A stretch of DNA of 64,000 nt, taken from contig NZ_LT732525.1 in assembly GCF_900155545.1 (NCBI RefSeq), positions 867,989-931,988 of the forward strand. The letters run 5' to 3'. Positions within the stretch are counted from its first letter, which is position 1. Each line of letters starts with the position of its first letter. Positions 1 to 64,000 of this stretch are shown here, piece after piece. The DNA is from Clostridium sp. Marseille-P2415. GTDB lineage: Bacteria > Bacillota > Clostridia > Lachnospirales > Lachnospiraceae. Made by a program: the position numbers and the translations under genes. The notes under the pieces were generated by a model. It did not search any database. It had not been told where the DNA came from and was given only the letters and a program-made list of their open reading frames with translations.

Positions 1-107
1 GGGGTCCTGGCAAATTCCGGACTGCCGGCCCAGGCTGTGGCCGCCGGTCCGGAAACAGTGAGCACTGCCGCAAGACAGCATGCGCTGATCTGTTTCCATT
101 TTCTCAT
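1..107 (-). CDS. N-terminus of an exported protein, possibly TolC-like (partial)
   Basis: Only the first 35 codons lie in the window. ATG at 107 follows an AAGGAGG site. The peptide starts MRKWKQ, continues with a hydrophobic stretch and ends in an AWA-type signal peptidase site before GSPEFA, so it is clearly an export signal. It sits 138 bp downstream of the RND pump gene on the same strand and probably belongs to that operon. A mature start with SPEFA resembles exported TolC-like proteins that I recall next to RND pumps in Lachnospiraceae, but that identity is memory-based inference. The secreted nature is well supported; the function is not. Confidence 0.65.
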   Translation of the reverse strand, partial: MRKWKQISACCLAAVLTVSGPAATAWAGSPEFART

Positions 108-245
108 CCTGAATCCTCCTTAATTGGGATTTTTATGCTGTAATATATGCACTCTTATCTTACCATATCTTTTTTGAAACTTAAAAACCACTTTCTTCCA
201 GCAGGGAACCGGATATCCCAAAAGACATGGTCCCCTGTCATACTT

Positions 246-3200
246 TTAATCCGGCATTTCACTCTTATCCACCTTGCCGCTCATAAGAGAATAATATACC
301 GGCAGCATCAGCAGAGAGAGGATCGTGGAAGCAGTCAGACCGCCAACATTGACCAACGCAAGGCCCTGCATGGTTTCACCACTGTCTCCCACCGCCATGG
401 CCATAGGGATCATGGAGACTACCGTAGTAAGGGTGGTCATAAGAATGGGACGAAGTCTGGTCGCACCTGCTTCAATAAGGGCGGTACGTTTATCCATGGA
501 AGAGCGGTATTGATTTACCGTATCCACATATAGGATACCCGAGTTTACTACCGTACCGATGAGCATCAGGAATCCCAAGAGCGACGGCATACTGATGGCG
601 ACACCCGCAGCCGCCAGGAATCCAAAGGAACCAATCAGACTGAACGGGATGGTGGTCATAACCATCATTGAGAATTTAGGTGATTCAAACTGGGCGGCCA
701 TAACTACGAATATCAGAAAAACGGCTATGGCGATCGCCCTTAACAGATTGCCAAATTCCTCCTGCATGGATTCATCTTCACTGTTTTTGGCTCTTGTAAC
801 AGTAGTGTCCAAATACTTGTTAACGACTTTCTGATCAATTTCCTTTATTGCTGCCGCTTTGTCTTTGTTCGTCTTGACCTCATCGGTAAAGGAACCTGTA
901 ATGGTAACTAAATATTGTTTGTTCTTTCTGCTGATTGCAGATGGGCTGTCTTCATAACCGATGTCAGCGATATCCGTAAGAGCTACGGAACCGCCTGAGC
1001 TGTTGGGAATCATGATTCCTTCTACCTTATCAAGCGTATCATAAGTATCTTCCGGATATTCTACCTGTACGTCAACATCCTCTCCTGCCACTTCCATGGT
1101 GGTCGCTTTCGTACCGCTCAGCATACTGTTTAACAGTCCGCCTACGTTGGATGGAACAACTCCTTCTGCTGCTGCTTTTATGGGATCTACCCGAACCTTG
1201 ATTATTGGTGCCGCATTCTCAAGATCAGAATGTACCTTGATCAATTCCGGACGTTCCGTCAGCTCTGCCACCATCTGATCGGAAATACTTTTCAGTTCAT
1301 CAAGCTGAGCGCTTTGAAGGATTACTTCAAAATCATTGCTGCTGCTCATCATGCTCATGCTGGAAGAAGACTCCACGGTAATATTACAGTCCGGAAGCTG
1401 GTTCATTTCCTTTTTCCACTTATTTACAATCTGATTGGTAGTAAGCTTTCTGTCATCCTTCAGATAGGCGGTCAAAGTTCCCTTCGTACCGCCGCTAAAG
1501 CTTAAGCCGCTGCCGCCATAGCTGACCATATAAGATTTTAAATCCCCTTCACTGGTGACGATGCCCTCCAGCTTCTGCAGGATCTTATCCGCTTCCTCTA
1601 CCTTAAGACCCGGTTTCATCTCCGCACTGACGGTTATCGTTCCCTGATCAACTGCCGGCATCAGTTCAAAGCCAAGTTTTGTGGCCAGGAAAAAGGAGGC
1701 AACCAACAGCAGGACCGAAACGATCATAACCATCGCACGTCTGCGGAGCAGCTTATCGACCAGTTTACGGTAGCCGTTCTGCATGGCTCTAACGATACCG
1801 CCCATAGGAGAATTCTGTTTTTCAATCGGACGGAACCGGCTGTAACAAAGAGGAACAATGGTCATGGCGGAAAGCAGGGAGGCCAGCATACAGAACACAA
1901 TGGTATAGCCCAAAGGCTTAAACAGCTGACCGGTCATACCTTCCAAAAGAGCCAGAGGGATAAATACAACACAGGTCGTAATGGTACCGCCAAGAATGGA
2001 TTGTAATACGACTCCCGTACCTTCCAGCGCCGCATTCATATATTCCCGGAACCCGGTCCCTTTTTGTGAACGGAAGCAGCTTTCCAGTACAACAATGGAG
2101 TTATCCACCATCATACCTACACCAAGAACGATACTGCTCATGGTGATAACGTTCATGGAAAAGCCCATGGCGGACATTAAAATCAGGGATACCAGAATGG
2201 ATACCGGAATAGAGCTTCCGACGATCAGAGACGCCTTGATATCTCCGAAGAACAGGAAAATGATGATCATGGAAATGACAACTGCCATAATCATGGTGTC
2301 CTTAACGCTGCTAAGCGCTGATGTGATCTGATCACTGGTATCATCAATAACAACAATATCCAGATTCGGATGTTCCTGCTTTAATGTATTGATCGTCCGG
2401 GTTACAGACTTTGATACATCGACCGCACTGTCCTTCTGCTGTTTATTAATGGATAATGTAATGGTATCTTCCCCATTGTACCGTCCAATTGCTTCCTGCT
2501 CTTTTGAGGTTTCCGAAATATCGGCAATATCCTCCATGTAGATGGTCTTTCCGTCGCCTGCCACCACCGGAACCTTTTTTAAGCTTTCAACCGTCTTCAC
2601 TTCCACACCTGTACTGACGGATAAATCCCGCTTTCCCACTCCGGTATTTCCTGCCGGATAGGTAAAGTCAGCCGCCTTGATGGCCTGGCTGATGGAATTC
2701 ATGGTCAGATGGTACTGGTTCATCTTTTCCGGTATCAGCCGGACGCTGATATAACCTTCCCGGCCGCCGCTGACATCTACACTGGCAACCGAAGAAATTT
2801 TCTCAAATTCCGGCACAATCTTATCATTCACATAGTTATAAAGATTCTCCTGGGATGGATCATTCACTGACAGGGTCACCGCAGGCATGTCATTCATGTT
2901 GAATTCCATAATGCTGGGTGTCTCCACATCATCAGGCAAATCAATGTTATCCATCTTCTTCTTCAAATCAGAATACGCCTTATCCATATCCGTACCGTAT
3001 TCATATTCCAGCATAACGATGGAAACATTCTCCTGAGAACTGGACTGAACATTCTTAATGCCGGAAAGAGTACCCACGGCCTCTTCTACCGGCTTGGTAA
3101 CAAGATCATTTACGTCCTCCGGGTTAGCACCGGCATATACACTGTTGATTAAGAGCATCGGGAAATTCATTTCCGGGGTCAGCTCCATCTTGGAGGACAA

Positions 3201-3287
3201 AACAGAGGACAAACCAAATACGATCAGACACAAAACTACTAAGACGGTGGTCACGGGCCGCTTTAAAACGCCTTTTGTAATTCCCAT
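246..3287 (-). CDS. RND-family efflux transporter permease (AcrB/HAE1-like)
   Basis: Proton-driven resistance-nodulation-division pump of 1013 residues, close to the usual AcrB size. A first membrane segment (about residues 11-31), a large extracytoplasmic loop, a block of membrane helices from about 332 to 480, a second large loop and a final helix block from about 865 show the duplicated RND fold. The helix-4 proton relay reads GMMVDNSIVV with D395 followed by Asn rather than the Asp-Asp of AcrB. A GAGF-like repeat region and the late GTVVNSGILYV stretch are also typical. It starts 12 bp after the adaptor gene, so the two are co-translated. Substrate is unknown; drug or lipid export are both possible in a cell presumed to lack an outer membrane. 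Confidence 0.93.
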   Translation of the reverse strand: MGITKGVLKRPVTTVLVVLCLIVFGLSSVLSSKMELTPEMNFPMLLINSVYAGANPEDVNDLVTKPVEEAVGTLSGIKNVQSSSQENVSIVMLEYEYGTDMDKAYSDLKKKMDNIDLPDDVETPSIMEFNMNDMPAVTLSVNDPSQENLYNYVNDKIVPEFEKISSVASVDVSGGREGYISVRLIPEKMNQYHLTMNSISQAIKAADFTYPAGNTGVGKRDLSVSTGVEVKTVESLKKVPVVAGDGKTIYMEDIADISETSKEQEAIGRYNGEDTITLSINKQQKDSAVDVSKSVTRTINTLKQEHPNLDIVVIDDTSDQITSALSSVKDTMIMAVVISMIIIFLFFGDIKASLIVGSSIPVSILVSLILMSAMGFSMNVITMSSIVLGVGMMVDNSIVVLESCFRSQKGTGFREYMNAALEGTGVVLQSILGGTITTCVVFIPLALLEGMTGQLFKPLGYTIVFCMLASLLSAMTIVPLCYSRFRPIEKQNSPMGGIVRAMQNGYRKLVDKLLRRRAMVMIVSVLLLVASFFLATKLGFELMPAVDQGTITVSAEMKPGLKVEEADKILQKLEGIVTSEGDLKSYMVSYGGSGLSFSGGTKGTLTAYLKDDRKLTTNQIVNKWKKEMNQLPDCNITVESSSSMSMMSSSNDFEVILQSAQLDELKSISDQMVAELTERPELIKVHSDLENAAPIIKVRVDPIKAAAEGVVPSNVGGLLNSMLSGTKATTMEVAGEDVDVQVEYPEDTYDTLDKVEGIMIPNSSGGSVALTDIADIGYEDSPSAISRKNKQYLVTITGSFTDEVKTNKDKAAAIKEIDQKVVNKYLDTTVTRAKNSEDESMQEEFGNLLRAIAIAVFLIFVVMAAQFESPKFSMMVMTTIPFSLIGSFGFLAAAGVAISMPSLLGFLMLIGTVVNSGILYVDTVNQYRSSMDKRTALIEAGATRLRPILMTTLTTVVSMIPMAMAVGDSGETMQGLALVNVGGLTASTILSLLMLPVYYSLMSGKVDKSEMPD

Positions 3288-3299
3288 TCTACCGCCCCC

Positions 3300-4442
3300 T
3301 TACTGTACAGACTCAGAAGTTTCCGCCTCGGTTCCTTCTGTTTCTGTCGTACCATCTGCTGCCTGAGTCTCTTCCCCGGCTTCAGTTGCAAGGGTAACCT
3401 TGGAGCCGTCATATAATTCACTGGTCCATGTGGTGACTACCTGATCATCAGCCGTAATTCCGTCTTTAACTTCCATATAATCATTGTCTGACAGTCCTAC
3501 GGTTACTGCATTCTTTTTAAGGGTTCCGTCTAAATATGTATAAATGAACGGATTTCCGCCCTCATAATAAACACTGTCCACAGGAACAGTCAGAACGTTC
3601 TCCGCTTTCTGGGAGATAACATAAAGCTTTACCGATGTTCCGGTAGCCAGGGTATCTCCGCTCGGTATGGAAGCTTTTACTTTGAATAAACCGCTCGAGT
3701 CATCGACCATGGTACTTACTTCTGTTATGGTCGCCGTATGGTCGGTTCCATTCTTTTCCACTCTTATGCTGTCTCCTGCCTTCAGTCCGCCAACGATGCG
3801 TTCTGAAACATAAAAGGTTACCGCTTTTCCTCCTTCTCCGGATATTACACATAAGGTAGTCTGAGGGGAAACCATATCGTGTACGCTAATGCTTAAGCTT
3901 TCCACCCGGCCGGCAATCGGTGACGTCACCTGGCTGCTTTCCAACTGGAGGTTATATGCAATCTTGGCATTCTCGTACTGAAGCCTTGCCGTTTCCGTCT
4001 TATCAACAAGAGACTGATAATCTGCCTCTGCCACATCGCCTGCCGCATAAAGAACGCTATAGCGGTCCAGATTCTTCTTGGCGTCTTCGTAGGCGATCCT
4101 GGTAGTCTCAGCAGTGATCCTGGAACTCTCCACCTGTTTCGTATCAATGACACAAAGAAGCTGGCCTGCCGTAACCACATCGCCGGTCTTAACGCCGATA
4201 TTGGTAACTTCTCCTGAGCCAAGAGGCGTCACATAAACAATGCTGTCCGGCTCTATGGTCCCGATTAATTCATTGCTCAACTCAATGGAACGGATCTGAG
4301 GCTTCTCTGCTGTTACGGTAGGAGGAACTTCAGCCACAAGCTCTTCCTTATTTCCTCCCAATACCTTTGGAAGGATCAGTCCTGCCAGGACAGCTGCAAC
4401 TACAACTGCACCTGCAATTATGAATGTCTTTTTCTTCGTCAT
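3300..4442 (-). CDS. RND efflux periplasmic-adaptor-like subunit (HlyD/MFP family)
   Basis: Membrane-fusion protein partner of the downstream pump. The start at 4442 (MTKKKTF) is chosen over an upstream ATG because AAGGAG lies 6 nt before it. One N-terminal membrane anchor (residues about 6-27), no lipobox. Then a barrel-sandwich/lipoyl half (about 65-100, TPLGSGEVTNIGVKTGDVV), a short coiled coil (about 110-160), the second lipoyl half (SPIAGRVESLSISVHDMV) and beta-barrel domains. The last 25 residues are a Glu/Thr-rich low-complexity tail. It is the middle gene of tetR-adaptor-pump. Confidence 0.9.
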   Translation of the reverse strand: MTKKKTFIIAGAVVVAAVLAGLILPKVLGGNKEELVAEVPPTVTAEKPQIRSIELSNELIGTIEPDSIVYVTPLGSGEVTNIGVKTGDVVTAGQLLCVIDTKQVESSRITAETTRIAYEDAKKNLDRYSVLYAAGDVAEADYQSLVDKTETARLQYENAKIAYNLQLESSQVTSPIAGRVESLSISVHDMVSPQTTLCVISGEGGKAVTFYVSERIVGGLKAGDSIRVEKNGTDHTATITEVSTMVDDSSGLFKVKASIPSGDTLATGTSVKLYVISQKAENVLTVPVDSVYYEGGNPFIYTYLDGTLKKNAVTVGLSDNDYMEVKDGITADDQVVTTWTSELYDGSKVTLATEAGEETQAADGTTETEGTEAETSESVQ

Positions 4443-4477
4443 GATGCACTCCTTATTTGGCCACATTTTGATTCTAA

Positions 4478-5089
4478 TTATTGTTTACAAATTCCATATT
4501 GCAGAATTTCTAATTTTTCATGGAAAATTTTCTTAATTTTTTCCATGTCCTCTGGATGATGATAATACCACCCCATGCAATGGGCCAGTTCAAAAAAAAT
4601 CATTGATATCAGTTTTCCAAAGGTTTCGATGCTTTGATCCTTAAAGTCAGATTTGTCAATGGAGTTGAACATTACCTCCTGCATGGCATATTGGCCGGTA
4701 CCGCTATCCTTGCACAGGCAATGGGTTATAGCAAACATTTTATCACTGTCAACAATGTTCTTAACCAGCTTTAGCACATTCTCTTCTGTATTGGATATGC
4801 TGTAATCCATAAATGCTTCGGCAGTTCTCCACAAATCTCCATTGTGTCTTTGAGCACTGCCAACCCAGCCATTCAAAAAGTGTTCCGCAGCATCCTCAAA
4901 AATATATCCCAGAACATCATACTTATCCTCAAAATAAGTATAAAAGCTTCCTCTTGATATTCCTGCAGTTTTGATTATCTTATTAATCGATGCTTTTTCA
5001 AGCGGTACACGGATAAATTCTTCCATTGCAGCTTCGCGAATTGTTTTCTTTTTTCCCGCCGGAAGATTATAAAATCGCTCCGTTGGCAT
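4478..5089 (-). CDS. TetR/AcrR-family transcriptional regulator
   Basis: A 203-residue repressor. The start at 5089 (MPTERF) is set by GAGGTGG just upstream; the longer frame would run through the promoter. Residues about 10-60 form a TetR helix-turn-helix, including INKIIKTAGISRGSFYTYF with the usual GSFYTYF recognition-helix end. The C-terminal helical part is the ligand and dimer domain. It is the first gene of the efflux operon (35 bp before the adaptor) and its own promoter carries two TGACA-N3-TGNCA palindromes, so autorepression and control of the pump by its ligand are likely. Confidence 0.92.
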   Translation of the reverse strand: MPTERFYNLPAGKKKTIREAAMEEFIRVPLEKASINKIIKTAGISRGSFYTYFEDKYDVLGYIFEDAAEHFLNGWVGSAQRHNGDLWRTAEAFMDYSISNTEENVLKLVKNIVDSDKMFAITHCLCKDSGTGQYAMQEVMFNSIDKSDFKDQSIETFGKLISMIFFELAHCMGWYYHHPEDMEKIKKIFHEKLEILQYGICKQ

Positions 5090-5142
5090 TTTCCCACCTC
5101 TCTTTTCCTTCCCCCTGTGAATCAAGCTGAAACACACAAAGG

Positions 5143-5187
5143 TGACAACATGCCACTTATTATAATGACACGTTGTCACCTTGTCAA
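5143..5187 (-). promoter_or_regulatory. Efflux operon promoter with two TetR-type operators
   Basis: On the minus strand TTGACA (5187-5182) and TATAAT (5164-5159) are separated by 17 bp, a consensus vegetative promoter. A palindrome TGACA-CGT-TGTCA (5166-5178) lies in the spacer and an imperfect one, TGACA-ACA-TGCCA (5143-5155), covers the predicted start site. In addition, an 11-bp inverted repeat (5139-5149 with 5172-5182) embraces the -10 box. The placement suits repression by the TetR protein encoded 50 bp downstream. Confidence 0.85.
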
Positions 5188-5225
5188 GAAATGTTATACT
5201 TATTTAATAATTTTTCCATTTTCGT

Positions 5226-5417
5226 TTATTTTTTACTGTCAAGAATTTCCTTAAGGGCTTCATCGCTGTCCTCAATCCACACATCCTCTTCCTCTTCATC
5301 AAGGCCCAGGAACTTGGCCAGGGTTTCCGGTGTGCTGCTATGATTCCATTCTTCAATATAATCATCAATGGCTTCGAATTCTATTTCACCGGCCAGATAC
5401 TTCTCCTTAAACGCCAT
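5226..5417 (-). CDS. Small acidic conserved protein of unknown function
   Basis: A 63-residue protein starting at 5417 (MAFKEKYLAG) behind a strong AAGGAGGGG site; the longer frame overlaps the GntR gene and has no ribosome site. It is very acidic (a run of five Glu/Asp near residue 40) with no membrane segment. It starts 13 bp after the GntR gene and so is the last gene of ispE-gntR-small protein. Its sequence looks like a short conserved clostridial family but I cannot name a function. Confidence 0.75.
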   Translation of the reverse strand: MAFKEKYLAGEIEFEAIDDYIEEWNHSSTPETLAKFLGLDEEEEDVWIEDSDEALKEILDSKK

Positions 5418-5430
5418 AGGCTTCCCCTCC

Positions 5431-6108
5431 TTAATAATCCTGTTCTTTGATATTCTTTGAAACCGTGATCTCCTGGTTATCAATATGTTCTCTCATGGCT
5501 TCCTTGGCTTCTTCAACCCTCCGCAGCCGTACTGCCTTTAAGATATTATCATGCTCTATAATAAGGACCTGACGTTTGTCCTCATCCTTAATGTATTCCA
5601 GACGGTAACGGTACATCTGTTCCCTTAAGTTATTGATCATCTGAACCAGCCTGTCGTTGCAGGTTCCTTTAAAGATCACATCGTGATAGGCTTCATCGGT
5701 TTCAGCGATTTCCATTGCATTGCCGTTTAATACAGCATTCCGGAATTCCTCCTGCTTTATTTCAAGTTCAGCCACAGCCTCCGGTGTCATGCGCTGGCAG
5801 GCCAGTTCAATGGCCAGCTCCTCTAAGGACCTACGTACCTCCAGAACATCCCTTAAGCTTTTTTCAGAGATTTTTGCTACCTCAGCACCCTTTCTCGGTA
5901 TCATTAAAACAAGCCCTTCCAGTTCAAGTTTCCGGATGGCTTCCCGGATCGGGGTACGGCTGACTCCAAGGCGTTCTGCAAGCTGGATCTCCATAAGCCG
6001 CTCCCCCGGCGCCAGTTCTCCCTTTAAAATGGCCTGTCGCAAAGTGTTGAAAACCACATCCCGAAGCGGCAGATATTCATTCATGTTAACTTTTAAATCA
6101 CTACCCAT
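5431..6108 (-). CDS. GntR-family (FadR/FCD) transcriptional regulator
   Basis: A 225-residue regulator. Residues about 10-75 are the GntR winged helix (LAERLGVSRTPIREAIRKLE), and the rest is the all-helical FCD ligand domain with metal-binding-type residues (DEAYHDVIF, HDNILKAV, EHI). AGGAGG lies 6 nt before ATG 6108. The start codon overlaps the last codons of ispE by 8 bp, so translation is coupled. The linkage to ispE recurs in clostridia. The effector is likely an organic acid, by family analogy only. Confidence 0.9.
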   Translation of the reverse strand: MGSDLKVNMNEYLPLRDVVFNTLRQAILKGELAPGERLMEIQLAERLGVSRTPIREAIRKLELEGLVLMIPRKGAEVAKISEKSLRDVLEVRRSLEELAIELACQRMTPEAVAELEIKQEEFRNAVLNGNAMEIAETDEAYHDVIFKGTCNDRLVQMINNLREQMYRYRLEYIKDEDKRQVLIIEHDNILKAVRLRRVEEAKEAMREHIDNQEITVSKNIKEQDY

Positions 6109-7003
6109 TGGTAACCTCCTTGGTATTATAAAAATTAGTCAGATAAACTTGTTTTACAAGGACCTTGCTCTCACCGTACCGCAGCTCTTCATAAGCGTTT
6201 TCTGCGGCTTTGGGACTGGTAAAAATACCAAACACCGTAGGGCCGCTTCCGCTCATTAAGGCGTTCACCGCTCCCAGCTCCCTTATTTTGTCCTTAATCT
6301 GTGCGATCACCGGATATTCCGGAATCGTGACCGTCTCAAGCACATTTCCCAGGCGTTCCGACACCTGATATATGTTATGGTTCCGAATGGCTTCGATCAT
6401 CCCGTCAATGTCCGGATGGTCTTCCGCCCTTAACCCTACCGCATCCAGATGCTCGTATACGAACTTTGTGGATACGCTTACTCCAGGCTTTGCTATCAGC
6501 ACCTGGCACTGAGGCATATCCGGAAGCGGAGTCAGAATTTCTCCGATTCCTTCGGACAGTGCGGTTCCTCTCATTACACAATAAGGAACATCCGCCCCGA
6601 TCTTAACCCCCCGCTCCATCAGCTCTTCTCTTGTAAGGCCAAGCTGGAACATCTTATTGACCCCAAACAGAACGGCCGCCGCATCGCTGCTGCCGCCGGC
6701 CATTCCCGCAGAAACCGGAATGAATTTCTTAAGATGAATGCGGATTCCATGCGTGACATGAAACTCATCCATGAGCAGCCTGGCTGCCTTATAAACCAGA
6801 TTATTTTCATTAACCGGCAAATAAAAAAGATTGGTCACCACTTCGATTCCCGGCGTCTCTTTTAAGTAAATGTCGATCTTATCATAAAGGCCGACGGTCT
6901 GCATGATCATTCTCACTTCATGGTATCCGTCTTCCCGTCTTCTTAAAACATCAAGCCCCAGATTAATCTTTCCATACGCTTTTAATCCCAGGTGTCTTAT
7001 CAT
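6101..7003 (-). CDS. ispE: 4-(cytidine 5'-diphospho)-2-C-methyl-D-erythritol kinase
   Basis: GHMP kinase of the non-mevalonate isoprenoid pathway. It phosphorylates CDP-methylerythritol with ATP. Residues 7-13 give the KAYGKINLGL substrate motif, the ATP loop is PVSAGMAGGSSDAAA (about 94-108), and GSGPTVFGIF (about 260) is the third GHMP motif. About 300 residues is the normal family size. The start could be ATG 7003 or TTG 7009; GAGGA sits 10 and 4 nt before them respectively, and I prefer the ATG. First gene of the operon with gntR. Confidence 0.93.
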   Translation of the reverse strand: MIRHLGLKAYGKINLGLDVLRRREDGYHEVRMIMQTVGLYDKIDIYLKETPGIEVVTNLFYLPVNENNLVYKAARLLMDEFHVTHGIRIHLKKFIPVSAGMAGGSSDAAAVLFGVNKMFQLGLTREELMERGVKIGADVPYCVMRGTALSEGIGEILTPLPDMPQCQVLIAKPGVSVSTKFVYEHLDAVGLRAEDHPDIDGMIEAIRNHNIYQVSERLGNVLETVTIPEYPVIAQIKDKIRELGAVNALMSGSGPTVFGIFTSPKAAENAYEELRYGESKVLVKQVYLTNFYNTKEVTNG

Positions 7004-7176
7004 AAGCAAACATTCCTCACTTTTTGGTTTTTCGGATTGTATTTTTAAATTTTTTTGTATACAGTATTTAGTATATAACGAAATAAAAAAAAGTACAAGC
7101 GTTTTATTCTGATATGTATTTTTTGCTCTTGTTAATTTTTCATAAAAATTTTGTTAATATTTTTTCGAAAATCTAT

Positions 7177-7204
7177 TTGACAAAAAACGTCAGTCATGTA
7201 TAAT
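7177..7204 (+). promoter_or_regulatory. glnK-amtB promoter
   Basis: TTGACA at 7177-7182 and TATAAT at 7199-7204 with a 16-bp spacer, both perfect consensus boxes, give a predicted start near 7211. That is only about 6 nt before the leader hairpin at 7217. No sigma-54 type GG-N10-GC site is seen. Confidence 0.8.
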
Positions 7205-7216
7205 GTTGATATACTG

Positions 7217-7254
7217 AACGAGGGCGTTCCGAAACTGGAATTGCCCTCGTTTTC
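7217..7254 (+). terminator. Leader hairpin and short T-tract before glnK (candidate attenuator)
   Basis: AACGAGGGC (7217-7225) pairs perfectly with GCCCTCGTT (7243-7251), with an inner TTCC/GGAA stem and a GAAACT loop, followed by TTTTC. It lies between the predicted start site and the glnK ribosome site, so transcription reaching glnK must read through it. The T-tract is short, so the strength of termination is uncertain. Confidence 0.65.
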
Positions 7255-7283
7255 TGTAAACAAAATTGAGGAGGATGTGCTGT

Positions 7284-7622
7284 ATGAAAAAACTGGAAAT
7301 TATCATCAAGCCGGAAAAGCTTGAAAACTTAAAGGCTGTCCTGGAAGGCTGCAAGGTCAACGGGCTAATGATCAGCAATGTCATGGGATATGGCAATCAG
7401 AAGGGCTACACTCAGATGTACCGCGGTACCAAGTATAATGTGAACCTGCTCCCTAAAGTTAAAGTTGAAACCGTTGTACCAAAGGAGCTGGCTGATCCAA
7501 TCATTGATGCGGTAGTAGAGGAAATTAATTCCGGTAATTACGGCGACGGTAAGATTTTCGTTTACGATGTGCAGGATGCAGTGCGGATCCGAACCGGTGA
7601 ACACGGCAGGGAAGCTCTGTAA
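7284..7622 (+). CDS. glnK: PII-family nitrogen regulatory protein
   Basis: A 112-residue PII signal protein that senses 2-oxoglutarate and adenylate state and controls ammonium uptake. The start is ATG 7284, with GAGGAGG ending 9 nt before; a TTG further upstream lies inside the ribosome site. The T-loop has KGYTQMYRGTKYNVN with Tyr at position 51, the modified residue in proteobacteria. The B-loop reads GDGKIFV near residue 85. The gene lies directly before amtB, the standard glnK-amtB pairing, so it most likely docks on the channel. Expression may depend on read-through of the leader hairpin. Confidence 0.95.
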   Translation: MKKLEIIIKPEKLENLKAVLEGCKVNGLMISNVMGYGNQKGYTQMYRGTKYNVNLLPKVKVETVVPKELADPIIDAVVEEINSGNYGDGKIFVYDVQDAVRIRTGEHGREAL

Positions 7623-7677
7623 TTCAAAAAGGAAACAGACATTCAATTTTCATACAGAACTTAAATAAATTATCAAC

Positions 7678-7717
7678 GGGGATAATTGCTTTTCTGAAAG
7701 CAGTTATCCCTGTTTTG
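7678..7717 (+). terminator. Intercistronic terminator or attenuator between glnK and amtB
   Basis: GGGATAA-N-TGCTTT (from 7678) pairs with AAAGCA-N-TTATCCC (to 7710) around a short loop and is followed by TGTTTTG. It would lower amtB relative to glnK transcript, or separate the two units. Confidence 0.65.
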
Positions 7718-7770
7718 TATTTATGATTCTGTAAAGATTCCATTAAAAAATATTAAGAGGAGTTATGATT

Positions 7771-8982
7771 ATGGAAAATACAACCTTATTATTGAATATT
7801 ATATGGACCATGCTGGCCGCAATTCTGGTCTATTTCATGCAGGCCGGCTTTGCCCTGGTAGAAACAGGTTTTACAAGAGCAAAAAATGCAGGAAACATAT
7901 GCATGAAGAACATGATGGACTTTGTTCTCGGGTCCCTCTTCTTCTTCATCCTGGGTTTCCCGCTCATGTTTGGCAGCAATATCGCAGGCCTCTTCGGCGG
8001 TTCCGGATTTTTCAATCCTTATTCTCTGGCTGACGGGGATGGATTATTTAACGGCCTTCCAATCGCCGTATTCATGATTTTCCACACCGTATTCTGCGCG
8101 ACCTCAGCTACCATCGTCTCAGGTGCCATGGCAGAACGTACGAAGTTCTCCTCTTATCTGATTTACTCAGCAGCCATCAGCGTAATTATTTATCCCATAA
8201 CCGGACATTGGATCTGGGGCGGCGGCTGGTTAGCGGACATGGGATTCCATGATTTTGCAGGCTCTACCGCAGTTCATATGGTCGGCGGCATCTGCGCCTT
8301 TGTAGGTGCGAAAATTGTTGGTCCCCGTATTGGCAAATACAATGAAAACGGAACTGCAAATGCAATTCCCGGTCACAATATTCCCCTGGGTGTTCTGGGA
8401 GTATTTATCCTCTGGTTCTGCTGGTTTGGTTTCAACTGCGGTTCCACAACAGCTGCCACCACCACCATAGGTAATATTGCCATGACTACCAACCTTGCCG
8501 CTGCAGCTTCCACACTTACAACCCTGCTGTTTACCTGGGCGCGTTACGGAAAGCCCGATGTATCCATGACATTAAACGGTTCCCTGGCCGGTCTGGTGGC
8601 GATCACGGCAGGCTGTGATGTGGTGACCCCTTACGAAGCGATCATCATCGGCGTGATTGCAGGTTTTGTAGTAGTTCTTGCCATTGAATTCATCGATAAA
8701 GCCGTAAAAGTCGATGACCCGGTCGGCGCGGTTGGCGTACACGGCTGCTGCGGTCTTCTAGGTACTCTTATGACCGGCATCTTTGGAGAAGGATGCAATT
8801 TATTGACACAGTTAACGGGGATTGTTTCTGTTCTCGCCTATACGGCTGTGATGGCATTTATCATATTTACCTTACTTAAGAAAACAATAGGTTTAAGAGT
8901 ATCCGATCAGGAACAGTTAGACGGTCTCGACCTGCATGAACACGGTATGACCGCTTATTCGGGATTCCGAATCGATAAATAA
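7771..8982 (+). CDS. amtB: Ammonium transporter (Amt family)
   Basis: Ammonium channel of about 403 residues with eleven predicted membrane segments. The Amt signature GAMAERTKF is near residue 115, and both pore histidines can be seen, in GSTAVHMVGG (about 168) and VGVHGCCGLLG (about 320). GAGGAG lies 8 nt before ATG 7771; an in-frame ATG at 7765 would sit almost on it. It takes up ammonium and is expected to be gated by the neighbouring GlnK. Confidence 0.95.
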   Translation: MENTTLLLNIIWTMLAAILVYFMQAGFALVETGFTRAKNAGNICMKNMMDFVLGSLFFFILGFPLMFGSNIAGLFGGSGFFNPYSLADGDGLFNGLPIAVFMIFHTVFCATSATIVSGAMAERTKFSSYLIYSAAISVIIYPITGHWIWGGGWLADMGFHDFAGSTAVHMVGGICAFVGAKIVGPRIGKYNENGTANAIPGHNIPLGVLGVFILWFCWFGFNCGSTTAATTTIGNIAMTTNLAAAASTLTTLLFTWARYGKPDVSMTLNGSLAGLVAITAGCDVVTPYEAIIIGVIAGFVVVLAIEFIDKAVKVDDPVGAVGVHGCCGLLGTLMTGIFGEGCNLLTQLTGIVSVLAYTAVMAFIIFTLLKKTIGLRVSDQEQLDGLDLHEHGMTAYSGFRIDK

Positions 8983-9021
8983 TCCGCTTTCCCTCATATT
9001 TATATACAAACTTCCGAGAAC

Positions 9022-9050
9022 CCCCGGCAGAACACCGCCGGGGCTATCAT
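9022..9050. terminator. GC-rich hairpin between amtB and relQ
   Basis: CCCCGGC (9022-9028) pairs with GCCGGGG (9037-9043). The following bases are moderately T-rich (ATCATTTTATT). It lies between convergent genes and probably ends the amtB transcript; the relQ stop lies 12 bp beyond. Confidence 0.6.
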
Positions 9051-9054
9051 TTTA

Positions 9055-9642
9055 TTAAATATCTGAAAGAAATCCTTCCATCTCTTCTTCCATCTGCTTT
9101 AAAGCTTGAGCATATTCCTTAAATTCCTTTACTGCCCGCTTCTTCTGTTCTCCTTTGTAACAAATGCGGTGTTCCATGCTGGCCCATAAATCCATGGCCA
9201 TGGTGCGAAGCTGTATTTCTACCGGATAATATTCCATACCATCCGTATGATAAACCGGAACGCCAAAGACAATGTGATAGCTTCGGTATCCATTAGGCTT
9301 TGGATCGGCAATATAGTCGCTTTCCTTTATTACTACGATATCGGTCTGCTTCTTCAGCAGGCAGACGATGGCATATATATCCCTTACAAAATAGCAGATG
9401 ACCCGGATCCCCGCAATATCAGTTAAATAATTTCCAGCGGAATCCGTGCTGATCTCATATCCGTTCTTTTCCAGCTTATTCTCGATGCTTTCCTTTTGTT
9501 TGATCCTGTGCTGAATATGATGAATCGGATAATTCTGATTTTTTCTTCTATAATCATTATTCAGCACATCCACTCTGACTCTGATATTTTTGAGCGCATC
9601 CTCATAGGGCTGGATAAAACAGAAATACTCTTCTTCGGTCAT
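9055..9642 (-). CDS. Small alarmone synthetase (RelA/SpoT-domain GTP pyrophosphokinase)
   Basis: A 195-residue synthetase-only protein of the RelQ/YjbM type that makes (p)ppGpp from ATP and GTP or GDP. The start 9642 (MTEEEYFCF) is chosen because GGGAGGTGG precedes it. The synthetase core shows GIRVICYF, KESDYIADPKPNGYRSYH (G-loop and Tyr stacking site) and PVEIQLRTMAMDLWASMEH. There is no HD hydrolase, TGS or ACT domain. Monocistronic. Confidence 0.92.
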   Translation of the reverse strand: MTEEEYFCFIQPYEDALKNIRVRVDVLNNDYRRKNQNYPIHHIQHRIKQKESIENKLEKNGYEISTDSAGNYLTDIAGIRVICYFVRDIYAIVCLLKKQTDIVVIKESDYIADPKPNGYRSYHIVFGVPVYHTDGMEYYPVEIQLRTMAMDLWASMEHRICYKGEQKKRAVKEFKEYAQALKQMEEEMEGFLSDI

Positions 9643-9783
9643 ATTCCACCTCCCAGACGTATCCTCATCCCGAATCTTAAGTATACCTTTCTTTTGTGTC
9701 CATATAGTGTCTAAAATATGAAATACAGGGGAGACCGGAAAGTCCATGCTTTTTATTTTACAGTGGAGTTCGGAGAATTTTCC

Positions 9784-9835
9784 TGTAAAATAAAAAACAG
9801 CCGGACAAGGATTATTGAAACGTTCCCTGCCCGGC
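9784..9835 (-). terminator. Terminator of the YesL-like gene
   Basis: On the minus strand a stem formed by 9835-9825 and 9810-9800 (GCCGGGCAGGG with CCTTGTCCGGC, one G-U pair type mismatch) is followed by TGTTTTTTATTTT. A classic intrinsic terminator just after the 9848 stop codon. Confidence 0.85.
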
Positions 9836-9847
9836 CGTATACAGAGC

Positions 9848-10627
9848 TTATTCCTGCTCGTTTTGTATCTCTTCGGCTTCTGTCTCTTCTTTAGGTCCCT
9901 CTTTTGAATGCTCGTCTCCCTTTGCCAAAAGAATACTGCTTACATCCTCTTCCTCATCCGCAAACAGCGGCCTTAACTCTTCCTCTTTCTGCTCTTCCTT
10001 CGGCATATAAATCTGAAACACCGGAGTCAGAATATAGGAATTTATAAACGCCAGCAGGGGAAAGCCAAACAGCATAAATATCATCAGCATCGGCGGAATC
10101 ACAAATACGAATCCGGCCGCCACCAGAACCCCGTCGATCACGATCATTCCGATGGTGCGGAACAAATGGCGTATGGACATGAAAAATGCATTGAAAAAGG
10201 TACGCTTTACGGTATTGAAAAACCTGGCCTGAAGCGGGAAAATATAAGTAAAAACAGCTGCATAAACAATTATCATCGCAAGGAATACGGTAAGCATCAC
10301 AGTCCGAAAGGTTTGTCCCCCTGTAAACAGCCTGGTGAAAAAATACATATCGACCCCGAGAACAATACCTGCCGCCAACAGGATCAGCCAGATTATGGTG
10401 GACTGCTTGAAGTTTTCTTTAAAGGATTTAAAAAAAGAACGGATGGTGTATCCATCGTCATCTCTGGCAAGCTTCAGCGTCACATAATAAACCGCTGTCG
10501 TAGACGCGCCTATGGTAAAAACCGGGATGCTGCACACCAGCCACAGGATATTTAAGATGATCAAATCTCCGAATTTACCGATAAACCGCCATACCGGATT
10601 ATCATAATTAAAAAAACCAGATAACAT
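9848..10627 (-). CDS. YesL-like (DUF624) membrane protein
   Basis: A 259-residue protein with about five membrane helices. The N-terminus FFNYDNPVWRFIGKFGDLI and the downstream ILWLVCSIPVFTIGASTTA are typical of the YesL/DUF624 family, often found near sugar transport genes but of unknown activity. The last 55 residues form a highly acidic Glu-rich cytoplasmic tail. ATG 10627 follows AGAAGGGGA. It is transcribed divergently from the 10796 gene. Confidence 0.85.
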   Translation of the reverse strand: MLSGFFNYDNPVWRFIGKFGDLIILNILWLVCSIPVFTIGASTTAVYYVTLKLARDDDGYTIRSFFKSFKENFKQSTIIWLILLAAGIVLGVDMYFFTRLFTGGQTFRTVMLTVFLAMIIVYAAVFTYIFPLQARFFNTVKRTFFNAFFMSIRHLFRTIGMIVIDGVLVAAGFVFVIPPMLMIFMLFGFPLLAFINSYILTPVFQIYMPKEEQKEEELRPLFADEEEDVSSILLAKGDEHSKEGPKEETEAEEIQNEQE

Positions 10628-10795
10628 AAGTCATTCCCCTTCTCATAATAGCATCAAAAATATTATAGCGGATTTGCCTGTAAAAAGCAAACGTTCTTCT
10701 TTATTTCATCAAAATTTTAGAATTATTTTTAGGAAAATCAGCCGCTATGTGTTATAATCAAAAAGTACCTGTAATTAAAAAAGAAAGAGGCGCGA

Positions 10796-11500
10796 ATGAT
10801 GACCCCCTACGAAGACAAAAACTTTAAGGATATCTTGCAAGAGGAACGAAGCAAGTTAAAGGACATGAGTTTTAAAAATAAGCTGTGGTACATCTGGGAA
10901 TATTATAAAATTCCGATCATCAGTGTGGTGGTAGCCATAGTCCTCATCTCCTCCATCGGCTCCGCCATCTATAACAACCGGTTTGAAACGGCCATGTCCT
11001 GCATCATTTTAAACAGCCGCCCTGCCGGTGAAGCCGACTCTGTAAACGATTATTTTGAACAGGGCTTCCGCCAGTATATCGGACTTGAAGCTGATAAGGA
11101 AATTGATGTGGACTACTCCATGTCCCTGACCTTTGATGAATCGTCCATGAGCGAATTCACTTATGCGGAGCTGGCCAAAATCACCGCCATGATATCCAGC
11201 AAGGAACTGGACGTTATGATCGGAAAGCAGGATACCATCGACCACTACGGTGCCATGGGCGGCTTTACCGATTTAAAGGAGGTCCTCCCCGGCAATGTTT
11301 ATGATAAGGTAAAGGATCACCTCTATATGGTGACCAATCAGGAAACCGGAGAAAGGACGGCCTGCGGCATCCTCATCGGGGAAACGGATTTCTGTGAAAA
11401 GACCGGACTCATTATGGATGAACCGGTTCTGGCCATTATGAGCAATTCCACTCATACAGACACATGCGTGGAACTGATCCGCTATGTGTTTGGTCTATAA
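10796..11500 (+). CDS. Single-pass membrane-anchored protein of unknown function
   Basis: A 234-residue protein: about 35 polar residues, one membrane helix (about 37-58), then an extracytoplasmic domain of some 175 residues. The outer part mentions no known catalytic motif; its layout (GKQDTIDHYGAMGGFTDLKEVL and so on) vaguely resembles a solute-binding lobe. AGAGG precedes ATG 10796 and TATAAT lies at about 10754. It faces the YesL gene divergently, a pairing I believe is common in related genomes. Its 3' end overlaps the convergent acetyltransferase gene by 65 bp. Confidence 0.8.
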   Translation: MMTPYEDKNFKDILQEERSKLKDMSFKNKLWYIWEYYKIPIISVVVAIVLISSIGSAIYNNRFETAMSCIILNSRPAGEADSVNDYFEQGFRQYIGLEADKEIDVDYSMSLTFDESSMSEFTYAELAKITAMISSKELDVMIGKQDTIDHYGAMGGFTDLKEVLPGNVYDKVKDHLYMVTNQETGERTACGILIGETDFCEKTGLIMDEPVLAIMSNSTHTDTCVELIRYVFGL

Positions 11501-12185
11501 GCCGGAACCCCAGACTCTCCGCCAGTTTTACCGAAGGACGGTTTCTCTGGTCAATCCTGGCATAAATCCGTTCAGAAACAGCGGAAGCTGCATATCGAAG
11601 TATGGCCTGGCAGGCTTCTTTTCCATATCCCTGCCGCCTGTATGGGGAAAAGATATGATATCCCAGTTCCACCGGGGTATCATTATTTTTTATAGCTTTT
11701 AAAAACTCCTGCTGCAAGGATAATTCCAGGTTGCAGATGCCGGCCTTTCCCACCAGCCTTCCGGTATGGTTATCCACAACTGCCCAGATTCCATATTCAT
11801 AGAAACCGTACTGGCAGCGAATGTAGTCTTTTAAGGATTCTTCTTTTAAAAACAACCGGTCAGCCTCTCCGCCCCCGGGCTCATCCGGAATAAAGGAACA
11901 ATCGCCGGGAGTAAACTCCCGGATTGTCAAACGCTGCGTTTTCGCGATCTGCCACGGCAATCCCTCTTTTCTCCTTACGACCCGTTCCAGGAATTCATCG
12001 TCTATGTCTTCCAGTGACTCCGCCACATAGCCGGCCGGCGTAAGGCACTGGTCCGTTCTCTCAGGATCCCACAAACCAATAACGGCCCTGCCTTCCGCAT
12101 ACGCAGAACGCAGGGCCTCGCAATCATCGGATATGGTAACCCGGAAAACGTTTCCTTCTATTATAATCTCCCGTTCCCAGGTCAT
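11436..12185 (-). CDS. GNAT-family N-acetyltransferase
   Basis: A 249-residue protein. An N-terminal half of about 85 residues of unknown fold precedes a GNAT domain (about 85-245) that starts TQRLTIREFTPGD and has the acetyl-CoA loop motif YRRQGYGKEA, followed by NRPSVKLAESLGF, as in RimJ/RimL-type enzymes. Start ATG 12185 lies 3 bp after the cyclophilin stop and has no good ribosome site of its own, so it is probably translated by coupling. Substrate unknown. Confidence 0.87.
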   Translation of the reverse strand: MTWEREIIIEGNVFRVTISDDCEALRSAYAEGRAVIGLWDPERTDQCLTPAGYVAESLEDIDDEFLERVVRRKEGLPWQIAKTQRLTIREFTPGDCSFIPDEPGGGEADRLFLKEESLKDYIRCQYGFYEYGIWAVVDNHTGRLVGKAGICNLELSLQQEFLKAIKNNDTPVELGYHIFSPYRRQGYGKEACQAILRYAASAVSERIYARIDQRNRPSVKLAESLGFRLIDQTHSGSVPRMCLYEWNCS

Positions 12186-12188
12186 CGC

Positions 12189-12707
12189 TTAGCAAGTTTC
12201 CGGCTCGGGATACTCTTCGTCAAAGGTTTCCACAGTCATGGAACGGATCTTCTGCTCTTTCATGGGGCGGTCATTGTAATCCGTTTTCACATCAGCAATC
12301 TTATTCACAATATCCATGCCTTCCGTGATCTTACCGAATGCAGCATAGGAACCATCCAGATGCGGTGAAGCCTTGTGCATGATGAAAAACTGGGAGCCGG
12401 CTGAATCCGGGCTCATGGCTCTTGCCATGGACAACACGCCTTCCTCATGCTTAAAAGCGTTGGAAAATCCATTCTGGCTGAACTCTCCCTTAATGGAATA
12501 GCCCGGGCCGCCCATTCCGCTTCCCTCCGGGCAGCCGCCCTGAATCATAAAACCATTGATGACCCTGTGGAAAATCAATCCGTCATAAAAACCTTTTTTT
12601 ACAAGACTGATAAAATTATTTACTGTGTTTGGTGCAATTTTCGGATACAGCTCAGCTTTCATCACATCGCCGTTTTCCATTGTAATCGTTACAACCGGAT
12701 TCTTCAT
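12189..12707 (-). CDS. Peptidyl-prolyl cis-trans isomerase, cyclophilin type
   Basis: A 172-residue cytoplasmic cyclophilin with no signal peptide. Family motifs are FHRVINGFMIQGG (catalytic Arg), GVLSMARA, SAGSQFFI and LDGSYAAFGK. AAAGGGAG precedes ATG 12707. It heads a two-gene unit with the acetyltransferase, and its upstream region carries a copy of the hairpin repeat described at 28.7 kb. Confidence 0.93.
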   Translation of the reverse strand: MKNPVVTITMENGDVMKAELYPKIAPNTVNNFISLVKKGFYDGLIFHRVINGFMIQGGCPEGSGMGGPGYSIKGEFSQNGFSNAFKHEEGVLSMARAMSPDSAGSQFFIMHKASPHLDGSYAAFGKITEGMDIVNKIADVKTDYNDRPMKEQKIRSMTVETFDEEYPEPETC

Positions 12708-12723
12708 TTTTTCTCCCTTTCCT

Positions 12724-12791
12724 CCTTACCGCCCATGCTTTTTGGGCAGGGCCCGCCCCGCTTTATCGGGCGTAAAGGTATACCTGTAAGG
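12724..12791 (+). repeat. Single copy of a hairpin repeat related to the 28.7-kb tandem array
   Basis: CCTTAC (12724-12729) pairs with GTAAGG (12786-12791). Inside are GCCCA/TGGGC (12731-12735 with 12743-12747), CGCCC/GGGCG (12754-12758 with 12768-12772) and the palindrome GGTATACC (12777-12784). The block TAAAGGTATACC and the TTTTTGGGC loop are shared with the 52-bp repeats at 28661-28860. It lies just upstream of the cyclophilin gene. Confidence 0.65.
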
Positions 12792-13151
12792 CACTTCTGC
12801 GTCAGATTTCGCATATAAATGTATTTTATCAAATACTCATGTTTTTGTCCAGCTGTTCATATTTTGTTTAAATTTTATTCAAAAACCTTTTACATAAATA
12901 ACACGGTTTCTTCATGTTTCATGGATATACTTAGAATGTAAATACAAATTGCTTATAAGATTTTTTTCATAATACTCGAGCTGATAATTTATTATCAGCT
13001 CTCCTCCCTTTTTTGATAACTTTACAGGACGTATTGCTTAACTGATCTGCATCATCAGTGAGGCAATACGTCCTTCCTTTATTATTAAGTTAAAAGGGAA
13101 AGATCATGGAATTTACTTATATCATAACCAGATTTTAACTTAACATTCATG
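12792..13151 (+). other. Gene-free interval with two strong hairpins
   Basis: I see no convincing coding region. Two structures stand out: GAGCTGATAA/TTATCAGCTC (12978-13001), followed by CTCCTCCCTTTTTT on the plus strand, and GGACGTATTGC/GCAATACGTCC (13027-13073) with a second inner stem ACTGAT/ATCAGT. Both could be terminators for plus-strand transcription, yet no plus-strand gene precedes them. A small RNA from this interval, or terminators reading the other way for yyaL, are both possible. Confidence 0.5.
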
Positions 13152-15218
13152 CTATAAAGTTTCCAATAAGTTTTTTAAAGCTTCGATGCCGTCTACAGGC
13201 TGCAAACAGGAACCGTTGCGGCAGACATAATATTTACTTCCGGCAGTATTTATGGGATAATCCTTTGTGTATGGAGCTGCTTTTGTCAATTCGTTTTCGT
13301 TCAATGGAGTTTTTAATACTACGTTGAAATCAGGCATGATTCTTTTCTGCAGATCCTTCAGTTCATTTAAGATAGATTCCTCAGCGGAAACACATATGAT
13401 TTCAGTGGAAGGGTACAGAACGCTTTGAAGCGCAAGCAATGAAAAACAATAGTTTGCAGGGCTTCGGCGCATTTCTTTTGACAGATAAGCGATCTGTTTC
13501 TCAAGGAAATTCTGCCACTTTATTTCCCCGGTCAGATGATAGATCCTGCTCAGCACATATGCCGCCACGGAATTCCCAGATGGAAGCGCACCGTCATAAA
13601 GTTCCTTGGGGCGGCTTATAAGCTTATCCCGGTCATGGGCATACATATAAAACCCTCCATGAGGTTCATCAAAAAAAAGCTCAAGCATTTTCTCAGAGAT
13701 TTTCACGAATTCTTCCAGATACTTAACATCAAAGGACGCTTCATACAATTCCAGCAGGCCAAAAGCATAAAACGCATAATCATCAAGCTGTCCATCGTGA
13801 ATCGCCTGACCATCCCGGTACCGGATATAAAGCCTTCCGCTTTCGGCCGTCAGTTTGTTTTCCAGGAAGGCCTGTGCTTTTTTCGCAGCTTCCAGGTACT
13901 GACCGTCGCCCAGTATCTGATACGCTTTTGCAATTGCGGCAATCATAAGTCCATTCCAGGAGGTCAGTATCTTATCATCCGTGTGAAGGATGGTTCTTTT
14001 TAAACGGTAGCCATATAGCATTTGGCAAAGATCGTCTATTTTTTCATTGCTGATTTCAAAGGCTTCATTTCCGATCAGGTTCGGAATATTTTTTCCCTCA
14101 AAATTACCTTTTTCCGTTATACCGAACCATTTACAGAATACGTCTGCATCTTCTTTCCCAAGAACATTTACAACTTCTTTTTTATCAAAGGTATAAAATT
14201 TTCCTTCCACACCTTCACTGTCCGCATCCTGACCGCAGTAAAATCCCCCCATTTCATCAGTCAGTACGGAAAGAACATAGCGGAGGATTCCCCGGGACAC
14301 CCTGGCATAAAGCCTGTCCCCTGTTATCTGATAAGCTTCCACATAAGCATAAAGCAGGAGCGCATTGTCGTAAAGCATTTTTTCAAAATGGGGAACCAGC
14401 CATTTATCATCGGTGGAATAGCGTGAAAATCCTCCTCCGATGTGATCGTATATGCCGCCCCGGTACATTTGCTTCAGGGTTTTTTCTGCCATGGAAAGGA
14501 CCGTGTCATCCTTTTCAAAAACATGATGTCTGATGAGAAAGATCAGGTTATGAGCCATCGGGAATTTTGGTGCTCTGCCGAAGCCGCCCCACGTCCCGTC
14601 AAAAGATCTCTTCAGCAAATCTGCGGCTGAGTACAGCAATTCTTTTGCAGGTTCACCGCTTTCATTTGATTCGGACTGTTCTTCTCCATTTAAATACCTG
14701 GTTATTTCATCTCCTGCTTCCAGCAGCTTATGCTTTTCATGATCCCAGAGCTTCCGAATGGAAACCAGTACATCCATGAGCCCCGAAGATCCCCACCTGG
14801 AAAACTTGGGCAGATAGGTTGCGGCATAAAAAGGTTTTTGTTCCGGCGTCATAATAATCGTAAGTGGCCAGCCTCCTGAACCGGTCAGGGCCTGGCAGAC
14901 AGACATATATACCGAATCAATGTCCGGTCTCTCTTCCCGGTCCACTTTTATTGCCACATAATTCTTATTCAGAAATTCAGCTACCTCTTCATCATCAAAG
15001 GACTCATGAGACATGACATGACACCAGTGACAAGTACACGTATGCAACCGCAGTTAGCTATACCCAATCGATAAAAAAACCGGCTTGTCTTCAGCCGCAG
15101 CTTTGGCAAAAGCTTCCTCCCCCCAGGGGAACCATTCCACCGGATTGTATGCATGCTGAAGCAAATAAGGAGATTTTTCATTTATTAATCGATTGGGTAT
15201 TCTATCAACGTTTGACAT
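13152..15218 (-). pseudogene. YyaL-type thioredoxin-domain protein, interrupted by an in-frame stop
   Basis: The family (DUF255 thioredoxin-like domain plus a six-hairpin glycosidase-like domain) normally has one chain of about 680 residues. Here the natural start is ATG 15218 behind GGAGGTGA, giving 54 codons with the expected [15 protein letters not shown] and FLSIGYS, then TAA at 15056-15054. The frame resumes 21 nt later in phase with TCHWCHVM, the CxxC active-site region, and runs to 13152. So 21 extra bases carrying a stop split the thioredoxin fold. A TTG at 15047 could restart translation and give 631 residues lacking the first strand and helix. A 13-bp inverted repeat lies immediately beside the insertion. 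The rest (WPLTIIMTPEQKPF, GGIYDHIGGGFSRYSTD) is intact. Confidence 0.85.
15060..15200. repeat. 13-bp perfect inverted repeat flanking 115 bp within yyaL
   Basis: ATACCCAATCGAT at 15060-15072 recurs in reverse complement at 15188-15200. Both arms are coding in yyaL (IPNR near the N-terminus and SIGY before the stop). The 21-bp insertion with the TAA codon begins 3 bp outside the left arm. Confidence 0.75.
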
Positions 15219-15322
15219 ATGGCATCACCTCCTTTATTTTTAATCATTTTACTATTATGTCCGGAAAGCTCTGATTCTATGATTCCGGTTAAATAAAAGG
15301 TAAGCCGTACAAAGCACAGCAA

Positions 15323-15365
15323 GGCTTAGAAGTCAGCCCCTGACTGATTCTAAGCCCTGTTTTTC
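15323..15365. terminator. Hairpin after the iol operon
   Basis: GGCTTAGAA (15323-15331) pairs with TTCTAAGCC (15348-15356), with an inner GTCAG/CTGAC stem. A T-run (TGTTTTT) follows on the plus strand only. It lies 8-50 bp beyond the iolH stop and probably marks the end of the operon, though the minus strand lacks a T-tract. Confidence 0.55.
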
Positions 15366-15372
15366 AATCACG

Positions 15373-16293
15373 TTATTTTCCTAATAGCTCGCGTTCAATT
15401 CGTTCTCTGGCCTCCGGTGCCTGTTTTTCCATCTTCTCCGGAAAACCAAACATGGAAACGCAGGCGATATTGTCTCCTCCCGCTTTCGGAGCATTTTGAC
15501 CCAGCTGCTTCCTGGCAAAATTCATTTCACGAAGAGTTTTAAAAATACCGTCAAAATCCACCTCTCCTTCTCCCATGGCCAGATGCTGATGCACCGTTAC
15601 ATCCGCTGCTCCTCTTTTGTTAAGCCACGGCGGATTAACAATATACCTGCAGTCCATGGTCTGGTTAAATGTATCCGCAAACAGGACATGGGGTAATTCA
15701 TCTCCCGCATAGCGAAGCATGGAGGATACATCTCCTTTTCCCTTGTCATAGAAGAATCCGTGGGGAGCAGAGTACACATAACCAAGGTTCTTTGAGCGGA
15801 AAGATTTTACGAGATCGCAGGTCTCATCATTCAGCTCGCAGAAATCATAGGGATGGGACTGAATCTCCACACGCAGCCCTTCCCGCTCTATGATTGGAAG
15901 CAATTCTTCCATAGAGCGAAACCACATACCGTTGCAGATTTCCTCCTGGTTCGGATCTCCCGATAATTCTGTATTAATGACCCGGACTCCCATATCAACA
16001 GCGATCCGTATCATTCTCTTCCAGTTTTCCACGGCCATCTTCCGCTGCTCTTCCGTCGGTCCGGACCAGCGGTATACAACGATAAAGGAAGAAATCTCCA
16101 CCCCTGTTTCCCGCAGCGCCTGACGGTATTCCCGCTCACATTCTTCCGAAAATAAGGGATGCTTATAAAACGGATTAATCCTGGGATGAGGAGACTGTTC
16201 TATGTATTTATATCCCCAGTCAGCCACCTGATGTACCATACGATTGATATCCATTTGCTTTGCAAGCACGTCTACGTCAAATGCTATTTTCAA
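15373..16293 (-). CDS. iolH: IolH-like sugar phosphate isomerase/epimerase
   Basis: A TIM-barrel (AP-endonuclease 2 fold) protein of about 306 residues. The sequence follows IolH of inositol operons: KIAFDVDV start, SSFIVVYRWSGPTEEQR, MDCRYIVNPPW and VHQHLAMGEGEVDFDGIF. The start is TTG 16293 (giving MKIAFDVD) with GGAGG 9 nt upstream; a TTG two codons earlier is too close to the ribosome site. Last gene of the inositol-type operon, 34 bp after iolE. The exact reaction of IolH is not settled. Confidence 0.8.
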   Translation of the reverse strand: MKIAFDVDVLAKQMDINRMVHQVADWGYKYIEQSPHPRINPFYKHPLFSEECEREYRQALRETGVEISSFIVVYRWSGPTEEQRKMAVENWKRMIRIAVDMGVRVINTELSGDPNQEEICNGMWFRSMEELLPIIEREGLRVEIQSHPYDFCELNDETCDLVKSFRSKNLGYVYSAPHGFFYDKGKGDVSSMLRYAGDELPHVLFADTFNQTMDCRYIVNPPWLNKRGAADVTVHQHLAMGEGEVDFDGIFKTLREMNFARKQLGQNAPKAGGDNIACVSMFGFPEKMEKQAPEARERIERELLGK

Positions 16294-16327
16294 AACCAAC
16301 CACCTCCTGGCTTCCTTTATACTTCAT

Positions 16328-17224
16328 TTAGAGTCCTGTTTTTTCGGCAATATACTTTCTTGCCTTGATTGCGTACTCCAGCGGATTGGCAACGGCCGGA
16401 TCCTGTTCCGCTTCCACCACTACATATCCTTCATAATCCGCTTCTTCCAGGACACGGAAAATCGGTTCAAAATCCACATCTCCATCACCGGGCACCGTAA
16501 AGACTCCCTCTCTGACACCCCGTAAGAAACTCCATCTTTCTTTTGCTGATTTTTCCACCATTTTCTTTCGGATATCTTTTAAATGCACATGTCTTACACG
16601 GTCAGCATATTTTTTTAATACCCTTACCGGATCCACACCGGCAAAAGATAAGTGACCGCTGTCAAAGAGCAGGGATACGAATTCGGGATTTACTTCCTGC
16701 ATAAAACGGTCAATTTCCTCTTCCGTCTGCACGACAGTCCCCATATGATGATGAAAGGTAAGGGTCATGCCCTTATCTTTTGCTGCTTTTCCCAGCTTGT
16801 TAAGGCCCTGGGCCAGCAGCTTCCACTCCTTCTCACTCATCACGTATTTGCCTTCCCATACAGGCTGGTTCAAATTGCCTTGAATGCTATAGCTTTGCTC
16901 GGACACTCCGATCACTTTTGCTCCCATTGCTTTCAAAAAATCAATTTGCCGGATAAATTCTTTTTCCGTTTCTTCAAATGGCTTTGAAATCAGAAAGGAA
17001 GAAAACCAGCAATTGCATATCCGGATCCCGCGCAAATCCAGGGCTTTTTTTAAGATGCTTACATCAGCCGGATATTTTCCGCCTATCTCCGATCCTGTAA
17101 ATCCGGCAAGAGCCATTTCACTGACGCATTGCTCGAAGGTATTTTCCTTTCCCAGATCCGGCATATCATCATTGGTCCATGCAATTGGAGCAATCCCCAG
17201 TTTTACTTTATTCTTATTTAACAT
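16328..17224 (-). CDS. iolE: myo-Inosose-2 dehydratase
   Basis: TIM-barrel enzyme that dehydrates 2-keto-myo-inositol to the diketone. The opening [18 protein letters not shown] and [17 protein letters not shown] are hallmark IolE sequences, followed by FHHHMGTVV and [12 protein letters not shown] with the metal-binding His and Asp residues. The start 17224 ([10 protein letters not shown]) lies in AAGGTGAAGAGGATG and overlaps the end of the transporter-kinase gene by 11 bp, so translation is coupled. About 298 residues, the usual size. Confidence 0.92.
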
Positions 17225-19316
17225 CCTCTTCACCTTCTTTTTCCTTTTCTCCAATATAGGATAATATCATTTGTACTGCACCATCAACTCCGGTCTTGGA
17301 TACATTGATAACCAGATCATAGTTTTCCGGGTCATGCCGGTCCATTCCCGTGAACCTGTGGTAATACTCATTTCTCTGCTCATCTCTTTTTTTCAGCTCT
17401 TCCAGGCTCTGTCCCTGATAGTACTCTTTTCCTTCCTGCTTTCTGTATTCATCATCGGCATAAATAAAGAAGGAATACGTATGAGGCATATCAGATAACA
17501 CGAAATTAGCACATCTCCCAAGGAACACTCCCGGACATTTCTGCGCAATGCTTAATATCAGCTGACTTTGCTTTTCAAAAATTTCCAGATCGCTGTAATC
17601 CTTGGCTGCGCCCGAAACGGAATAAGAATATGGAGAAAATGTCACCTTCTCATTCATACCGTCATAGTTAAGATACTTTTCCACCTCTTCCAGATTGGCC
17701 GTTTCCATTCCTAGCTTTTCTGCCATCAGACAAATAATCTGACGGTCATATACCCGGCAGCCCAAAGCCTTGGCAGTTTCTTCCGCAACCCTTCTTCCGC
17801 TGCTTCCATAGAGCCGGCCTATGGCGACATTAACACGGTTACTGTTTCTTAAGAAAGCTTCCTTTTCCGGTCCATTCTCAGGAACCGTTTTTCCTTCTCT
17901 TGCCACCAGCTCCCGCATCATCCTGTCATATACCTTATCCAGCTTGTAGCAGGCTGCAATAAAAAACATGATGATCCAGATTGCGATCGGAACATATAAA
18001 TAAAATCCTTTAATCACAGAAACCGCTGCCACGGTTTGTTCGGCTGCAGTTGCTTTTATTCCATCAAAGGCAGCCATTGAGAGAACCGCTCCCATGATCG
18101 CTGAGGTAAGTCCGCTGCCTGCCTTCTGTCCCATGCTCATAGAAGAAAACATCAGGCCTTCTACCCGGATTCCTGTCTTCCAGTGGCCATACTCAATCGC
18201 ATCACTTGGCAAAGAATACTGCACACCGTAAAAAGGCGCGATTCCAAGTCCTCTCATGATACAGGTCACCACCCCCAGGGGAATGCTCGTAATATTAAAA
18301 AGAAACAGGAACTGACCGGCAATTCCAAGCAGACAGCCCGCACAGATTAAATTTCTTTTTCCAAACCTCGGCAATGCCTTAGGCAAAAGAGCGATTCCGA
18401 TAATCGTAGCTACCTTTTCAGATGCGGAAAGAGGCATCACCAGATCCACATCATTTAATACATATTGGCAGTAATAGGTCAAATCCGTACCGATAATAAT
18501 CTGATATGCCGTATAGAAAATCATTAATCCCAATGCAATTAAAAAATACCGGTTCGTTACCGTCGCCTTAAATGCGGTTAAAAACGGAATATCCGACTTT
18601 TCCTTTCTTTCCTTCTTATCCGCCTGAACCCGCTCCGTACAGGTAACATACGTATTAATCAGTACAAAAACAGAGATTACCGCGTACACTGCCGTTACAA
18701 GGATCCACGCCATCTGCTTGTTTCCCGTTTTCTCAGCCACCAGATTAATAAGCGGCAGGGTAAACGCCGTAATAATCATACTCGCCGTAATAGAAAGCAC
18801 CATTCTGATATTACAGATTATATCCCGCTCTCTTCTGTCCCGGCTCATCAGCGAACCCAGAGCATGAAACGGCTGACTGATCGCCGTATAGACCACTGTA
18901 TTCATAATGTTATATGTAACAAAAGCATAGACCGCCTTGCCCATATCCCCTATAGCCGGCATCGTAAACAAAAGGATCGCCGCCAGCGCATAGGGAATTG
19001 CCAGGCGCAGGATCCAGATTCTGGCTTTCCCGTATTTTGAATGAGTTCTGTCAATGACAGTCCCCATCAACACATCCGAGAACCCGTCAAACACACGGGA
19101 TACAAGCATGATCATTCCCACTGTGCCAACAGAAATACCGGCTACATTTGTGTAGAAATAAATCAGGAGTGTTGTTGTCATTGTATACATTAATGTCAGT
19201 GCCGGATCCCCGAAACAATACGCAAGCTTTTCCGGTACCGGAACCTGAATGAACTCATTCATATCTTTATTCTTCTGTTTGAAATTCAGAATCTCTGCTA
19301 TTGTGCCCCTTATCAA
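17214..19316 (-). CDS. GPH-family sugar/polyol transporter fused to a cytidylate-kinase-like domain
   Basis: A single 700-residue frame. Residues about 20-465 form a twelve-helix GPH (glycoside-pentoside-hexuronide) symporter, with [33 protein letters not shown] and [17 protein letters not shown]. Residues about 494-685 match the cytidylate-kinase-like family (Cytidylate_kin2): a P-loop region [29 protein letters not shown], then [30 protein letters not shown] and [19 protein letters not shown] linker of about 25 polar residues joins them. No frameshift is visible. The best start is TTG 19316 with AAGGAGG 6 nt before; ATG 19262 is an alternative with a weak site. It lies between iolI and iolE and is presumably the inositol importer; the role of the kinase part is unknown. 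Confidence 0.88.
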
Positions 19317-19381
19317 AAAAAGCCTCCTTCCACCGCTCATAAAGAACGTTATACCTTCTGTTTAAAATATTCCTTCTTCTG

Positions 19382-20215
19382 TCACCCGAAATATTTTTTA
19401 ACAAATTCCCTGGTCACCTGAGCTGCTTTTTTCACATTTTCTTCATGAGAAAGCTTATAGTACTCAGGACGGAATTCTTCAATCGTACATACGCCGTCAA
19501 AACCGATCTTCCTTAGTGCTGCTGCGATCCCCCCATGATCAACAACGCCCTCTCCCGGCCATAATCTCTTATCATCCCCGCAGGAACCTAACGGAAGGTC
19601 TTCACAGTCATTCAAGTGATATGCAAAAATTTTCTTTCCGTCAGCTTTTTCCAAATCTTCTAATCTGGAACACATTTCATGGAAATGGAATGTATCCACC
19701 GTTACTCCTACATTGTCACGGTTAACCGCTTTTACAACATCATAGGCCGTTCCGAACTGGTTGATCGAGCAATTAGGCGCACCGCAGAATTCAAGGGATA
19801 TCTTCATATCCGATCCCACTTTATCTGCCAGATACTGCAGCCTGGCCACTGCCTCAGCCTTGATCTCCGGCACTGTTTTGTTTTTGACATCAAAAGACGG
19901 GACCGTGATAAGCATTTTCATTCCGATCGCCTTAGATACTTCCATGATAAAATCCACTTCATCATCGATTTCCTTTTCCCCTGCCTTATCCCTTTGATTA
20001 AAAAAGATAAGGGTGTTGTATGCCCAGGGTTTTAAGTGATGATTTTTAAACCAGCCGGAAAGCTCTTCCAGGGAATGTTCCTTTAAGTAATCCCTGATGC
20101 AGTCAAAACGGATTTCTATGTAATCAAACCCATACTTCTCACACATTTCAAGATCTGCAATGAGAGACTGACCTTTACATTCCAATGCTGTCGCTTCGTT
20201 AAATCCAATTTTCAT
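19382..20215 (-). CDS. iolI: 2-Keto-myo-inositol isomerase
   Basis: TIM-barrel isomerase of 277 residues that interconverts 2-keto-myo-inositol and 1-keto-D-chiro-inositol. It tracks the Bacillus subtilis IolI sequence along its length: KIGFNEATALE, CEKYGFDYIEIR, LEFCGAPNCSINQFGTAYD, VDTFHFHEMCSRLEDLEKAD, then LWPGEGVVDHG and FRPEYYKLS. ATG 20215 follows GGAGG; a codon-5 upstream ATG lies before the site. The metal ligands Glu, Asp, His and Glu are in place. Second gene of the operon. Confidence 0.92.
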   Translation of the reverse strand: MKIGFNEATALECKGQSLIADLEMCEKYGFDYIEIRFDCIRDYLKEHSLEELSGWFKNHHLKPWAYNTLIFFNQRDKAGEKEIDDEVDFIMEVSKAIGMKMLITVPSFDVKNKTVPEIKAEAVARLQYLADKVGSDMKISLEFCGAPNCSINQFGTAYDVVKAVNRDNVGVTVDTFHFHEMCSRLEDLEKADGKKIFAYHLNDCEDLPLGSCGDDKRLWPGEGVVDHGGIAAALRKIGFDGVCTIEEFRPEYYKLSHEENVKKAAQVTREFVKKYFG

Positions 20216-20247
20216 ATTTTTTTCCTCCATTTTAACATCATTGTTTT

Positions 20248-21252
20248 TTATTTATAAAAATCCGGTTTTTCTACTTCTGTCACAACAGGTTCTATTCCGC
20301 CTGTCTCCTGTGCCTTTACCAGCGCATCCGCTGTTACGGCTGCAAGATAACCATCCCATGCGGTAGGACCTGTAATAATCCCCTTAGAAGCGCTGTCAAC
20401 CCAGTCCTGCACTTCCTCGTCGTAGGCATCTTCAAATCTTACAAAGCAATCGGTATCAATGGTGGTGGACAGCTTTGCATCCTTACGGATAACCGGATAA
20501 TTCGGAACTGCCATTTGAATCGCTCCGTCTTCACACACCGCTTCACAGTTAATGTCATACCCGAACTTGCAGTTCACAAACACCTCAACATCAATGCAAA
20601 CTCCTTTTTTGGTGCGCATCAGCATAATCTGCGGATCATTCAATTTGCTGTGGGAATATTTCGTCACTCTCGGCATGATAACCTGAACGGATTCATATTC
20701 ATCATCTACCAGCCAGTGAAGCACATCAATTTCATGAATGGCGGTATCATGAACTGCCATGGGAGTGGTATAACCGGTTCCCACTTCCGGATTCCGGTGT
20801 GTGCAGTGCAGCATCAGCGGCTCCCCGTACTCCCCCGACTGAAGCGCTGCCTTTACCTGACGGTAACCTCTGTCATAACGTCTCATGAATCCAAGCTGGA
20901 TCAGATGCTTTCCGGAAGCCTCCTCTGCCTTTACTACCTTTAAACAGTCCTCCGCCGTTGTACATAACGGCTTCTCACAAAATACTCTTTTCCCTGCCTC
21001 AATCGCCATAAGAAGGTGCTCTATATGAGCAAACCCCGGAGATACGATAAATACTGCGTCTACTTCCGGAGCGTTGATCAAATCTTTCCCCTCCTTATAA
21101 ATTTTAGCTCCGCATAAAGCTGCCGCAGCTTTTGCATTTTCCCCGGATACGTCCGTAACTGCCACAACTTCCGCTCCCTGGATTTTGTTTGTTAACCTCT
21201 TAATGTGGTCGCGCCCCATTCCGCCGCATCCGATCATACCTACTCTTAACAT
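20248..21252 (-). CDS. iolG: Inositol 2-dehydrogenase (Gfo/Idh/MocA family)
   Basis: NAD-dependent dehydrogenase of 334 residues that oxidises myo-inositol to 2-keto-myo-inositol. A Rossmann motif GMIGCGGMGRDH is at the N-terminus. VFCEKPL gives the catalytic Lys94, and D169-TAI-H173 matches the Asp/His pair of IolG, followed by EIDVLHWLV. ATG 21252 follows GGAGG. It is the first gene of the operon, downstream of a promoter whose -35 region is covered by an operator. Activity on scyllo- or chiro-inositol cannot be excluded. Confidence 0.88.
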   Translation of the reverse strand: MLRVGMIGCGGMGRDHIKRLTNKIQGAEVVAVTDVSGENAKAAAALCGAKIYKEGKDLINAPEVDAVFIVSPGFAHIEHLLMAIEAGKRVFCEKPLCTTAEDCLKVVKAEEASGKHLIQLGFMRRYDRGYRQVKAALQSGEYGEPLMLHCTHRNPEVGTGYTTPMAVHDTAIHEIDVLHWLVDDEYESVQVIMPRVTKYSHSKLNDPQIMLMRTKKGVCIDVEVFVNCKFGYDINCEAVCEDGAIQMAVPNYPVIRKDAKLSTTIDTDCFVRFEDAYDEEVQDWVDSASKGIITGPTAWDGYLAAVTADALVKAQETGGIEPVVTEVEKPDFYK

Positions 21253-21301
21253 CTGTTTTCCTCCATTTTCCTAGTTTTTGGTACTGCATTTTAGTATACG
21301 T

Positions 21302-21331
21302 ATTATATCATTCGCGTGCACGTGAACGCAA
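21302..21331 (-). promoter_or_regulatory. iol operon promoter with proximal LacI operator (O1)
   Basis: On the minus strand TATAAT (21307-21302) and TTGCGT (21331-21326) are 18 bp apart. The near-palindrome GCGTGCACGTGAACGC (21314-21329) overlaps the -35 box and spacer, so a bound LacI-type protein would block the promoter. The iolG start is about 50 bp downstream. Confidence 0.8.
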
Positions 21332-21502
21332 TTCGCAAAATCTCCAATTTTACTGCAATATTTTTGGTAATTATTGCCATATTTCATTTGTCATATTATG
21401 TTTTTTATTTCCATTTGCCAACTTTTCTTTGTTGTTTTAATTATTTCCATAGATTTGGATCCGGAATTCCATGCTTCCTTAACGCATTTTTTCCTGTCGC
21501 GC

Positions 21503-21522
21503 TTGCGTGCACTTGAACGCAA
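21503..21522. promoter_or_regulatory. Distal LacI operator (O2)
   Basis: TTGCGTGCACTTGAACGCAA is palindromic except near its centre and shares 15 of 16 core bases with O1. It lies 40 bp after the lacI-type gene's stop codon, centred 191 bp from O1 (about 18 helical turns). The pair suggests repression by looping. Confidence 0.8.
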
Positions 21523-21562
21523 AAAAACTCTTTAAATGCAAATTCAAAGAGTTTCCGGGATC

Positions 21563-22591
21563 CTATATATTATATTTTGTTTTTATGACAATGTCCGTAT
21601 ACTGCAGTTCCTTTTCGGGCTTAATGCCTTCAAATAACAGCCTGTATAAGATCATTGTCGGTTCAAACCCCTGCGCAAAGGGATCCTGTCCTATGAGAAA
21701 GTTAATGCTCCCATTTTCAAGATAAGGAAGATTCTCCTTTACCAGGTCATTTGCCACCACTTTTATTTTCAGATTTAACTTCTTCTTCCGGAGACACTCA
21801 CAAACGCCCTTCTCTCCATGCCCGGTAATATATACTCCTTTCAAATCACAATGATTCTCCAGAATTTCTTCCATGATTTTTTCTGCGACCCAGTCATCAT
21901 CATAAGTATACCTTGGCTCCAGTACTTCTATTTCAGGAAATTTATCTTTCATTTCCCCTGCAAATCCCGCCAAACGGTTATTTAAAGCTTTATTGTTCTC
22001 ATTCCCCGAAAGAATGCACACTTTCCCCGATTCCCCGACAATCTCCCCCAGAAGGCCGGCTGCCGCCCGTCCGCTTTGTATCGCATCCTGCCCCACAAAA
22101 CAGATTCTTTTTGTATCTTCCAGATCTGCGTTAAAGGTTACAATAGGGATTCCATATTCCTGGACAAACTTGTCAATGGTCCTTCTAAGCAACTGGTCAT
22201 CCGAAGGCATCAGAGCAATTGCATGAAACTCCTTTTTTCGGAGCTTCTCCATAATGTTTATCACCCTGCCCGCATCAATTCCTTTTATTTTATGGATTTC
22301 CAACGTTCCCCCAAGGCCCTCCACCTCGGTTTTGGCCACCTCAATCCCCTTTATTACCCCTTTCATAAAAGGAGTTTCAGCCGATTGCGCAATGACAGCG
22401 ATCTTCAGTCCCTTTTTTGCCATAGCCATAGCTCTTCCTGCTTTGTTCGGCTGGTACCCCATCTGTCTTGCGATCTCCCGGATATTCTCCGCCACTTCCG
22501 GACGGATCCTGCCTCTGTTATTTAAAGCTCTGTCTACGGTTCCTCTCGAAACCCCTGCTTTTTCTGCAATCTGCTGTAACGTTACGGCCAT
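21563..22591 (-). CDS. LacI-family transcriptional regulator of the iol operon
   Basis: A 342-residue repressor. The start 22591 (MAVTLQQIAEKAG) follows AAGGAG by 9 nt; the longer frame reads through the upstream gene's tail. Residues 3-50 are the LacI helix-turn-helix and hinge (VTLQQIAEKAGVSRGTVDRA, QMGYQPNKAGRAMA). The rest is a periplasmic-binding-protein-like sugar domain of the RbsB type. It is upstream of iolG on the same strand, with two operators in between, so inositol-responsive control of the operon is the natural inference. Confidence 0.9.
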   Translation of the reverse strand: MAVTLQQIAEKAGVSRGTVDRALNNRGRIRPEVAENIREIARQMGYQPNKAGRAMAMAKKGLKIAVIAQSAETPFMKGVIKGIEVAKTEVEGLGGTLEIHKIKGIDAGRVINIMEKLRKKEFHAIALMPSDDQLLRRTIDKFVQEYGIPIVTFNADLEDTKRICFVGQDAIQSGRAAAGLLGEIVGESGKVCILSGNENNKALNNRLAGFAGEMKDKFPEIEVLEPRYTYDDDWVAEKIMEEILENHCDLKGVYITGHGEKGVCECLRKKKLNLKIKVVANDLVKENLPYLENGSINFLIGQDPFAQGFEPTMILYRLLFEGIKPEKELQYTDIVIKTKYNI

Positions 22592-22662
22592 TTTCACTTT
22601 CTCCTTTTCATTCCCATGTAATTCATTATACATGAAAATTTTATCCCGTGCAACGCTTCCGG

Positions 22663-24012
22663 TTATTCCGGAAAGGTCACCTCTTTCATTAAAAATATCA
22701 GAGCTGTAATATTGGGAATTGCCATCAGCCCATTCCAGATATCGGAAAGCTCCCATACAGTCTCCAGCTTTGCAAGACAGCCAAGGAACACGGCTCCCAG
22801 GTAAAGGAAGGTATACACCTTTCCTCTCAGAATCCGCTGCAAGAGGGAAAGGGCGTTCCGCTTCTTTAAACTCTCCGCCAGGTACACGGCCGCCTGACGA
22901 CCCAGATAGTACCAGGCAATGATGGTTGCAAAGGCAAAAACCAGCATGGCGCCCGATACCACAAACTGTCCAAGAGCGCCTAAGCGCCTGGAAAAGCAGT
23001 AGGCAGTCAGAGCTGCCCCATCATAGCCGGAACCGGCCGCATCCCCTTCCGTCATGCACAGGATCACAAACGCAGTCATGGTACAGATTAAAATGGTATC
23101 GAAAAACACCTCAAACATGGCCCACATTCCCTGCTTTTCCGGTGTGGTATCCTCTGCGGCACCATGCAGAACTGCCATGCTCCCAAGTCCTGCTTCATGG
23201 GAAAACACGCCCCGGGACACGCCATATTGCAGGCTTCTGCTGATTCCGTACCCGGCTGCTCCGGAAAAGACGGATACCGGCCGGAAGGCATCCTGAAAAA
23301 TGCATTGAAAAATATACGGGATCCTATCATAACAGGACATAATGACAACCATGGAGAACAGCATATAAATGCCTGCCGACAGAGGAATCAGCCGTTCGGA
23401 AACAAACGCGATCCTTCCGATTCCTCCCAGTACAACCAGAAATACGATTCCCGTTAACAGGACACCGATGGGAACAGACGGGAGGCCAAAGGTATATTCC
23501 AAAGTTTCTGCAATAGAATTGGACTGGACCATGCTCCCCATTCCAAGAGAAACCATAATACAAAAAAAGCTGTACAACATGCCAAGTCCGGGCAGCTTAA
23601 GCCCATGCTCCAAATATACCATGGGACCGCAGATCCAGGCTCCGTTTTTATCCCGGTAACGGTAGCGGATCCCGAGCATGGTCTCCGCATAGCCTGTCAT
23701 CATACCGATCACGGCGGATACCCACATCCAGAATATGGCTCCCGGCCCGCCGGCTGTCAGCGCCGTGGCAACTCCGACGATATTTCCGGTCCCAATGGTG
23801 GCTGCCAGAGCCGTGCATGCGGTTTGGAATTTCGTTACTTCCCCTTTGTCTTCTTCCGCATCCTCGTGTATGCTTCCAATGGTCTGCTTCCACCAGTAAG
23901 GCAGCTTCCTGACCTGAAAAAATCCTGATTTTACCGTATAAATGATCCCGATTCCAAGAAACAGAACCAAAAGCCACGGTCCCCAAACCAATTCATGTAT
24001 GCTATGTATCAT
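22663..24012 (-). CDS. Sodium:alanine/glycine symporter (AGCS family)
   Basis: A 449-residue transporter with about eleven helices. AGCS signatures are visible: GPWLLVLFLGIGIIYTVKSGF at the N-terminus (split motif), TACTALAATIGTGNIVGVATA (binding-site loop) and GVSRGVFSHEAGLGSMAVLH. AGGAG lies 8 nt before ATG 24012. It imports alanine or glycine with sodium. Divergent from the 24161 gene; not obviously part of the inositol operon though the LacI gene starts 72 bp after it. Confidence 0.92.
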   Translation of the reverse strand: MIHSIHELVWGPWLLVLFLGIGIIYTVKSGFFQVRKLPYWWKQTIGSIHEDAEEDKGEVTKFQTACTALAATIGTGNIVGVATALTAGGPGAIFWMWVSAVIGMMTGYAETMLGIRYRYRDKNGAWICGPMVYLEHGLKLPGLGMLYSFFCIMVSLGMGSMVQSNSIAETLEYTFGLPSVPIGVLLTGIVFLVVLGGIGRIAFVSERLIPLSAGIYMLFSMVVIMSCYDRIPYIFQCIFQDAFRPVSVFSGAAGYGISRSLQYGVSRGVFSHEAGLGSMAVLHGAAEDTTPEKQGMWAMFEVFFDTILICTMTAFVILCMTEGDAAGSGYDGAALTAYCFSRRLGALGQFVVSGAMLVFAFATIIAWYYLGRQAAVYLAESLKKRNALSLLQRILRGKVYTFLYLGAVFLGCLAKLETVWELSDIWNGLMAIPNITALIFLMKEVTFPE

Positions 24013-24160
24013 AGGATCAGCTCCTGTACGCTCTCCTTAACACTTATTCGTACTGGCCGGATAGTATGAAAATTTCCAATGATTTTTATACAAAATAAAA
24101 TATCCTATGGTATAATCAAATTACATGAAACTGTATCAAAAAAAATGAGAGGTGAACAAT

Positions 24161-25144
24161 ATGCCCGGTTTTACCACCCACTATCTGTTAGGAGTCAGGG
24201 TTTTTAACGATATGCCAAACAATCCTCTAAAACGTATCATCTCCAAATACCGCTGGCTTTATCAGCTCGGTCTTCAGGGCCCGGATATATTTTTTTACAA
24301 CATACCCATTCTCCGCCACCGGGACTACCGGAATGTGGGGTCCTATATGCACGAAAACCACGTACATGATTTTTTTGTCTCCTGCTTAAATCACTTATCC
24401 CAGATAGAATCCAAGCAGCAGCGCGAGCAGGCCATTTCCTATATGAGCGGCTATTTCTGCCACTATATGGGAGATTCCATCTGCCATCCATATGTATACG
24501 GCAGGATTGATTACGATGTTAAAAATTCCGGAAACTATCATCACGGACTTCATGCCATGCTGGAAAACGATATTGATGCATTGCTTCTGATGAAATATAA
24601 GAAGAAAAAGCCATCCCAGTTCAATCAGGCTGCCACCATCTGTTTAAACGGTCAGGAGATGCAGTTTATCTCCGGCTTTTTGTCTGTATGCATCAATGAA
24701 GCTTATTACCCCTTAAATTACCGGAACAATTTCCGCGTAAACTCCAAGATGGTATCCCGCTCCATTCTGGCAATGCGTTTAGGCTGCCGGACCCTTGCCG
24801 ATCCCTCCAGCCGCAAGAAAAACAGCATAGAATTTGTGGAATCCCTTTTTCTGCGGACGCCCTTCGCCTCGCGGAAGCTGATAACCGACATCCCCCCTGA
24901 CCCGGTTTCTACCATGAACTTAAATCATGAAACCTGGTGCAATCCCTGGAACCGCCGCCTTGCATCCCAGGCCTCATTCCCGGAGCTTTTTCACCTTACC
25001 ATGGGGAAATGCAGCGATGTGTTCTTCCTTCTGAACGAAGAACTCACCTCGCCGGTTCCCTTAAAAAGCCTGGATCATAACAAGCTTTTAAAAGAACTCG
25101 GCAATTATTCTTTCCACAGCGGGCTGGCGGTTGATACGGATTAG
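24161..25144 (+). CDS. Zinc-dependent phospholipase C-like protein
   Basis: A 327-residue protein with the zinc-dependent phospholipase C fold. His/Asp ligands appear in PGFTTHYLLG, LGLQGPDIFFY, GSYMHENHVHDFF, FCHYMGDSICHPYVYG and NYHHGLHAMLE, all in the expected order. There is no signal peptide, unlike clostridial alpha-toxins, so it is a cytoplasmic family member of unknown substrate. The start ATG 24161 is preceded by GAGAGG; an upstream GTG (24152) overlaps that site. A strong hairpin follows the gene. Confidence 0.85.
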   Translation: MPGFTTHYLLGVRVFNDMPNNPLKRIISKYRWLYQLGLQGPDIFFYNIPILRHRDYRNVGSYMHENHVHDFFVSCLNHLSQIESKQQREQAISYMSGYFCHYMGDSICHPYVYGRIDYDVKNSGNYHHGLHAMLENDIDALLLMKYKKKKPSQFNQAATICLNGQEMQFISGFLSVCINEAYYPLNYRNNFRVNSKMVSRSILAMRLGCRTLADPSSRKKNSIEFVESLFLRTPFASRKLITDIPPDPVSTMNLNHETWCNPWNRRLASQASFPELFHLTMGKCSDVFFLLNEELTSPVPLKSLDHNKLLKELGNYSFHSGLAVDTD

Positions 25145-25167
25145 GACAGGTGGCTCTCAGGATAAAA

Positions 25168-25222
25168 AAGAAACATGAACGGGGATTGACTTCGCGTCAA
25201 TTCCCCGGTCATGTTTCTTTTT
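25168..25222. terminator. Bidirectional terminator
   Basis: GAAACATGA-CGGGGA-TGAC (from 25170) pairs with GTCAA-TCCCCG-TCATGTTTC (to 25217), with A-tracts before and TTTTTC after. It serves the convergent 24161 and 25244 genes. Confidence 0.9.
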
Positions 25223-25243
25223 CTCTGCACTTATGTAAAAGCC

Positions 25244-25858
25244 TTAGCTGGCTGATTTCACCTCTTCTGTCTGTTCCGCTTCTTCGGTTCCCTCCTCCGG
25301 CTGTGACCCATCATCTCCCTGATCCTCTGCCGTACTCTCCTTCACGACGGCTCCTTCCTTTGGAACGATCTTTTCATCGGAACCCTTGGGAATATCCATA
25401 TCCACAAGCCAGTACTTTTCTTCTTTCATCGTATAGTCCGGCATTACGATCAGATGCAAATCATAATCCTTAAAAAATCCGCCATAAGAGGTATCGCTTG
25501 ATTTCTCAAAGGAAAAATCCTGCATAGCAGCCTCATCATTTAAATACCGTACCGCAGCATTGGCAAATTCTACTGCTTCCTCCGGTGAGGTTCCATCTTT
25601 TACCATCAACGTCAAATCTATGGCTTTCTTCTCCGGATCCAGGCTGTAATTGACGCTTAACGCCATAGGATATTCCTCGTTGTCAACAAATTCCTCGTCC
25701 ATATCATTTCCAATCTGAGTCCAGTCCAGAACAATTCCCTGCTGCGTTTCAAAAACCGGCTCTGCAGGGCCTCCTGAACTAAGGATGTGGCTTTCTGTGC
25801 AGCCAGTTAACAGCAATGCTGACATTGCACATATCACGAACACTTTGTTCTTCATCAT
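25244..25858 (-). CDS. Lipoprotein of unknown function
   Basis: A 204-residue exported protein. ATG 25858 follows AAGGAGG by 6 nt. The signal peptide ends in the lipobox LLTG-C at about residue 20. The mature part has no family I recognise; it contains SVNYSLDPEKKAIDLTLMVKDG and ends in a 35-residue Glu/Thr/Ser tail of low complexity. Monocistronic, ending at a bidirectional terminator. Confidence 0.85.
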   Translation of the reverse strand: MMKNKVFVICAMSALLLTGCTESHILSSGGPAEPVFETQQGIVLDWTQIGNDMDEEFVDNEEYPMALSVNYSLDPEKKAIDLTLMVKDGTSPEEAVEFANAAVRYLNDEAAMQDFSFEKSSDTSYGGFFKDYDLHLIVMPDYTMKEEKYWLVDMDIPKGSDEKIVPKEGAVVKESTAEDQGDDGSQPEEGTEEAEQTEEVKSAS

Positions 25859-25954
25859 AATTTCCTCCTTATTGAACATCTAACATTATATCGGATGGAA
25901 AGACTTTTTTGTAGTGGTTTCAGCAAAATGTCAGAAAATCTTCACATTTATTTC

Positions 25955-25983
25955 TTGCATTTTCTGGATATCCGTGGTATTAT
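25955..25983 (+). promoter_or_regulatory. Promoter of the BCCT transporter gene
   Basis: TTGCAT (25955-25960) and TATTAT (25978-25983) with a 17-bp spacer, about 55 bp before the start codon. Confidence 0.6.
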
Positions 25984-26038
25984 GTTCAATATTAATATTA
26001 TACAAACATTTTTGAACACCATTAGGAGGTAACATTAC

Positions 26039-27562
26039 ATGGACCGCAATGACAAAAAGACTTTGATAAAAAAGCTGGACTGGATGACAACGCTGATTCC
26101 TTTCGTGAGCATCGTCCTCTTATGTCTTGTTTTTATTATAAACCCCGGCCAGTCTGCGGATACACTGGCTGCAATCCGGTCATTCCTGGGGGATGAGCTG
26201 GGAAGCTACTATCTTATTATCGGACTTTTTACATTTCTGTGCTCCCTTTACATAGCCTTTTCCAAATATGGTACCATCAGGCTCGGGAACTCAGAAAAAC
26301 CCCAATTCTCAAATTTCAAATGGGGTACTATGATGTTCACGGCCGGCCTTGCTGCGGATATTCTTTTCTACTCTCTTTGCGAATGGATTCTTTATGCAGG
26401 AGAGTCCCACATTGCAGATATGGGAACCATGCAGGACTGGGCGTCCACTTATCCGCTGTTCCATTGGGGCCCCATTCCCTGGAGCTTTTACATGGTATTA
26501 GCCGTTGCATTTGGTTTCATGCTCCATGTTAAGAAACGTACCAAGCAGAAATATTCGGAAGCCTGCCGGCCTCTTCTTGGAAAATATGTGGATAGTCTTG
26601 GCGGAAAGTTCATTGACTTAATTGCAGTATTTGCCCTGCTGGCCGGTACTGCTACCACATTTTCTCTGGCGACTCCTCTCCTTTCCATGGCAATCAGCAA
26701 GGTAACCGGTCTGCCGGAATCCAGACTATTGACCATAGCCATCCTGGTTATTATCTGCATTGTTTATACCGTCACGGTTTATTTCGGCATGAAAGGGATT
26801 GCCAAGCTGGCAGCTTCCTGTACCTATCTGTTTTTCGGACTGCTCCTTTACGTACTGATTGGCGGCGGAGAAGCCAGATATACCATTGAAACCGGAATTA
26901 CGGCGGTGGGAAACATGGCGCAGAACTTCATCGCCCTGTCCACATGGACCGATGCCCTAAGGACCTCTTCCTTTCCGCAGAACTGGACCATCTTTTACTG
27001 GGCTTATTGGATGGTATGGTGTGTAGCGACCCCTTTCTTTATCGGAACCATCAGTAAGGGACGCACCATTAAGCAGACCATACTCGGCGGATATATCTTT
27101 GGTCTTTCGGGTACCTTCACTTCCTTTATTATATTAGGAAACTACAGCCTTGCCCTGCAGACCAAGGGAGTCCTGGACGTGATGGGTATTTACGCCGCAA
27201 CAGGGGACCTTTATCAGACGATTATGGCAATCCTTAATACTCTGCCATTCGCAAAGCTGGGACTGCTCCTTTTAGCAGTTACCATGGTAGCCTTTTACGC
27301 TACGTCCTTTGATGCATTAACTCTGGTAGCAGCCTCCTATTCCTATAAGGAGCTTCCTGAGGACGCAGAGCCTGATAAACACGTAAAGCTGTTCTGGGCC
27401 CTGCTGCTGATGCTCTTTCCCATTGCCCTGATTTTCTCTGAAAATTCCATGGCCAATCTGCAGACCGTATCCATCATTGCAGCATTTCCCATAGGAATTA
27501 TCATTCTGCTTATTATTTTCAGCTTCTTCAAAGACGCGAAGGAATATTTGGGGCAGCAATAA
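26039..27562 (+). CDS. BCCT-family betaine/carnitine/choline transporter
   Basis: A 507-residue transporter with about twelve helices. The family region reads FYWAYWMVWCVATPFFIGTI followed by SKGRTIKQ, a form of the BCCT signature in which the usual W-x-P-F-V-G-x-F-I-A-R-I-S-R-G-R-T is partly changed. WILYAGESHIADMGT and YPLFHWGPIPWSFYMV in the first half fit as well. AGGAGG precedes ATG 26039. No trimethylamine or betaine catabolic genes are adjacent, so uptake for osmoprotection or an antiport role cannot be told apart. Confidence 0.9.
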   Translation: MDRNDKKTLIKKLDWMTTLIPFVSIVLLCLVFIINPGQSADTLAAIRSFLGDELGSYYLIIGLFTFLCSLYIAFSKYGTIRLGNSEKPQFSNFKWGTMMFTAGLAADILFYSLCEWILYAGESHIADMGTMQDWASTYPLFHWGPIPWSFYMVLAVAFGFMLHVKKRTKQKYSEACRPLLGKYVDSLGGKFIDLIAVFALLAGTATTFSLATPLLSMAISKVTGLPESRLLTIAILVIICIVYTVTVYFGMKGIAKLAASCTYLFFGLLLYVLIGGGEARYTIETGITAVGNMAQNFIALSTWTDALRTSSFPQNWTIFYWAYWMVWCVATPFFIGTISKGRTIKQTILGGYIFGLSGTFTSFIILGNYSLALQTKGVLDVMGIYAATGDLYQTIMAILNTLPFAKLGLLLLAVTMVAFYATSFDALTLVAASYSYKELPEDAEPDKHVKLFWALLLMLFPIALIFSENSMANLQTVSIIAAFPIGIIILLIIFSFFKDAKEYLGQQ

Positions 27563-27574
27563 ATAAGAGGAAAA

Positions 27575-27765
27575 TAAGATCGTATATATTTTTTTACAAT
27601 TCATAAAAGAGGAAAATATCGCATTCGATTCGAAGTATTTACCTGAAAACTATGAGAATGCCGTAACAGATGAACGAAGGGGATATTCCATTTACCTGTT
27701 TTTTGGGCGTAACGGTGATGGCACTTTTATTTATTAACCTGAAATTCAGATATTCGGAACATACT
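27575..27765 (+). other. Short intergenic stretch with possible coding remnant
   Basis: Between the BCCT stop and the next terminator one frame reads EENIAFDSKYLPENYENAVTD-ERRGYSIYLFFGRNG to a stop at about 27737, with no start codon after the previous stop. It looks protein-like but is only about 50 codons, so it may be the remnant of a lost gene. An overlapping 48-codon frame from ATG 27671 lacks a ribosome site. I assign no function. Confidence 0.3.
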
Positions 27766-27814
27766 AAAAAGGCCGGACGGAAGCTCCCTAAATCAGCTTC
27801 TGTCCGGCCTTTTT
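27766..27814. terminator. Bidirectional terminator between BCCT gene and licD
   Basis: AAAAAGGCCGGAC-GAAGCT pairs with AGCTTC-GTCCGGCCTTTTT around a short loop, with A- and T-tracts on both sides. It includes the last bases of the licD stop codon. Confidence 0.92.
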
Positions 27815-28652
27815 AACGAAAAACCTCTATTTCCGTACTGGAATGGCTGGGAACCCGCTTTTCTTCCGGAGGGAGTTTCTTATAATCCCCATAAATCCAG
27901 GTGAGCACCTCATGCCAGCCCCTGGGAGCCATCAGCCTGGTATCCTCAAAATCCAGGTCTATCGTCTCTTCGCACCATTCCTTTTTAAGAGTTACATAAA
28001 GATAATCCGGTTGGTAATTGCTGTAGTACCGAAGGCCGCTCCTGCCCTTCCGGTCCTTGACCGCTGCCACATGCTGCAGCTTTCTCAGCGTTTTCATCGG
28101 AATCAGTTTGCCAATATAGGCCAAAATGCTTACACATATCTTATTGGTCATACTATATTTCTTAAAATCCAGCTTATAGCGGTGCCCCATAGCCAGGCCA
28201 TAGATCACCGTATGGAGAAGCAGGGTAATGGTGGAAGCTGCCTTATTCTCAGGAAGTTCATCAATGGTGAATAAATCCACCCAAAGATGGTTTAACTTCC
28301 CTTCGTAGAACCGCATCTCTTCCGAATCCTCATGGGTCCGGCTTTTTTTATAAATGATCCTGGCCGTAAAGTCATAAAAAGCCTTTCCGCCTTTCAAATC
28401 CCCGGGTTCCAGCAGCTCCATTTCCTCGGGAAGCTCCCGGCGCACTACCTTTAAAAAAGCATCATAATTGGAACGGGTAAATGCCACATCCGCATCATCG
28501 TCCCATGGGATAAAGCCCCTATGCCTTACCGCTCCCAAAAGGGTTCCTGCATCCAGAAGATATTTGATCTTGTATTTCCGGCAGATCCGGTCGATTTCCT
28601 TTAAAACAGCCAGATTAGCCTGATGCACTTCTGTTAAATCATATTGTTCCAT
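27813..28652 (-). CDS. LicD-family phosphotransferase
   Basis: A 279-residue member of the LicD family, which transfers phosphocholine or related phospho-alcohols to surface glycans. The core motif is DAGTLLGAVRHRGFIPWDDD followed by ADV (about residues 33-55), with the acidic metal-binding triplet. The start 28652 (MEQYDLTEVHQAN) fits the family; the frame is open much further upstream only because it runs into the tandem repeats. GAGGAAA about 10 nt before the start comes from the first repeat unit. Last gene of the glycan operon. Confidence 0.88.
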   Translation of the reverse strand: MEQYDLTEVHQANLAVLKEIDRICRKYKIKYLLDAGTLLGAVRHRGFIPWDDDADVAFTRSNYDAFLKVVRRELPEEMELLEPGDLKGGKAFYDFTARIIYKKSRTHEDSEEMRFYEGKLNHLWVDLFTIDELPENKAASTITLLLHTVIYGLAMGHRYKLDFKKYSMTNKICVSILAYIGKLIPMKTLRKLQHVAAVKDRKGRSGLRYYSNYQPDYLYVTLKKEWCEETIDLDFEDTRLMAPRGWHEVLTWIYGDYKKLPPEEKRVPSHSSTEIEVFR

Positions 28653-28660
28653 TTTCGAAG

Positions 28661-28860
28661 TTTCCTCTTTCCTGCCCACGCCTTTTGGGCATAAAGGTAT
28701 ACCCGCAGGGTGTTTCCTCTTTCCTGCCCACGCTTCTTGGGCATAAAGGTATACCCGCAGGGTGTTTCCTCTTTCCTGCCCACGCTTTTTGGGCATAAAG
28801 GTATACCCGCAGGGTGTTCCTCTTTCCTGCCCACGCCTCTTGGGCGTAAAGGTAATCCGG
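28661..28860 (+). repeat. Tandem array of 52-bp hairpin repeats before licD
   Basis: Three full units at 28661-28712, 28713-28764 and 28765-28816, differing at one to three bases, plus a diverged partial unit 28817-28860. Each has CCTGCCCACG, a TTTTGGGC arm (GCCCA/TGGGC stem), TAAAGGTATACC and CGCAGGGTG, with CCTGC able to pair with GCAGG. Read on the minus strand each unit also carries AAAGAGGAAA, a ribosome-site-like sequence. There are no unique spacers, so this is not a CRISPR array. Confidence 0.92.
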
Positions 28861-28864
28861 CCTG

Positions 28865-30205
28865 TTACAGGCTTAATGCCTCTTTTATGGTCTTTGCCAT
28901 ATAGTCAATCATATCATCGGTCATTCCGGGATATACGCCCACCCAGAAGGTATCCTCCATGATCCGGTTGGTATTGATTAACTCTCCTGCGATCCGATAG
29001 CCTTCTCCTGATTCTCTCATCTGGTCAAAGCAGGGGTGCTTGGTCAAATTTCCCGCAAACAGCATTCTTGTCTGAACCCCTTTGGATTCCACATACTGCA
29101 CGATCCGGTTCCTGTCCACGCCCTCTCTGCAGGTTATCAGGAAGCCAAACCAGCTCGGTCTGGAATTCGGACAGGCTTCCGGCAGAATCAGCTTATCGGA
29201 AGCCTCTTCCAGGGCTTTGTGGAGCCGGTCGAAATTATGCCGCCTGCGTTCCACAAAGGACGGGAATTTCTCCAGCTGGGCACAGCCTATGGCAGCCTGC
29301 ATGTCGGTCGCTTTTAAATTATAACCGAAATGGGAATAAACATATTTGTGATCATAACCCAGCGGCAGTTCTCCGTACTGCCGGTCGAAACGGTGTCCGC
29401 ACAGGTTATCACGCCCGGAAGGACAGACACAGTCCCTTCCCCAGTCACGGAAGGATCGGATGATTTTATTCAGCAGCGGATTATCGGTATAGACCGCTCC
29501 GCCCTCTCCCATGGTCATATGATGGGGAGGATAGAAGCTGGATGTACCGATGTCACCGATGGTGCCGGAAAAACGCTCTTCTCCATCAATGGTGTATTTT
29601 GTTCCCAGAGCATCACAGTTATCTTCCACCAGCCACAATCCATGCTTCCGGCAAAATGCCTTAACTGCAGCTAAGTCAAACGGATTCCCCAGGGTATGGG
29701 CGATCATGACCGCTTTCGTCTTTTCAGATAACGCCTTCTCCAGCATGGTCACATCAATGTTATACTGGGGAATGGTCACATCCACGAATACAGGAACTGC
29801 CCCAAACTGAATCAGAGGAGTTACCGTAGTCGGGAATCCGGCAGCCACCGTGATCACTTCATCCCCGCTCCTGATCCGGCGTTCCTTTAACAGCGGGGAA
29901 GTCAGGGTCATAAATGCCACCAGATTGGCAGATGACCCGGAATTCACAAGGGAACAGAACCGGACCTTTAAATATTCTGCCAGCTTTTTTTCAAATTCAT
30001 CGGTATAGCGCCCGGAAGTAAGCCAGAACTCCAGGGAGCTGTCCACCAGGTTTACCATCTCCCGGTGATCGTATACCCGGGAAGCGTAAGGGATCCGGTC
30101 TCCCTCTTCAAATGGCTTTCTCTGATTGTGGTAAGTACTGCAATATTCTTTTACCAGCGCAAGAATCTCCTCCCGCGCCTCTTTTTCTGTCTTGTGTTCA
30201 AACAT
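28865..30205 (-). CDS. rfbH: CDP-6-deoxy-hexulose 3-dehydrase (RfbH/E1-type, PMP and 2Fe-2S)
   Basis: A 446-residue sugar aminotransferase-fold enzyme that removes the C3 hydroxyl of CDP-4-keto-6-deoxy-glucose. SSFYPPHHMTMGEGG shows His (228/229) where transaminases have the PLP lysine, the mark of E1 dehydratases. Candidate Fe-S cysteines are C197 (EDNCDALG), C259, C261 and C269 (DCVCPSGRDNLC), matching E1 of Yersinia. It follows rfbG by 24 bp. The partner reductase (E3, RfbI/AscD) that completes 3-deoxygenation is not in this window. Confidence 0.92.
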   Translation of the reverse strand: MFEHKTEKEAREEILALVKEYCSTYHNQRKPFEEGDRIPYASRVYDHREMVNLVDSSLEFWLTSGRYTDEFEKKLAEYLKVRFCSLVNSGSSANLVAFMTLTSPLLKERRIRSGDEVITVAAGFPTTVTPLIQFGAVPVFVDVTIPQYNIDVTMLEKALSEKTKAVMIAHTLGNPFDLAAVKAFCRKHGLWLVEDNCDALGTKYTIDGEERFSGTIGDIGTSSFYPPHHMTMGEGGAVYTDNPLLNKIIRSFRDWGRDCVCPSGRDNLCGHRFDRQYGELPLGYDHKYVYSHFGYNLKATDMQAAIGCAQLEKFPSFVERRRHNFDRLHKALEEASDKLILPEACPNSRPSWFGFLITCREGVDRNRIVQYVESKGVQTRMLFAGNLTKHPCFDQMRESGEGYRIAGELINTNRIMEDTFWVGVYPGMTDDMIDYMAKTIKEALSL

Positions 30206-30229
30206 TCTATTATTCCTCTCATACTCTTT

Positions 30230-31303
30230 TCAACTGAAAAATTCCCTGATCTGCTGATCCATGATATCCAACATATCCGCCCCAGCCAGATAGGCTCTGG
30301 TCCACTCCACGGTCTTCCAAACCGCATCCTTCACCCCATATCTGGGAGACCATTCAAAAACACGTTTGATCTTTGAGCAGTCCAGCTTTAAAAAGCCGGC
30401 CTCATGAGGGCCTCCTTCAAATTTGTCGATCCACTTGATTCCCTGCCCCCATGCTTCGCAGAATAAGTCCGCCAGCCTGCCGGTGGTGATACAGTCTCTG
30501 TCATCCGGACCCACATTATAGTATCCCTGGAAGTTTAAATCTTCATACTGCTTCATGGCGATTGTCATATATACGGCCAGAGGTTCCAGCACATGCTGGT
30601 ATGGCCTGGTAGAATGCGGATTTCTTACGATAATATCCTGCTTTGCCGATGCAGCCCGGATGCAGTCCGGGATGATCCGGTCGCCCGCAAAGTCTCCGCC
30701 GCCGATCACATTGCCTGCACGGGAAGTGGACACTGCCGCACATCCGTCGGCAAAAAAGGATTTGGCATAGCTGTGGGTCACCAGTTCGGAGCAGGACTTA
30801 CTGTTGGAATAGGGATCGTAGCCGTCCAACGGGTCACACTCCCGGTACCCATACTCCCATTCTTTATTTTCATACACCTTATCGGTAGTCACGTTCAAAA
30901 AGGACTTAACAGAGGGAGTCAGGCGCACGCATTCTAAAATGTTAACCGTTCCCATCACATTGGTCTCATAGGTATAAACCGGTTCCTTATAGGATTCCCG
31001 GACAATGGGCTGAGCCGCTAAGTGAAATACGATTTCAGGTTTGACCTTAAAAAACACTTCTTTTAAATGTCCCAGGTCCCGGATGTCCCCAATTATGGAA
31101 TCCATGGTATCCTCAAGTCCCGCTACACCGAACAGGCTGGGGTCCGTAGGAGGCATTAAGGAATAACCGGTCACCGATGCACCGGCACTAACGAGAATCC
31201 GGCTCAGCCAGGACCCCTTAAAACCTGTGTGCCCTGTAATAAGAACCTTCTTTCCCTTATAAAATCCGCAAAATTCATTCCATTTCACACTTGTCCAACT
31301 CAT
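30230..31303 (-). CDS. rfbG: CDP-glucose 4,6-dehydratase
   Basis: Short-chain dehydrogenase-type enzyme of 357 residues that makes CDP-4-keto-6-deoxyglucose. The NAD motif GHTGFKGSWL (24-33), FHLAAQPIVRESY, TTDKVYEN and the Y165-xxx-K169 catalytic pair (YDPYSNSKS) are all present. The start lies 4 bp after the rfbF stop. Second enzyme of the CDP-dideoxyhexose route in this operon. Confidence 0.93.
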   Translation of the reverse strand: MSWTSVKWNEFCGFYKGKKVLITGHTGFKGSWLSRILVSAGASVTGYSLMPPTDPSLFGVAGLEDTMDSIIGDIRDLGHLKEVFFKVKPEIVFHLAAQPIVRESYKEPVYTYETNVMGTVNILECVRLTPSVKSFLNVTTDKVYENKEWEYGYRECDPLDGYDPYSNSKSCSELVTHSYAKSFFADGCAAVSTSRAGNVIGGGDFAGDRIIPDCIRAASAKQDIIVRNPHSTRPYQHVLEPLAVYMTIAMKQYEDLNFQGYYNVGPDDRDCITTGRLADLFCEAWGQGIKWIDKFEGGPHEAGFLKLDCSKIKRVFEWSPRYGVKDAVWKTVEWTRAYLAGADMLDIMDQQIREFFS

Positions 31304-31307
31304 CCTG

Positions 31308-32084
31308 TTATTTCTCCCATATTTTCCAAGGTGCTTTGCCGGACTGCCATAAATCTTCCAGCTTCTTCATCTCCCTCTGAGTGTCCATACACTGCCAGAA
31401 ACCGGAGTGGTGGAAGCTCATAAGCTGCCCCTCCGCCGCCAGCCTCTGCAGCGGCTCCTTTTCCAACACCGTAGTATCGTCTTTTAAATAAGAAAAGACT
31501 TCCGGATTCATAACCATAAAGCCTCCGTTTATCAGACTGGCATCGGTTTCATCCTTCTCCCGGAAAGAACGTACCACATCGCTTTCATCAATATCCAGAA
31601 CGCCTTTTAACTGGGCAATATTCACTGTGGTCATGGTAGCGGTCTTTCCATGGCTCTGATGGAATTTTAAGAGTTCATTTAAATCCACGTCGCAGACACC
31701 GTCACCGTAAGTCAGCATAAAGGGTTCATCGCCGATATAAGGCTGGATGCGCCTGATACGTCCGCCTGTCATGGTATTTAACCCGGTATCCACCAAAGTC
31801 ACTTTCCAGGGCTCAGAATAATTGTTATGTACCTCCATCTTATTATTGGCAAGATCAAAGGTTACATCCGATGTATGAAGGAAATAATCCGCAAAAAATT
31901 CCTTAACCACATACTGTTTATAACCAAGACATATAACAAAATCATGAAAGCCGTATTGGGAGTAATATTTCATAATATGCCATAAGATTGGTTTTTCGCC
32001 GATCTCAATCATTGGCTTTGGCTTCAAATGGCTTTCCTCGCTGATCCTTGTCCCAAATCCTCCGGCTAATAATACTACTTTCAT
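31308..32084 (-). CDS. rfbF: Glucose-1-phosphate cytidylyltransferase
   Basis: A 258-residue nucleotidyltransferase that makes CDP-glucose. KVVLLAGGFGTRISEES with PKPMIEIG is the nucleotide-binding opening, LTYGDGVCDVD the metal-binding aspartate, and SFHHSGFWQCMDTQRE the typical C-terminal signature. The start 32084 follows AGGAGG by 8 nt; the longer version overlaps the glycosyltransferase gene. Confidence 0.93.
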   Translation of the reverse strand: MKVVLLAGGFGTRISEESHLKPKPMIEIGEKPILWHIMKYYSQYGFHDFVICLGYKQYVVKEFFADYFLHTSDVTFDLANNKMEVHNNYSEPWKVTLVDTGLNTMTGGRIRRIQPYIGDEPFMLTYGDGVCDVDLNELLKFHQSHGKTATMTTVNIAQLKGVLDIDESDVVRSFREKDETDASLINGGFMVMNPEVFSYLKDDTTVLEKEPLQRLAAEGQLMSFHHSGFWQCMDTQREMKKLEDLWQSGKAPWKIWEK

Positions 32085-32106
32085 TGTTTCATCCTCCTGC
32101 GTCTTT

Positions 32107-32889
32107 TTATTCATATTCTTTATAAGCCTTTCGGTAAAAATGCATGAGCACCTTCACAAACGGTCCCGGCCACATCTTTTTAAACATATCGGTTTCCTCT
32201 GTTACCCTGCTGTTGTCCCTGATACACGCCTTTGTGGCCGCCTCTTCATGGACCCGGTAATACAGGACCGGTTTCTCCACACAAATAAAACGCCCGGGCA
32301 GCCTGGAAAGTTTAAAAAGCGTATCCCAGTCCAGCGCAAACCGATAAGGGGAGGTAAAGAGCGGCTCCCCTAATCTTTCTTTATTATATGCGCACGCCGG
32401 ACAGCAGATGGAGTTACCAAACATCAGGACGCTTTTTTTAATCCAGGATAAATGGCTTAAATGACGGAAGCGAAGGGGCAGGCGCAGAAACCGTTTTACA
32501 AACTCTACTTTTTCAAAGCCTGCCGGTCTCTCCCCTTTGACGACGGTATATCCTCCTGTAAACAGCGTCATATCCGGGTACTTTTCATAGCATTCCAGAA
32601 GTTTTTTCACATAATCCTTCCGATATAAATCATCCTGATGGGCAATGGTGACAAAACGGGCATCGGCCATATAGTAGGCAAAATTCCAGTCGTCCCGGAT
32701 GCTGCTCTTTCCATGGCGTATAAATACGGGAATTCCGTATTTGTCCGCCAATTCTTCGATATAGGGGCTCGGAGTGGATGTGCATAATATAATATCCGAT
32801 TCCACACTCTGTCCCTTTAAAGAGCGGATACAGGCCTCCAGATATGGCGAGTCTTTGTATGCGCAGATTGCAAATGCATGTAGTTTCAT
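32107..32889 (-). CDS. Glycosyltransferase family 2-like protein
   Basis: A 260-residue GT-A fold protein. HAFAICAYKDSPYLEACIRS is the nucleotide-binding start and TIAHQDDLYRKDYV holds the DxD-type motif; FALDWDTLFKLSRL is like the ED(Y) acceptor region. AGAGG precedes ATG 32889. First gene of the operon, upstream of the CDP-sugar genes, so it probably transfers a sugar in the same surface polysaccharide. Confidence 0.87.
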   Translation of the reverse strand: MKLHAFAICAYKDSPYLEACIRSLKGQSVESDIILCTSTPSPYIEELADKYGIPVFIRHGKSSIRDDWNFAYYMADARFVTIAHQDDLYRKDYVKKLLECYEKYPDMTLFTGGYTVVKGERPAGFEKVEFVKRFLRLPLRFRHLSHLSWIKKSVLMFGNSICCPACAYNKERLGEPLFTSPYRFALDWDTLFKLSRLPGRFICVEKPVLYYRVHEEAATKACIRDNSRVTEETDMFKKMWPGPFVKVLMHFYRKAYKEYE

Positions 32890-33075
32890 ATTGGTTCCTC
32901 TAATGGTGCTTCTGATAGTCTGGGTATGATTATACCATAAAAGCTGTAAAACATTCCACCATATTCATTATTTTGAAAGAAATTATCTGCCTGGCTCCGC
33001 CGCATTGACGAACAGGGCAATTTAAGATAAGCTTAGTATTAAGTAAATTTTTTCAGACAAAGGAGATTACCTGCT

Positions 33076-33942
33076 ATGAGCATCCGACTGATTGCCTCCG
33101 ATATGGATGGCACCCTTCTAAACCCCCAGGCCAATATTTCAAAAGCCAATGCAGACGCGATCCGCAGGCTTGACCATACAAGTGTGGAATTCTTAATCTG
33201 CACCGGACGTGACTATCAAGACGCCAGAGCCATCATGGAGTCAGCCGGCATCACATGCAGCTACATCTGTTTAAGCGGAGCTGCTGTTTATGACCAGGCT
33301 GGAACACTGCTAAAAGAGATTCCCCTTTCCCGCCGGAATATCAGTGATATTGAAAGAATCTTTACGGAACAGCATGCGGATATGGACATCCTGACTTCCC
33401 ATGGACGGTATACCACTGCTGCAAAAGACCAGAAAATCAAGGAACTTTATTCCTTTTTAAACGGCGGAAACGGTACTCCTGTTTTCATTACCGAAGAACT
33501 TGAGGCTGCCGCCCGGGAACGCATCAACTTCATGACATTTATTGAATCCATAAAAGACCTGCCGGAAAATGAAACGGTTTTCAAGATATGCAGCAATGGG
33601 ATTTTACCTGAAAAGGTGGCTGAATTAAAGAAATTATTTTCCAATTACCCGGATCTGGCCGCGGCTTCCTCTTTTCCTACCAATATTGAACTGACCAACC
33701 ATGCTGCACAGAAAGGCATTGCATTAAAAGCCTATGCGGACCGGAAAGGCATTCCCCTTGCGGATGTGATGGTCCTGGGCGACAGTGATAATGATTTATC
33801 CATGTTTACACCGGACTTTGGCTGGACGGTAGCCATGGCCAACGCCATGCCATGTATCCGCGACGCTGCTAAATACCATACGAAATCAAACGCAGAGGAT
33901 GGGGTTGCGTGGGCCATAGGTCAATATGTATTTCATGAGTAA
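33076..33942 (+). CDS. Cof-type HAD-superfamily hydrolase
   Basis: A 288-residue sugar-phosphate phosphatase-like protein of the HAD IIB (Cof) group. Asp9 and Asp11 in ASDMDGTLLN are the nucleophile and acid, ICTGRDYQDAR is motif II, the helical-sheet cap lies between about 85 and 190, and VLGDSDNDLSMF is motif IV. AAGGAG precedes ATG 33076. Its codon use resembles the surrounding chromosome, unlike the following island. Substrate unknown. Confidence 0.9.
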   Translation: MSIRLIASDMDGTLLNPQANISKANADAIRRLDHTSVEFLICTGRDYQDARAIMESAGITCSYICLSGAAVYDQAGTLLKEIPLSRRNISDIERIFTEQHADMDILTSHGRYTTAAKDQKIKELYSFLNGGNGTPVFITEELEAAARERINFMTFIESIKDLPENETVFKICSNGILPEKVAELKKLFSNYPDLAAASSFPTNIELTNHAAQKGIALKAYADRKGIPLADVMVLGDSDNDLSMFTPDFGWTVAMANAMPCIRDAAKYHTKSNAEDGVAWAIGQYVFHE

Positions 33943-34264
33943 ATGGGAAAGAATTCCATTATAAGAAAAATTAGCAATAAACAGATTTATTTTTATATGG
34001 CCGCAGCAAATTGTTTATTGATAATTGTAGTTCCAGAAAAAATGTGATAAAATAACAAATGATACAGGTGGATTTTTAAATTATTTTGCCGAAAATATTT
34101 TGAGGTCAGACCATACAAAACAGAAAACATACACAAAATCAGATGAAATGCGTTATTTTCATTGTTAAAATAATATATATAAATATATAAATTCGCTTTA
34201 TTTACAAATTGCTGTTTTAGAGTACCAGAGAATTCTATGAATCAATGCAGGAAGGAATGGAAAT
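33943..34264 (+). other. A+T-rich gene-free interval before the catabolic island
   Basis: No coding region. Near 34145-34172 an inverted repeat TTATTTT-CATTGTT-AAAATAA lies in a run of TATATA-like sequence. It should contain the promoter of the PAS-LuxR gene but no clear -35/-10 pair could be chosen. The base composition shifts to A+T-rich from here to about 39.1 kb. Confidence 0.5.
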
Positions 34265-35125
34265 ATGGAAGTTGACAAAAGCGATTGGACAACGGTTCCT
34301 AAAACAAAGCGATTACCTAAGTGGAAAATGACAATAGACAAAGAAAATGAATTACTGCAAATCATCTTAAATCTCGTTCAGGATGGTATTTGTATTTTGA
34401 ATTCTGATTTGGATATTCTTTATGCAAATTCTACAATGGAGTTCTGGTATAATGTAAAAAATATGGAAGGCAGCAAATGCTATGCTACCTATCATGGACG
34501 AACAGAACCGTGCGGGGATTGCCCCGTTCTCCGCGCCATGAACCGCTGTGAGCCGGCGACAGATATACACCTTCTGGAAAATATAAATGGAAGAGGATGG
34601 CATCGTACATTTTGCGTTCCAGTACTTGGTAGTAGCGGAGAGATAAGTTTGGTCGTAGAGTATATCCGGGATATTACACGTGAAAAAAAATCAAATCTTT
34701 CGATGGGACTAATGGAGGAGCAGACTCAATTACTGCAGGACCTTCTTGAGGAGAGCAAGGGAGAATCAAAGCGGCATGAGCAGGATCTGATTAATAATTT
34801 TAACAAAGCGATAGAAAGTGTTGTAAAATATTTAAATGGAATGTTAGATACGGACACAGCAACAGTTGTGCAGAAGCAATTAGAATTAGCCATACAGGGG
34901 GAAAAGTCAGAGAAACTGCCGCTGTTTGCGGAATTTAACGAAAAAGAGCTGGACATTGCCCGCTATATCAGAGATGGCTATCTTAGTAAGGAGATTGCGA
35001 TCAGACTGAATTTATCAAAAAAGACTGTAGATTATTACCGTATGAATATCCGTAAAAAATTGGGACTTGGGGCGAAAAGTAACTTGAAGCAGTTCTTAAA
35101 AGATAATTTAAAAACTATTTTATAG
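34265..35125 (+). CDS. PAS-domain LuxR-type transcriptional regulator
   Basis: A 286-residue regulator. Residues about 25-140 are a PAS domain with a Cys-rich insert, KCYATYHGRTEPCGDCPVL, a pattern seen in PAS sensors that may bind metal or sense redox. A helical linker (about 145-215) leads to a C-terminal LuxR helix-turn-helix (FNEKELDIARYIRDGYLSKE followed by IAIRLNLSKKTVDYYRMNI). There is no receiver domain. AAGGA lies 9 nt before ATG 34265. It probably controls the three genes downstream, whose promoter region carries paired 19-bp repeats. Confidence 0.88.
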   Translation: MEVDKSDWTTVPKTKRLPKWKMTIDKENELLQIILNLVQDGICILNSDLDILYANSTMEFWYNVKNMEGSKCYATYHGRTEPCGDCPVLRAMNRCEPATDIHLLENINGRGWHRTFCVPVLGSSGEISLVVEYIRDITREKKSNLSMGLMEEQTQLLQDLLEESKGESKRHEQDLINNFNKAIESVVKYLNGMLDTDTATVVQKQLELAIQGEKSEKLPLFAEFNEKELDIARYIRDGYLSKEIAIRLNLSKKTVDYYRMNIRKKLGLGAKSNLKQFLKDNLKTIL

Positions 35126-35288
35126 CGGCGTACAATATAAAAATCAGTTATCAGGCATATGCGTCATACAGTAAATTGAGGTTGCTGTATGACGCGTATT
35201 TTATTTACATCAGCCAGAGAAATAAAAGTTGTTCAATACTGATGCTTATTAGTATCGGATTGGTATCTGACTGGGATTGTTAATAGCA

Positions 35289-35349
35289 TGTTTTTTGTAT
35301 AAAATAGCTATATCAAACAAATTAACAGTCTGTTTTTTGAACAAAACAG
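35289..35349 (+). promoter_or_regulatory. Paired 19-bp repeats before the catabolic genes (candidate operator)
   Basis: TGTTTTTTG-TAT-AAAATAG at 35289-35307 and TGTTTTTTG-AAC-AAAACAG at 35331-35349 differ at three positions. The second copy is a palindrome (CTGTTTT/AAAACAG, 35330-35349). They are spaced 42 bp apart, four helical turns, and the second ends just before the ribosome site of the 35368 gene. Confidence 0.65.
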
Positions 35350-35367
35350 ATAAGGAAAGGAGAAGCT

Positions 35368-36609
35368 ATGGAAGAATTATTTACCCCTATGCAAATAGGA
35401 ACACGCACTGCCCCTAATCGATTTGTGATTAATGCCATGGAATGCTGTGACGCATTGGATAACGGTGATCCGAGTCCGGCTACATACAAGCGTTATGAGG
35501 ACTATTTTAAAGGAAAAGCTGGTATCGTAGTATTGGAGGCCATTACGCCGCAGTATGATTACATTGCCAGAAGAAACCAGCTTTCTATTAAAGAACACAA
35601 CCTGCCAGCTCTGAAGAAGTTTGTTGCTCATTTAAAAGAGATTAATCCGGACACGCTGCTTCTCTTTCAGATAACACATTCTGGAGAGATTAGCAATAAT
35701 GTTTATTCTCAGCGTATTCGCGTAACAGAAGAGCCGTTGCCGGGATACGAAGATTCAATACTGGTAAGAGAGAAAGAAATCGATCAGGTTATTGAAGATT
35801 ATGTTATAGGCTGCCGTTACGCGTATGAAGTTGGTGCGGATGGTGTTGACATCAAGCTGTGTCATGGATACCTCGGTACTCAAATCCTTCGTCCGTATAA
35901 CAAAGATGATTGGAAATATGGCGGAAAATGGGAAAACCGCCGTCAATTTGTAATTGATCTTTATGAACGCATTAAAGCGGCAATTCCGGACGAAAACTTC
36001 ATTTTAGGGTCTAAGATTTCTATGTATGAAGGGTTTCCGGGCGGGGCAGGAACGTTGGGACCGGACAGTGCTTGTATGGATCTCACGGAATCCATTGATC
36101 TAATTAAGACTTTGGAGGTACACGGAGCTCATTATATTCTTCAGTCTGCCGGCTCCCCGTCACATACTCTGGATTTGGCTCATCCGGACCGCCGAACGCC
36201 GGATTATGCATATATGCATTTCTACTTCCAGAAGGTCTGCCGTGATAATTTGAAGCCGGAAACAAAAGTACTTGGTTCAGCGTATACGATTTACAGAGAC
36301 GGAAAACAGCCGTTCTGTGCAGTTAAACCTGAAAAGAATACTTTACGTTTTTGGGGCAATAAAAATATCAGCGAGGGCATCGTAGACGCGGTTGCTATCG
36401 GACGTCAGTCATTTGCGGATCCTTATTTACCGGTAAAAATGCTGGAAGGCAGAGAGAAAGAGATTCATTGGTGCACATTATGCGATCACTGTGTTGAGTT
36501 TCTCATCAGGCAGCATCATGTGGGATGTGCTACCTACGATCCTCATTTCACGGATGAGTATGTAAAGATGATTAAAGAAGAAGGCAAACTTAAGGCAAAG
36601 CATACTTAA
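35368..36609 (+). CDS. Old-yellow-enzyme-type NADH:flavin oxidoreductase with Fe-S motif
   Basis: A 413-residue FMN TIM-barrel enzyme. It opens LFTPMQIGTRTAPNRFVINA as in the 2,4-dienoyl-CoA reductase group, has QITHSGEISN, ADGVDIKLCHGYLGTQILRP and a C-terminal phosphate loop GIVDAVAIGRQSFADP. A cysteine set WCTLCDHC then GC eleven residues on should bind a 4Fe-4S cluster. It stops after this, lacking the FAD/NADPH domains of longer relatives, so it needs an external electron donor. AAGGAAAGGAG precedes ATG 35368. Likely substrate is an enone or related unsaturated ketone. Confidence 0.87.
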   Translation: MEELFTPMQIGTRTAPNRFVINAMECCDALDNGDPSPATYKRYEDYFKGKAGIVVLEAITPQYDYIARRNQLSIKEHNLPALKKFVAHLKEINPDTLLLFQITHSGEISNNVYSQRIRVTEEPLPGYEDSILVREKEIDQVIEDYVIGCRYAYEVGADGVDIKLCHGYLGTQILRPYNKDDWKYGGKWENRRQFVIDLYERIKAAIPDENFILGSKISMYEGFPGGAGTLGPDSACMDLTESIDLIKTLEVHGAHYILQSAGSPSHTLDLAHPDRRTPDYAYMHFYFQKVCRDNLKPETKVLGSAYTIYRDGKQPFCAVKPEKNTLRFWGNKNISEGIVDAVAIGRQSFADPYLPVKMLEGREKEIHWCTLCDHCVEFLIRQHHVGCATYDPHFTDEYVKMIKEEGKLKAKHT

Positions 36610-36674
36610 GAGCACGCTGAATTTTAGAATGCCCCGTTCATGCAGTATAACCTAAGTCATAGCTGATGGATAAC

Positions 36675-36704
36675 AATGCGCCGGGGATTTTTTCCCGGCG
36701 CATT
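36675..36704 (+). terminator. GC-rich intercistronic hairpin
   Basis: AATGCGCCGGG (36675-36685) pairs perfectly with CCCGGCGCATT (36694-36704). No T-tract follows at once (CATGGTTTTAG), so it may be a weak terminator or a 3'-end stabiliser between the oxidoreductase and the isomerase genes. Confidence 0.6.
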
Positions 36705-36754
36705 CATGGTTTTAGCAGGAAAGATGATAAAATTTAAGCGAAAGGATGATAAGA

Positions 36755-37768
36755 ATGATGAATGAAACGAAAGGACGTATCGTAACACTCTGTACCTGCC
36801 AATGGGCAGATTTAGAATTTGAAGAGCTTTGCAGACTGGCAAGGAAGATGGGTTATGATGGATTGGAAATTGCACTGTGGGGGAATAGTTTTGATCTGGA
36901 ACGGGCCTATAAAGATGATAAGTACATTCCGTTTATTCAGGACACTCTCTCTAAATATGATCTGGTCTGCAAAGCATTTGCAGCACATATTATCGGGCAG
37001 TGTGTCGGAGACGCTCCGGATCCGCGTTTAAATAATTTTGCACCTGCAGAATTGGCTGACCGGCCGGAGGCTATTCGCGCATGGGGAATCGAAAGCATGA
37101 AGAAAGCGGCAGCAGTGGCAAATAAAATGGGTGTGAAGGTGATTACAGGGTTTACCGGATCTCCTATCTGGAAATGGATGTATTCCTTCCCGCAGACAAC
37201 GGAAGAGATGGTTGCAAAGGGATATGAAGAAATCTATCAATTATGGAAGCCGATTCTGGAAGATTTTCGTAAATACGGTGTAAAATTTGCTTTGGAAGTA
37301 CATCCGGCAGAAATTGCATTTGATTACTATTCTACAGTACGGCTTTTAGAAAAATTCAATGATATTCCGGAATTCGGTTTAAATTTTGATCCGAGTCACT
37401 TATTATGGCAGGGAATAACTCCGCATCTGTTCCTGAAGGATTTTATGGAAATGGACAGAGTATACCATGTTCATATGAAAGATGCAGCAATAACATTAGA
37501 CGGACGTTCCGGACTGATGTGCTCTCATATCGATTTCGGAGATCTGCGGCGTGGATGGAACTTCCGTTCTTTGGGACATGGGCAAGTAAATTTTGAGGAA
37601 ATCATACGGGTGCTGAATGCATATGGCTATGACGGACCGCTTTCCGTAGAATGGGAAGATTCAGGAATGGATCGTGTTGATGGCGCAACCGAAGCAGCCG
37701 CCTTTGTTCGTAAAATTGATTTTAAAAAGTCCGAAATTAAATTTGATGATGCAATTTCAAATAGTTGA
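36755..37768 (+). CDS. TIM-barrel sugar phosphate isomerase/epimerase family protein
   Basis: A 337-residue AP-endonuclease-2-fold protein. Metal-ligand motifs: FALEVHPAEIAFDY (Glu/His), LNFDPSHLLWQG (Asp/His), VYHVHMKDAA (His) and SVEWEDSGMDR (Glu). AAAGGA lies 9 nt before ATG 36755; two other nearby ATGs are alternatives. It resembles isomerases paired with Gfo/Idh dehydrogenases in polyol or 3-keto-glycoside catabolism. It starts 24 bp before the next gene's 5' end, so the two are co-transcribed. Confidence 0.85.
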   Translation: MMNETKGRIVTLCTCQWADLEFEELCRLARKMGYDGLEIALWGNSFDLERAYKDDKYIPFIQDTLSKYDLVCKAFAAHIIGQCVGDAPDPRLNNFAPAELADRPEAIRAWGIESMKKAAAVANKMGVKVITGFTGSPIWKWMYSFPQTTEEMVAKGYEEIYQLWKPILEDFRKYGVKFALEVHPAEIAFDYYSTVRLLEKFNDIPEFGLNFDPSHLLWQGITPHLFLKDFMEMDRVYHVHMKDAAITLDGRSGLMCSHIDFGDLRRGWNFRSLGHGQVNFEEIIRVLNAYGYDGPLSVEWEDSGMDRVDGATEAAAFVRKIDFKKSEIKFDDAISNS

Positions 37769-37792
37769 AATTAACAAGGAGGTGAATCTTAT

Positions 37793-38941
37793 ATGCAAAA
37801 GATATTAAAATATGGTATGGTCGGCGGAGATTTAGATGCATTTATTGGAGGTGTTCACAGAATTGCGATCAATTTTGATGGCCGCGCGTTTCTGACTGCG
37901 GGCTGCTTCAACCCGAATCCCGATAAAAACAGAGAATGCGGAGAATTTTATCAATTGGACCATGAAAGAATTTATTCTGATTATAGAGAGATGGCTCAGA
38001 AGGAAAGCGCAAGGGAAGATGGCATCGATTTTGTGACTATTGCGACTCCTAACCGCATGCATTACGAGATTGCAAAAGAGTTTCTGAATCATGGGATCCA
38101 TGTGCTGTGTGAGAAACCATTAAGTTTTGAGGTGAAAGAAGCGGAAGAGCTGAAAAATATTGCAGAAAAGAAGGGCTTATTATTTGCGGTGAACTATTCC
38201 TATTCAGGTAATAATATGGTTAAGGAAGCAAAGGAATTAGTAAAAAGTGGCGTAATTGGAAATATCATTAACGTAAATGCCGAATATTTTCAGGAATATC
38301 TGGTTGATGATGTGGGAAAAGGTGACCAGAAGATGGTAAAGCTCTCTTCCTGGAGAAAGAATCCTGATATTGCCGGAATTTCCAACTGTGTGGGAGATAT
38401 TGGCTCCCATATTGAACACACGGTTTCTTATATTACAGGACTCCGGGTAAAGAAAGTGGCTGCTGTGCTGGACTATTTTGATCAACCGCTGGATTTAAAC
38501 GCCAATATCCTTGTAGAACTTGAAAATGGCGCCCACGGCGTATATTGTTCCTCTCAGGTGTGTGTAGGGCATATGAATGGTCTGGTTGTGCGCATTTTCG
38601 GTACAGAGGGAGCGATTGAATGGGTACAGGAGAATCCGAATGTTTTAAGCGTGACCTTAAAAGGTCAGCCGACTCAGATTTATAACCGCGGTATGGGCTA
38701 TATGTCAGAGCGCTCGGTTCAGGTAAACCGTTTACCGTCGGGTCATCCGGAAGGACTGTACGTTGCCTTTGCCAATATTTATAAAAGCTATATTTCAGCA
38801 GTTTTAAAAACAATAAATGGAGAAGAATTGTTGACGGAAGATTTAGATTTTCCGACCGTTTCAGATGGTTTGGAAGGCGTAAAATTCATTCACGCTGTTG
38901 TCGAAAGCGCGCATAAAGATTCTAATTGGATATGTTTATAA
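37793..38941 (+). CDS. Gfo/Idh/MocA-family oxidoreductase
   Basis: A 382-residue dehydrogenase. The Rossmann start is unusual, YGMVGGDLDAFIGGVHRIAI, the same VGG-x(4)-FIG-x-VHR pattern as a long-chain subgroup of the family. YREMAQKESAREDGIDFVTI and CEKPLSF (catalytic Lys) are typical, with GDIGSHIEHTVSYITG giving the Asp/His pair. AAGGAGGTGA precedes ATG 37793. It may oxidise a free or linked sugar, with the TIM-barrel protein acting on the keto product. Confidence 0.87.
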   Translation: MQKILKYGMVGGDLDAFIGGVHRIAINFDGRAFLTAGCFNPNPDKNRECGEFYQLDHERIYSDYREMAQKESAREDGIDFVTIATPNRMHYEIAKEFLNHGIHVLCEKPLSFEVKEAEELKNIAEKKGLLFAVNYSYSGNNMVKEAKELVKSGVIGNIINVNAEYFQEYLVDDVGKGDQKMVKLSSWRKNPDIAGISNCVGDIGSHIEHTVSYITGLRVKKVAAVLDYFDQPLDLNANILVELENGAHGVYCSSQVCVGHMNGLVVRIFGTEGAIEWVQENPNVLSVTLKGQPTQIYNRGMGYMSERSVQVNRLPSGHPEGLYVAFANIYKSYISAVLKTINGEELLTEDLDFPTVSDGLEGVKFIHAVVESAHKDSNWICL

Positions 38942-39066
38942 ATTAAGGCATCCAGATTTAGCCACCATTTTAGTCTATCTATATTTTTTTCCACGGTTTC
39001 AAGCTGTTAGCCTTTGCTGTTTCAGCGATACTATACATATTCAAATGATAAAAAAATTTTAATAAG

Positions 39067-39109
39067 TTAGCACTCACGCCTTGACAGTGCTAATCATGTG
39101 TGTTATATT
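39067..39109 (+). promoter_or_regulatory. CIRCE element and promoter of hsp20
   Basis: TTAGCACTC-N9-CAGTGCTAA (39067-39093) matches the HrcA operator TTAGCACTC-N9-GAGTGCTAA at 17 of 18 positions. TTGACA (39081-39086) and TATATT (39104-39109) with a 17-bp spacer overlap it, so HrcA would block the promoter. The leader of about 120 nt before the gene can form hairpins (GAAAAC/GTTTTC, CAACAC/GTGTTG and CAAAT/ATTTG next to AAAGGAG). Confidence 0.92.
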
Positions 39110-39236
39110 ACATGTAGAACAAAAAATTTGAAAACGATGAATGGTTTTCGATTTTAGTTCCATAATAAAAATAAGCAACACCCCGGATTTCTCCGACAGT
39201 GTTGGCTCAAATGTCATTTGAAAGGAGATACGACTT

Positions 39237-39686
39237 ATGATGATGCCTAGTATTTTTGGAGAAAATTTATTTGAAAACTGGATGGATTTCCCGTTTGAGA
39301 GATCTTTCTTCGGTGAGAGGAATCCTTTGTATGGAAAGAATACGAAGAATATGATGAAAACTGATGTACGGGAAACGGAAAACGGCTATGAAGTGGACAT
39401 CGACCTCCCAGGATTTAAGAAAGAGGAAATAAATGCCCAACTCTCCAATGGTTATTTAACCATTTCCGCAGCTAAGGGACTTGATAAAGAAGAAAAAGAT
39501 AAGGAAGGCCGCTATATCCGGCGTGAGCGCTATGCGGGCAGCATGAGCCGCAGCTTTTACGTAGGAGAAGGGGTAAAGGAGCAGGATATTCATGCGAAGT
39601 TTGATAACGGCATCCTGAAGCTGGCAATTCCGAAAAAGGATGAGAATGCGGTAGAACAGAATAACTATATTGAAATAGAAGGATAA
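39237..39686 (+). CDS. Small heat shock protein Hsp20/alpha-crystallin family
   Basis: A 149-residue chaperone. The alpha-crystallin domain spans about 42-140: MKTDVRETENGYEVDIDLPG, KKEEINAQLSNGYLTISA, RRERYAGSMSRSFYVGEGV and DNGILKLAIPKKD, with a short C-terminal extension YIEIEG in place of an I-x-I motif. AAAGGAG precedes ATG 39237. It is monocistronic, controlled through CIRCE and closed by a strong terminator. It holds unfolding proteins during stress. Confidence 0.95.
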   Translation: MMMPSIFGENLFENWMDFPFERSFFGERNPLYGKNTKNMMKTDVRETENGYEVDIDLPGFKKEEINAQLSNGYLTISAAKGLDKEEKDKEGRYIRRERYAGSMSRSFYVGEGVKEQDIHAKFDNGILKLAIPKKDENAVEQNNYIEIEG

Positions 39687-39692
39687 ACGGAT

Positions 39693-39750
39693 AAAGGCCT
39701 CACCGGCCCGGCAGCATATCGGATGCGCCGGGCCGGTGAGGCCTTTCTTC
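39693..39750 (+). terminator. Terminator after hsp20
   Basis: A perfect 20-bp stem (39693-39712 with 39726-39745; AAAGGCCTCACCGGCCCGGC) is followed by CTTCTTTTC. Its symmetry lets it work for the convergent peptidase gene as well. Confidence 0.9.
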
Positions 39751-39770
39751 TTTTCATCCCTGCAGGTAAT

Positions 39771-40796
39771 TTATAATTCTATATATCCTTCGATAAGCTT
39801 CAGGGTCTGTTCCAGCCCCTTTACATGTGTCCTCTCCGTTCCATGGGAGGCGTGGACCCCTTGTCCGATTAAGGCTCCGCGAATGTTATGTCCGCCCCGG
39901 ATGGCGGCTCCTACATCAGAACCGTAATGAGGGAAAACATCCACCGCGTAATCCAGGTTCCGCTCTCTGGCAATTGCGATCAGGCGGCTTGTCATTTCAT
40001 AGTCGTAGGGACCGGAGGAGTCGTGGGCACAGATGGACACTTTCCGTTCATCTCCTGCTAAGTCATCTCCCAGGGCGCCCATGTCTACAGCAATAAATTC
40101 TTCTATGTCCTCCGGGATCCAGCTTGCACCGAATCCTACCTCTTCATAATTGCTGATTACTATTTTAAGGGTTCTTTCCGGGCGCCTGCGGGTATCGGAA
40201 AGGTCTTTGAGTACTCCCAGGAGCACAGCTACGGAGGCTTTGTCATCCAGATGGCGGGATTTGATAAAACCGCTGTCGGTATGTACAAACATGGGATCAA
40301 AGCTGATGTAATCTCCTGCGGAGATATCCAGTGCTTTTACGTCGTCGGCATTGTCCACCAGTTCATCAAGACGGACTTCCATGTTTTTGGCCTTCCGCTC
40401 TAAGGTTCTTGCGTCGTCGTAGGTATGGACGGACGGCTCTTTTGTAAGAACGGTTCCGGTGTAGGTTTTTCCGGTTCTCGTGTGTATTTTACAATACATG
40501 CCTTCTATGGTCTCCATCATGTAACCGCCTACCGGGACAAGGGTCAGCATTCCTTTGGGAGTGATGGAACGGACCATGGCCCCTAAGGTATCCACATGGG
40601 CGGATAGGCCCAGGACCTCTTTTTTCTTTCCGGGGACTTCGATGATGAGGCCGCCTTTTCGATTGTAGGTGGAGGGGTAGCCGAATTTTGAGGCTTCTTC
40701 TTCGACTGCTTTCAGGACTTCTTTGGTGTAGCCGCTGGGGCTTGGGATGTTTATGATTTTTTCCAGGATTGATAGTATGTATGATGTGGTGTTCAT
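39771..40796 (-). CDS. M42-family metallopeptidase (aminopeptidase/endoglucanase-like)
   Basis: A 341-residue di-metal aminopeptidase. GLSAHVDTLGAMV (His/Asp), SRHLDDKASVAVLLG (Asp), ISNYEEVGFGAS (Glu-Glu), AVDMGALGDD and FPHYGSDVGAA give the expected ligands and base. These enzymes form tetrahedral cytoplasmic complexes that trim short peptides. The start ATG 40796 has only a weak purine-rich site (AAGAAAGAAG). Confidence 0.9.
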   Translation of the reverse strand: MNTTSYILSILEKIINIPSPSGYTKEVLKAVEEEASKFGYPSTYNRKGGLIIEVPGKKKEVLGLSAHVDTLGAMVRSITPKGMLTLVPVGGYMMETIEGMYCKIHTRTGKTYTGTVLTKEPSVHTYDDARTLERKAKNMEVRLDELVDNADDVKALDISAGDYISFDPMFVHTDSGFIKSRHLDDKASVAVLLGVLKDLSDTRRRPERTLKIVISNYEEVGFGASWIPEDIEEFIAVDMGALGDDLAGDERKVSICAHDSSGPYDYEMTSRLIAIARERNLDYAVDVFPHYGSDVGAAIRGGHNIRGALIGQGVHASHGTERTHVKGLEQTLKLIEGYIEL

Positions 40797-40904
40797 GGGA
40801 TTTTGGATTCTTCTTTCTTTATTTGTTTGTTTTTTCTTTATTTTAGCAGATTTGGGGGGAGATGGCTAGTGAATTGGAAGAGTAGAGATAAAAAAAGATG
40901 AGTT

Positions 40905-41060
40905 TGATTGTGCGGCCCGCTAGTCCGCAGTGCACAAGCTCGAATCCGCTGACGCTCCTTCTCGCTCGTCGGCTGTCGCCGAATGCCCATAAAATCAAAA
41001 GAGTCCGGAAAAAAGCTTGCTTTTTTCCGGACTCTTCCGCTTTTACGGGCGCACTGCTCG
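40905..41060 (-). repeat. GC-rich intergenic block with glnN terminator (candidate dispersed repeat)
   Basis: The glnN terminator is an 18-bp perfect stem at 40999-41036 (AAGAGTCCGGAAAAAAGC with its complement, loop TT). Around it, GC-rich non-coding sequence (40910-40990) contains TGCGG/CCGCA, GTGCAC and CGGC-GACA-GCCG palindromes, and its GCAGTGCAC is nearly complementary to GCGCACTGC at 41049-41057. Its composition is unlike neighbouring spacers, which suggests a repeat family. A plus-strand frame here is not credible as a gene. Confidence 0.55.
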
Positions 41061-43178
41061 TTACACTTCGAATATCAAATCCCCATAACTAGGCATTGGC
41101 CATAACTCTTTATCCACAATCATCTCCAGCTTATCTGCAGGCGCTCTAAGGGCTGCCATGGCTGGTACTACCTCATCGTGATAAGCAGTTGCCTGCTCTT
41201 TGTTCTCTCCGATTGCGGCGCTCTTATCGGTCGCATCTGTCAGAGCGGCCAGGGCTACCTTCATATCGGAAAGGTATGCGCTTACTTCTGTGAGAAGCTC
41301 TTCCTGTACACTGGTATCCGCATCAGGACATGCTGCTTTTACTTTCCCTAAGGAATCTGCCAGTACGGTCGCATATTTTACAGCTGCCGGAATGATCTGC
41401 TTTCCGGCCATGTCGATCATGGTCCTTGCTTCAATGTTAATGGCTTTGCTGTAAGCTTCATATTCAATCTCAACGCGGGATTCCAGCTCTGCCTTTGTAA
41501 ATACCTTGAACGCTTCGAACATCTTCACGGAAGCATCCGTAGTCAGTGCCGGGATCGCTTCTACCATGGATTTGATGTTTGGAAGTCCTCTTCTCCCGGC
41601 TTCTTCTACCCATGCATCGGAGTAGCCGTTGCCGTTGAAAATAACTCTTCTATGTGTAGCTAATTGCTCTTTAATCATATCATGTACCGCAGTATCAAAG
41701 TCATCTGCCTTCTCCAGAATATCCGCTGCTTCTTTAAATGTCTCGGCTGCGATGGTGTTTAAAACAACATTCGGAGAAGATATGGAATCCGAGGAACCAA
41801 CCATACGGAACTCGAACTTATTGCCGGTAAATGCAAATGGGGAAGTCCTGTTCCTGTCTGTTGCATCCTTAAATAAATCAGGCAGCGTCCTTACGCCTGT
41901 CTTTAACGTGCCGCCTGCCTTGGAATGGGTGGCCTCTCCGGTGCTACAAAGCTGATCTACCACATCCTCTAACTGCTCGCCGATGAATACGGAAATGATG
42001 GCTGGCGGTGCCTCGTTTGCACCAAGTCTGTGGTCGTTTCCAACATCCGCTGCGGATTCACGAAGCAGATCTGCATGTTTGTCAACCGCTTTTAAGATAC
42101 AGGAAAGAACCAGTAAGAACTGGATGTTCTCATGAGGCGTCTCACCCGGGTTTAACAGATTGATTCCATCGTCAGTGGTTAAGGACCAGTTGTTGTGCTT
42201 GCCGGAACCATTCACGCCTGCAAATGGTTTTTCGTGAAGCAGACAGTTTAATCCATGACGTCCTGCCACCTTCTTTAAGGTCTCCATAACCAGCTGATTA
42301 TGATCGACCGCTACGTTTGCCTGCTCGTATATCGGAGCCAGCTCATGCTGCGCAGGAGCAACTTCATTATGCTGTGTTTTTGCAGGAACACCTAACTTCC
42401 AGAGCTCTTCGTTCACTTCCTTCATGTAAGCCGCGATTCTTTCACGGATGGAGCCGAAGTAATGATCTTCCAGTTCCTGTCCCTTTGGAGGCATTGCTCC
42501 GAATAAGGTACGTCCGGCATAAATCAGGTCTTTTCTCTGCAAGTATTTTTCATGGTCAACCAGGAAATACTCCTGCTCCGGTCCTACGGAAGGAGTGACT
42601 CTCTTTGAAGTGGTATTTCCGAATAATCTTAAAATTCTTAAGGCCTGTTCATCAACGGCCTCCATGGATCTTAAGAGAGGTGTCTTTTTATCAAGCGCTT
42701 CTCCGGTATAAGAACAGAATGCGGTAGGAATGCAAAGGGTCACGCCGATGGCATCTTCTCTTAAGAACGCCGGGGAGGTGCAGTCCCATGCCGTATACCC
42801 TCTTGCTTCAAAGGTTGCTCTCAAGCCCCCGGAAGGGAAGGAAGAAGCATCCGGTTCGCCTTTTACCAGCTCTTTTCCGGAAAATTCCATGATTACCTTT
42901 CCCTCTGATGTGGGTGCGGAGATGAAGGAATCATGCTTTTCTGCAGTAATGCCGGTAAGCGGCTGGAACCAGTGGGTGTAGTGAGTTGCGCCTCTCTCAA
43001 TCGCCCAGTCCTTCATTGCATGTGCAACCACGTCAGCAATGGAAGGATCCAGCTCTGCGCCATCTTCTATCGTTTTCTTTAATTTTTTGAAAACAGACTT
43101 TGGTAAACGCTCTCTCATTACGGTTTCGTTAAATACATTCTTACCAAACAGCTCGGCTACGTTTACAACTTCGCTCAT
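41061..43178 (-). CDS. glnN: Glutamine synthetase type III
   Basis: A 705-residue GSIII, which joins ammonia to glutamate with ATP. GSIII motifs: [69 protein letters not shown] and [16 protein letters not shown]. The length is as expected. GAGAGG precedes ATG 43178. Expression starts at a promoter about 145 bp upstream, whose leader begins with a terminator-like hairpin. Confidence 0.95.
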
Positions 43179-43275
43179 AAATTTTCCATCCTCTCATATT
43201 AATTTCTACTTAATATAATTAAGTCAAATTGCCTTTTTTTAGTCTCCTCATTATCTGAATATGCGCATAAATCAG

Positions 43276-43307
43276 AAAAGGCGCCCTCCTGGTATTAGGA
43301 GAACGCC
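43276..43307 (-). terminator. Leader hairpin before glnN (candidate attenuator)
   Basis: On the minus strand GGCGTTCTCCT (43307-43297) pairs with AGGAGGGCGCC (43290-43280), 11 pairs with two G-T, loop AATACC, followed by TTTTCTG. It comes right after the predicted transcription start and about 100 nt before the glnN start codon, the same layout as before glnK. Confidence 0.7.
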
Positions 43308-43320
43308 ATCGTTCTTAATT

Positions 43321-43349
43321 AAAATAAACCATTTTCCTAAAAAAATCAA
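43321..43349 (-). promoter_or_regulatory. glnN promoter
   Basis: TTGATT (43349-43344) and TATTTT (43326-43321) on the minus strand, spacer 17 bp. Predicted start near 43314, about 7 nt before the leader hairpin. Confidence 0.6.
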
Positions 43350-43389
43350 GTACTTTTTTGAAAAAAAAATTTATTAAGAGGTAATCCGC

Positions 43390-44253
43390 TTAAGCTTTTC
43401 CAACAGAACCAAATAATTCCATCTTTTCTTTGACGGTTGCCTTGATTGCCTCTGTGCCGGGTAAAAGAAGCTTACGCGGATCAAAGCCCTTGCCTTCCAA
43501 GTCCTTGCCTGCCTCAATGTACTTACGGGTGGCTTCCGCAAAGGTAAGCTGGCACTCGGTGTTTACATTGATCTTTGCAACGCCAAGGCTGATGGCCTTC
43601 TTGATCTGATCCTCCGGAATGCCTGTCCCGCCATGAAGAACGAGAGGCATGCTGCCCACCTTCTCTTTTACAGCAGCCAGGGTCTCAAAGCTTAAACCAG
43701 CCCAGTTTGCCGGATATTTTCCGTGGATATTGCCGATTCCTGCAGCCAGCATGGTCACTCCTAAATCAGCGATCTGCTTGCACTCATCCGGATCCGCACA
43801 CTCACCCATGCCTACAACACCGTCTTCCTCGCCGCCGATGGAGCCAACCTCCGCCTCTAAGGAAAGTCCTTTTTCAGCGCAGACCTTTACTAATTCTGTT
43901 GTCTTTTCCACGTTCTCGGCGATCGGATAATGGGAACCATCAAACATGATGGAAGAAAATCCTGCTTCGATACACTTATAACATCCGTCATAAGAACCAT
44001 GGTCCAGATGAAGTGCTACGGGAACTGTAATATTTAATTCTTCAATCATGGCTTTCACCATAGCAGCTACGGTCTTATAGCCTGTCATGTATTTGCCAGC
44101 ACCTTCGGAAACACCCAGGATCACCGGGGATTTTAACTCCTGTGCTGTCTGTAAAACAGCTTTCGTCCACTCAAGGTTGTTGATGTTGAACTGTCCAACT
44201 GCGTACTTTCCGTCTCTAGCTTTTTCAAGCATCTCTTTTGCTGAAACTAACAT
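43390..44253 (-). CDS. fba: Class II fructose-bisphosphate aldolase
   Basis: A 287-residue zinc aldolase that cleaves fructose 1,6-bisphosphate. VALHLDHGSYDGCYKCIEAG and FSSIMFDGSHYP carry zinc ligands, EAEVGSIGGEEDGVVG the catalytic loop, and LVLHGGTGIPEDQIKKAI the phosphate site. The start 44253 (MLVSAKEML) follows GGAGG by 8 nt. It is monocistronic. Tagatose-type aldolases are close relatives, but the operon context and length favour the glycolytic enzyme. Confidence 0.93.
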   Translation of the reverse strand: MLVSAKEMLEKARDGKYAVGQFNINNLEWTKAVLQTAQELKSPVILGVSEGAGKYMTGYKTVAAMVKAMIEELNITVPVALHLDHGSYDGCYKCIEAGFSSIMFDGSHYPIAENVEKTTELVKVCAEKGLSLEAEVGSIGGEEDGVVGMGECADPDECKQIADLGVTMLAAGIGNIHGKYPANWAGLSFETLAAVKEKVGSMPLVLHGGTGIPEDQIKKAISLGVAKINVNTECQLTFAEATRKYIEAGKDLEGKGFDPRKLLLPGTEAIKATVKEKMELFGSVGKA

Positions 44254-44431
44254 ATCACAAACCTCCATTTTGATTTTTTATCTTACATTTTTTCATTATA
44301 TACTATTTTACCCCATTTGGAAAGAATAATTTTTCCAATTCGTTTATTTTATAACAAAGTTACATTTTGCTTTCATCCAGGCTTTGTACTATAATGAGTA
44401 CAGGATTTAAATACATAATGGGAGAAATATT

Positions 44432-45841
44432 ATGAAACCAAAGATGAGAGAAGGCAATTTATCATGCCCGGGTTCCGATGCTCAGGAAATACGCACACGG
44501 CAGGGGTTGCCGGATCTGTTTTCAAACAGGCAGCTGCGCCAGCTGATCTTCCCGCTGGTCATCGAACAGATTCTGGCTGTTTTCATGGGAATGGCGGATA
44601 CCATCATGGTGGCTTCCTGTGGAGAAGCGGCCGTATCCGGCATATCCATCGTAGATACCATCAGCGTCCTATTGATCGGCTTGTTCGGAGCCATGGCAGC
44701 CGGAGGATCTGTGGTCGCGGCCCAGTACATCGGCCGAAAGGATGAAAGAAATGTCGCCCGGGCTTCCGGTCAGCTTTTTCTTGCCGTAGGCGGGCTTTCC
44801 CTGGGGCTTATGGCGGTGACGCTTCTTTTTAACCAGCCTCTTTTAAGGCTTATATACGGGGCGATCGACCAGGAGGTCATGTCCAATGCGAGAATTTATT
44901 TCTACCTGTCGTCCCTTTCCTATCCGTTTCTGGCATTTTATAACAGCGCGGCAGCACTTTTCAGGGCCGTTGGAAATTCCAGGGTATCCATGCAGATTTC
45001 CCTGGTTGCCAACTTAATTAATATCGCCGGAAACGCACTGCTCATCTACGTATTCCAAATGGGTGTGGCAGGTGCGGGGCTTTCCACCCTGTTCTCCAGA
45101 ATTCTTTCCGCAGTGATCATACTGGTGCTTTTGCGCAGGAAAAGCCATCTCCCTGTGGAGTTCCGCCTTCGCATGGACAAAAGCATGCTTCGCCAGATTC
45201 TCTACATCGGTGTGCCGAACGGCCTGGAAAACAGCATCTTTCAGCTCGGAAAGCTTCTGCTGTCCAGCTTAACGGCCAGCTTCGGAACCGTGGCAATTGC
45301 AGCCAATGCCGTTGCCAGCACCATCTGCGGACTGGAAACCATACCGGCCAATGCCATCGGAATCGCCATGATAACCGTGGTGGGACAGTGCATCGGCGCC
45401 AGAGAGCTGGGGCAGGCCCGCAGATACATGGGAAAACTGTTAAAAACAGCATATCTATGGCTTCTGGTCTTAAACCTCGCCATTATACCGCTGTTAAACC
45501 CCATCTGCGGACTGTTCCATCTATCCGGTGAAACCAGCTCCCTGGCGGTGAAACTGATGCTTTACCACAGCATCTGCTGTATGATCATCCATCCGCTTTC
45601 CTTCTGTCTGACCAACGGCCTGCGGGCTGCCAATGATGTCCGCTTTACCATGACAGTCTCCATCTGTTCCATGTGGATCTGCCGTATCGTACTGGCTTAC
45701 ATATTAAGCTTATATTTCGGCCTTGGCCTGATGGGGATCTGGATCGCCATGACCATTGACTGGCTGGTGCGGGCTATTTTCTTCAGCACCCGGGTCTTAA
45801 GCGGGAAATGGTGCCGGTATGCCAACCGGAACATCAGTTAG
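44432..45841 (+). CDS. MATE-family efflux transporter
   Basis: A 469-residue, twelve-helix exporter. It opens with LRQLIFPLVIEQILAVFMGM and ADTIMVASCGEAAVSGISIV, the typical MATE first-helix motifs; the second half repeats as QILYIGVPNGLENSIFQLGK. GGGAG precedes ATG 44432. Its stop codon overlaps the stop of thrC by 4 bp. Substrate unknown. Confidence 0.92.
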   Translation: MKPKMREGNLSCPGSDAQEIRTRQGLPDLFSNRQLRQLIFPLVIEQILAVFMGMADTIMVASCGEAAVSGISIVDTISVLLIGLFGAMAAGGSVVAAQYIGRKDERNVARASGQLFLAVGGLSLGLMAVTLLFNQPLLRLIYGAIDQEVMSNARIYFYLSSLSYPFLAFYNSAAALFRAVGNSRVSMQISLVANLINIAGNALLIYVFQMGVAGAGLSTLFSRILSAVIILVLLRRKSHLPVEFRLRMDKSMLRQILYIGVPNGLENSIFQLGKLLLSSLTASFGTVAIAANAVASTICGLETIPANAIGIAMITVVGQCIGARELGQARRYMGKLLKTAYLWLLVLNLAIIPLLNPICGLFHLSGETSSLAVKLMLYHSICCMIIHPLSFCLTNGLRAANDVRFTMTVSICSMWICRIVLAYILSLYFGLGLMGIWIAMTIDWLVRAIFFSTRVLSGKWCRYANRNIS

Positions 45842-47322
45842 CTTAAGAAATTTAAAACCGCTTCCTTCATCTTATCCGCATCGCATTCTGTATTGTGTCG
45901 TACCGGCGCGGTGCGGATTTCTTCTACTGCCTGCGGGATCCGGACTCCGGAAATTTCAGCCAGATGTCCGATGATCCGGAATTCGTCATCCGTCTTCTGC
46001 TCTCCCTCAATGGCTTCCAGGACACTTCTGGAGAATTTATAAGGACTTGCCGTGGAGGCGATGATGTTTTTCGTATCATCGTTTGATCCCGCTCTGTACT
46101 GTTCATACACAGCAGCTGCCACACCGGTATGCGTATCGATCAAATAGCCTGTGTCTTTAAAAATTTTTTTCATTGCGGCTCTGTTTTCTTCTTCCGACGC
46201 AAAACCGCCCTGAAAATCTTCCATAAACGTTTTCATCTCAGCGGTTACCGTATAGCTGCCTTTTTCACTCAGTTCCTTCATGAGTGCTGCATTTGCTGCT
46301 GCATCGCATCCGGTGCTTAAATAAATCAGCCGCTCTAAGTTGCTGGATATGAGGATGTCCATGGATGGAGAGCTGGTAAGGATAAAATCCCGGTTCCTGT
46401 CATAGGTCCCTGTCCGGAAGAAATCATAAAGGACCTTGTTCTCGTTGGAAGCACAGATGAGCTTCCTGATCGGAACTCCGGCCTGCTTTGCGAAATAAGC
46501 TGCCAGAATGTTGCCGAAATTACCGGTAGGCACGGTTACGTTGACCGGTTCGCCATCGGTAATTTCTCCGCCTGCAAGAAGCTTTGCATAAGCGTAAACG
46601 TAATACACCACCTGCGGAACCAGCCTTCCGATGTTGATGGAGTTGGCCGATGATAACTGGAAGCCTTTTTCATCAAGGGTGCGGGCAAATTCTTTGTCAC
46701 CGAAAATCCTCTTGACCCCGGTCTGTGCATCATCAAAGTTTCCATGAATGGCAGCAACATGAGTGTTCTCCCCTTTCTGGGTCACCATCTGCAGCTCCTG
46801 GACACGGCTTACGCCATCCTTTGGATAGAATACGATGATCTCCGTCCCCTCCACATCAGCAAAGCCGGCCATGGCTGCCTTTCCTGTGTCGCCGGAGGTA
46901 GCAGTCAGGACGACAATTTTATTCTTCACCTGATTCTTTTTCGCAGCGGCAGTCATCAGATGAGGCAGAATGGAAAGCGCCATATCCTTAAACGCAATGG
47001 TGCTTCCATGGTATAATTCCAGGTAATAGGAGCCGCCGGCCTTTTTAAGAGGCGCGATCTCCTCTGTATCAAATTTGCTGTCATAGGCGCGTTCAATACA
47101 GCTTTTAAGCTCTTCTTCGGTGTAGTCCGTAAGGAACAGCTTCATAACCTCATAGGCTGTTTCCTGATATGTCATTCCTGACAGTTCTTTCATGGTTTTG
47201 TCAAGCTTTGGGATAAAGCATGGCATAAACAGGCCGCCGTCTTCTGCCAGCCCTTTTAAGATTGCCTGGGATGCCGTCACATTGGCTTCCCCGCCCCGGG
47301 TACTTTGATAGGATATTTCCAT
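45838..47322 (-). CDS. thrC: Threonine synthase
   Basis: A 494-residue PLP enzyme that converts O-phosphohomoserine to threonine. YQSTRGG at the start and LELYHGSTIAFKDMALS with Lys112 for PLP are typical, as are ATSGDTGKAAMAG, SANSINIGRLVPQ and VPTGNFGNILAAYFAKQAG. It is the long form (about 490 residues) common in clostridia. AAAGGA precedes ATG 47322. No other threonine-pathway genes are adjacent. Confidence 0.95.
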   Translation of the reverse strand: MEISYQSTRGGEANVTASQAILKGLAEDGGLFMPCFIPKLDKTMKELSGMTYQETAYEVMKLFLTDYTEEELKSCIERAYDSKFDTEEIAPLKKAGGSYYLELYHGSTIAFKDMALSILPHLMTAAAKKNQVKNKIVVLTATSGDTGKAAMAGFADVEGTEIIVFYPKDGVSRVQELQMVTQKGENTHVAAIHGNFDDAQTGVKRIFGDKEFARTLDEKGFQLSSANSINIGRLVPQVVYYVYAYAKLLAGGEITDGEPVNVTVPTGNFGNILAAYFAKQAGVPIRKLICASNENKVLYDFFRTGTYDRNRDFILTSSPSMDILISSNLERLIYLSTGCDAAANAALMKELSEKGSYTVTAEMKTFMEDFQGGFASEEENRAAMKKIFKDTGYLIDTHTGVAAAVYEQYRAGSNDDTKNIIASTASPYKFSRSVLEAIEGEQKTDDEFRIIGHLAEISGVRIPQAVEEIRTAPVRHNTECDADKMKEAVLNFLS

Positions 47323-47537
47323 GGTATCTTATTCCTTTCCTGCTCTCTCATATTATAAATGGATCAAAAACCTTGCCAGCATTGTAGCATACTTTATTCA
47401 ATGGTGCAAGGAAAAAGGGCAAAAAAGTTCTTATCCAGCGCACAAATGTGTTCACTCGAAGGACATGCAGAAGCTTACATTTTTCCCCAAAATATGGTAA
47501 AATACTTTCATTGTTATAGAAAGGATGAAACGGGTTC

Positions 47538-48365
47538 ATGCGATACGAACATATTTTAAAAGGAACATTTTTAAGCCGCCCCAACCGCTTTATCGCCCAT
47601 GTCCGGATATCCCGGGAAGGCAGAGGGGAAGAAACTGTCGTCTGTCATGTAAAAAATACGGGACGATGCCGGGAACTCCTCCTCCCCGGTGTCACGGTGC
47701 TGGTGCAGTTTCATCCGGAAGCCGCAGCGCTTGGAAGAAAAACGGAGTATTCCCTGATCAGCGTGTGGAAAGAACGGGAGAATGGTCCTCTTCTCATTAA
47801 TATGGATTCCCAGGCCCCCAACCAGGTGGCTTATGAATGGCTCCTGTCTATCAGCGATAATCCACCTCTGCCGTTTCACCGGACAGAGGAAAATCAATCA
47901 CGCTTAAGACCAGCCATAAGAAACTTAAGGCGGAAAGTTACCTATGACCAGTCACGGTTCGACCTGGCCTTTGAAGCGGCCTTTCCGGCCGGCAGGGACC
48001 AAAAACAGGAGAAGATTCCTGCATTCATGGAGGTAAAGGGGGTCACTCTGGAAGAAGACGGCCTTGCCATGTTCCCGGATGCGCCCACGGAACGGGGAGT
48101 CAAGCACATTATGGAACTGGTAAATGCTCATTGGGAGGGTTATGAGGCTTTCCTTTTCTTCGTCATTCAAATGAAAGGAATGAAGGCTTTTACGCCGAAT
48201 AAAAAAACGCATCCGGAATTTGCGGAGGCGTTAAAGGCTGCAGACAGGGCCGGAGTCCATATTCTGGCTTATGACTGTGCTGTTACAGAGAACACCCTCT
48301 CCATAGACCAGCCGGTTCCGGTATCCTTTAATTATCAGGTGTCAGAATTTCCCGGCTGCTTATGA
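47538..48365 (+). CDS. sfsA: SfsA-family DNA/RNA nuclease-like protein
   Basis: A 275-residue SfsA protein. The OB-like N-terminal half has FLSRPNRFIAHVRI and CHVKNTGRCRELLLPG; the PD-(D/E)XK-like half has FMEVKGVTLEEDGLAMFPDA, TERGVKHIMEL and AYDCAV. Length is slightly above the usual 230-250 because of an insert between the halves (about 120-150). The name refers to sugar-fermentation stimulation; nuclease activity is a more recent view. AAAGGA lies 12 nt before ATG 47538. Confidence 0.9.
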   Translation: MRYEHILKGTFLSRPNRFIAHVRISREGRGEETVVCHVKNTGRCRELLLPGVTVLVQFHPEAAALGRKTEYSLISVWKERENGPLLINMDSQAPNQVAYEWLLSISDNPPLPFHRTEENQSRLRPAIRNLRRKVTYDQSRFDLAFEAAFPAGRDQKQEKIPAFMEVKGVTLEEDGLAMFPDAPTERGVKHIMELVNAHWEGYEAFLFFVIQMKGMKAFTPNKKTHPEFAEALKAADRAGVHILAYDCAVTENTLSIDQPVPVSFNYQVSEFPGCL

Positions 48366-48536
48366 TAATACCGCTTCTTAAAGCGCTCTCACCCGTTTTT
48401 CTTCCCATTTTCAGTTATATATTTTTTCATATATTGACAATATTTTCCTTTTTTGTTACCATATCCTTACGGCAGAATATCCATGAAACCATAGGTCCGA
48501 TCTTTCTGCCGACTCAAAGAAGGTGGGAAAAAATGT

Positions 48537-49142
48537 ATGATTAAAAGCGTAGCCGAATGGCTGGGGATATCTCCCTCAACCCTGATTATCGGGGTCTCAG
48601 TATTTATTATTTTTGTTATCGTTGTTCTTATTAAAACCTCTTTTGACGAAAAAAAGGGCGTGAACAGCCAGGAAAAACAGGATATCCGTAAACTTGTCAG
48701 TAAGATTGTCCCCAACGGGCAGGATTATATGGCAGCGTATGCCCATGGAAAGGATGTACATCGCGACAGAACCTCAACACTGGAAACCTATTACTATTAT
48801 GCCATAGGATTCCGTCCGGATCAGACCGATCACCTCTGGCTGATTCCGATTGGTTTCGAAAATGGCCGGGTCACCTATATAGAGCCCATGCGGATGGATG
48901 CAGATTCTCTCTCTTACATAAGCGGCAATGAGTTTTATATGGAACTTCACCACCCTGCCACAAATCAAACCTACACGATCACCGTAGAGGCAAGCAACAC
49001 AAAGCTTGGCAAAGAATGTCCGGTAAATATCCAGCAGAAGGAAGAAACGGATGCCTTCCTGACATTCGGCAAAACATTTCAGGAAACGGTTAACCGGAAA
49101 TTAGGGGTGGATAAAAAAGGACGCCCTCTTAAAAATAAATAA
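48537..49142 (+). CDS. Membrane-anchored protein of unknown function
   Basis: A 201-residue protein with one N-terminal membrane helix (about 16-33, TLIIGVSVFIIFVIVVLIK) and a cytoplasm- or outside-facing domain of about 165 residues. The soluble part contains YYYYAIGFRPDQTDHLWLIP and IEPMRMDADSL but no family I know. AAGGTGGG precedes ATG 48537. It is followed after 20 bp by another membrane protein gene, so the two probably form an operon. Confidence 0.8.
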   Translation: MIKSVAEWLGISPSTLIIGVSVFIIFVIVVLIKTSFDEKKGVNSQEKQDIRKLVSKIVPNGQDYMAAYAHGKDVHRDRTSTLETYYYYAIGFRPDQTDHLWLIPIGFENGRVTYIEPMRMDADSLSYISGNEFYMELHHPATNQTYTITVEASNTKLGKECPVNIQQKEETDAFLTFGKTFQETVNRKLGVDKKGRPLKNK

Positions 49143-49162
49143 AAGGGAGAAATTAATATAAC

Positions 49163-49813
49163 ATGAAAAAATTGTTTTCTTCCCTGAGCCGGGGCGTTAT
49201 CATGCTTTTTGCGCTTGGGATTATGGGAATTTTTATGAATGCACGTTCTTTCGTTACTTCATTTCTTCCGGCAGTAAGCTTTGAGGATCTGTTGGATGGG
49301 GAAAAGGTTAAGGAGGGAAGCCACGTGGCGGGGAATGTGGTATTTTCCATGGATCCTTTTGCTTCGGAAAGCACTTATACAAAATATAAAGACGGCTCCC
49401 GCAGCGGAGACCGCAAATCAGGTAACTATTACACAATCCCCACTGCTGATGGTTATATTGCCCTTAAATCTACCCAAAAGGAGGTCTCCTCCCTCAACCA
49501 ACTGGTAGATGAAACCTACATATATATAGATGGAGGGGAAGAGCCTGCAACCATGGTTCGCATAGAAGGGGAAGTTCATACCCTGGAACCTGAGCTTGTA
49601 AAATATTTTCGCGAATATTTAGTTGATATGGGCTACACAGAGGAAGAGATTGACAATATGGGGGATTTTCAAGTGATCAAGTCCATTCCCTTTCTGTATA
49701 TCCGGATCATGTTTTCCCTCAGCATAGTTTGTTTGTTATTGGCTGTGGGAATTGTATTGCGCCGATGCTGTCAGCCCCCATTGCCCGTTGGAAGAGTCTC
49801 AGAATTGGATTAA
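49163..49813 (+). CDS. Two-helix membrane protein of unknown function
   Basis: A 216-residue protein with helices at about 11-30 and 181-203 and an extracytoplasmic domain between, containing EGSHVAGNVVFSMDPFASES and YTIPTADGYIALKS. The arrangement resembles a recently named clostridial DUF family (possibly DUF6709), which I cannot confirm. AAGGGAG precedes ATG 49163. Its 3' end overlaps the convergent TPM-domain gene by 4 bp. Confidence 0.8.
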   Translation: MKKLFSSLSRGVIMLFALGIMGIFMNARSFVTSFLPAVSFEDLLDGEKVKEGSHVAGNVVFSMDPFASESTYTKYKDGSRSGDRKSGNYYTIPTADGYIALKSTQKEVSSLNQLVDETYIYIDGGEEPATMVRIEGEVHTLEPELVKYFREYLVDMGYTEEEIDNMGDFQVIKSIPFLYIRIMFSLSIVCLLLAVGIVLRRCCQPPLPVGRVSELD

Positions 49814-50712
49814 AACTTCCGGCCGCCGCCACCCATAGTACGTCCTGAAGAGGTGTGGGTGGTGCTCCGGCCGCCGGAGGAAAAACCGCCTCCGCCTCCT
49901 TGACCGCTCCCCCCGTGATTCCGCGGTATGATCACATGAGTTACCGTCTTGTTGACCAGATCATCGGCCTGGTCCGAGTACCAGAACTGACAGTCGGCGC
50001 GGTAAGCCATAAGCGAATTCTTTGCCCAGCCTCTCTCTTTTTTCATGGAATACTGCCGGACTACTCCACTGCAGGAAACTCCTGCTGCAAACAGCCCCAC
50101 GAGAACTGCCAAAGCCGCTTCGTACCACTTAATGCTGCGGTAGACGCTTATTTTGCCTGTTTCCTTATCATAATTATACTGCCCGCCGGGAATCCCGGCC
50201 TTATAGTATTTGGCAACACCTGTTAAAAAGCTTTGGGCGCAGGTTCCATATTCTCCGCTGCTTACCGAATCATAGGCATCATCCAGTATGGCATTCCAGC
50301 GCTTATCCGTCAGAAAACGGTTCATCTTCCCAACCGGAAGAATGTAAAGCTCCCGGTTATCCATATCAATCAGGAATAATACACCGCTGTGATCCTTTCC
50401 CACCCCGAATCCTCCGTCAATGTAGAAATCCTCGGCATATTTTCCTGCGGTCTTACCGCCGGCATCTTCTGTGGTCACAATCACCACATCCATGTTCATA
50501 TCTTCTTTCATGGACTGGATCTGTGTCTCAAACCTTTTCGTTTCTTCCCCGGAAAACAGTCCCCCTTCATCAAATACCCGCTTTTCTCCGCGGCTGATCC
50601 CTGACTCCTGAGCTCCGGCAAAGGACCGCATGCCTCCCCCAAAAACTGAAAGGAACAGGAAAAGCATAGTCAGAAAGACTGCACCATTGCACAACCGTTC
50701 TATTTTTCTCAT
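49810..50712 (-). CDS. TPM-domain membrane protein (YdjH/YgcG-like)
   Basis: A 300-residue exported protein: signal segment (about 10-32), TPM domain (about 45-185, VFDEGGLFSGEETKRFETQI, DVVIVTTEDAGGKTAGKYAE, KDHSGVLFLIDMDNRELYI), one membrane helix (about 198-220) and a Gly/Ser-rich tail ending GGGGRKF. ATG 50712 overlaps the preceding stop (ATGA), so translation is coupled. Together with the zinc-ribbon and SPFH genes it matches Bacillus subtilis ydjGHI, a membrane-stress system. Confidence 0.85.
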   Translation of the reverse strand: MRKIERLCNGAVFLTMLFLFLSVFGGGMRSFAGAQESGISRGEKRVFDEGGLFSGEETKRFETQIQSMKEDMNMDVVIVTTEDAGGKTAGKYAEDFYIDGGFGVGKDHSGVLFLIDMDNRELYILPVGKMNRFLTDKRWNAILDDAYDSVSSGEYGTCAQSFLTGVAKYYKAGIPGGQYNYDKETGKISVYRSIKWYEAALAVLVGLFAAGVSCSGVVRQYSMKKERGWAKNSLMAYRADCQFWYSDQADDLVNKTVTHVIIPRNHGGSGQGGGGGFSSGGRSTTHTSSGRTMGGGGRKF

Positions 50713-51743
50713 ATCAGATACCCCACAATCAGCATGGCAAAAAATACCGGTAAGAATATTTCTGCAAACAGAAGCATCAGCTTATATCGGTCTACAGGCA
50801 GCTTGCCGCACACCTTTCCGGTCTGCCCGTTTACTGTAAAATAATACATTTGATCCTTTGCTTCATCATGATAGGTAAGGGTCCAGACCGGAAGAAGGGC
50901 ATATTCCCATTTTTCATCCTCCAGGCGGACAGAATTATCCTGGGTCCTCACCGAGTCATAGGATGTAATGCTGTTCTTTAAGGTGTCTTCTGCGAATGAA
51001 CGCACCTCAGACTCCACCTCGCTTTGAAACTCCTGTTCCCCCATGTCCCTGCGTTCTGCCAGAAAGCCGGAGAGGCAGGACATGGAAAACGGCTTCATTT
51101 TCTCTGTTTCATAAGGCAATACGCCTTCCACCAGTTCCCGGTTAGCTTTTTTTAATGCATTGCGGGGAACGAATTTTACAGGCATGGAGCCTTCCCTGCG
51201 CACCTCATAGGTCTGGGTTTCCGTAAATCTCCGGTCACCGCTTACCCACACCCTTAAGCGGTCAGCCCTTGCAGTTAAGCTTCCCTCCGCCCGGCAGCTG
51301 TAGAGCATATAGGGAAAATATACGCCGGAAATCTTCTCGATCTGATCTTCACTGTAAAAAGCCTTTGGCACGAACCGCTTCTTTTTCATCCACAGCTGAA
51401 AGATATCCACAGCCTTTTCCTTTTCAATGGCAAATGGAATCACATAATCCGGGTGGTATTCCCCGGAAAGCCTGCGGGATAAGATAACCGGATTATGGCA
51501 GTAATAGCAAAAGGTCGCTGCGGTAGTCCCATCTGTCACGATTTCAGCACCACAGCTCGGGCAGGAATAAAGAAGAGGTTCGCCGCCTTCTATCTCTTTA
51601 TTTGATTCTTCCGTCCAGGCATCTTCCGCCTCTTTTTGTGTGAATTGTGATAAGCAGTATTCACAGGCATATTTCTGGCTTTCCGGATCAAATTTAAGAG
51701 GTCCGCCGCAACTTGGACATTTATAAGTTAAAGTCTCACTCAT
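50709..51743 (-). CDS. Double zinc-ribbon membrane protein (YdjG-like)
   Basis: A 344-residue protein. Two zinc ribbons begin it, YKCPSCGGPL...CEYC and YSCPSCGAEI...CYYC (residues about 6-85). A conserved soluble domain with HPDYVIPFAIEKEKAVDIFQ and FVPKAFY follows, and a C-terminal membrane helix (about 322-344). The start 51743 is fixed by its ATGA overlap with the SPFH gene. Middle gene of the SPFH/zinc-ribbon/TPM operon. Confidence 0.87.
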   Translation of the reverse strand: MSETLTYKCPSCGGPLKFDPESQKYACEYCLSQFTQKEAEDAWTEESNKEIEGGEPLLYSCPSCGAEIVTDGTTAATFCYYCHNPVILSRRLSGEYHPDYVIPFAIEKEKAVDIFQLWMKKKRFVPKAFYSEDQIEKISGVYFPYMLYSCRAEGSLTARADRLRVWVSGDRRFTETQTYEVRREGSMPVKFVPRNALKKANRELVEGVLPYETEKMKPFSMSCLSGFLAERRDMGEQEFQSEVESEVRSFAEDTLKNSITSYDSVRTQDNSVRLEDEKWEYALLPVWTLTYHDEAKDQMYYFTVNGQTGKVCGKLPVDRYKLMLLFAEIFLPVFFAMLIVGYLI

Positions 51744-52951
51744 GGTTTTGGCTTTCCGCATTCGGAGCAGAATTTACCGCTGTTTACGGTTCCGCATTCA
51801 CAGGTCCATGGCCCTGCCGGCCTGGGATTTCCGCACTCCGGACAAAACTTTCCTGCATTCACACTTCCGCAGCTGCAGGTCCATGTTCCTTCTGCCGGAC
51901 TGCCGGCCGGACTCTGCCCTCCGGCTGCCCCGCCTCCTGCTGCCATCCCTGCCTGCGGATTCATCTGCATCTGCTGTAAATTGGCGCCGGAAGCCGCTCC
52001 AAGAAAACTGCCTCCTGCATTCATTCCCATGCCCATTCCCATAAACCCGGCCATGGAGCCATTTGCGTTGCTTCCCGCCTTTTCCATGCCTCTGGCTACC
52101 GCGCCCTGGACATAACCTTCCCGGACGCTGGGATCACTTAACATGGCACCCTGGTTCCGTAAGTGGATCAGATCCTTTGATTCCTCATCATAGGAAATGC
52201 TGGCAATTCCTACCGACTGGATTTCAATCCCTCTCCGGGCCCTCCACTGATCATCCAGCACATCAGACATATACTGTCCCAGCTCCCTTCCCTTGGAAGC
52301 CACATAGGAGATCCGGATTCCGTCGGCGGACATCTGGTTGATGGAAGACTGAAGCGCCTCTAAAAACTCAGACAGATACTGGAGGTTGATGTCATCCACA
52401 TCAACTCTGGAAGCACTCTTTGGTATGGCTTCCGCATAGAACAAAAGCGGGTCCGTCACTTTCATGGAGTAGGTTCCGTGAGCCCGTAAAAATAATTCCG
52501 CATTATAAAACTGGTCAAAATAATTGATGGGATTGGGGGTACCAAACTTGATTCCCTTGATTTCCTGCAGGTTGATGAAATATACCTTTTGGGCCGTAGG
52601 CGTCTGTCCGCCGTAGCGTATGCGGTCAAAGGATTCCTTTAAAGCCTCTCCGAACTGGCCGTTAAAAAGGGAGGGCAGGGAAGAGTTCTTTACTGAAAAA
52701 TACCCCGGTTCCCCCGTATAGTCGATCACCTTTCCGCCGTCAACCAAAAGCATGAACTGATTGGGATAAACATGAATGATGGAACCGTCTGATACGGTGT
52801 TGTCCGTTCCCTTTGTATTGGATCCTCTCCGGATCTTTACTCCGCCGGCAAATACAGTCTGGTCTCCCATATTTCCCGCTTCTATCACTTCAAGCCACTG
52901 GTCTGCCAGTGAGCCGCCTACAGCGGTAGTCAGCGCCTTAACAATTCCCAT
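51740..52951 (-). CDS. SPFH-domain protein with C-terminal zinc ribbons (YdjI-like)
   Basis: A 403-residue protein with no transmembrane helix. Residues about 20-270 form the SPFH/band-7-like domain (GDQTVFAGGVKIRRGSN, QFMLLVDGGKVIDYTGEPG, QSVGIASISYDEESKDLI). A Gly/Met/Ala-rich linker (about 290-350) leads to two short zinc ribbons, WTCSCGSVNAGKFCPECG and WTCECGTVNSGKFCSECG. GAGGAGG precedes ATG 52951. In B. subtilis YdjI is the SPFH partner of YdjG/YdjH and PspA. No PspA gene is present here. Confidence 0.9.
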   Translation of the reverse strand: MGIVKALTTAVGGSLADQWLEVIEAGNMGDQTVFAGGVKIRRGSNTKGTDNTVSDGSIIHVYPNQFMLLVDGGKVIDYTGEPGYFSVKNSSLPSLFNGQFGEALKESFDRIRYGGQTPTAQKVYFINLQEIKGIKFGTPNPINYFDQFYNAELFLRAHGTYSMKVTDPLLFYAEAIPKSASRVDVDDINLQYLSEFLEALQSSINQMSADGIRISYVASKGRELGQYMSDVLDDQWRARRGIEIQSVGIASISYDEESKDLIHLRNQGAMLSDPSVREGYVQGAVARGMEKAGSNANGSMAGFMGMGMGMNAGGSFLGAASGANLQQMQMNPQAGMAAGGGAAGGQSPAGSPAEGTWTCSCGSVNAGKFCPECGNPRPAGPWTCECGTVNSGKFCSECGKPKP

Positions 52952-53010
52952 GTCTTTTCCTCCTCAAATGTTTTTATTTTCATTATTATACTATATGATC
53001 GTACCATTGG

Positions 53011-53838
53011 CTATACCGCTTCCCGCATCATGGCAATTTCTCTGGCATATCCGTCAATGTCATTGGGAGTTTCCAGATAAAACGGGAGATCCTTTAATGC
53101 CGGATGAGCCACCACACGCTTCAGGGCTTCGAATCCGATCCGGCCTTCCCCGATCCTGGCATGGCGGTCCTTATGAGCCCCCAGTGAATTTAAACTGTCA
53201 TTTAAATGGATGGCCTTTAACCTTTCAAGGCCGATGATCCGGTCAAACCGGTTTAATACCCCGTCCAGGTCATTGGAAATATCATATCCGGCATCCCATA
53301 CGTGACAGGTATCCAGGCAGACTCCCATGCGGCTGTTCCATTCCACCCGGTCAAGAATTTCTCTCAGTTCTTCAAATTCCCGCCCAACTTCACTGCCTTT
53401 GCCGGCCATGGTTTCCAGTAAGACCGTAGTATGCTGCTCCGGTGTCAGAATCTGATTCAGCATATCCGCAATATAGCGGATGCCTGCTTCTGCTCCCTGG
53501 CCTACATGGCTTCCCGGATGGAAGTTGTAACAGTTTCCGGGCGTATATTCCAGGCGTTCCAAATCATCCTTCATGGTGTCCCTTGCAAGGATCCGCAGGC
53601 CTTCATCGGCCGAACAGGCATTTAAGGTATAGGGAGCATGAGCCAGTATCCGGCCTATTCCATGTTCTCCTGCATATTGAAGATAACGTTCCACATCATC
53701 CGGATCAATGGCCTTCGCTTTGGTCCCTCTTGGATTTCTGGTAAAAAACTGAAATGTATTGGCATCAATCTTCACAGCCTCTTTTCCCATGGCGAAATAG
53801 CCTTTTGACGAAGACAGATGGCATCCGATCGTAAGCAT
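53011..53838 (-). CDS. nfo: Endonuclease IV (AP endonuclease)
   Basis: A 275-residue TIM-barrel, three-zinc DNA repair enzyme. [74 protein letters not shown] and [20 protein letters not shown] hold the zinc ligands in order. AGGAGG precedes ATG 53838. It starts 12 bp after the ABC permease stop, so it is read from the two-component/ABC operon or from a nearby promoter. Confidence 0.95.
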
Positions 53839-53850
53839 AAAAGCCTCCTG

Positions 53851-54765
53851 TTATTTTATTTTTCTTTTCTTTTTCCCTTTTGCCGGACTAATGGCCTTTA
53901 TGGCAATAAAAAGGAATACGGCGGCCAGCACAAGCTGGATAAAGATGCTTAAAACCACCCAGTTTTCCATGATAAAGCTTTCCGGATGAGGACCGAACCA
54001 GCTGTTTAAACTCTTCATCACCTGATTATCCCCAGCCTGGTCATTTATCATTACATAAAAAGTCGCCACCGGGTTTAAAAGAAGCAGATACAAAAAATCA
54101 CCGGAATTCGCCTGATCCGCCATTCCGCTGGCAGATAAGGCATAGGTGCTGTTCATGTTCAGCCGGGCAATGGACAATGCAAAGACATTGACTGCATAAG
54201 TGCCTGCAGCTATCAGGACCAGTACGGCATAGCTCACAACCGTCGCAATGGTAGAACGCTTGAATACGGAAGAAAAACAGATCCCCATGCTTCCGCATAA
54301 GAGTGCCACGGCCAGATAACATAAAAGCAAAAGGAACACATCATAAAGCATCACTCCGCCGTATACAAAGGATACGGTCAGAAGAGGAAAGCTGGACATG
54401 ATCATGAGAAACATGGTGGCAAAGGATGAAGTCAGCTTTCCCCAGACGATTTCCGAGGGCTTCATGGTTGTGGTAAGGAGAAGATCAAGAGTCTGACGTT
54501 CCCGCTCTCCGCTGATGCTCGCTGCTGTTAAAGCCGGCATGATGAACATAAGCATGACAAATTCCACAACCGCCACAAATGTGTATAAATTGGTAAACGA
54601 AGAATACTGAATCTCAGCTGTCAGCTTTACCCGCTCCAGGACCGAGTACATGTTGAGCAGAGCCACCAGAGCCAGAATTGCATTAAAAAGTACCAGAATC
54701 AAAGCCAGACGGAAGCTTCTGGCGCTGACCGTTGTCTCCCGTTTATAGACCGGATTCAATTTCAT
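53851..54765 (-). CDS. ABC-2-type transporter permease
   Basis: A 304-residue membrane protein with about six helices: two N-terminal helix regions flank a cytoplasmic segment ISGERERQTLDLLLTTTMKP, the typical ABC-2 permease coupling stretch. The start 54765 (MKLNPVYKRE) lies inside the end of the ATPase gene (23 bp overlap). It should form an exporter with that ATPase. Confidence 0.88.
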   Translation of the reverse strand: MKLNPVYKRETTVSARSFRLALILVLFNAILALVALLNMYSVLERVKLTAEIQYSSFTNLYTFVAVVEFVMLMFIMPALTAASISGERERQTLDLLLTTTMKPSEIVWGKLTSSFATMFLMIMSSFPLLTVSFVYGGVMLYDVFLLLLCYLAVALLCGSMGICFSSVFKRSTIATVVSYAVLVLIAAGTYAVNVFALSIARLNMNSTYALSASGMADQANSGDFLYLLLLNPVATFYVMINDQAGDNQVMKSLNSWFGPHPESFIMENWVVLSIFIQLVLAAVFLFIAIKAISPAKGKKKRKIK

Positions 54766-55708
54766 GTACAAGCACCGCCTTTTCTTTATCATGATCCGTA
54801 ATCTGCATGAACAGGGACTCTAAGCTTCCCTGTTCCCGATAGAACCCGTGTACCATCACTTCTGCATCCACCAGCTGCTGTAAGAGAAGGGCTTCATCCT
54901 GTTCATCTCCAATAAAATTTACACGGATGTCCTCTTCCTTCACTGCAATCGTCTGGACACAGGGCTGGCTCTTTAAGATGGTCAGCGCTTTTTCCTTGTT
55001 TCCAAGTATGGAAATGATCAAAGGATTTGAGGCATTGATCCGCCGCAGGATGTCATCCATGCTTCCGCTGAGAATCATTTTTCCCTGATCAATGACTCCA
55101 ATGTCCGTACACAGCTCCGACAATTCCGACAGAACATGGGAGCTTATGAAAATCGTTTTCCCCTGTTCCCGGAGTTCTTTTAAAATTTCCTTGAACTCAA
55201 ACCGGGTTCTTGGGTCCAAACCGGAGGCCGGCTCATCAAGGACCAGAAGAAGGGGATCGTGGATCAGGGCTCTTGCCAGGCAGAGACGCTGTTTCATACC
55301 TCTTGATAAACTGTCCACATAAAAATTCACCTTATCCTCTAACCCGACCTGCTCCAGAAGCGTCATATACCGGGTCCTGGCCTTGAGTCCGCATGTTCCG
55401 TAGCAGGAGGCAAAAAATTCCAGATATTCATTGACTTTTAAATTGTCATATACGCCGAAAAAATCCGGTACATAGCCGATCTTAAGCTTTAATTCATTTA
55501 AGCCTCCCGACACGTCCACTCCATCAATGATCACCTGGCCGCTATCCGCATAAAGCAGCCCTGTCATGATCTTAATGGTTGTGGTCTTTCCAGCCCCGTT
55601 GGGCCCTACGAAACCATAGAGGGCCCCTTTGGGGATATGAAGATCCAGGCCGTTTAAGGCATGGAATTTTCCAAAGCTTTTCCTTAAATCCTTAATCTCT
55701 AACATCAT
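54743..55708 (-). CDS. ABC transporter ATP-binding protein
   Basis: A 321-residue ATPase. Walker A is GPNGAGKTT (35-43), Q-loop IGYVPD, signature SLSRGMKQRL, Walker B LLVLDEPASGLD, switch HVLSE. The C-terminal 90 residues are the accessory domain of multidrug/gliding-type exporters. Its ATG overlaps the previous stop codon (ATGA). Partner permease follows directly. Confidence 0.93.
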   Translation of the reverse strand: MMLEIKDLRKSFGKFHALNGLDLHIPKGALYGFVGPNGAGKTTTIKIMTGLLYADSGQVIIDGVDVSGGLNELKLKIGYVPDFFGVYDNLKVNEYLEFFASCYGTCGLKARTRYMTLLEQVGLEDKVNFYVDSLSRGMKQRLCLARALIHDPLLLVLDEPASGLDPRTRFEFKEILKELREQGKTIFISSHVLSELSELCTDIGVIDQGKMILSGSMDDILRRINASNPLIISILGNKEKALTILKSQPCVQTIAVKEEDIRVNFIGDEQDEALLLQQLVDAEVMVHGFYREQGSLESLFMQITDHDKEKAVLVHEIESGL

Positions 55709-58197
55709 TTATCCTTTCCCACGACCGTTAACATGGGCAGCGTCACATACCAGTTATTATCGGCCGAGCTGTCACAAACATATTTCACGGTCAGCGTATT
55801 TCCCGGCGACAGATAAGAGGAAAGCTCCCGGGCCTTATAAACCCTTTTGTCCGGATCCATGGCATCGTAGTTTCCGGTATCGTGATTGTAGAAATAGATA
55901 TTTCCCTTAAAAATGGTGGTGTAGTATAGGCCCTCGCTGTTTAAGAACTCCTCAGAAGGGTCCTCAAAGGTCAGCTTTTCCACCTCCAGATCATTTCCAA
56001 GAGAATACTCCAAAGCTACCGGATCTACGCCGTAAATGGCATTTGAATCCGCATAATACTGTCCGTTTACCACCGTAGGCGTTTTCATGAGAGCCGAGCG
56101 GGAAGTCTTTCCAGCCTTCTTCGTTTTTACATCAATGGTAGAGGTAAACATGGACATGCCGTAGGTTTCGTAATTGCCTCTGGCAAGAAACTGGCTGTCC
56201 GTCTGATCTTCGCTGAAAGCCACGATCCTGGCTTCCGGATTGTAGAACGAGGAAAACTTATCTAAGTAAAAGCTTAAAATATTGGTTCTGGAAAGGGCCA
56301 GCATATATGCGGGATCCTCAATATCCGCTTTGGGATACCGGTAGCTTCCCGTCACGCGGGCGGACACCAGAAAGGAATTATTAATGGGGTAATTAATGAC
56401 AGGAAGCCCATTGAGCTCCATGGTCTCCCCGGGCTTCAATTCCTCGATGACCACCATTTTCCCATACATCAGAATCCCCACCTTTTCTACCGGGAAAGGA
56501 TATTCGTTGGTCACGGTACCATATACGTTTCCTTCAAACAGGGTAATGTCCCCGATCAGGCCCTTGTGGTCCGTATTGGGGGTCTTTTTCCTTAAGGAAT
56601 AGTATTTGGGAGTAAAGGCTGCCACGTTCTGAACGGAAACCTTTGTCTCATTTTCATCATAAGAGATCCTTACCTTGTAATCTTCATTCCCCGTAAATTT
56701 CGGAACCGGAGCCATCTCGTAGGAATTGCTTCTGGTTATGGGAAGAAGGTCATAGGAAGGGTCCAGGGAAATGGTATAAGCCTTATTGTATGGTGTCCTC
56801 ATATTGATATAGGTATATTCATCCACAGATTTTTCCGTGGTATCCATAATGGTGGCATAGGTAAAAAAGGTATCCTTAAACCTGGTACCGATCCCCATTA
56901 AATACACCACTGTGGTAAAAAGAATGGAAACCGTCACCACTGCGGTCCGGTAAAACCTCCTCCGTTCCTGTTTTTTTAAGAACAGGTAGAGACCCGGTCC
57001 TACTAACAGAATGTATCCCAGAATCACAACGATATAAAGAACCAGATTCGGCAGTTTATCTACGTTCCCGGTGTTGAGCATATTCTGTACCGACCAGTAC
57101 TGACCGGAATTGCCGCTGTAAAGGTAGGAAGATAAGTTATTTAACTTGGCTTCCCCTAAAAGTGCGGTAAAAAGCTTATCCACATAGGAACGCTGTACCT
57201 GGCAGAAGGATGCAATATCCACAAAATCATAGGCAGCTACGCCCACGCTTCCTTTTCCCTTTGACACAGAGGTAAGGACCGGAAATTCATCATTGGACAG
57301 CACTCCAGTTCCCCCTTTTAAGGAAACATCGGCGCACACCAGATTCATAAAGGAATCTCCGGGGCCGTTGGTGGCGTACTCCACGCCCATATCCACGGGC
57401 TTTTCCACCGGGGCAGCATAGTCTTCCTCCAGGATATCGGACCGGAACGCATAAAGGGTATCATCCGCCCGGGCACCGGTGCCAAGAAGAAGGGTCCCTC
57501 CTCCTTTTACCCATTCCCAGATAGCGGATACCTGATCGGAGGACAGCTTTTTCGTATCATAATCCGTAATGACCAGCACATCGAGAAGATCCAGCCCGAT
57601 GACATTATCCGGCATCTTCTCTGTGTCCATCTCAAAGGTTTTGATCCTGACAGAGCTGTAATTCACTCCAACTCCGTCCATATAGGTAAGCTTATCCGGC
57701 TCATCCGAAAGGATCCCCACAAACATCTCCGCGATATCTGCTGTGACATTCATCTTTAAGCGTTTGCGGATCAGTTCTTTTCCCTGGGCATCCAAAAGCT
57801 TCACATAGAGAATATCCGCCCTTCCTACGGGAATATCCAGGGATTCCTCTGCCGAAGCGTATGCCTCTAAAGAAACCGGATAGTCATATTCGTAAATGTC
57901 ATAATCGGATTCCATGGCCTCAACCCGCACCGTTCCCTCAAAGGAAGAATCGGACTGGCTGTTTAATGTAAAGTTTACAGGCACGTAACGTCCGCTTTTC
58001 GCATTTCCCTCATAACCGTAGGAAACATCCATGGAAACTGCGGAGCCGGTAACCGCATAATATTCGTCTGAAAAAGAATTTCCTGCCTCTGTTCCATAAG
58101 CCCCGCCATGATCTGTCATGCCGAAAGCAGGCAGCCGGAAGCTGCCTGCTATGGTCACCGCCATGGCACAGACCAGGAATATCTGTCTGAATTTCAT
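55705..58197 (-). CDS. Large exported membrane protein with GATase-like domain
   Basis: An 830-residue protein. Signal peptide (about 1-26), a beta-rich domain (about 50-150), a class I glutamine-amidotransferase-like fold (about 180-330, LVITDYDTKKLSSDQVSAIW followed by GGGTLLLGTG) without an obvious catalytic Cys, two membrane helices (about 388-440) and a C-terminal beta-rich part ending near residue 830. Such proteins often accompany ABC-2 exporters in clostridia. It starts 6 bp after the histidine kinase gene and overlaps the ATPase gene, so it is surely part of that system. Function unknown; cargo handling or sensing are possible. Confidence 0.82.
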   Translation of the reverse strand: MKFRQIFLVCAMAVTIAGSFRLPAFGMTDHGGAYGTEAGNSFSDEYYAVTGSAVSMDVSYGYEGNAKSGRYVPVNFTLNSQSDSSFEGTVRVEAMESDYDIYEYDYPVSLEAYASAEESLDIPVGRADILYVKLLDAQGKELIRKRLKMNVTADIAEMFVGILSDEPDKLTYMDGVGVNYSSVRIKTFEMDTEKMPDNVIGLDLLDVLVITDYDTKKLSSDQVSAIWEWVKGGGTLLLGTGARADDTLYAFRSDILEEDYAAPVEKPVDMGVEYATNGPGDSFMNLVCADVSLKGGTGVLSNDEFPVLTSVSKGKGSVGVAAYDFVDIASFCQVQRSYVDKLFTALLGEAKLNNLSSYLYSGNSGQYWSVQNMLNTGNVDKLPNLVLYIVVILGYILLVGPGLYLFLKKQERRRFYRTAVVTVSILFTTVVYLMGIGTRFKDTFFTYATIMDTTEKSVDEYTYINMRTPYNKAYTISLDPSYDLLPITRSNSYEMAPVPKFTGNEDYKVRISYDENETKVSVQNVAAFTPKYYSLRKKTPNTDHKGLIGDITLFEGNVYGTVTNEYPFPVEKVGILMYGKMVVIEELKPGETMELNGLPVINYPINNSFLVSARVTGSYRYPKADIEDPAYMLALSRTNILSFYLDKFSSFYNPEARIVAFSEDQTDSQFLARGNYETYGMSMFTSTIDVKTKKAGKTSRSALMKTPTVVNGQYYADSNAIYGVDPVALEYSLGNDLEVEKLTFEDPSEEFLNSEGLYYTTIFKGNIYFYNHDTGNYDAMDPDKRVYKARELSSYLSPGNTLTVKYVCDSSADNNWYVTLPMLTVVGKDK

Positions 58198-58203
58198 CCT
58201 CTG

Positions 58204-59340
58204 TCACCCTATCTTTCCAAAGTTCTCTTTATTGATATCAAAATCAACCTGCAGCTTTACCGTAAAAACCGTACCGGATAAATCGCTGGTCACATCAATG
58301 GTGCCGCCATGCATATCCACGATGTTCTTCGCAATGGCAAGCCCCAGCCCGGTTCCCCCCGTATTGGTGGAACGGGACTGCTCCACACGGTAAAACTTAT
58401 TGAAGATAAGAGGCAGCTCTTCCGCCGGAATCACATAACCGTAATTAATCACCTGAATGGTAACCAGCTCTTCGCCTCCATGAACCTTTACCAGGATGCG
58501 CTTCCCATCGGCTCCATACTTGATGGCATTGTTAATCAGATTGTCAAACAGACGTGCTAAAAGGTTGCCATCCGCCGAGATCGTCTGGGCGGGGACATTG
58601 CTTTGAAGTTCATAAGAGAGATTCTTATCCACAAAACTGGGATAAAATTCTTCCAGAAGCTGACTTAAAAGCTTCACCACATCCACCCGGGATACATGCA
58701 TGGAAATCCTTCCGTAGTTCAGCTTTGTAAATCCGAATAAGTCCTCTATCAGCTTTTCCAGCCGCTTTGTCTTCACGTATGCAATACCTATGTACTTTTT
58801 CCGGACCTCCGGGTCAAGATACGTATCCCCGGACAAAAGTTCCAGATAACCAATGATGGAAGTAAGGGGTGTCCTCAAGTCATGAGCAATATTGGTGATC
58901 AGCTCATTCTTGGTGCGTTCCGCCTCCCGTTCCTTATCCATCAGTTCCTTTAGATCACCTGCCATCTTATTTAAGCTGGCAGCCATGACGGAGAACTCAT
59001 CGTCTCCTTCAATGTCAACCGTAACATTTAAATCTCCTTCGGAAATGCTCAGCATGGCATCGGAAATTCTGCCGATGTAACGCATGGACTTTTCCTGAAG
59101 GAGGAGAAAGGTAACCGTGAATATGCCGATTCCAAAAACGACATAAATCAGGATCACTACCACATCGAAGGTTGTCAGCATCTCCACAAATGCGTTGTCC
59201 TTCTGAGTATTTCTCATATAGGAGGCCACCAGGGATACATTGGTCACCAGGAATATTTCGATTAAAACCGTGACCACTGCACTGTAAAAAATATTGGCAA
59301 TGACGCGGGTGTGGAAACGGCGATTGATATCATTTTTCAA
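58204..59340 (-). CDS. VanS-like sensor histidine kinase
   Basis: A 378-residue kinase. Two membrane helices (about 16-40 and 60-82) enclose a very short outer loop, then HAMP (about 85-140), HisKA with His153 (NIAHDLRTPLTSIIGYLELL) and an ATPase domain (NLINNAIKYG, TGGTGLGLAI). The start is TTG 59340, overlapping the response regulator gene by 11 bp, with AGGA about 8 nt before. The short loop suggests that it senses through the membrane or the ABC partner. Resistance genes of the vanHAX type are absent. Confidence 0.92.
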   Translation of the reverse strand: MKNDINRRFHTRVIANIFYSAVVTVLIEIFLVTNVSLVASYMRNTQKDNAFVEMLTTFDVVVILIYVVFGIGIFTVTFLLLQEKSMRYIGRISDAMLSISEGDLNVTVDIEGDDEFSVMAASLNKMAGDLKELMDKEREAERTKNELITNIAHDLRTPLTSIIGYLELLSGDTYLDPEVRKKYIGIAYVKTKRLEKLIEDLFGFTKLNYGRISMHVSRVDVVKLLSQLLEEFYPSFVDKNLSYELQSNVPAQTISADGNLLARLFDNLINNAIKYGADGKRILVKVHGGEELVTIQVINYGYVIPAEELPLIFNKFYRVEQSRSTNTGGTGLGLAIAKNIVDMHGGTIDVTSDLSGTVFTVKLQVDFDINKENFGKIG

Positions 59341-60037
59341 TTTTGTATCCTACCCCCCAAACGGTGGTGATGATCTTATTCTGTCTGGTGTCTTCCTTCA
59401 TCTTGCCGCGAAGACGCCTGATATGTACCATTACTGTGTTATTCGCCTCATATACTTTTTCATTCCAAACTTTTTCAAATATCTCATCTGTGCTGAAAAC
59501 TCTTCCCGGATTGGAGGCCAGAAGATAAAGAATATCAAACTCGATGGGGGTCAGCTTGATCTCTTCCCCATAAACAGTCACCTTATGGTTATCCTTGTTT
59601 ACGGTCAGTCCGCGTATCGCAATTTCATTCTTAGCAGCTTCATTCACTGCACTGTTGGGATTTAACTGAGTGTAACGGCGAAGCTGGGATTTCACCCGCG
59701 CAGTCAGTTCCAATGGATTAAAGGGCTTTGTCACATAATCATCCGCCCCGGTTCCAAGTCCCAGGATTTTATCCAGATCCGTAGACTTGGCACTCAGCAT
59801 AATGATAGGAATGTTGTTCGTCTCCCGTATCTTCTTGCACATCTGCAGTCCGTCCATTCCAGGCATCATAATGTCTAAAAGAACCAGGTGGATCTGGTTA
59901 TTTTCCAGTATTTCCAGACCCTCTTCCGCATTATTTGCCTTGTATACTTTATATCCGTCACTGACCAGATAGATTTCCACCAGATCTGCAATCTCTTTCT
60001 CATCATCCACAACCAAAATGCTTATTGTTTCGGACAT
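59330..60037 (-). CDS. VanR-like response regulator (OmpR/PhoB family)
   Basis: A 235-residue regulator. Receiver domain residues: Asp11/12 (VVDDEKEIADLVEIYL), phospho-acceptor Asp55 (LVLLDIMMPGMDG), Thr/Ser in MLSAKS and Lys in YVTKPFNPLEL. C-terminal winged helix: LTPIEFDILYLLASNPGRVF and VHIRRLRGK. GGGAGG precedes ATG 60037. First gene of the operon with kinase, exported protein and ABC exporter, which it presumably controls. Confidence 0.94.
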   Translation of the reverse strand: MSETISILVVDDEKEIADLVEIYLVSDGYKVYKANNAEEGLEILENNQIHLVLLDIMMPGMDGLQMCKKIRETNNIPIIMLSAKSTDLDKILGLGTGADDYVTKPFNPLELTARVKSQLRRYTQLNPNSAVNEAAKNEIAIRGLTVNKDNHKVTVYGEEIKLTPIEFDILYLLASNPGRVFSTDEIFEKVWNEKVYEANNTVMVHIRRLRGKMKEDTRQNKIITTVWGVGYKIEK

Positions 60038-60167
60038 GAAAAAATACCTCCCTTGTCGTTATGTAAGCGGCTTTTCTCATTTTTTGAGAAAACCTGCATC
60101 CATTTTACCACAAGAAAGGTATCTTTGCCTTACTATTTTCTTACAAAAAAGCTATAAAACGGTAATT

Positions 60168-62309
60168 TTACCCCTGACTTTCTATGGGGTGAAATAACCG
60201 TTTCCCCAAAGGATCAAGCCGGCCAAGTTCGGTCTTTACGTTTAAAACGGCCTCTTCACAGAAGTACTCCTGGCTGTTGACCAGGACTTTGCCCCTTTTA
60301 TCCGGTTTTTCGTAGGTTCCGTCCGATTGTAAGATGTGAGCCTTCACATTATCCTCCAGCTGGACCTTCATAACATGAAGGATCTGCTCCTTTAACCTAT
60401 TATCCTCCACCGGGAACATAATCTCCACCCGTTTATCCAGATTCCTTGGCATCCAGTCCGCACTTCCCAGATAAAGCTCCGGACTCCCGTCATTTTCAAA
60501 ATAAAAAATACGTGCGTGCTCCAGGAAATTTCCAATTATGGAATGCACCGTAATGTTTTCACTCAGCCCCGGCACCCCCGGTTTTAAACAGCAGATTCCC
60601 CGGACGATCAATTCTATCCGTACTCCTGCAAAAGAGGCTTCGTAGAGAGCGGCTATCACCTCTTTATCGCAGAGGGAATTCATCTTTGCCATGATATGGG
60701 CGTTTTTGCCTGCAAGAGCATTTTTTGTCTCCCTGCGGATCATCTTTAAGAATCTGGCCCTCAGCCAGATCGGCGCCATCACCAGCTTATTCCAGTGAAG
60801 GGGCTCGGAATAACCGGACAGCATGTTAAATACAGCGGTAGCGTCTTCTCCAATCCGGGGATTGCAGGTCATGAGTCCAAAATCCGTGTAGAGCTTTGCA
60901 GTAGAATCGTTGTAATTTCCGGTCCCAAGATGGACATATCGGCGGATCCCGTCTTCTTCCCTGCGCACGACCAGGGTAATCTTGCTGTGGGTCTTTAAGC
61001 CTACCAGGCCGTAGATGACATGGCAGCCGGCTTTTTCAAGTTTTTTCGCCCAGTTAATGTTGTTTTCCTCGTCGAAACGGGCCTTTAATTCCACCAGGAC
61101 CGACACCTGCTTCCGGTTGTCAGCGGCCTCTGCCAGAGCAGCAATGATGGGGGAATTGCCGCTGACCCGGTAAAGGGTCTGCTTGATCGCCAGTACCTCC
61201 GGATCCTTTGCCGCTGCTTTCACAAAATTCACCACAGGATCAAAGGTCTCATAGGGGTGGTGAAGCAGGATGTCGCCTTCCCGGATATTGGAAAAGATAT
61301 CATCTTCGTTCATGAGCTCGGGAACCTGCTGCGGAATATACGGAACCGCTTTTAGATGATCAAACCCTTTTATTCCGTACATCTTCATCAGAAAAGTCAG
61401 ATCCAGGGGCCCTGCGATTTCAAAAATATCACCGGAGCTGATGCTCAGTTCCCGTTTCAGGATCTTTAACAGGCGTTTATCCATCTTCTCTTCCGCTTCC
61501 AGGCGAATGACCTCGCCCCATTGGCGCTTTTTCAGCTGCTTCTGGATTTCTTCCAGTAAGTCTACCGCTTCCTCTTCGTCAATGGTCAGATCCGCATTTC
61601 TCATGATGCGGAACGGATGAGCGGTTATGACATTGTAGTTTAAAAACAGGCTTTCCATATTCCGCTCTATGATCTGCTCCAGCAAAATGACCGCGCGCTC
61701 TCCTTCCTTTTTTACAGGAAGCTCCACAATTCTCGGCAGAACACTTGGAACCTGCACCATGGCAAATTCCAGATCCTCTTCCCCGCTCTTTTTCCGAAGC
61801 AGTGCCGCAATGTTTAAGGATTTGTTGCGGATGAGCGGAAACGGCCGGGAAGAATCCACAGCCATGGGAGTCAGAACCGGATATACATTCTGTTCAAAAT
61901 ACCGGTCTGCATAATTTCCCTCTTCCTCCGTTAAGTCTTCATGGACCGAAATCACCCGGAGGCCATTTAGTTTTAATGCGGGGAGAATGGAACGGTTATA
62001 GGTGGAGTACTGCAGCGCTACCAGCCCATGGGTCCGCTCACTGATCTTCTCAAGCTGCTCCGACGGCTTCATGCCTGCAATATCGGGCTTTGTATATTTT
62101 GCATGGACCATATCCTTTAAGGAAGCCACGCGGACCATATAGAATTCATCTAAGTTGGAAGCGGTGATGCTTAAAAATTTCAGCCGTTCAAAAAGAGGAA
62201 GGCTCTTATCCCTCGCCTCACTGAGCACCCGGTAATCGAATTCGATCCAGCTCAATTCCCGGTTAACATAATTTTCAGGATTGTAAAATTTTTCATCGGT
62301 ACCTGCCAT
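60168..62309 (-). CDS. ppk1: Polyphosphate kinase 1
   Basis: A 713-residue enzyme that polymerises ATP gamma-phosphate to polyphosphate. The N domain opens YVNRELSWIEFDYRVL. The phospholipase-D-like halves hold the autophosphorylated His in LKTHSKITLVVRR and the second His in LEHARIFYFEN, and IKQTLYRVSGNS matches the active-site stretch. AGGAGG is 8 nt before ATG 62309. The start overlaps the upstream stop (TGATG), so it is coupled to the exopolyphosphatase-like gene. Confidence 0.95.
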   Translation of the reverse strand: MAGTDEKFYNPENYVNRELSWIEFDYRVLSEARDKSLPLFERLKFLSITASNLDEFYMVRVASLKDMVHAKYTKPDIAGMKPSEQLEKISERTHGLVALQYSTYNRSILPALKLNGLRVISVHEDLTEEEGNYADRYFEQNVYPVLTPMAVDSSRPFPLIRNKSLNIAALLRKKSGEEDLEFAMVQVPSVLPRIVELPVKKEGERAVILLEQIIERNMESLFLNYNVITAHPFRIMRNADLTIDEEEAVDLLEEIQKQLKKRQWGEVIRLEAEEKMDKRLLKILKRELSISSGDIFEIAGPLDLTFLMKMYGIKGFDHLKAVPYIPQQVPELMNEDDIFSNIREGDILLHHPYETFDPVVNFVKAAAKDPEVLAIKQTLYRVSGNSPIIAALAEAADNRKQVSVLVELKARFDEENNINWAKKLEKAGCHVIYGLVGLKTHSKITLVVRREEDGIRRYVHLGTGNYNDSTAKLYTDFGLMTCNPRIGEDATAVFNMLSGYSEPLHWNKLVMAPIWLRARFLKMIRRETKNALAGKNAHIMAKMNSLCDKEVIAALYEASFAGVRIELIVRGICCLKPGVPGLSENITVHSIIGNFLEHARIFYFENDGSPELYLGSADWMPRNLDKRVEIMFPVEDNRLKEQILHVMKVQLEDNVKAHILQSDGTYEKPDKRGKVLVNSQEYFCEEAVLNVKTELGRLDPLGKRLFHPIESQG

Positions 62310-63877
62310 CAGGACAACCTCCTCTTCTGCTTTAATACCGGCCTGATTCCGAATATTTCTTCAAAAAAATCTGCCTTTTGTTCAAATGCCACAGCCTCCA
62401 GTGTAATATCTCCTTCGTAGGAGGTGGTTACCACAAGCTGCCCTTCTTTCACGCTCATGCGGCTGTCAGACAGCTTCTGCCTGTGGCTCCGGTCCATGGA
62501 ATTGGCCAGCCTTAATATGGCGGTCAGCTTTGCCATTAAAATGGTAATATCCTCATGGGATATCTCCCCCTTTGTATTGCGGAACAGGTCTTCATTCAAG
62601 TGTATCCGGTTATAATCAAATTCCACGCCATTATACCGGACAACATTGGCAATGATCTCCCGCTCCATATGGGATAAGCCGATGATTTCCGTTGACATAA
62701 TAATGTTGTAGGCCGATTCACTGGGTTTTCTCATGCTGATAAATTTACCGCAGGCATGAAGGATCGCGGCGATCTGCAGGAGCAGGCGTTCCCGTTTTCC
62801 CATGCCATGGTATTTCTTCATACTGTCAAAGACAGCAAGCACATATTTTTCCATATTAACCGTATGGGGCCCATGGCATTTGTAGCGCTTTGCCATGTTC
62901 CTGGAAGCCGCCAGAATGTCCTCGGAGAAATCATGATTAAATTTTACAGCCTTTGTCTCTTCGGCATATTCGGCAGCTATGCTGTCGCAAAGACGGATTC
63001 CGGGAATCCAGAACATCTCTGCACCCGTCAGTTCCAGGACCCGTTTAAAGATGATGACGGCCGGGATCAGAAGGGCGGCATATTCGGCATTGACCCCAAA
63101 CCGGTCCTCAATCTGATCCAGCGACATCTCCCCTATTTTTTCATAATAGTCTATGAATTCCTCTGCGGTGATCTTCTCCACAGGTCTTTCCCCATGGGTT
63201 AAACGGGAAAGATAGAGGATGCTCTCCCCGATCCCGATCAGATTCTTTACTTCCCTGTCCTTTAAATACAGCTTCCGGAATGTGTCCAATTCATTGTCGA
63301 CCATCTCTTCAATCAGAGCATTCTGCATCCCAGCGTTGACCTGGACATATCCCAGCATTTCCCGGATCCTTAAGACGCCAAGCATCAGATTCTGGGTGGA
63401 AATCAGGGCATCCTTATCAAACAGAGACACCTGCATGCTCCCAAAGCCGACATCCACAATGGCGGTTCCTTTTTGTATGATCTTATTAAATTCCGCATCC
63501 TTTGAGGCAATGGCTTTGTAACTGATAAAACGCTGTTCGGAATTGCTGATGATCTGGACTTCAATTCCGGTCCTCACCCGGATCTGGTCCAGTACAATCT
63601 GGTTATTCTTTGCTTCTCTTATGGCGCTGGTGGCATAAGCCCGGTAACCGGCCACCTTATAAGTCTGCATCATATCAACGAATTGTTTGATAACGCAGCA
63701 CATTTCATCCACCAGCCCGTAGCTGATTTTTCCGTTTTTATAGGTATCCCTTCCAAGGGCGATGACATGGCGTACGTGGTCGACCCTTCGGATTCCGGTT
63801 TTGGCGGAAATCTCATAGATGCCAAGTTCCAGCTCGAACGATCCCACATCGATGGCAGCAAATAATTTAATTGCCAT
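62309..63877 (-). CDS. ppx: Ppx/GppA-family phosphatase with HD-like C-terminal domain
   Basis: A 522-residue protein. The first 300 residues form the ASKHA phosphatase fold, with FAAIDVGSFELELGIYE, TSAIREAKN and AIVDVGFGSMQVSLF as the phosphate loops (slightly changed from the DxGSNS and GGGS forms). The C-terminal 200 residues are HD-like (LLLQIAAILHACGKFISM, HMEREIIANVVRYN). ATG 63877 follows AGGA; an upstream ATG has no site. It degrades polyphosphate or pppGpp, opposite to Ppk1 in the same operon. Confidence 0.9.
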   Translation of the reverse strand: MAIKLFAAIDVGSFELELGIYEISAKTGIRRVDHVRHVIALGRDTYKNGKISYGLVDEMCCVIKQFVDMMQTYKVAGYRAYATSAIREAKNNQIVLDQIRVRTGIEVQIISNSEQRFISYKAIASKDAEFNKIIQKGTAIVDVGFGSMQVSLFDKDALISTQNLMLGVLRIREMLGYVQVNAGMQNALIEEMVDNELDTFRKLYLKDREVKNLIGIGESILYLSRLTHGERPVEKITAEEFIDYYEKIGEMSLDQIEDRFGVNAEYAALLIPAVIIFKRVLELTGAEMFWIPGIRLCDSIAAEYAEETKAVKFNHDFSEDILAASRNMAKRYKCHGPHTVNMEKYVLAVFDSMKKYHGMGKRERLLLQIAAILHACGKFISMRKPSESAYNIIMSTEIIGLSHMEREIIANVVRYNGVEFDYNRIHLNEDLFRNTKGEISHEDITILMAKLTAILRLANSMDRSHRQKLSDSRMSVKEGQLVVTTSYEGDITLEAVAFEQKADFFEEIFGIRPVLKQKRRLS

Positions 63878-64000
63878 ACTTGTCCTGCTACTCAAAATAC
63901 GGACAAATATATCCATATCGAGATTTTTCTTGTTTCATCCTATCTGTCCTCGTTTGATATAATCGCACTGACAACATTTGATGTGATAGTCCACAAGCTT

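What the first reader, a model, noticed from the sequence alone, without database searches (positions are those of the whole stretch)
17214..19316. Inositol-operon transporter fused to a cytidylate-kinase-like domain
One uninterrupted 700-codon frame joins a complete GPH-type symporter to a complete P-loop domain of the cytidylate-kinase-like family. I know both families as separate proteins; a single chain would put a nucleotide-dependent kinase at the cytoplasmic mouth of a polyol importer. It could phosphorylate the imported substrate (group-translocation-like coupling), or gate the transporter by nucleotide level. The glycine-rich loop reads [10 protein letters not shown], intact enough to bind nucleotide. 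It is flanked by coupled iol genes, so the fusion is expressed in a defined pathway.
Basis: partly seen in the sequence, partly recalled or inferred. Interest (0 to 1): 0.75.

Follow-up and report, generated by a model that had tools for sequence, protein, structure and literature searches.

The report
Polyol transporter fused to kinase-like domain
A bacterium related to common gut species makes, as one protein, a probable sugar-alcohol importer with a kinase-like domain at its end; the fusion is real and conserved, and the same kind of domain turns up attached to several unrelated transporters, which points to a little-studied way of controlling transport.

Summary
The fusion is real. One minus-strand frame (17214-19316) joins a complete GPH/MFS_2 symporter to a complete Cytidylate_kin2 (PF13189) domain. 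Of 23 related loci from named genomes, 22 show it in frame; the other is cut by its contig end. 21 of 23 have iol-type genes within the held flanks. None of 24 other same-genus genomes gave a full-length match. The domain is under purifying selection (median dN/dS 0.107). The transporter tree fits one gain and one loss.

Phosphorylation of the substrate on entry is not supported: PF13189 has no classical Walker-A motif, the fused clade departs at several conserved positions, and iol genes including the kinase IolC lie elsewhere in the genome.

Unexpected: PF13189 is also fused C-terminally to MATE, NCS1, EamA and DUF6198 membrane proteins. Free-standing PF13189 genes have tight polytopic-membrane neighbours more often than background (24 of 71 against 19 of 302), but this fades with strict correction for relatedness.

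Best reading, inferred: a cytoplasmic ligand-sensing tail that regulates its transporter.

The parts
17214..19316 (-). Fusion gene: GPH/MFS_2 symporter plus Cytidylate_kin2 domain, 700 codons plus stop (708-aa frame if the ATG at 19340 is used)
17934..19220 (-). MFS_2/GPH symporter domain (residues 41-469 of the 708-aa frame)
   Evidence: Pfam PF13347 E 2.7e-80; TIGR00792 308.6 bits, cut-off 231.35
17835..17894 (-). Linker of variable length (about residues 483-502)
   Evidence: linker alignment of 18 fused genes
17295..17828 (-). Cytidylate_kin2 (PF13189) domain, residues 505-682
   Evidence: Pfam E 3e-37
17790..17819 (-). Glycine-rich loop [10 protein letters not shown] (residues 508-517); not a classical Walker A
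16328..17224 (-). IolE (myo-inosose-2 dehydratase); its likely ATG start overlaps the end of the fusion gene by 11 nt
   Evidence: TIGR04379 417.2 bits, cut-off 290; sequence
15373..16299 (-). Xylose-isomerase-like TIM-barrel gene (TIM3), same strand
   Evidence: PF01261 E 1.6e-37
19382..20230 (-). Xylose-isomerase-like TIM-barrel gene (TIM1), upstream of the fusion, same strand
   Evidence: PF01261 E 1.2e-35
20248..21252 (-). IolG-like Gfo/Idh/MocA dehydrogenase (464 bits to NF052679, below its cut-off of 540)
21563..22756 (-). LacI-type regulator with Peripla_BP_4 domain (true start probably nearer 22591)

Best explanation
The gene encodes a GPH symporter, probably for an inositol-type polyol, with a C-terminal PF13189 domain that most likely serves as a regulatory ligand-sensing module on the cytoplasmic side, not as a substrate kinase. 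Shown: one chain, the same architecture in 22 of 23 related named loci, purifying selection, and a transporter tree that fits one gain and one loss. Inferred: the domain binds a nucleotide or another phosphorylated ligand through its invariant arginines (R509, R609, R656) and glycine loop; ligand binding or a LID movement changes the contact with the transporter core and so tunes uptake to the cell's energy or metabolic state. PF13189 appears to be used in this way more than once, because it is fused to, or encoded tightly beside, several unrelated membrane transporters.
For: Domains and frame. Conservation: 22 of 23 loci in frame, 20 of them full length, 692-733 aa. Selection: domain dN/dS median 0.107, transporter 0.033, from the 37 of 153 pairs that were not saturated. 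Accessory character: unfused relatives G291 and G249 outside the fused clade and G227 nested in it without the domain, with no close copy elsewhere in G227 (best 31%). Same domain C-terminal to MatE (L133, L134, L135, L136, L144, L273, and the shortened frame L276), Transp_cyt_pur/NCS1 (L137), EamA (L274, L275) and DUF6198 (L138). Tight same-strand neighbours of 100 free-standing PF13189 genes: 24 of 71 have at least 6 hydrophobic segments, background 19 of 302; Pfam matches 8 of the 71 to MatE, 6 to CitMHS and 5 to BacA. Ordinary catalysis doubtful: no classical Walker A and changed conserved positions in the fused clade. IolC exists elsewhere.
Against: D653 and the arginines R609 and R656 are kept, so phosphotransfer cannot be excluded. 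The alignment to E. coli Cmk is weak (hhalign probability 19.6%); a one-residue shift would put position 516 (R in 20 and K in 3 of 23 fused domains) in the place of the Walker lysine. The E at position 636 is also read in the free-standing G291 gene, so that change may be older than the fusion. Neighbour enrichment holds with one representative per 50% identity cluster (36 clusters, median p 0.001, OR 6.7) but not at 45% (11 clusters, median p 0.27) or 40% (4 clusters, p 1), and the CitMHS and BacA cases each fall in one kinase clade. 76 of the 100 free-standing genes have no such membrane neighbour, including both own-genome copies in that set (L242, L265). The genome-contig scan used motifs of the fused clade, so its 23 loci cannot measure how often the domain is free.
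Confidence: 0.5

Rival explanations
1. Import-and-phosphorylate: the domain is an active kinase that phosphorylates the polyol as it emerges, trapping it.
For: PF13189 is named as a cytidylate-kinase-like family; R609, R656 and D653 are conserved in 23 of 23 fused domains; purifying selection.
Against: No classical Walker A; departures at conserved positions in the fused clade; neighbouring IolG/IolE-type enzymes act on free cyclitols (recalled); IolC is present elsewhere; in G291 an unfused relative of the transporter lies in the same kind of gene cluster; the domain is shared with MATE, NCS1 and EamA proteins.
Confidence: 0.12
2. Another enzyme: the domain is an active nucleotide, small-molecule or protein kinase placed at the membrane, and its substrate is not the transported polyol.
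For: Distant resemblance to CMP kinases; many copies per genome (7 PF13189 matches in the own genome, possibly including the true Cmk); tight neighbours of free-standing copies also include proteins matching RNase Y (5 of 71) and citrate synthase (4 of 71).
Against: The (d)CMP kinase model scores 23.9 against a cut-off of 102.1; the altered loop and conserved-position changes; no evident reason for a transporter tail.
Confidence: 0.18
3. Scaffold: the domain only holds the transporter beside downstream enzymes or dimerises it; ligand binding is vestigial.
For: Fixed departures at conserved positions; faster evolution than the transporter; end of the fusion overlaps or abuts the next gene in several genomes.
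Against: G512, G515, R509, R609 and R656 are kept in 23 of 23 fused domains, which a mere scaffold does not obviously need; the same domain sits on transporters of other families.
Confidence: 0.12
4. Passenger: the fusion is a near-neutral accident.
For: Probable loss in G227 (support 85/68).
Against: Kinase-part dN/dS 0.045-0.117 in the 12 closest pairs with a value and retention in 22 of 23 related loci (the scan favoured the fused clade).
Confidence: 0.04

Closest known systems
GPH symporters (PF13347, TIGR00792; MelB, glucuronide transporter, YagG)
   Same: Full-length match above the subfamily cut-off
   Different: The match ends near residue 480; the extra kinase-like tail is not part of the family model (that well-known members lack it is recalled)
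Cytidylate_kin2 family (PF13189; solved structures 3hdt 'putative kinase' and 3fdi 'uncharacterized protein')
   Same: Full-domain match, 128.9 bits; R509, G515, G608, R609, R656 conserved
   Different: Fused to a transporter; clade-specific states at positions 506, 514, 604, 606, 607, 612, 636, 654, 668, of which 604, 606, 607 and 636 are shared with the free-standing G291 gene
CMP kinase (Cmk; TIGR02173 model)
   Same: Weak match only
   Different: TIGR02173 far below cut-off; Walker-A lysine of E. coli Cmk aligns with an invariant glycine
Transporters with cytoplasmic regulatory tails (CBS, USP, RCK domains; recalled, not tested)
   Same: A soluble ligand-binding domain fused to the cytoplasmic end of unrelated transporters
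   Different: Here the tail is a kinase-like domain; no paper on such a case turned up in the searches made

Membership tests
GPH:cation symporter | TIGR00792 above its curated cut-off over the whole model | tested here: met
   308.6 bits against 231.35, model positions 1-435 of 437
GPH:cation symporter | Cation-coupled glycoside or polyol transport | not testable with these tools
   needs transport assays
Cytidylate_kin2 (PF13189) | Pfam gathering score over the full domain | tested here: met
   128.9 bits against 28, model positions 2-176 of 176
Classical P-loop NMP kinase | Walker A motif GxxxxGK[ST] | tested here: not met
   Cmk lysine aligns with glycine 515, G in 131 of 131 free-standing and 23 of 23 fused domains. 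The alignment is weak; with a one-residue shift an Arg (20) or Lys (3 of 23) at 516 would stand there, still without the motif's [ST]
(d)CMP kinase | TIGR02173 above its curated cut-off | tested here: not met
   23.9 bits against 102.1
Active kinase | Conserved basic residues of the putative LID region kept as in free-standing relatives | tested here: inconclusive
   R636 to E in 23 of 23, position 654 basic in only 1 of 23, W668 to R in 23 of 23, but R656 and D653 kept. The role of these positions is inferred from a weak sequence alignment to Cmk, not from a structure
Group translocation (import with phosphorylation) | Substrate phosphorylated during or at transport | not testable with these tools
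   needs biochemistry; indirect evidence is against
Inositol (iol) operon | Neighbouring genes above iol equivalog cut-offs | tested here: inconclusive
   IolE yes (417.2 against 290); IolG-like below both cut-offs (464 against 540; 201 against 355)

The most novel reading that the evidence does not exclude
PF13189 'cytidylate-kinase-like' proteins are, in part, a general class of transporter-control domains in Bacillota: a kinase-like fold without a classical Walker A, reused as a cytoplasmic sensor that is repeatedly fused to, or co-encoded with, unrelated transporters (fused: GPH, MATE, NCS1, EamA, DUF6198; neighbours: MATE, CitMHS, BacA), of which the window protein is the polyol-uptake version.
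Probability: 0.35. Interest if true: 0.8.

Novelty: new variant of a known kind. Interest (0 to 1): 0.6.

Why it matters
PF13189 is common in this bacterial family (310 of 397 genomes have a match at E up to 1e-28 to one free-standing member), and its two solved structures are named only 'putative kinase' and 'uncharacterized protein'. Repeated fusion to membrane proteins gives a concrete, testable clue to function and would add a kinase-like tail to the known regulatory domains of transporters. The fused importer occurs in Blautia, Dorea and Faecalicatena, known as gut genera (recalled), so it also bears on how polyol uptake is controlled there.

Tried and rejected
Rejected: assembly join or frameshift (22 of 23 other loci carry the frame). 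No sign of spread by mobile elements: 0 of 353 plasmid records with a match cover 80% of the query; one viral-contig scan with patterns from A2, both in the N-terminal part, gave no relative among 192 stretches. The phages collection was not searched. Rejected as fusions: the long frames L140 and L141 (N-terminal part not gene-like by eye). Not transporter fusions by eye: PF13189 proteins of 316-366 aa with a C-terminal extension (L278-L282), the 471-aa frame L277, and proteins of 339-356 aa with an N-terminal extension (L139, L289-L291).

Led nowhere: AlphaFold model and fold search (no model could be made), so no residue was placed in space. Paper searches found no study of PF13189 or of this fusion: 1 paper, listing only; 1, listing; 2 each, the same two, listing; 11, listing, none relevant by title; 0; the underscore term was read as 'cytidylatekin2'. 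One search (PDB codes) gave 20 papers, 15 listed, none about these structures by title. One search (inositol terms) gave 16, 10 listed; of these PMC8355322 and PMC12503163 were seen only as found passages, in which no kinase-fused transporter appears ('kinase' 0 times in the first, 'cytidylate' 0 times in the second).

Results against my reading: the neighbour enrichment is lost when kinases are clustered at 45% or 40% identity. Of the listed rows, the 30 best (loci L095-L124) and about ten of the last rows were not used in the neighbour count. L073 has the fusion and a LacI gene but no iol enzyme hit in its 10-kb flanks, and L084 shows none. The possible pre-fusion gene is seen in one genome only (G291), with three genes between, one on the other strand. 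A crude hydropathy scan found 9, not 12, segments in the window's transporter. In one search most frames of 293-366 aa were not inspected (5 were fetched).

Full report
WHAT IS THERE. On the minus strand, an open frame from TTG 19316 (GGAGG 6 nt upstream; an in-frame ATG lies at 19340) runs to TAA 17214 without an inner stop. Pfam finds a complete MFS_2/GPH symporter (residues 41-469, E 2.7e-80) and a complete Cytidylate_kin2 domain (PF13189; 505-682, E 3e-37), joined by a short linker of variable length. NCBIfam calls the first part a GPH symporter above cut-off; the (d)CMP-kinase model is far below its cut-off. The gene lies between IolG-like and TIM-barrel genes upstream and IolE and another TIM barrel downstream; the likely IolE start overlaps the fusion's stop by 11 nt.

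IS IT AN ARTEFACT. No. A scan of named genomes with the C-terminal domain of four fusions returned 23 loci (Blautia, Dorea, Faecalicatena orotica, Clostridium sp. and uncultured Lachnospiraceae or Clostridia). In 22 of 23 the kinase frame runs on in frame into the transporter (20 full length, 692-733 aa; L076 and L094 are cut by contig ends but still show it); L084 is cut too early to tell. 21 of 23 have at least one hit to the window's IolG-like, IolE or TIM-barrel genes in the flanks held (up to 10 kb); the exceptions are L084 and L073, which has a LacI gene only. The scan used two motifs of the fused clade, so it cannot say how often such kinases are free. With the whole protein as query, 4 of 397 family genomes (own included) and 1 of 25 same-genus genomes (the own) have a full-length match at E up to 1e-60. 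The kinase domains of the three unnamed family hits are identical to those of named loci (where identical rows were dropped: 27 rows gave 23 distinct), so I count about 24 species-level genomes in all, the window and L084 included.

HISTORY. In a tree of 49 transporter rows the 22 fused ones and one unfused (G227) form a clade (100/100). G291 and G249, unfused, lie just outside; G227 is nested inside with moderate support (85/68). The label needs two changes, which reads as one gain and one loss. G227 has no close kinase copy elsewhere (best 31%). G291 keeps a free-standing PF13189 gene (L286 14049-14648) 3.3 kb downstream of its unfused transporter, past IolE, TIM3 and one minus-strand gene. 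In a careful tree of 57 rows this gene groups with the 12 fused kinases used (split 99/97); it shares G604, F606, L607 and, in that alignment, E636 with them, while it has the family's usual T506, G514, D612, K654 and W668. This looks like the state before the fusion, but it is one genome only; the next best match among 397 family genomes is 43% identical and groups with other free-standing genes.

SELECTION AND ACTIVE SITE. Over 18 fused genes, 37 of 153 pairs were not saturated: median dN/dS 0.107 for the kinase part and 0.033 for the transporter (simple counting method, pairs not independent). The domain is constrained but evolves faster. In 162 distinct PF13189 domains (131 free-standing, 23 GPH-fused, 8 others), R509, G515 and G608 are invariant in the groups tabulated, R656 is kept in 131 of 131 free-standing and 23 of 23 fused domains (H in L139), and R609 in 129 of 131 and 23 of 23. 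The Walker-A lysine of E. coli Cmk aligns with glycine 515 in both alignments made, but the profile match is weak (hhalign probability 19.6%), and a one-residue shift would bring R or K 516 there. The GPH-fused clade departs further: R636 to E (23 of 23; R in 106 of 131 free-standing), W668 to R (23 of 23; W in 128), position 654 basic in 1 of 23 (128 of 131 free-standing), D612 to N (23 of 23; D in 111, N in 14), G514 to S (23 of 23; G in 114). What these positions do is inferred. The invariant arginines suggest that a phosphorylated ligand is still bound; the departures make ordinary catalysis doubtful.

THE WIDER PATTERN. A PF13189 search in 291 class genomes (list truncated; its 9 frames of 300 aa or more were fetched) and in 348 phylum genomes (89 rows at E up to 1e-30 by my count, of which 5, the window included, are transporter fusions; shorter long frames only sampled) showed more fusions, and one more came from a MATE-fusion search. 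Pfam confirms PF13189 C-terminal to MatE in L133, L134, L135, L136, L144 and L273 (and the shortened frame L276; the frame of L135 lacks the start of its MATE part), to Transp_cyt_pur (NCS1) in L137, to EamA in L274 and L275, and to DUF6198 in L138. L287 and L288 look like two more DUF6198 fusions (not scanned with Pfam) and group with L138. In the kinase trees the MATE fusions need two or three label changes, so more than one origin is likely but not forced. For 100 free-standing PF13189 genes taken from the list, 24 of the 71 tight same-strand neighbours (gap up to 60 nt, at least 150 aa) have six or more hydrophobic segments, against 19 of 302 other ORFs in the same loci (Fisher p 7e-9, OR 7.6; simple ORF calls and hydropathy). 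Among the 71, Pfam matches 8 to MatE, 6 to CitMHS and 5 to BacA. Relatedness inflates this: one representative per 50% identity cluster (36 clusters) gives median p 0.001 and OR 6.7; at 45% (11 clusters) p is 0.27 and at 40% (4 clusters) 1.

HOW IT MOST LIKELY WORKS. The unfused relatives and the probable loss suggest that the transporter can do without the tail, so the tail tunes and does not drive transport. A polyol-specific kinase does not explain why the domain sits on MATE, NCS1 and EamA proteins. The own genome has a second iol operon with IolG, IolE, IolD, IolC and an aldolase above cut-off (a 261-aa gene in it, perhaps IolB, had no match at E 1e-40), so the path already has its kinase, acting later; entry as a phosphate would not suit IolG and IolE (recalled biochemistry). 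I therefore favour a regulatory, ligand-sensing tail (0.5), with another enzymatic role (0.18), substrate phosphorylation (0.12) and a scaffold (0.12) as rivals. The cytoplasmic side of the C terminus is recalled from MelB; nothing here measured topology, binding or activity.

KNOWN OR NEW. Both domains are known families; two PF13189 structures exist without an assigned function. Full-text searches for the family name, the Pfam accession, and combinations with transporter or MATE terms found no description of these fusions (open-licence PMC papers only, seen as listings). I rate it a new variant of a known kind, a transporter with a probable regulatory tail, and not a categorically new system.

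Noticed in passing
L286 14049..14648: Free-standing PF13189 gene near the unfused related transporter in G291; groups with the fused kinases: a possible pre-fusion state (one genome).
   Followed up: yes
L133-L138, L144, L273-L276, L287, L288: PF13189 C-terminal to MATE, NCS1, EamA and DUF6198 membrane proteins in other Bacillota genomes (L287 and L288 by eye only).
   Followed up: partly
L238, L257, L260, L266, L267, L269: A clade of free-standing PF13189 genes sits 13-33 nt downstream of CitMHS/ArsB-type permease genes.
   Followed up: partly
L179, L188, L191, L193, L201: Another clade of PF13189 genes lies directly before genes that look like bacA/uppP (5 of 71 neighbours match BacA in Pfam), in two cases with a 4-nt overlap.
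   Followed up: partly
L212, L215, L222, L224, L225 and others: Five tight neighbours of PF13189 genes match RNase Y and four match citrate synthase in Pfam; which locus is which is by size and position only. Meaning unknown.
   Followed up: no
L278-L282: A separate 316-366 aa architecture: PF13189 followed by a conserved C-terminal region that Pfam does not name in the one member scanned (L282).
   Followed up: no
L139, L289, L290, L291: A 339-356 aa architecture with an N-terminal region of about 130 residues before PF13189; no Pfam match for that region in L139.
   Followed up: no
window 28865-32114: By eye, a CDP-sugar gene set (cytidylyltransferase-like, CDP-glucose dehydratase-like, aminotransferase-like); not tested.
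   Followed up: no
L283 (G000:C9:3210500-3228500): A second iol operon (IolG, IolE, IolD, IolC, aldolase above cut-off; IolB not identified) apart from the window cluster.
   Followed up: yes
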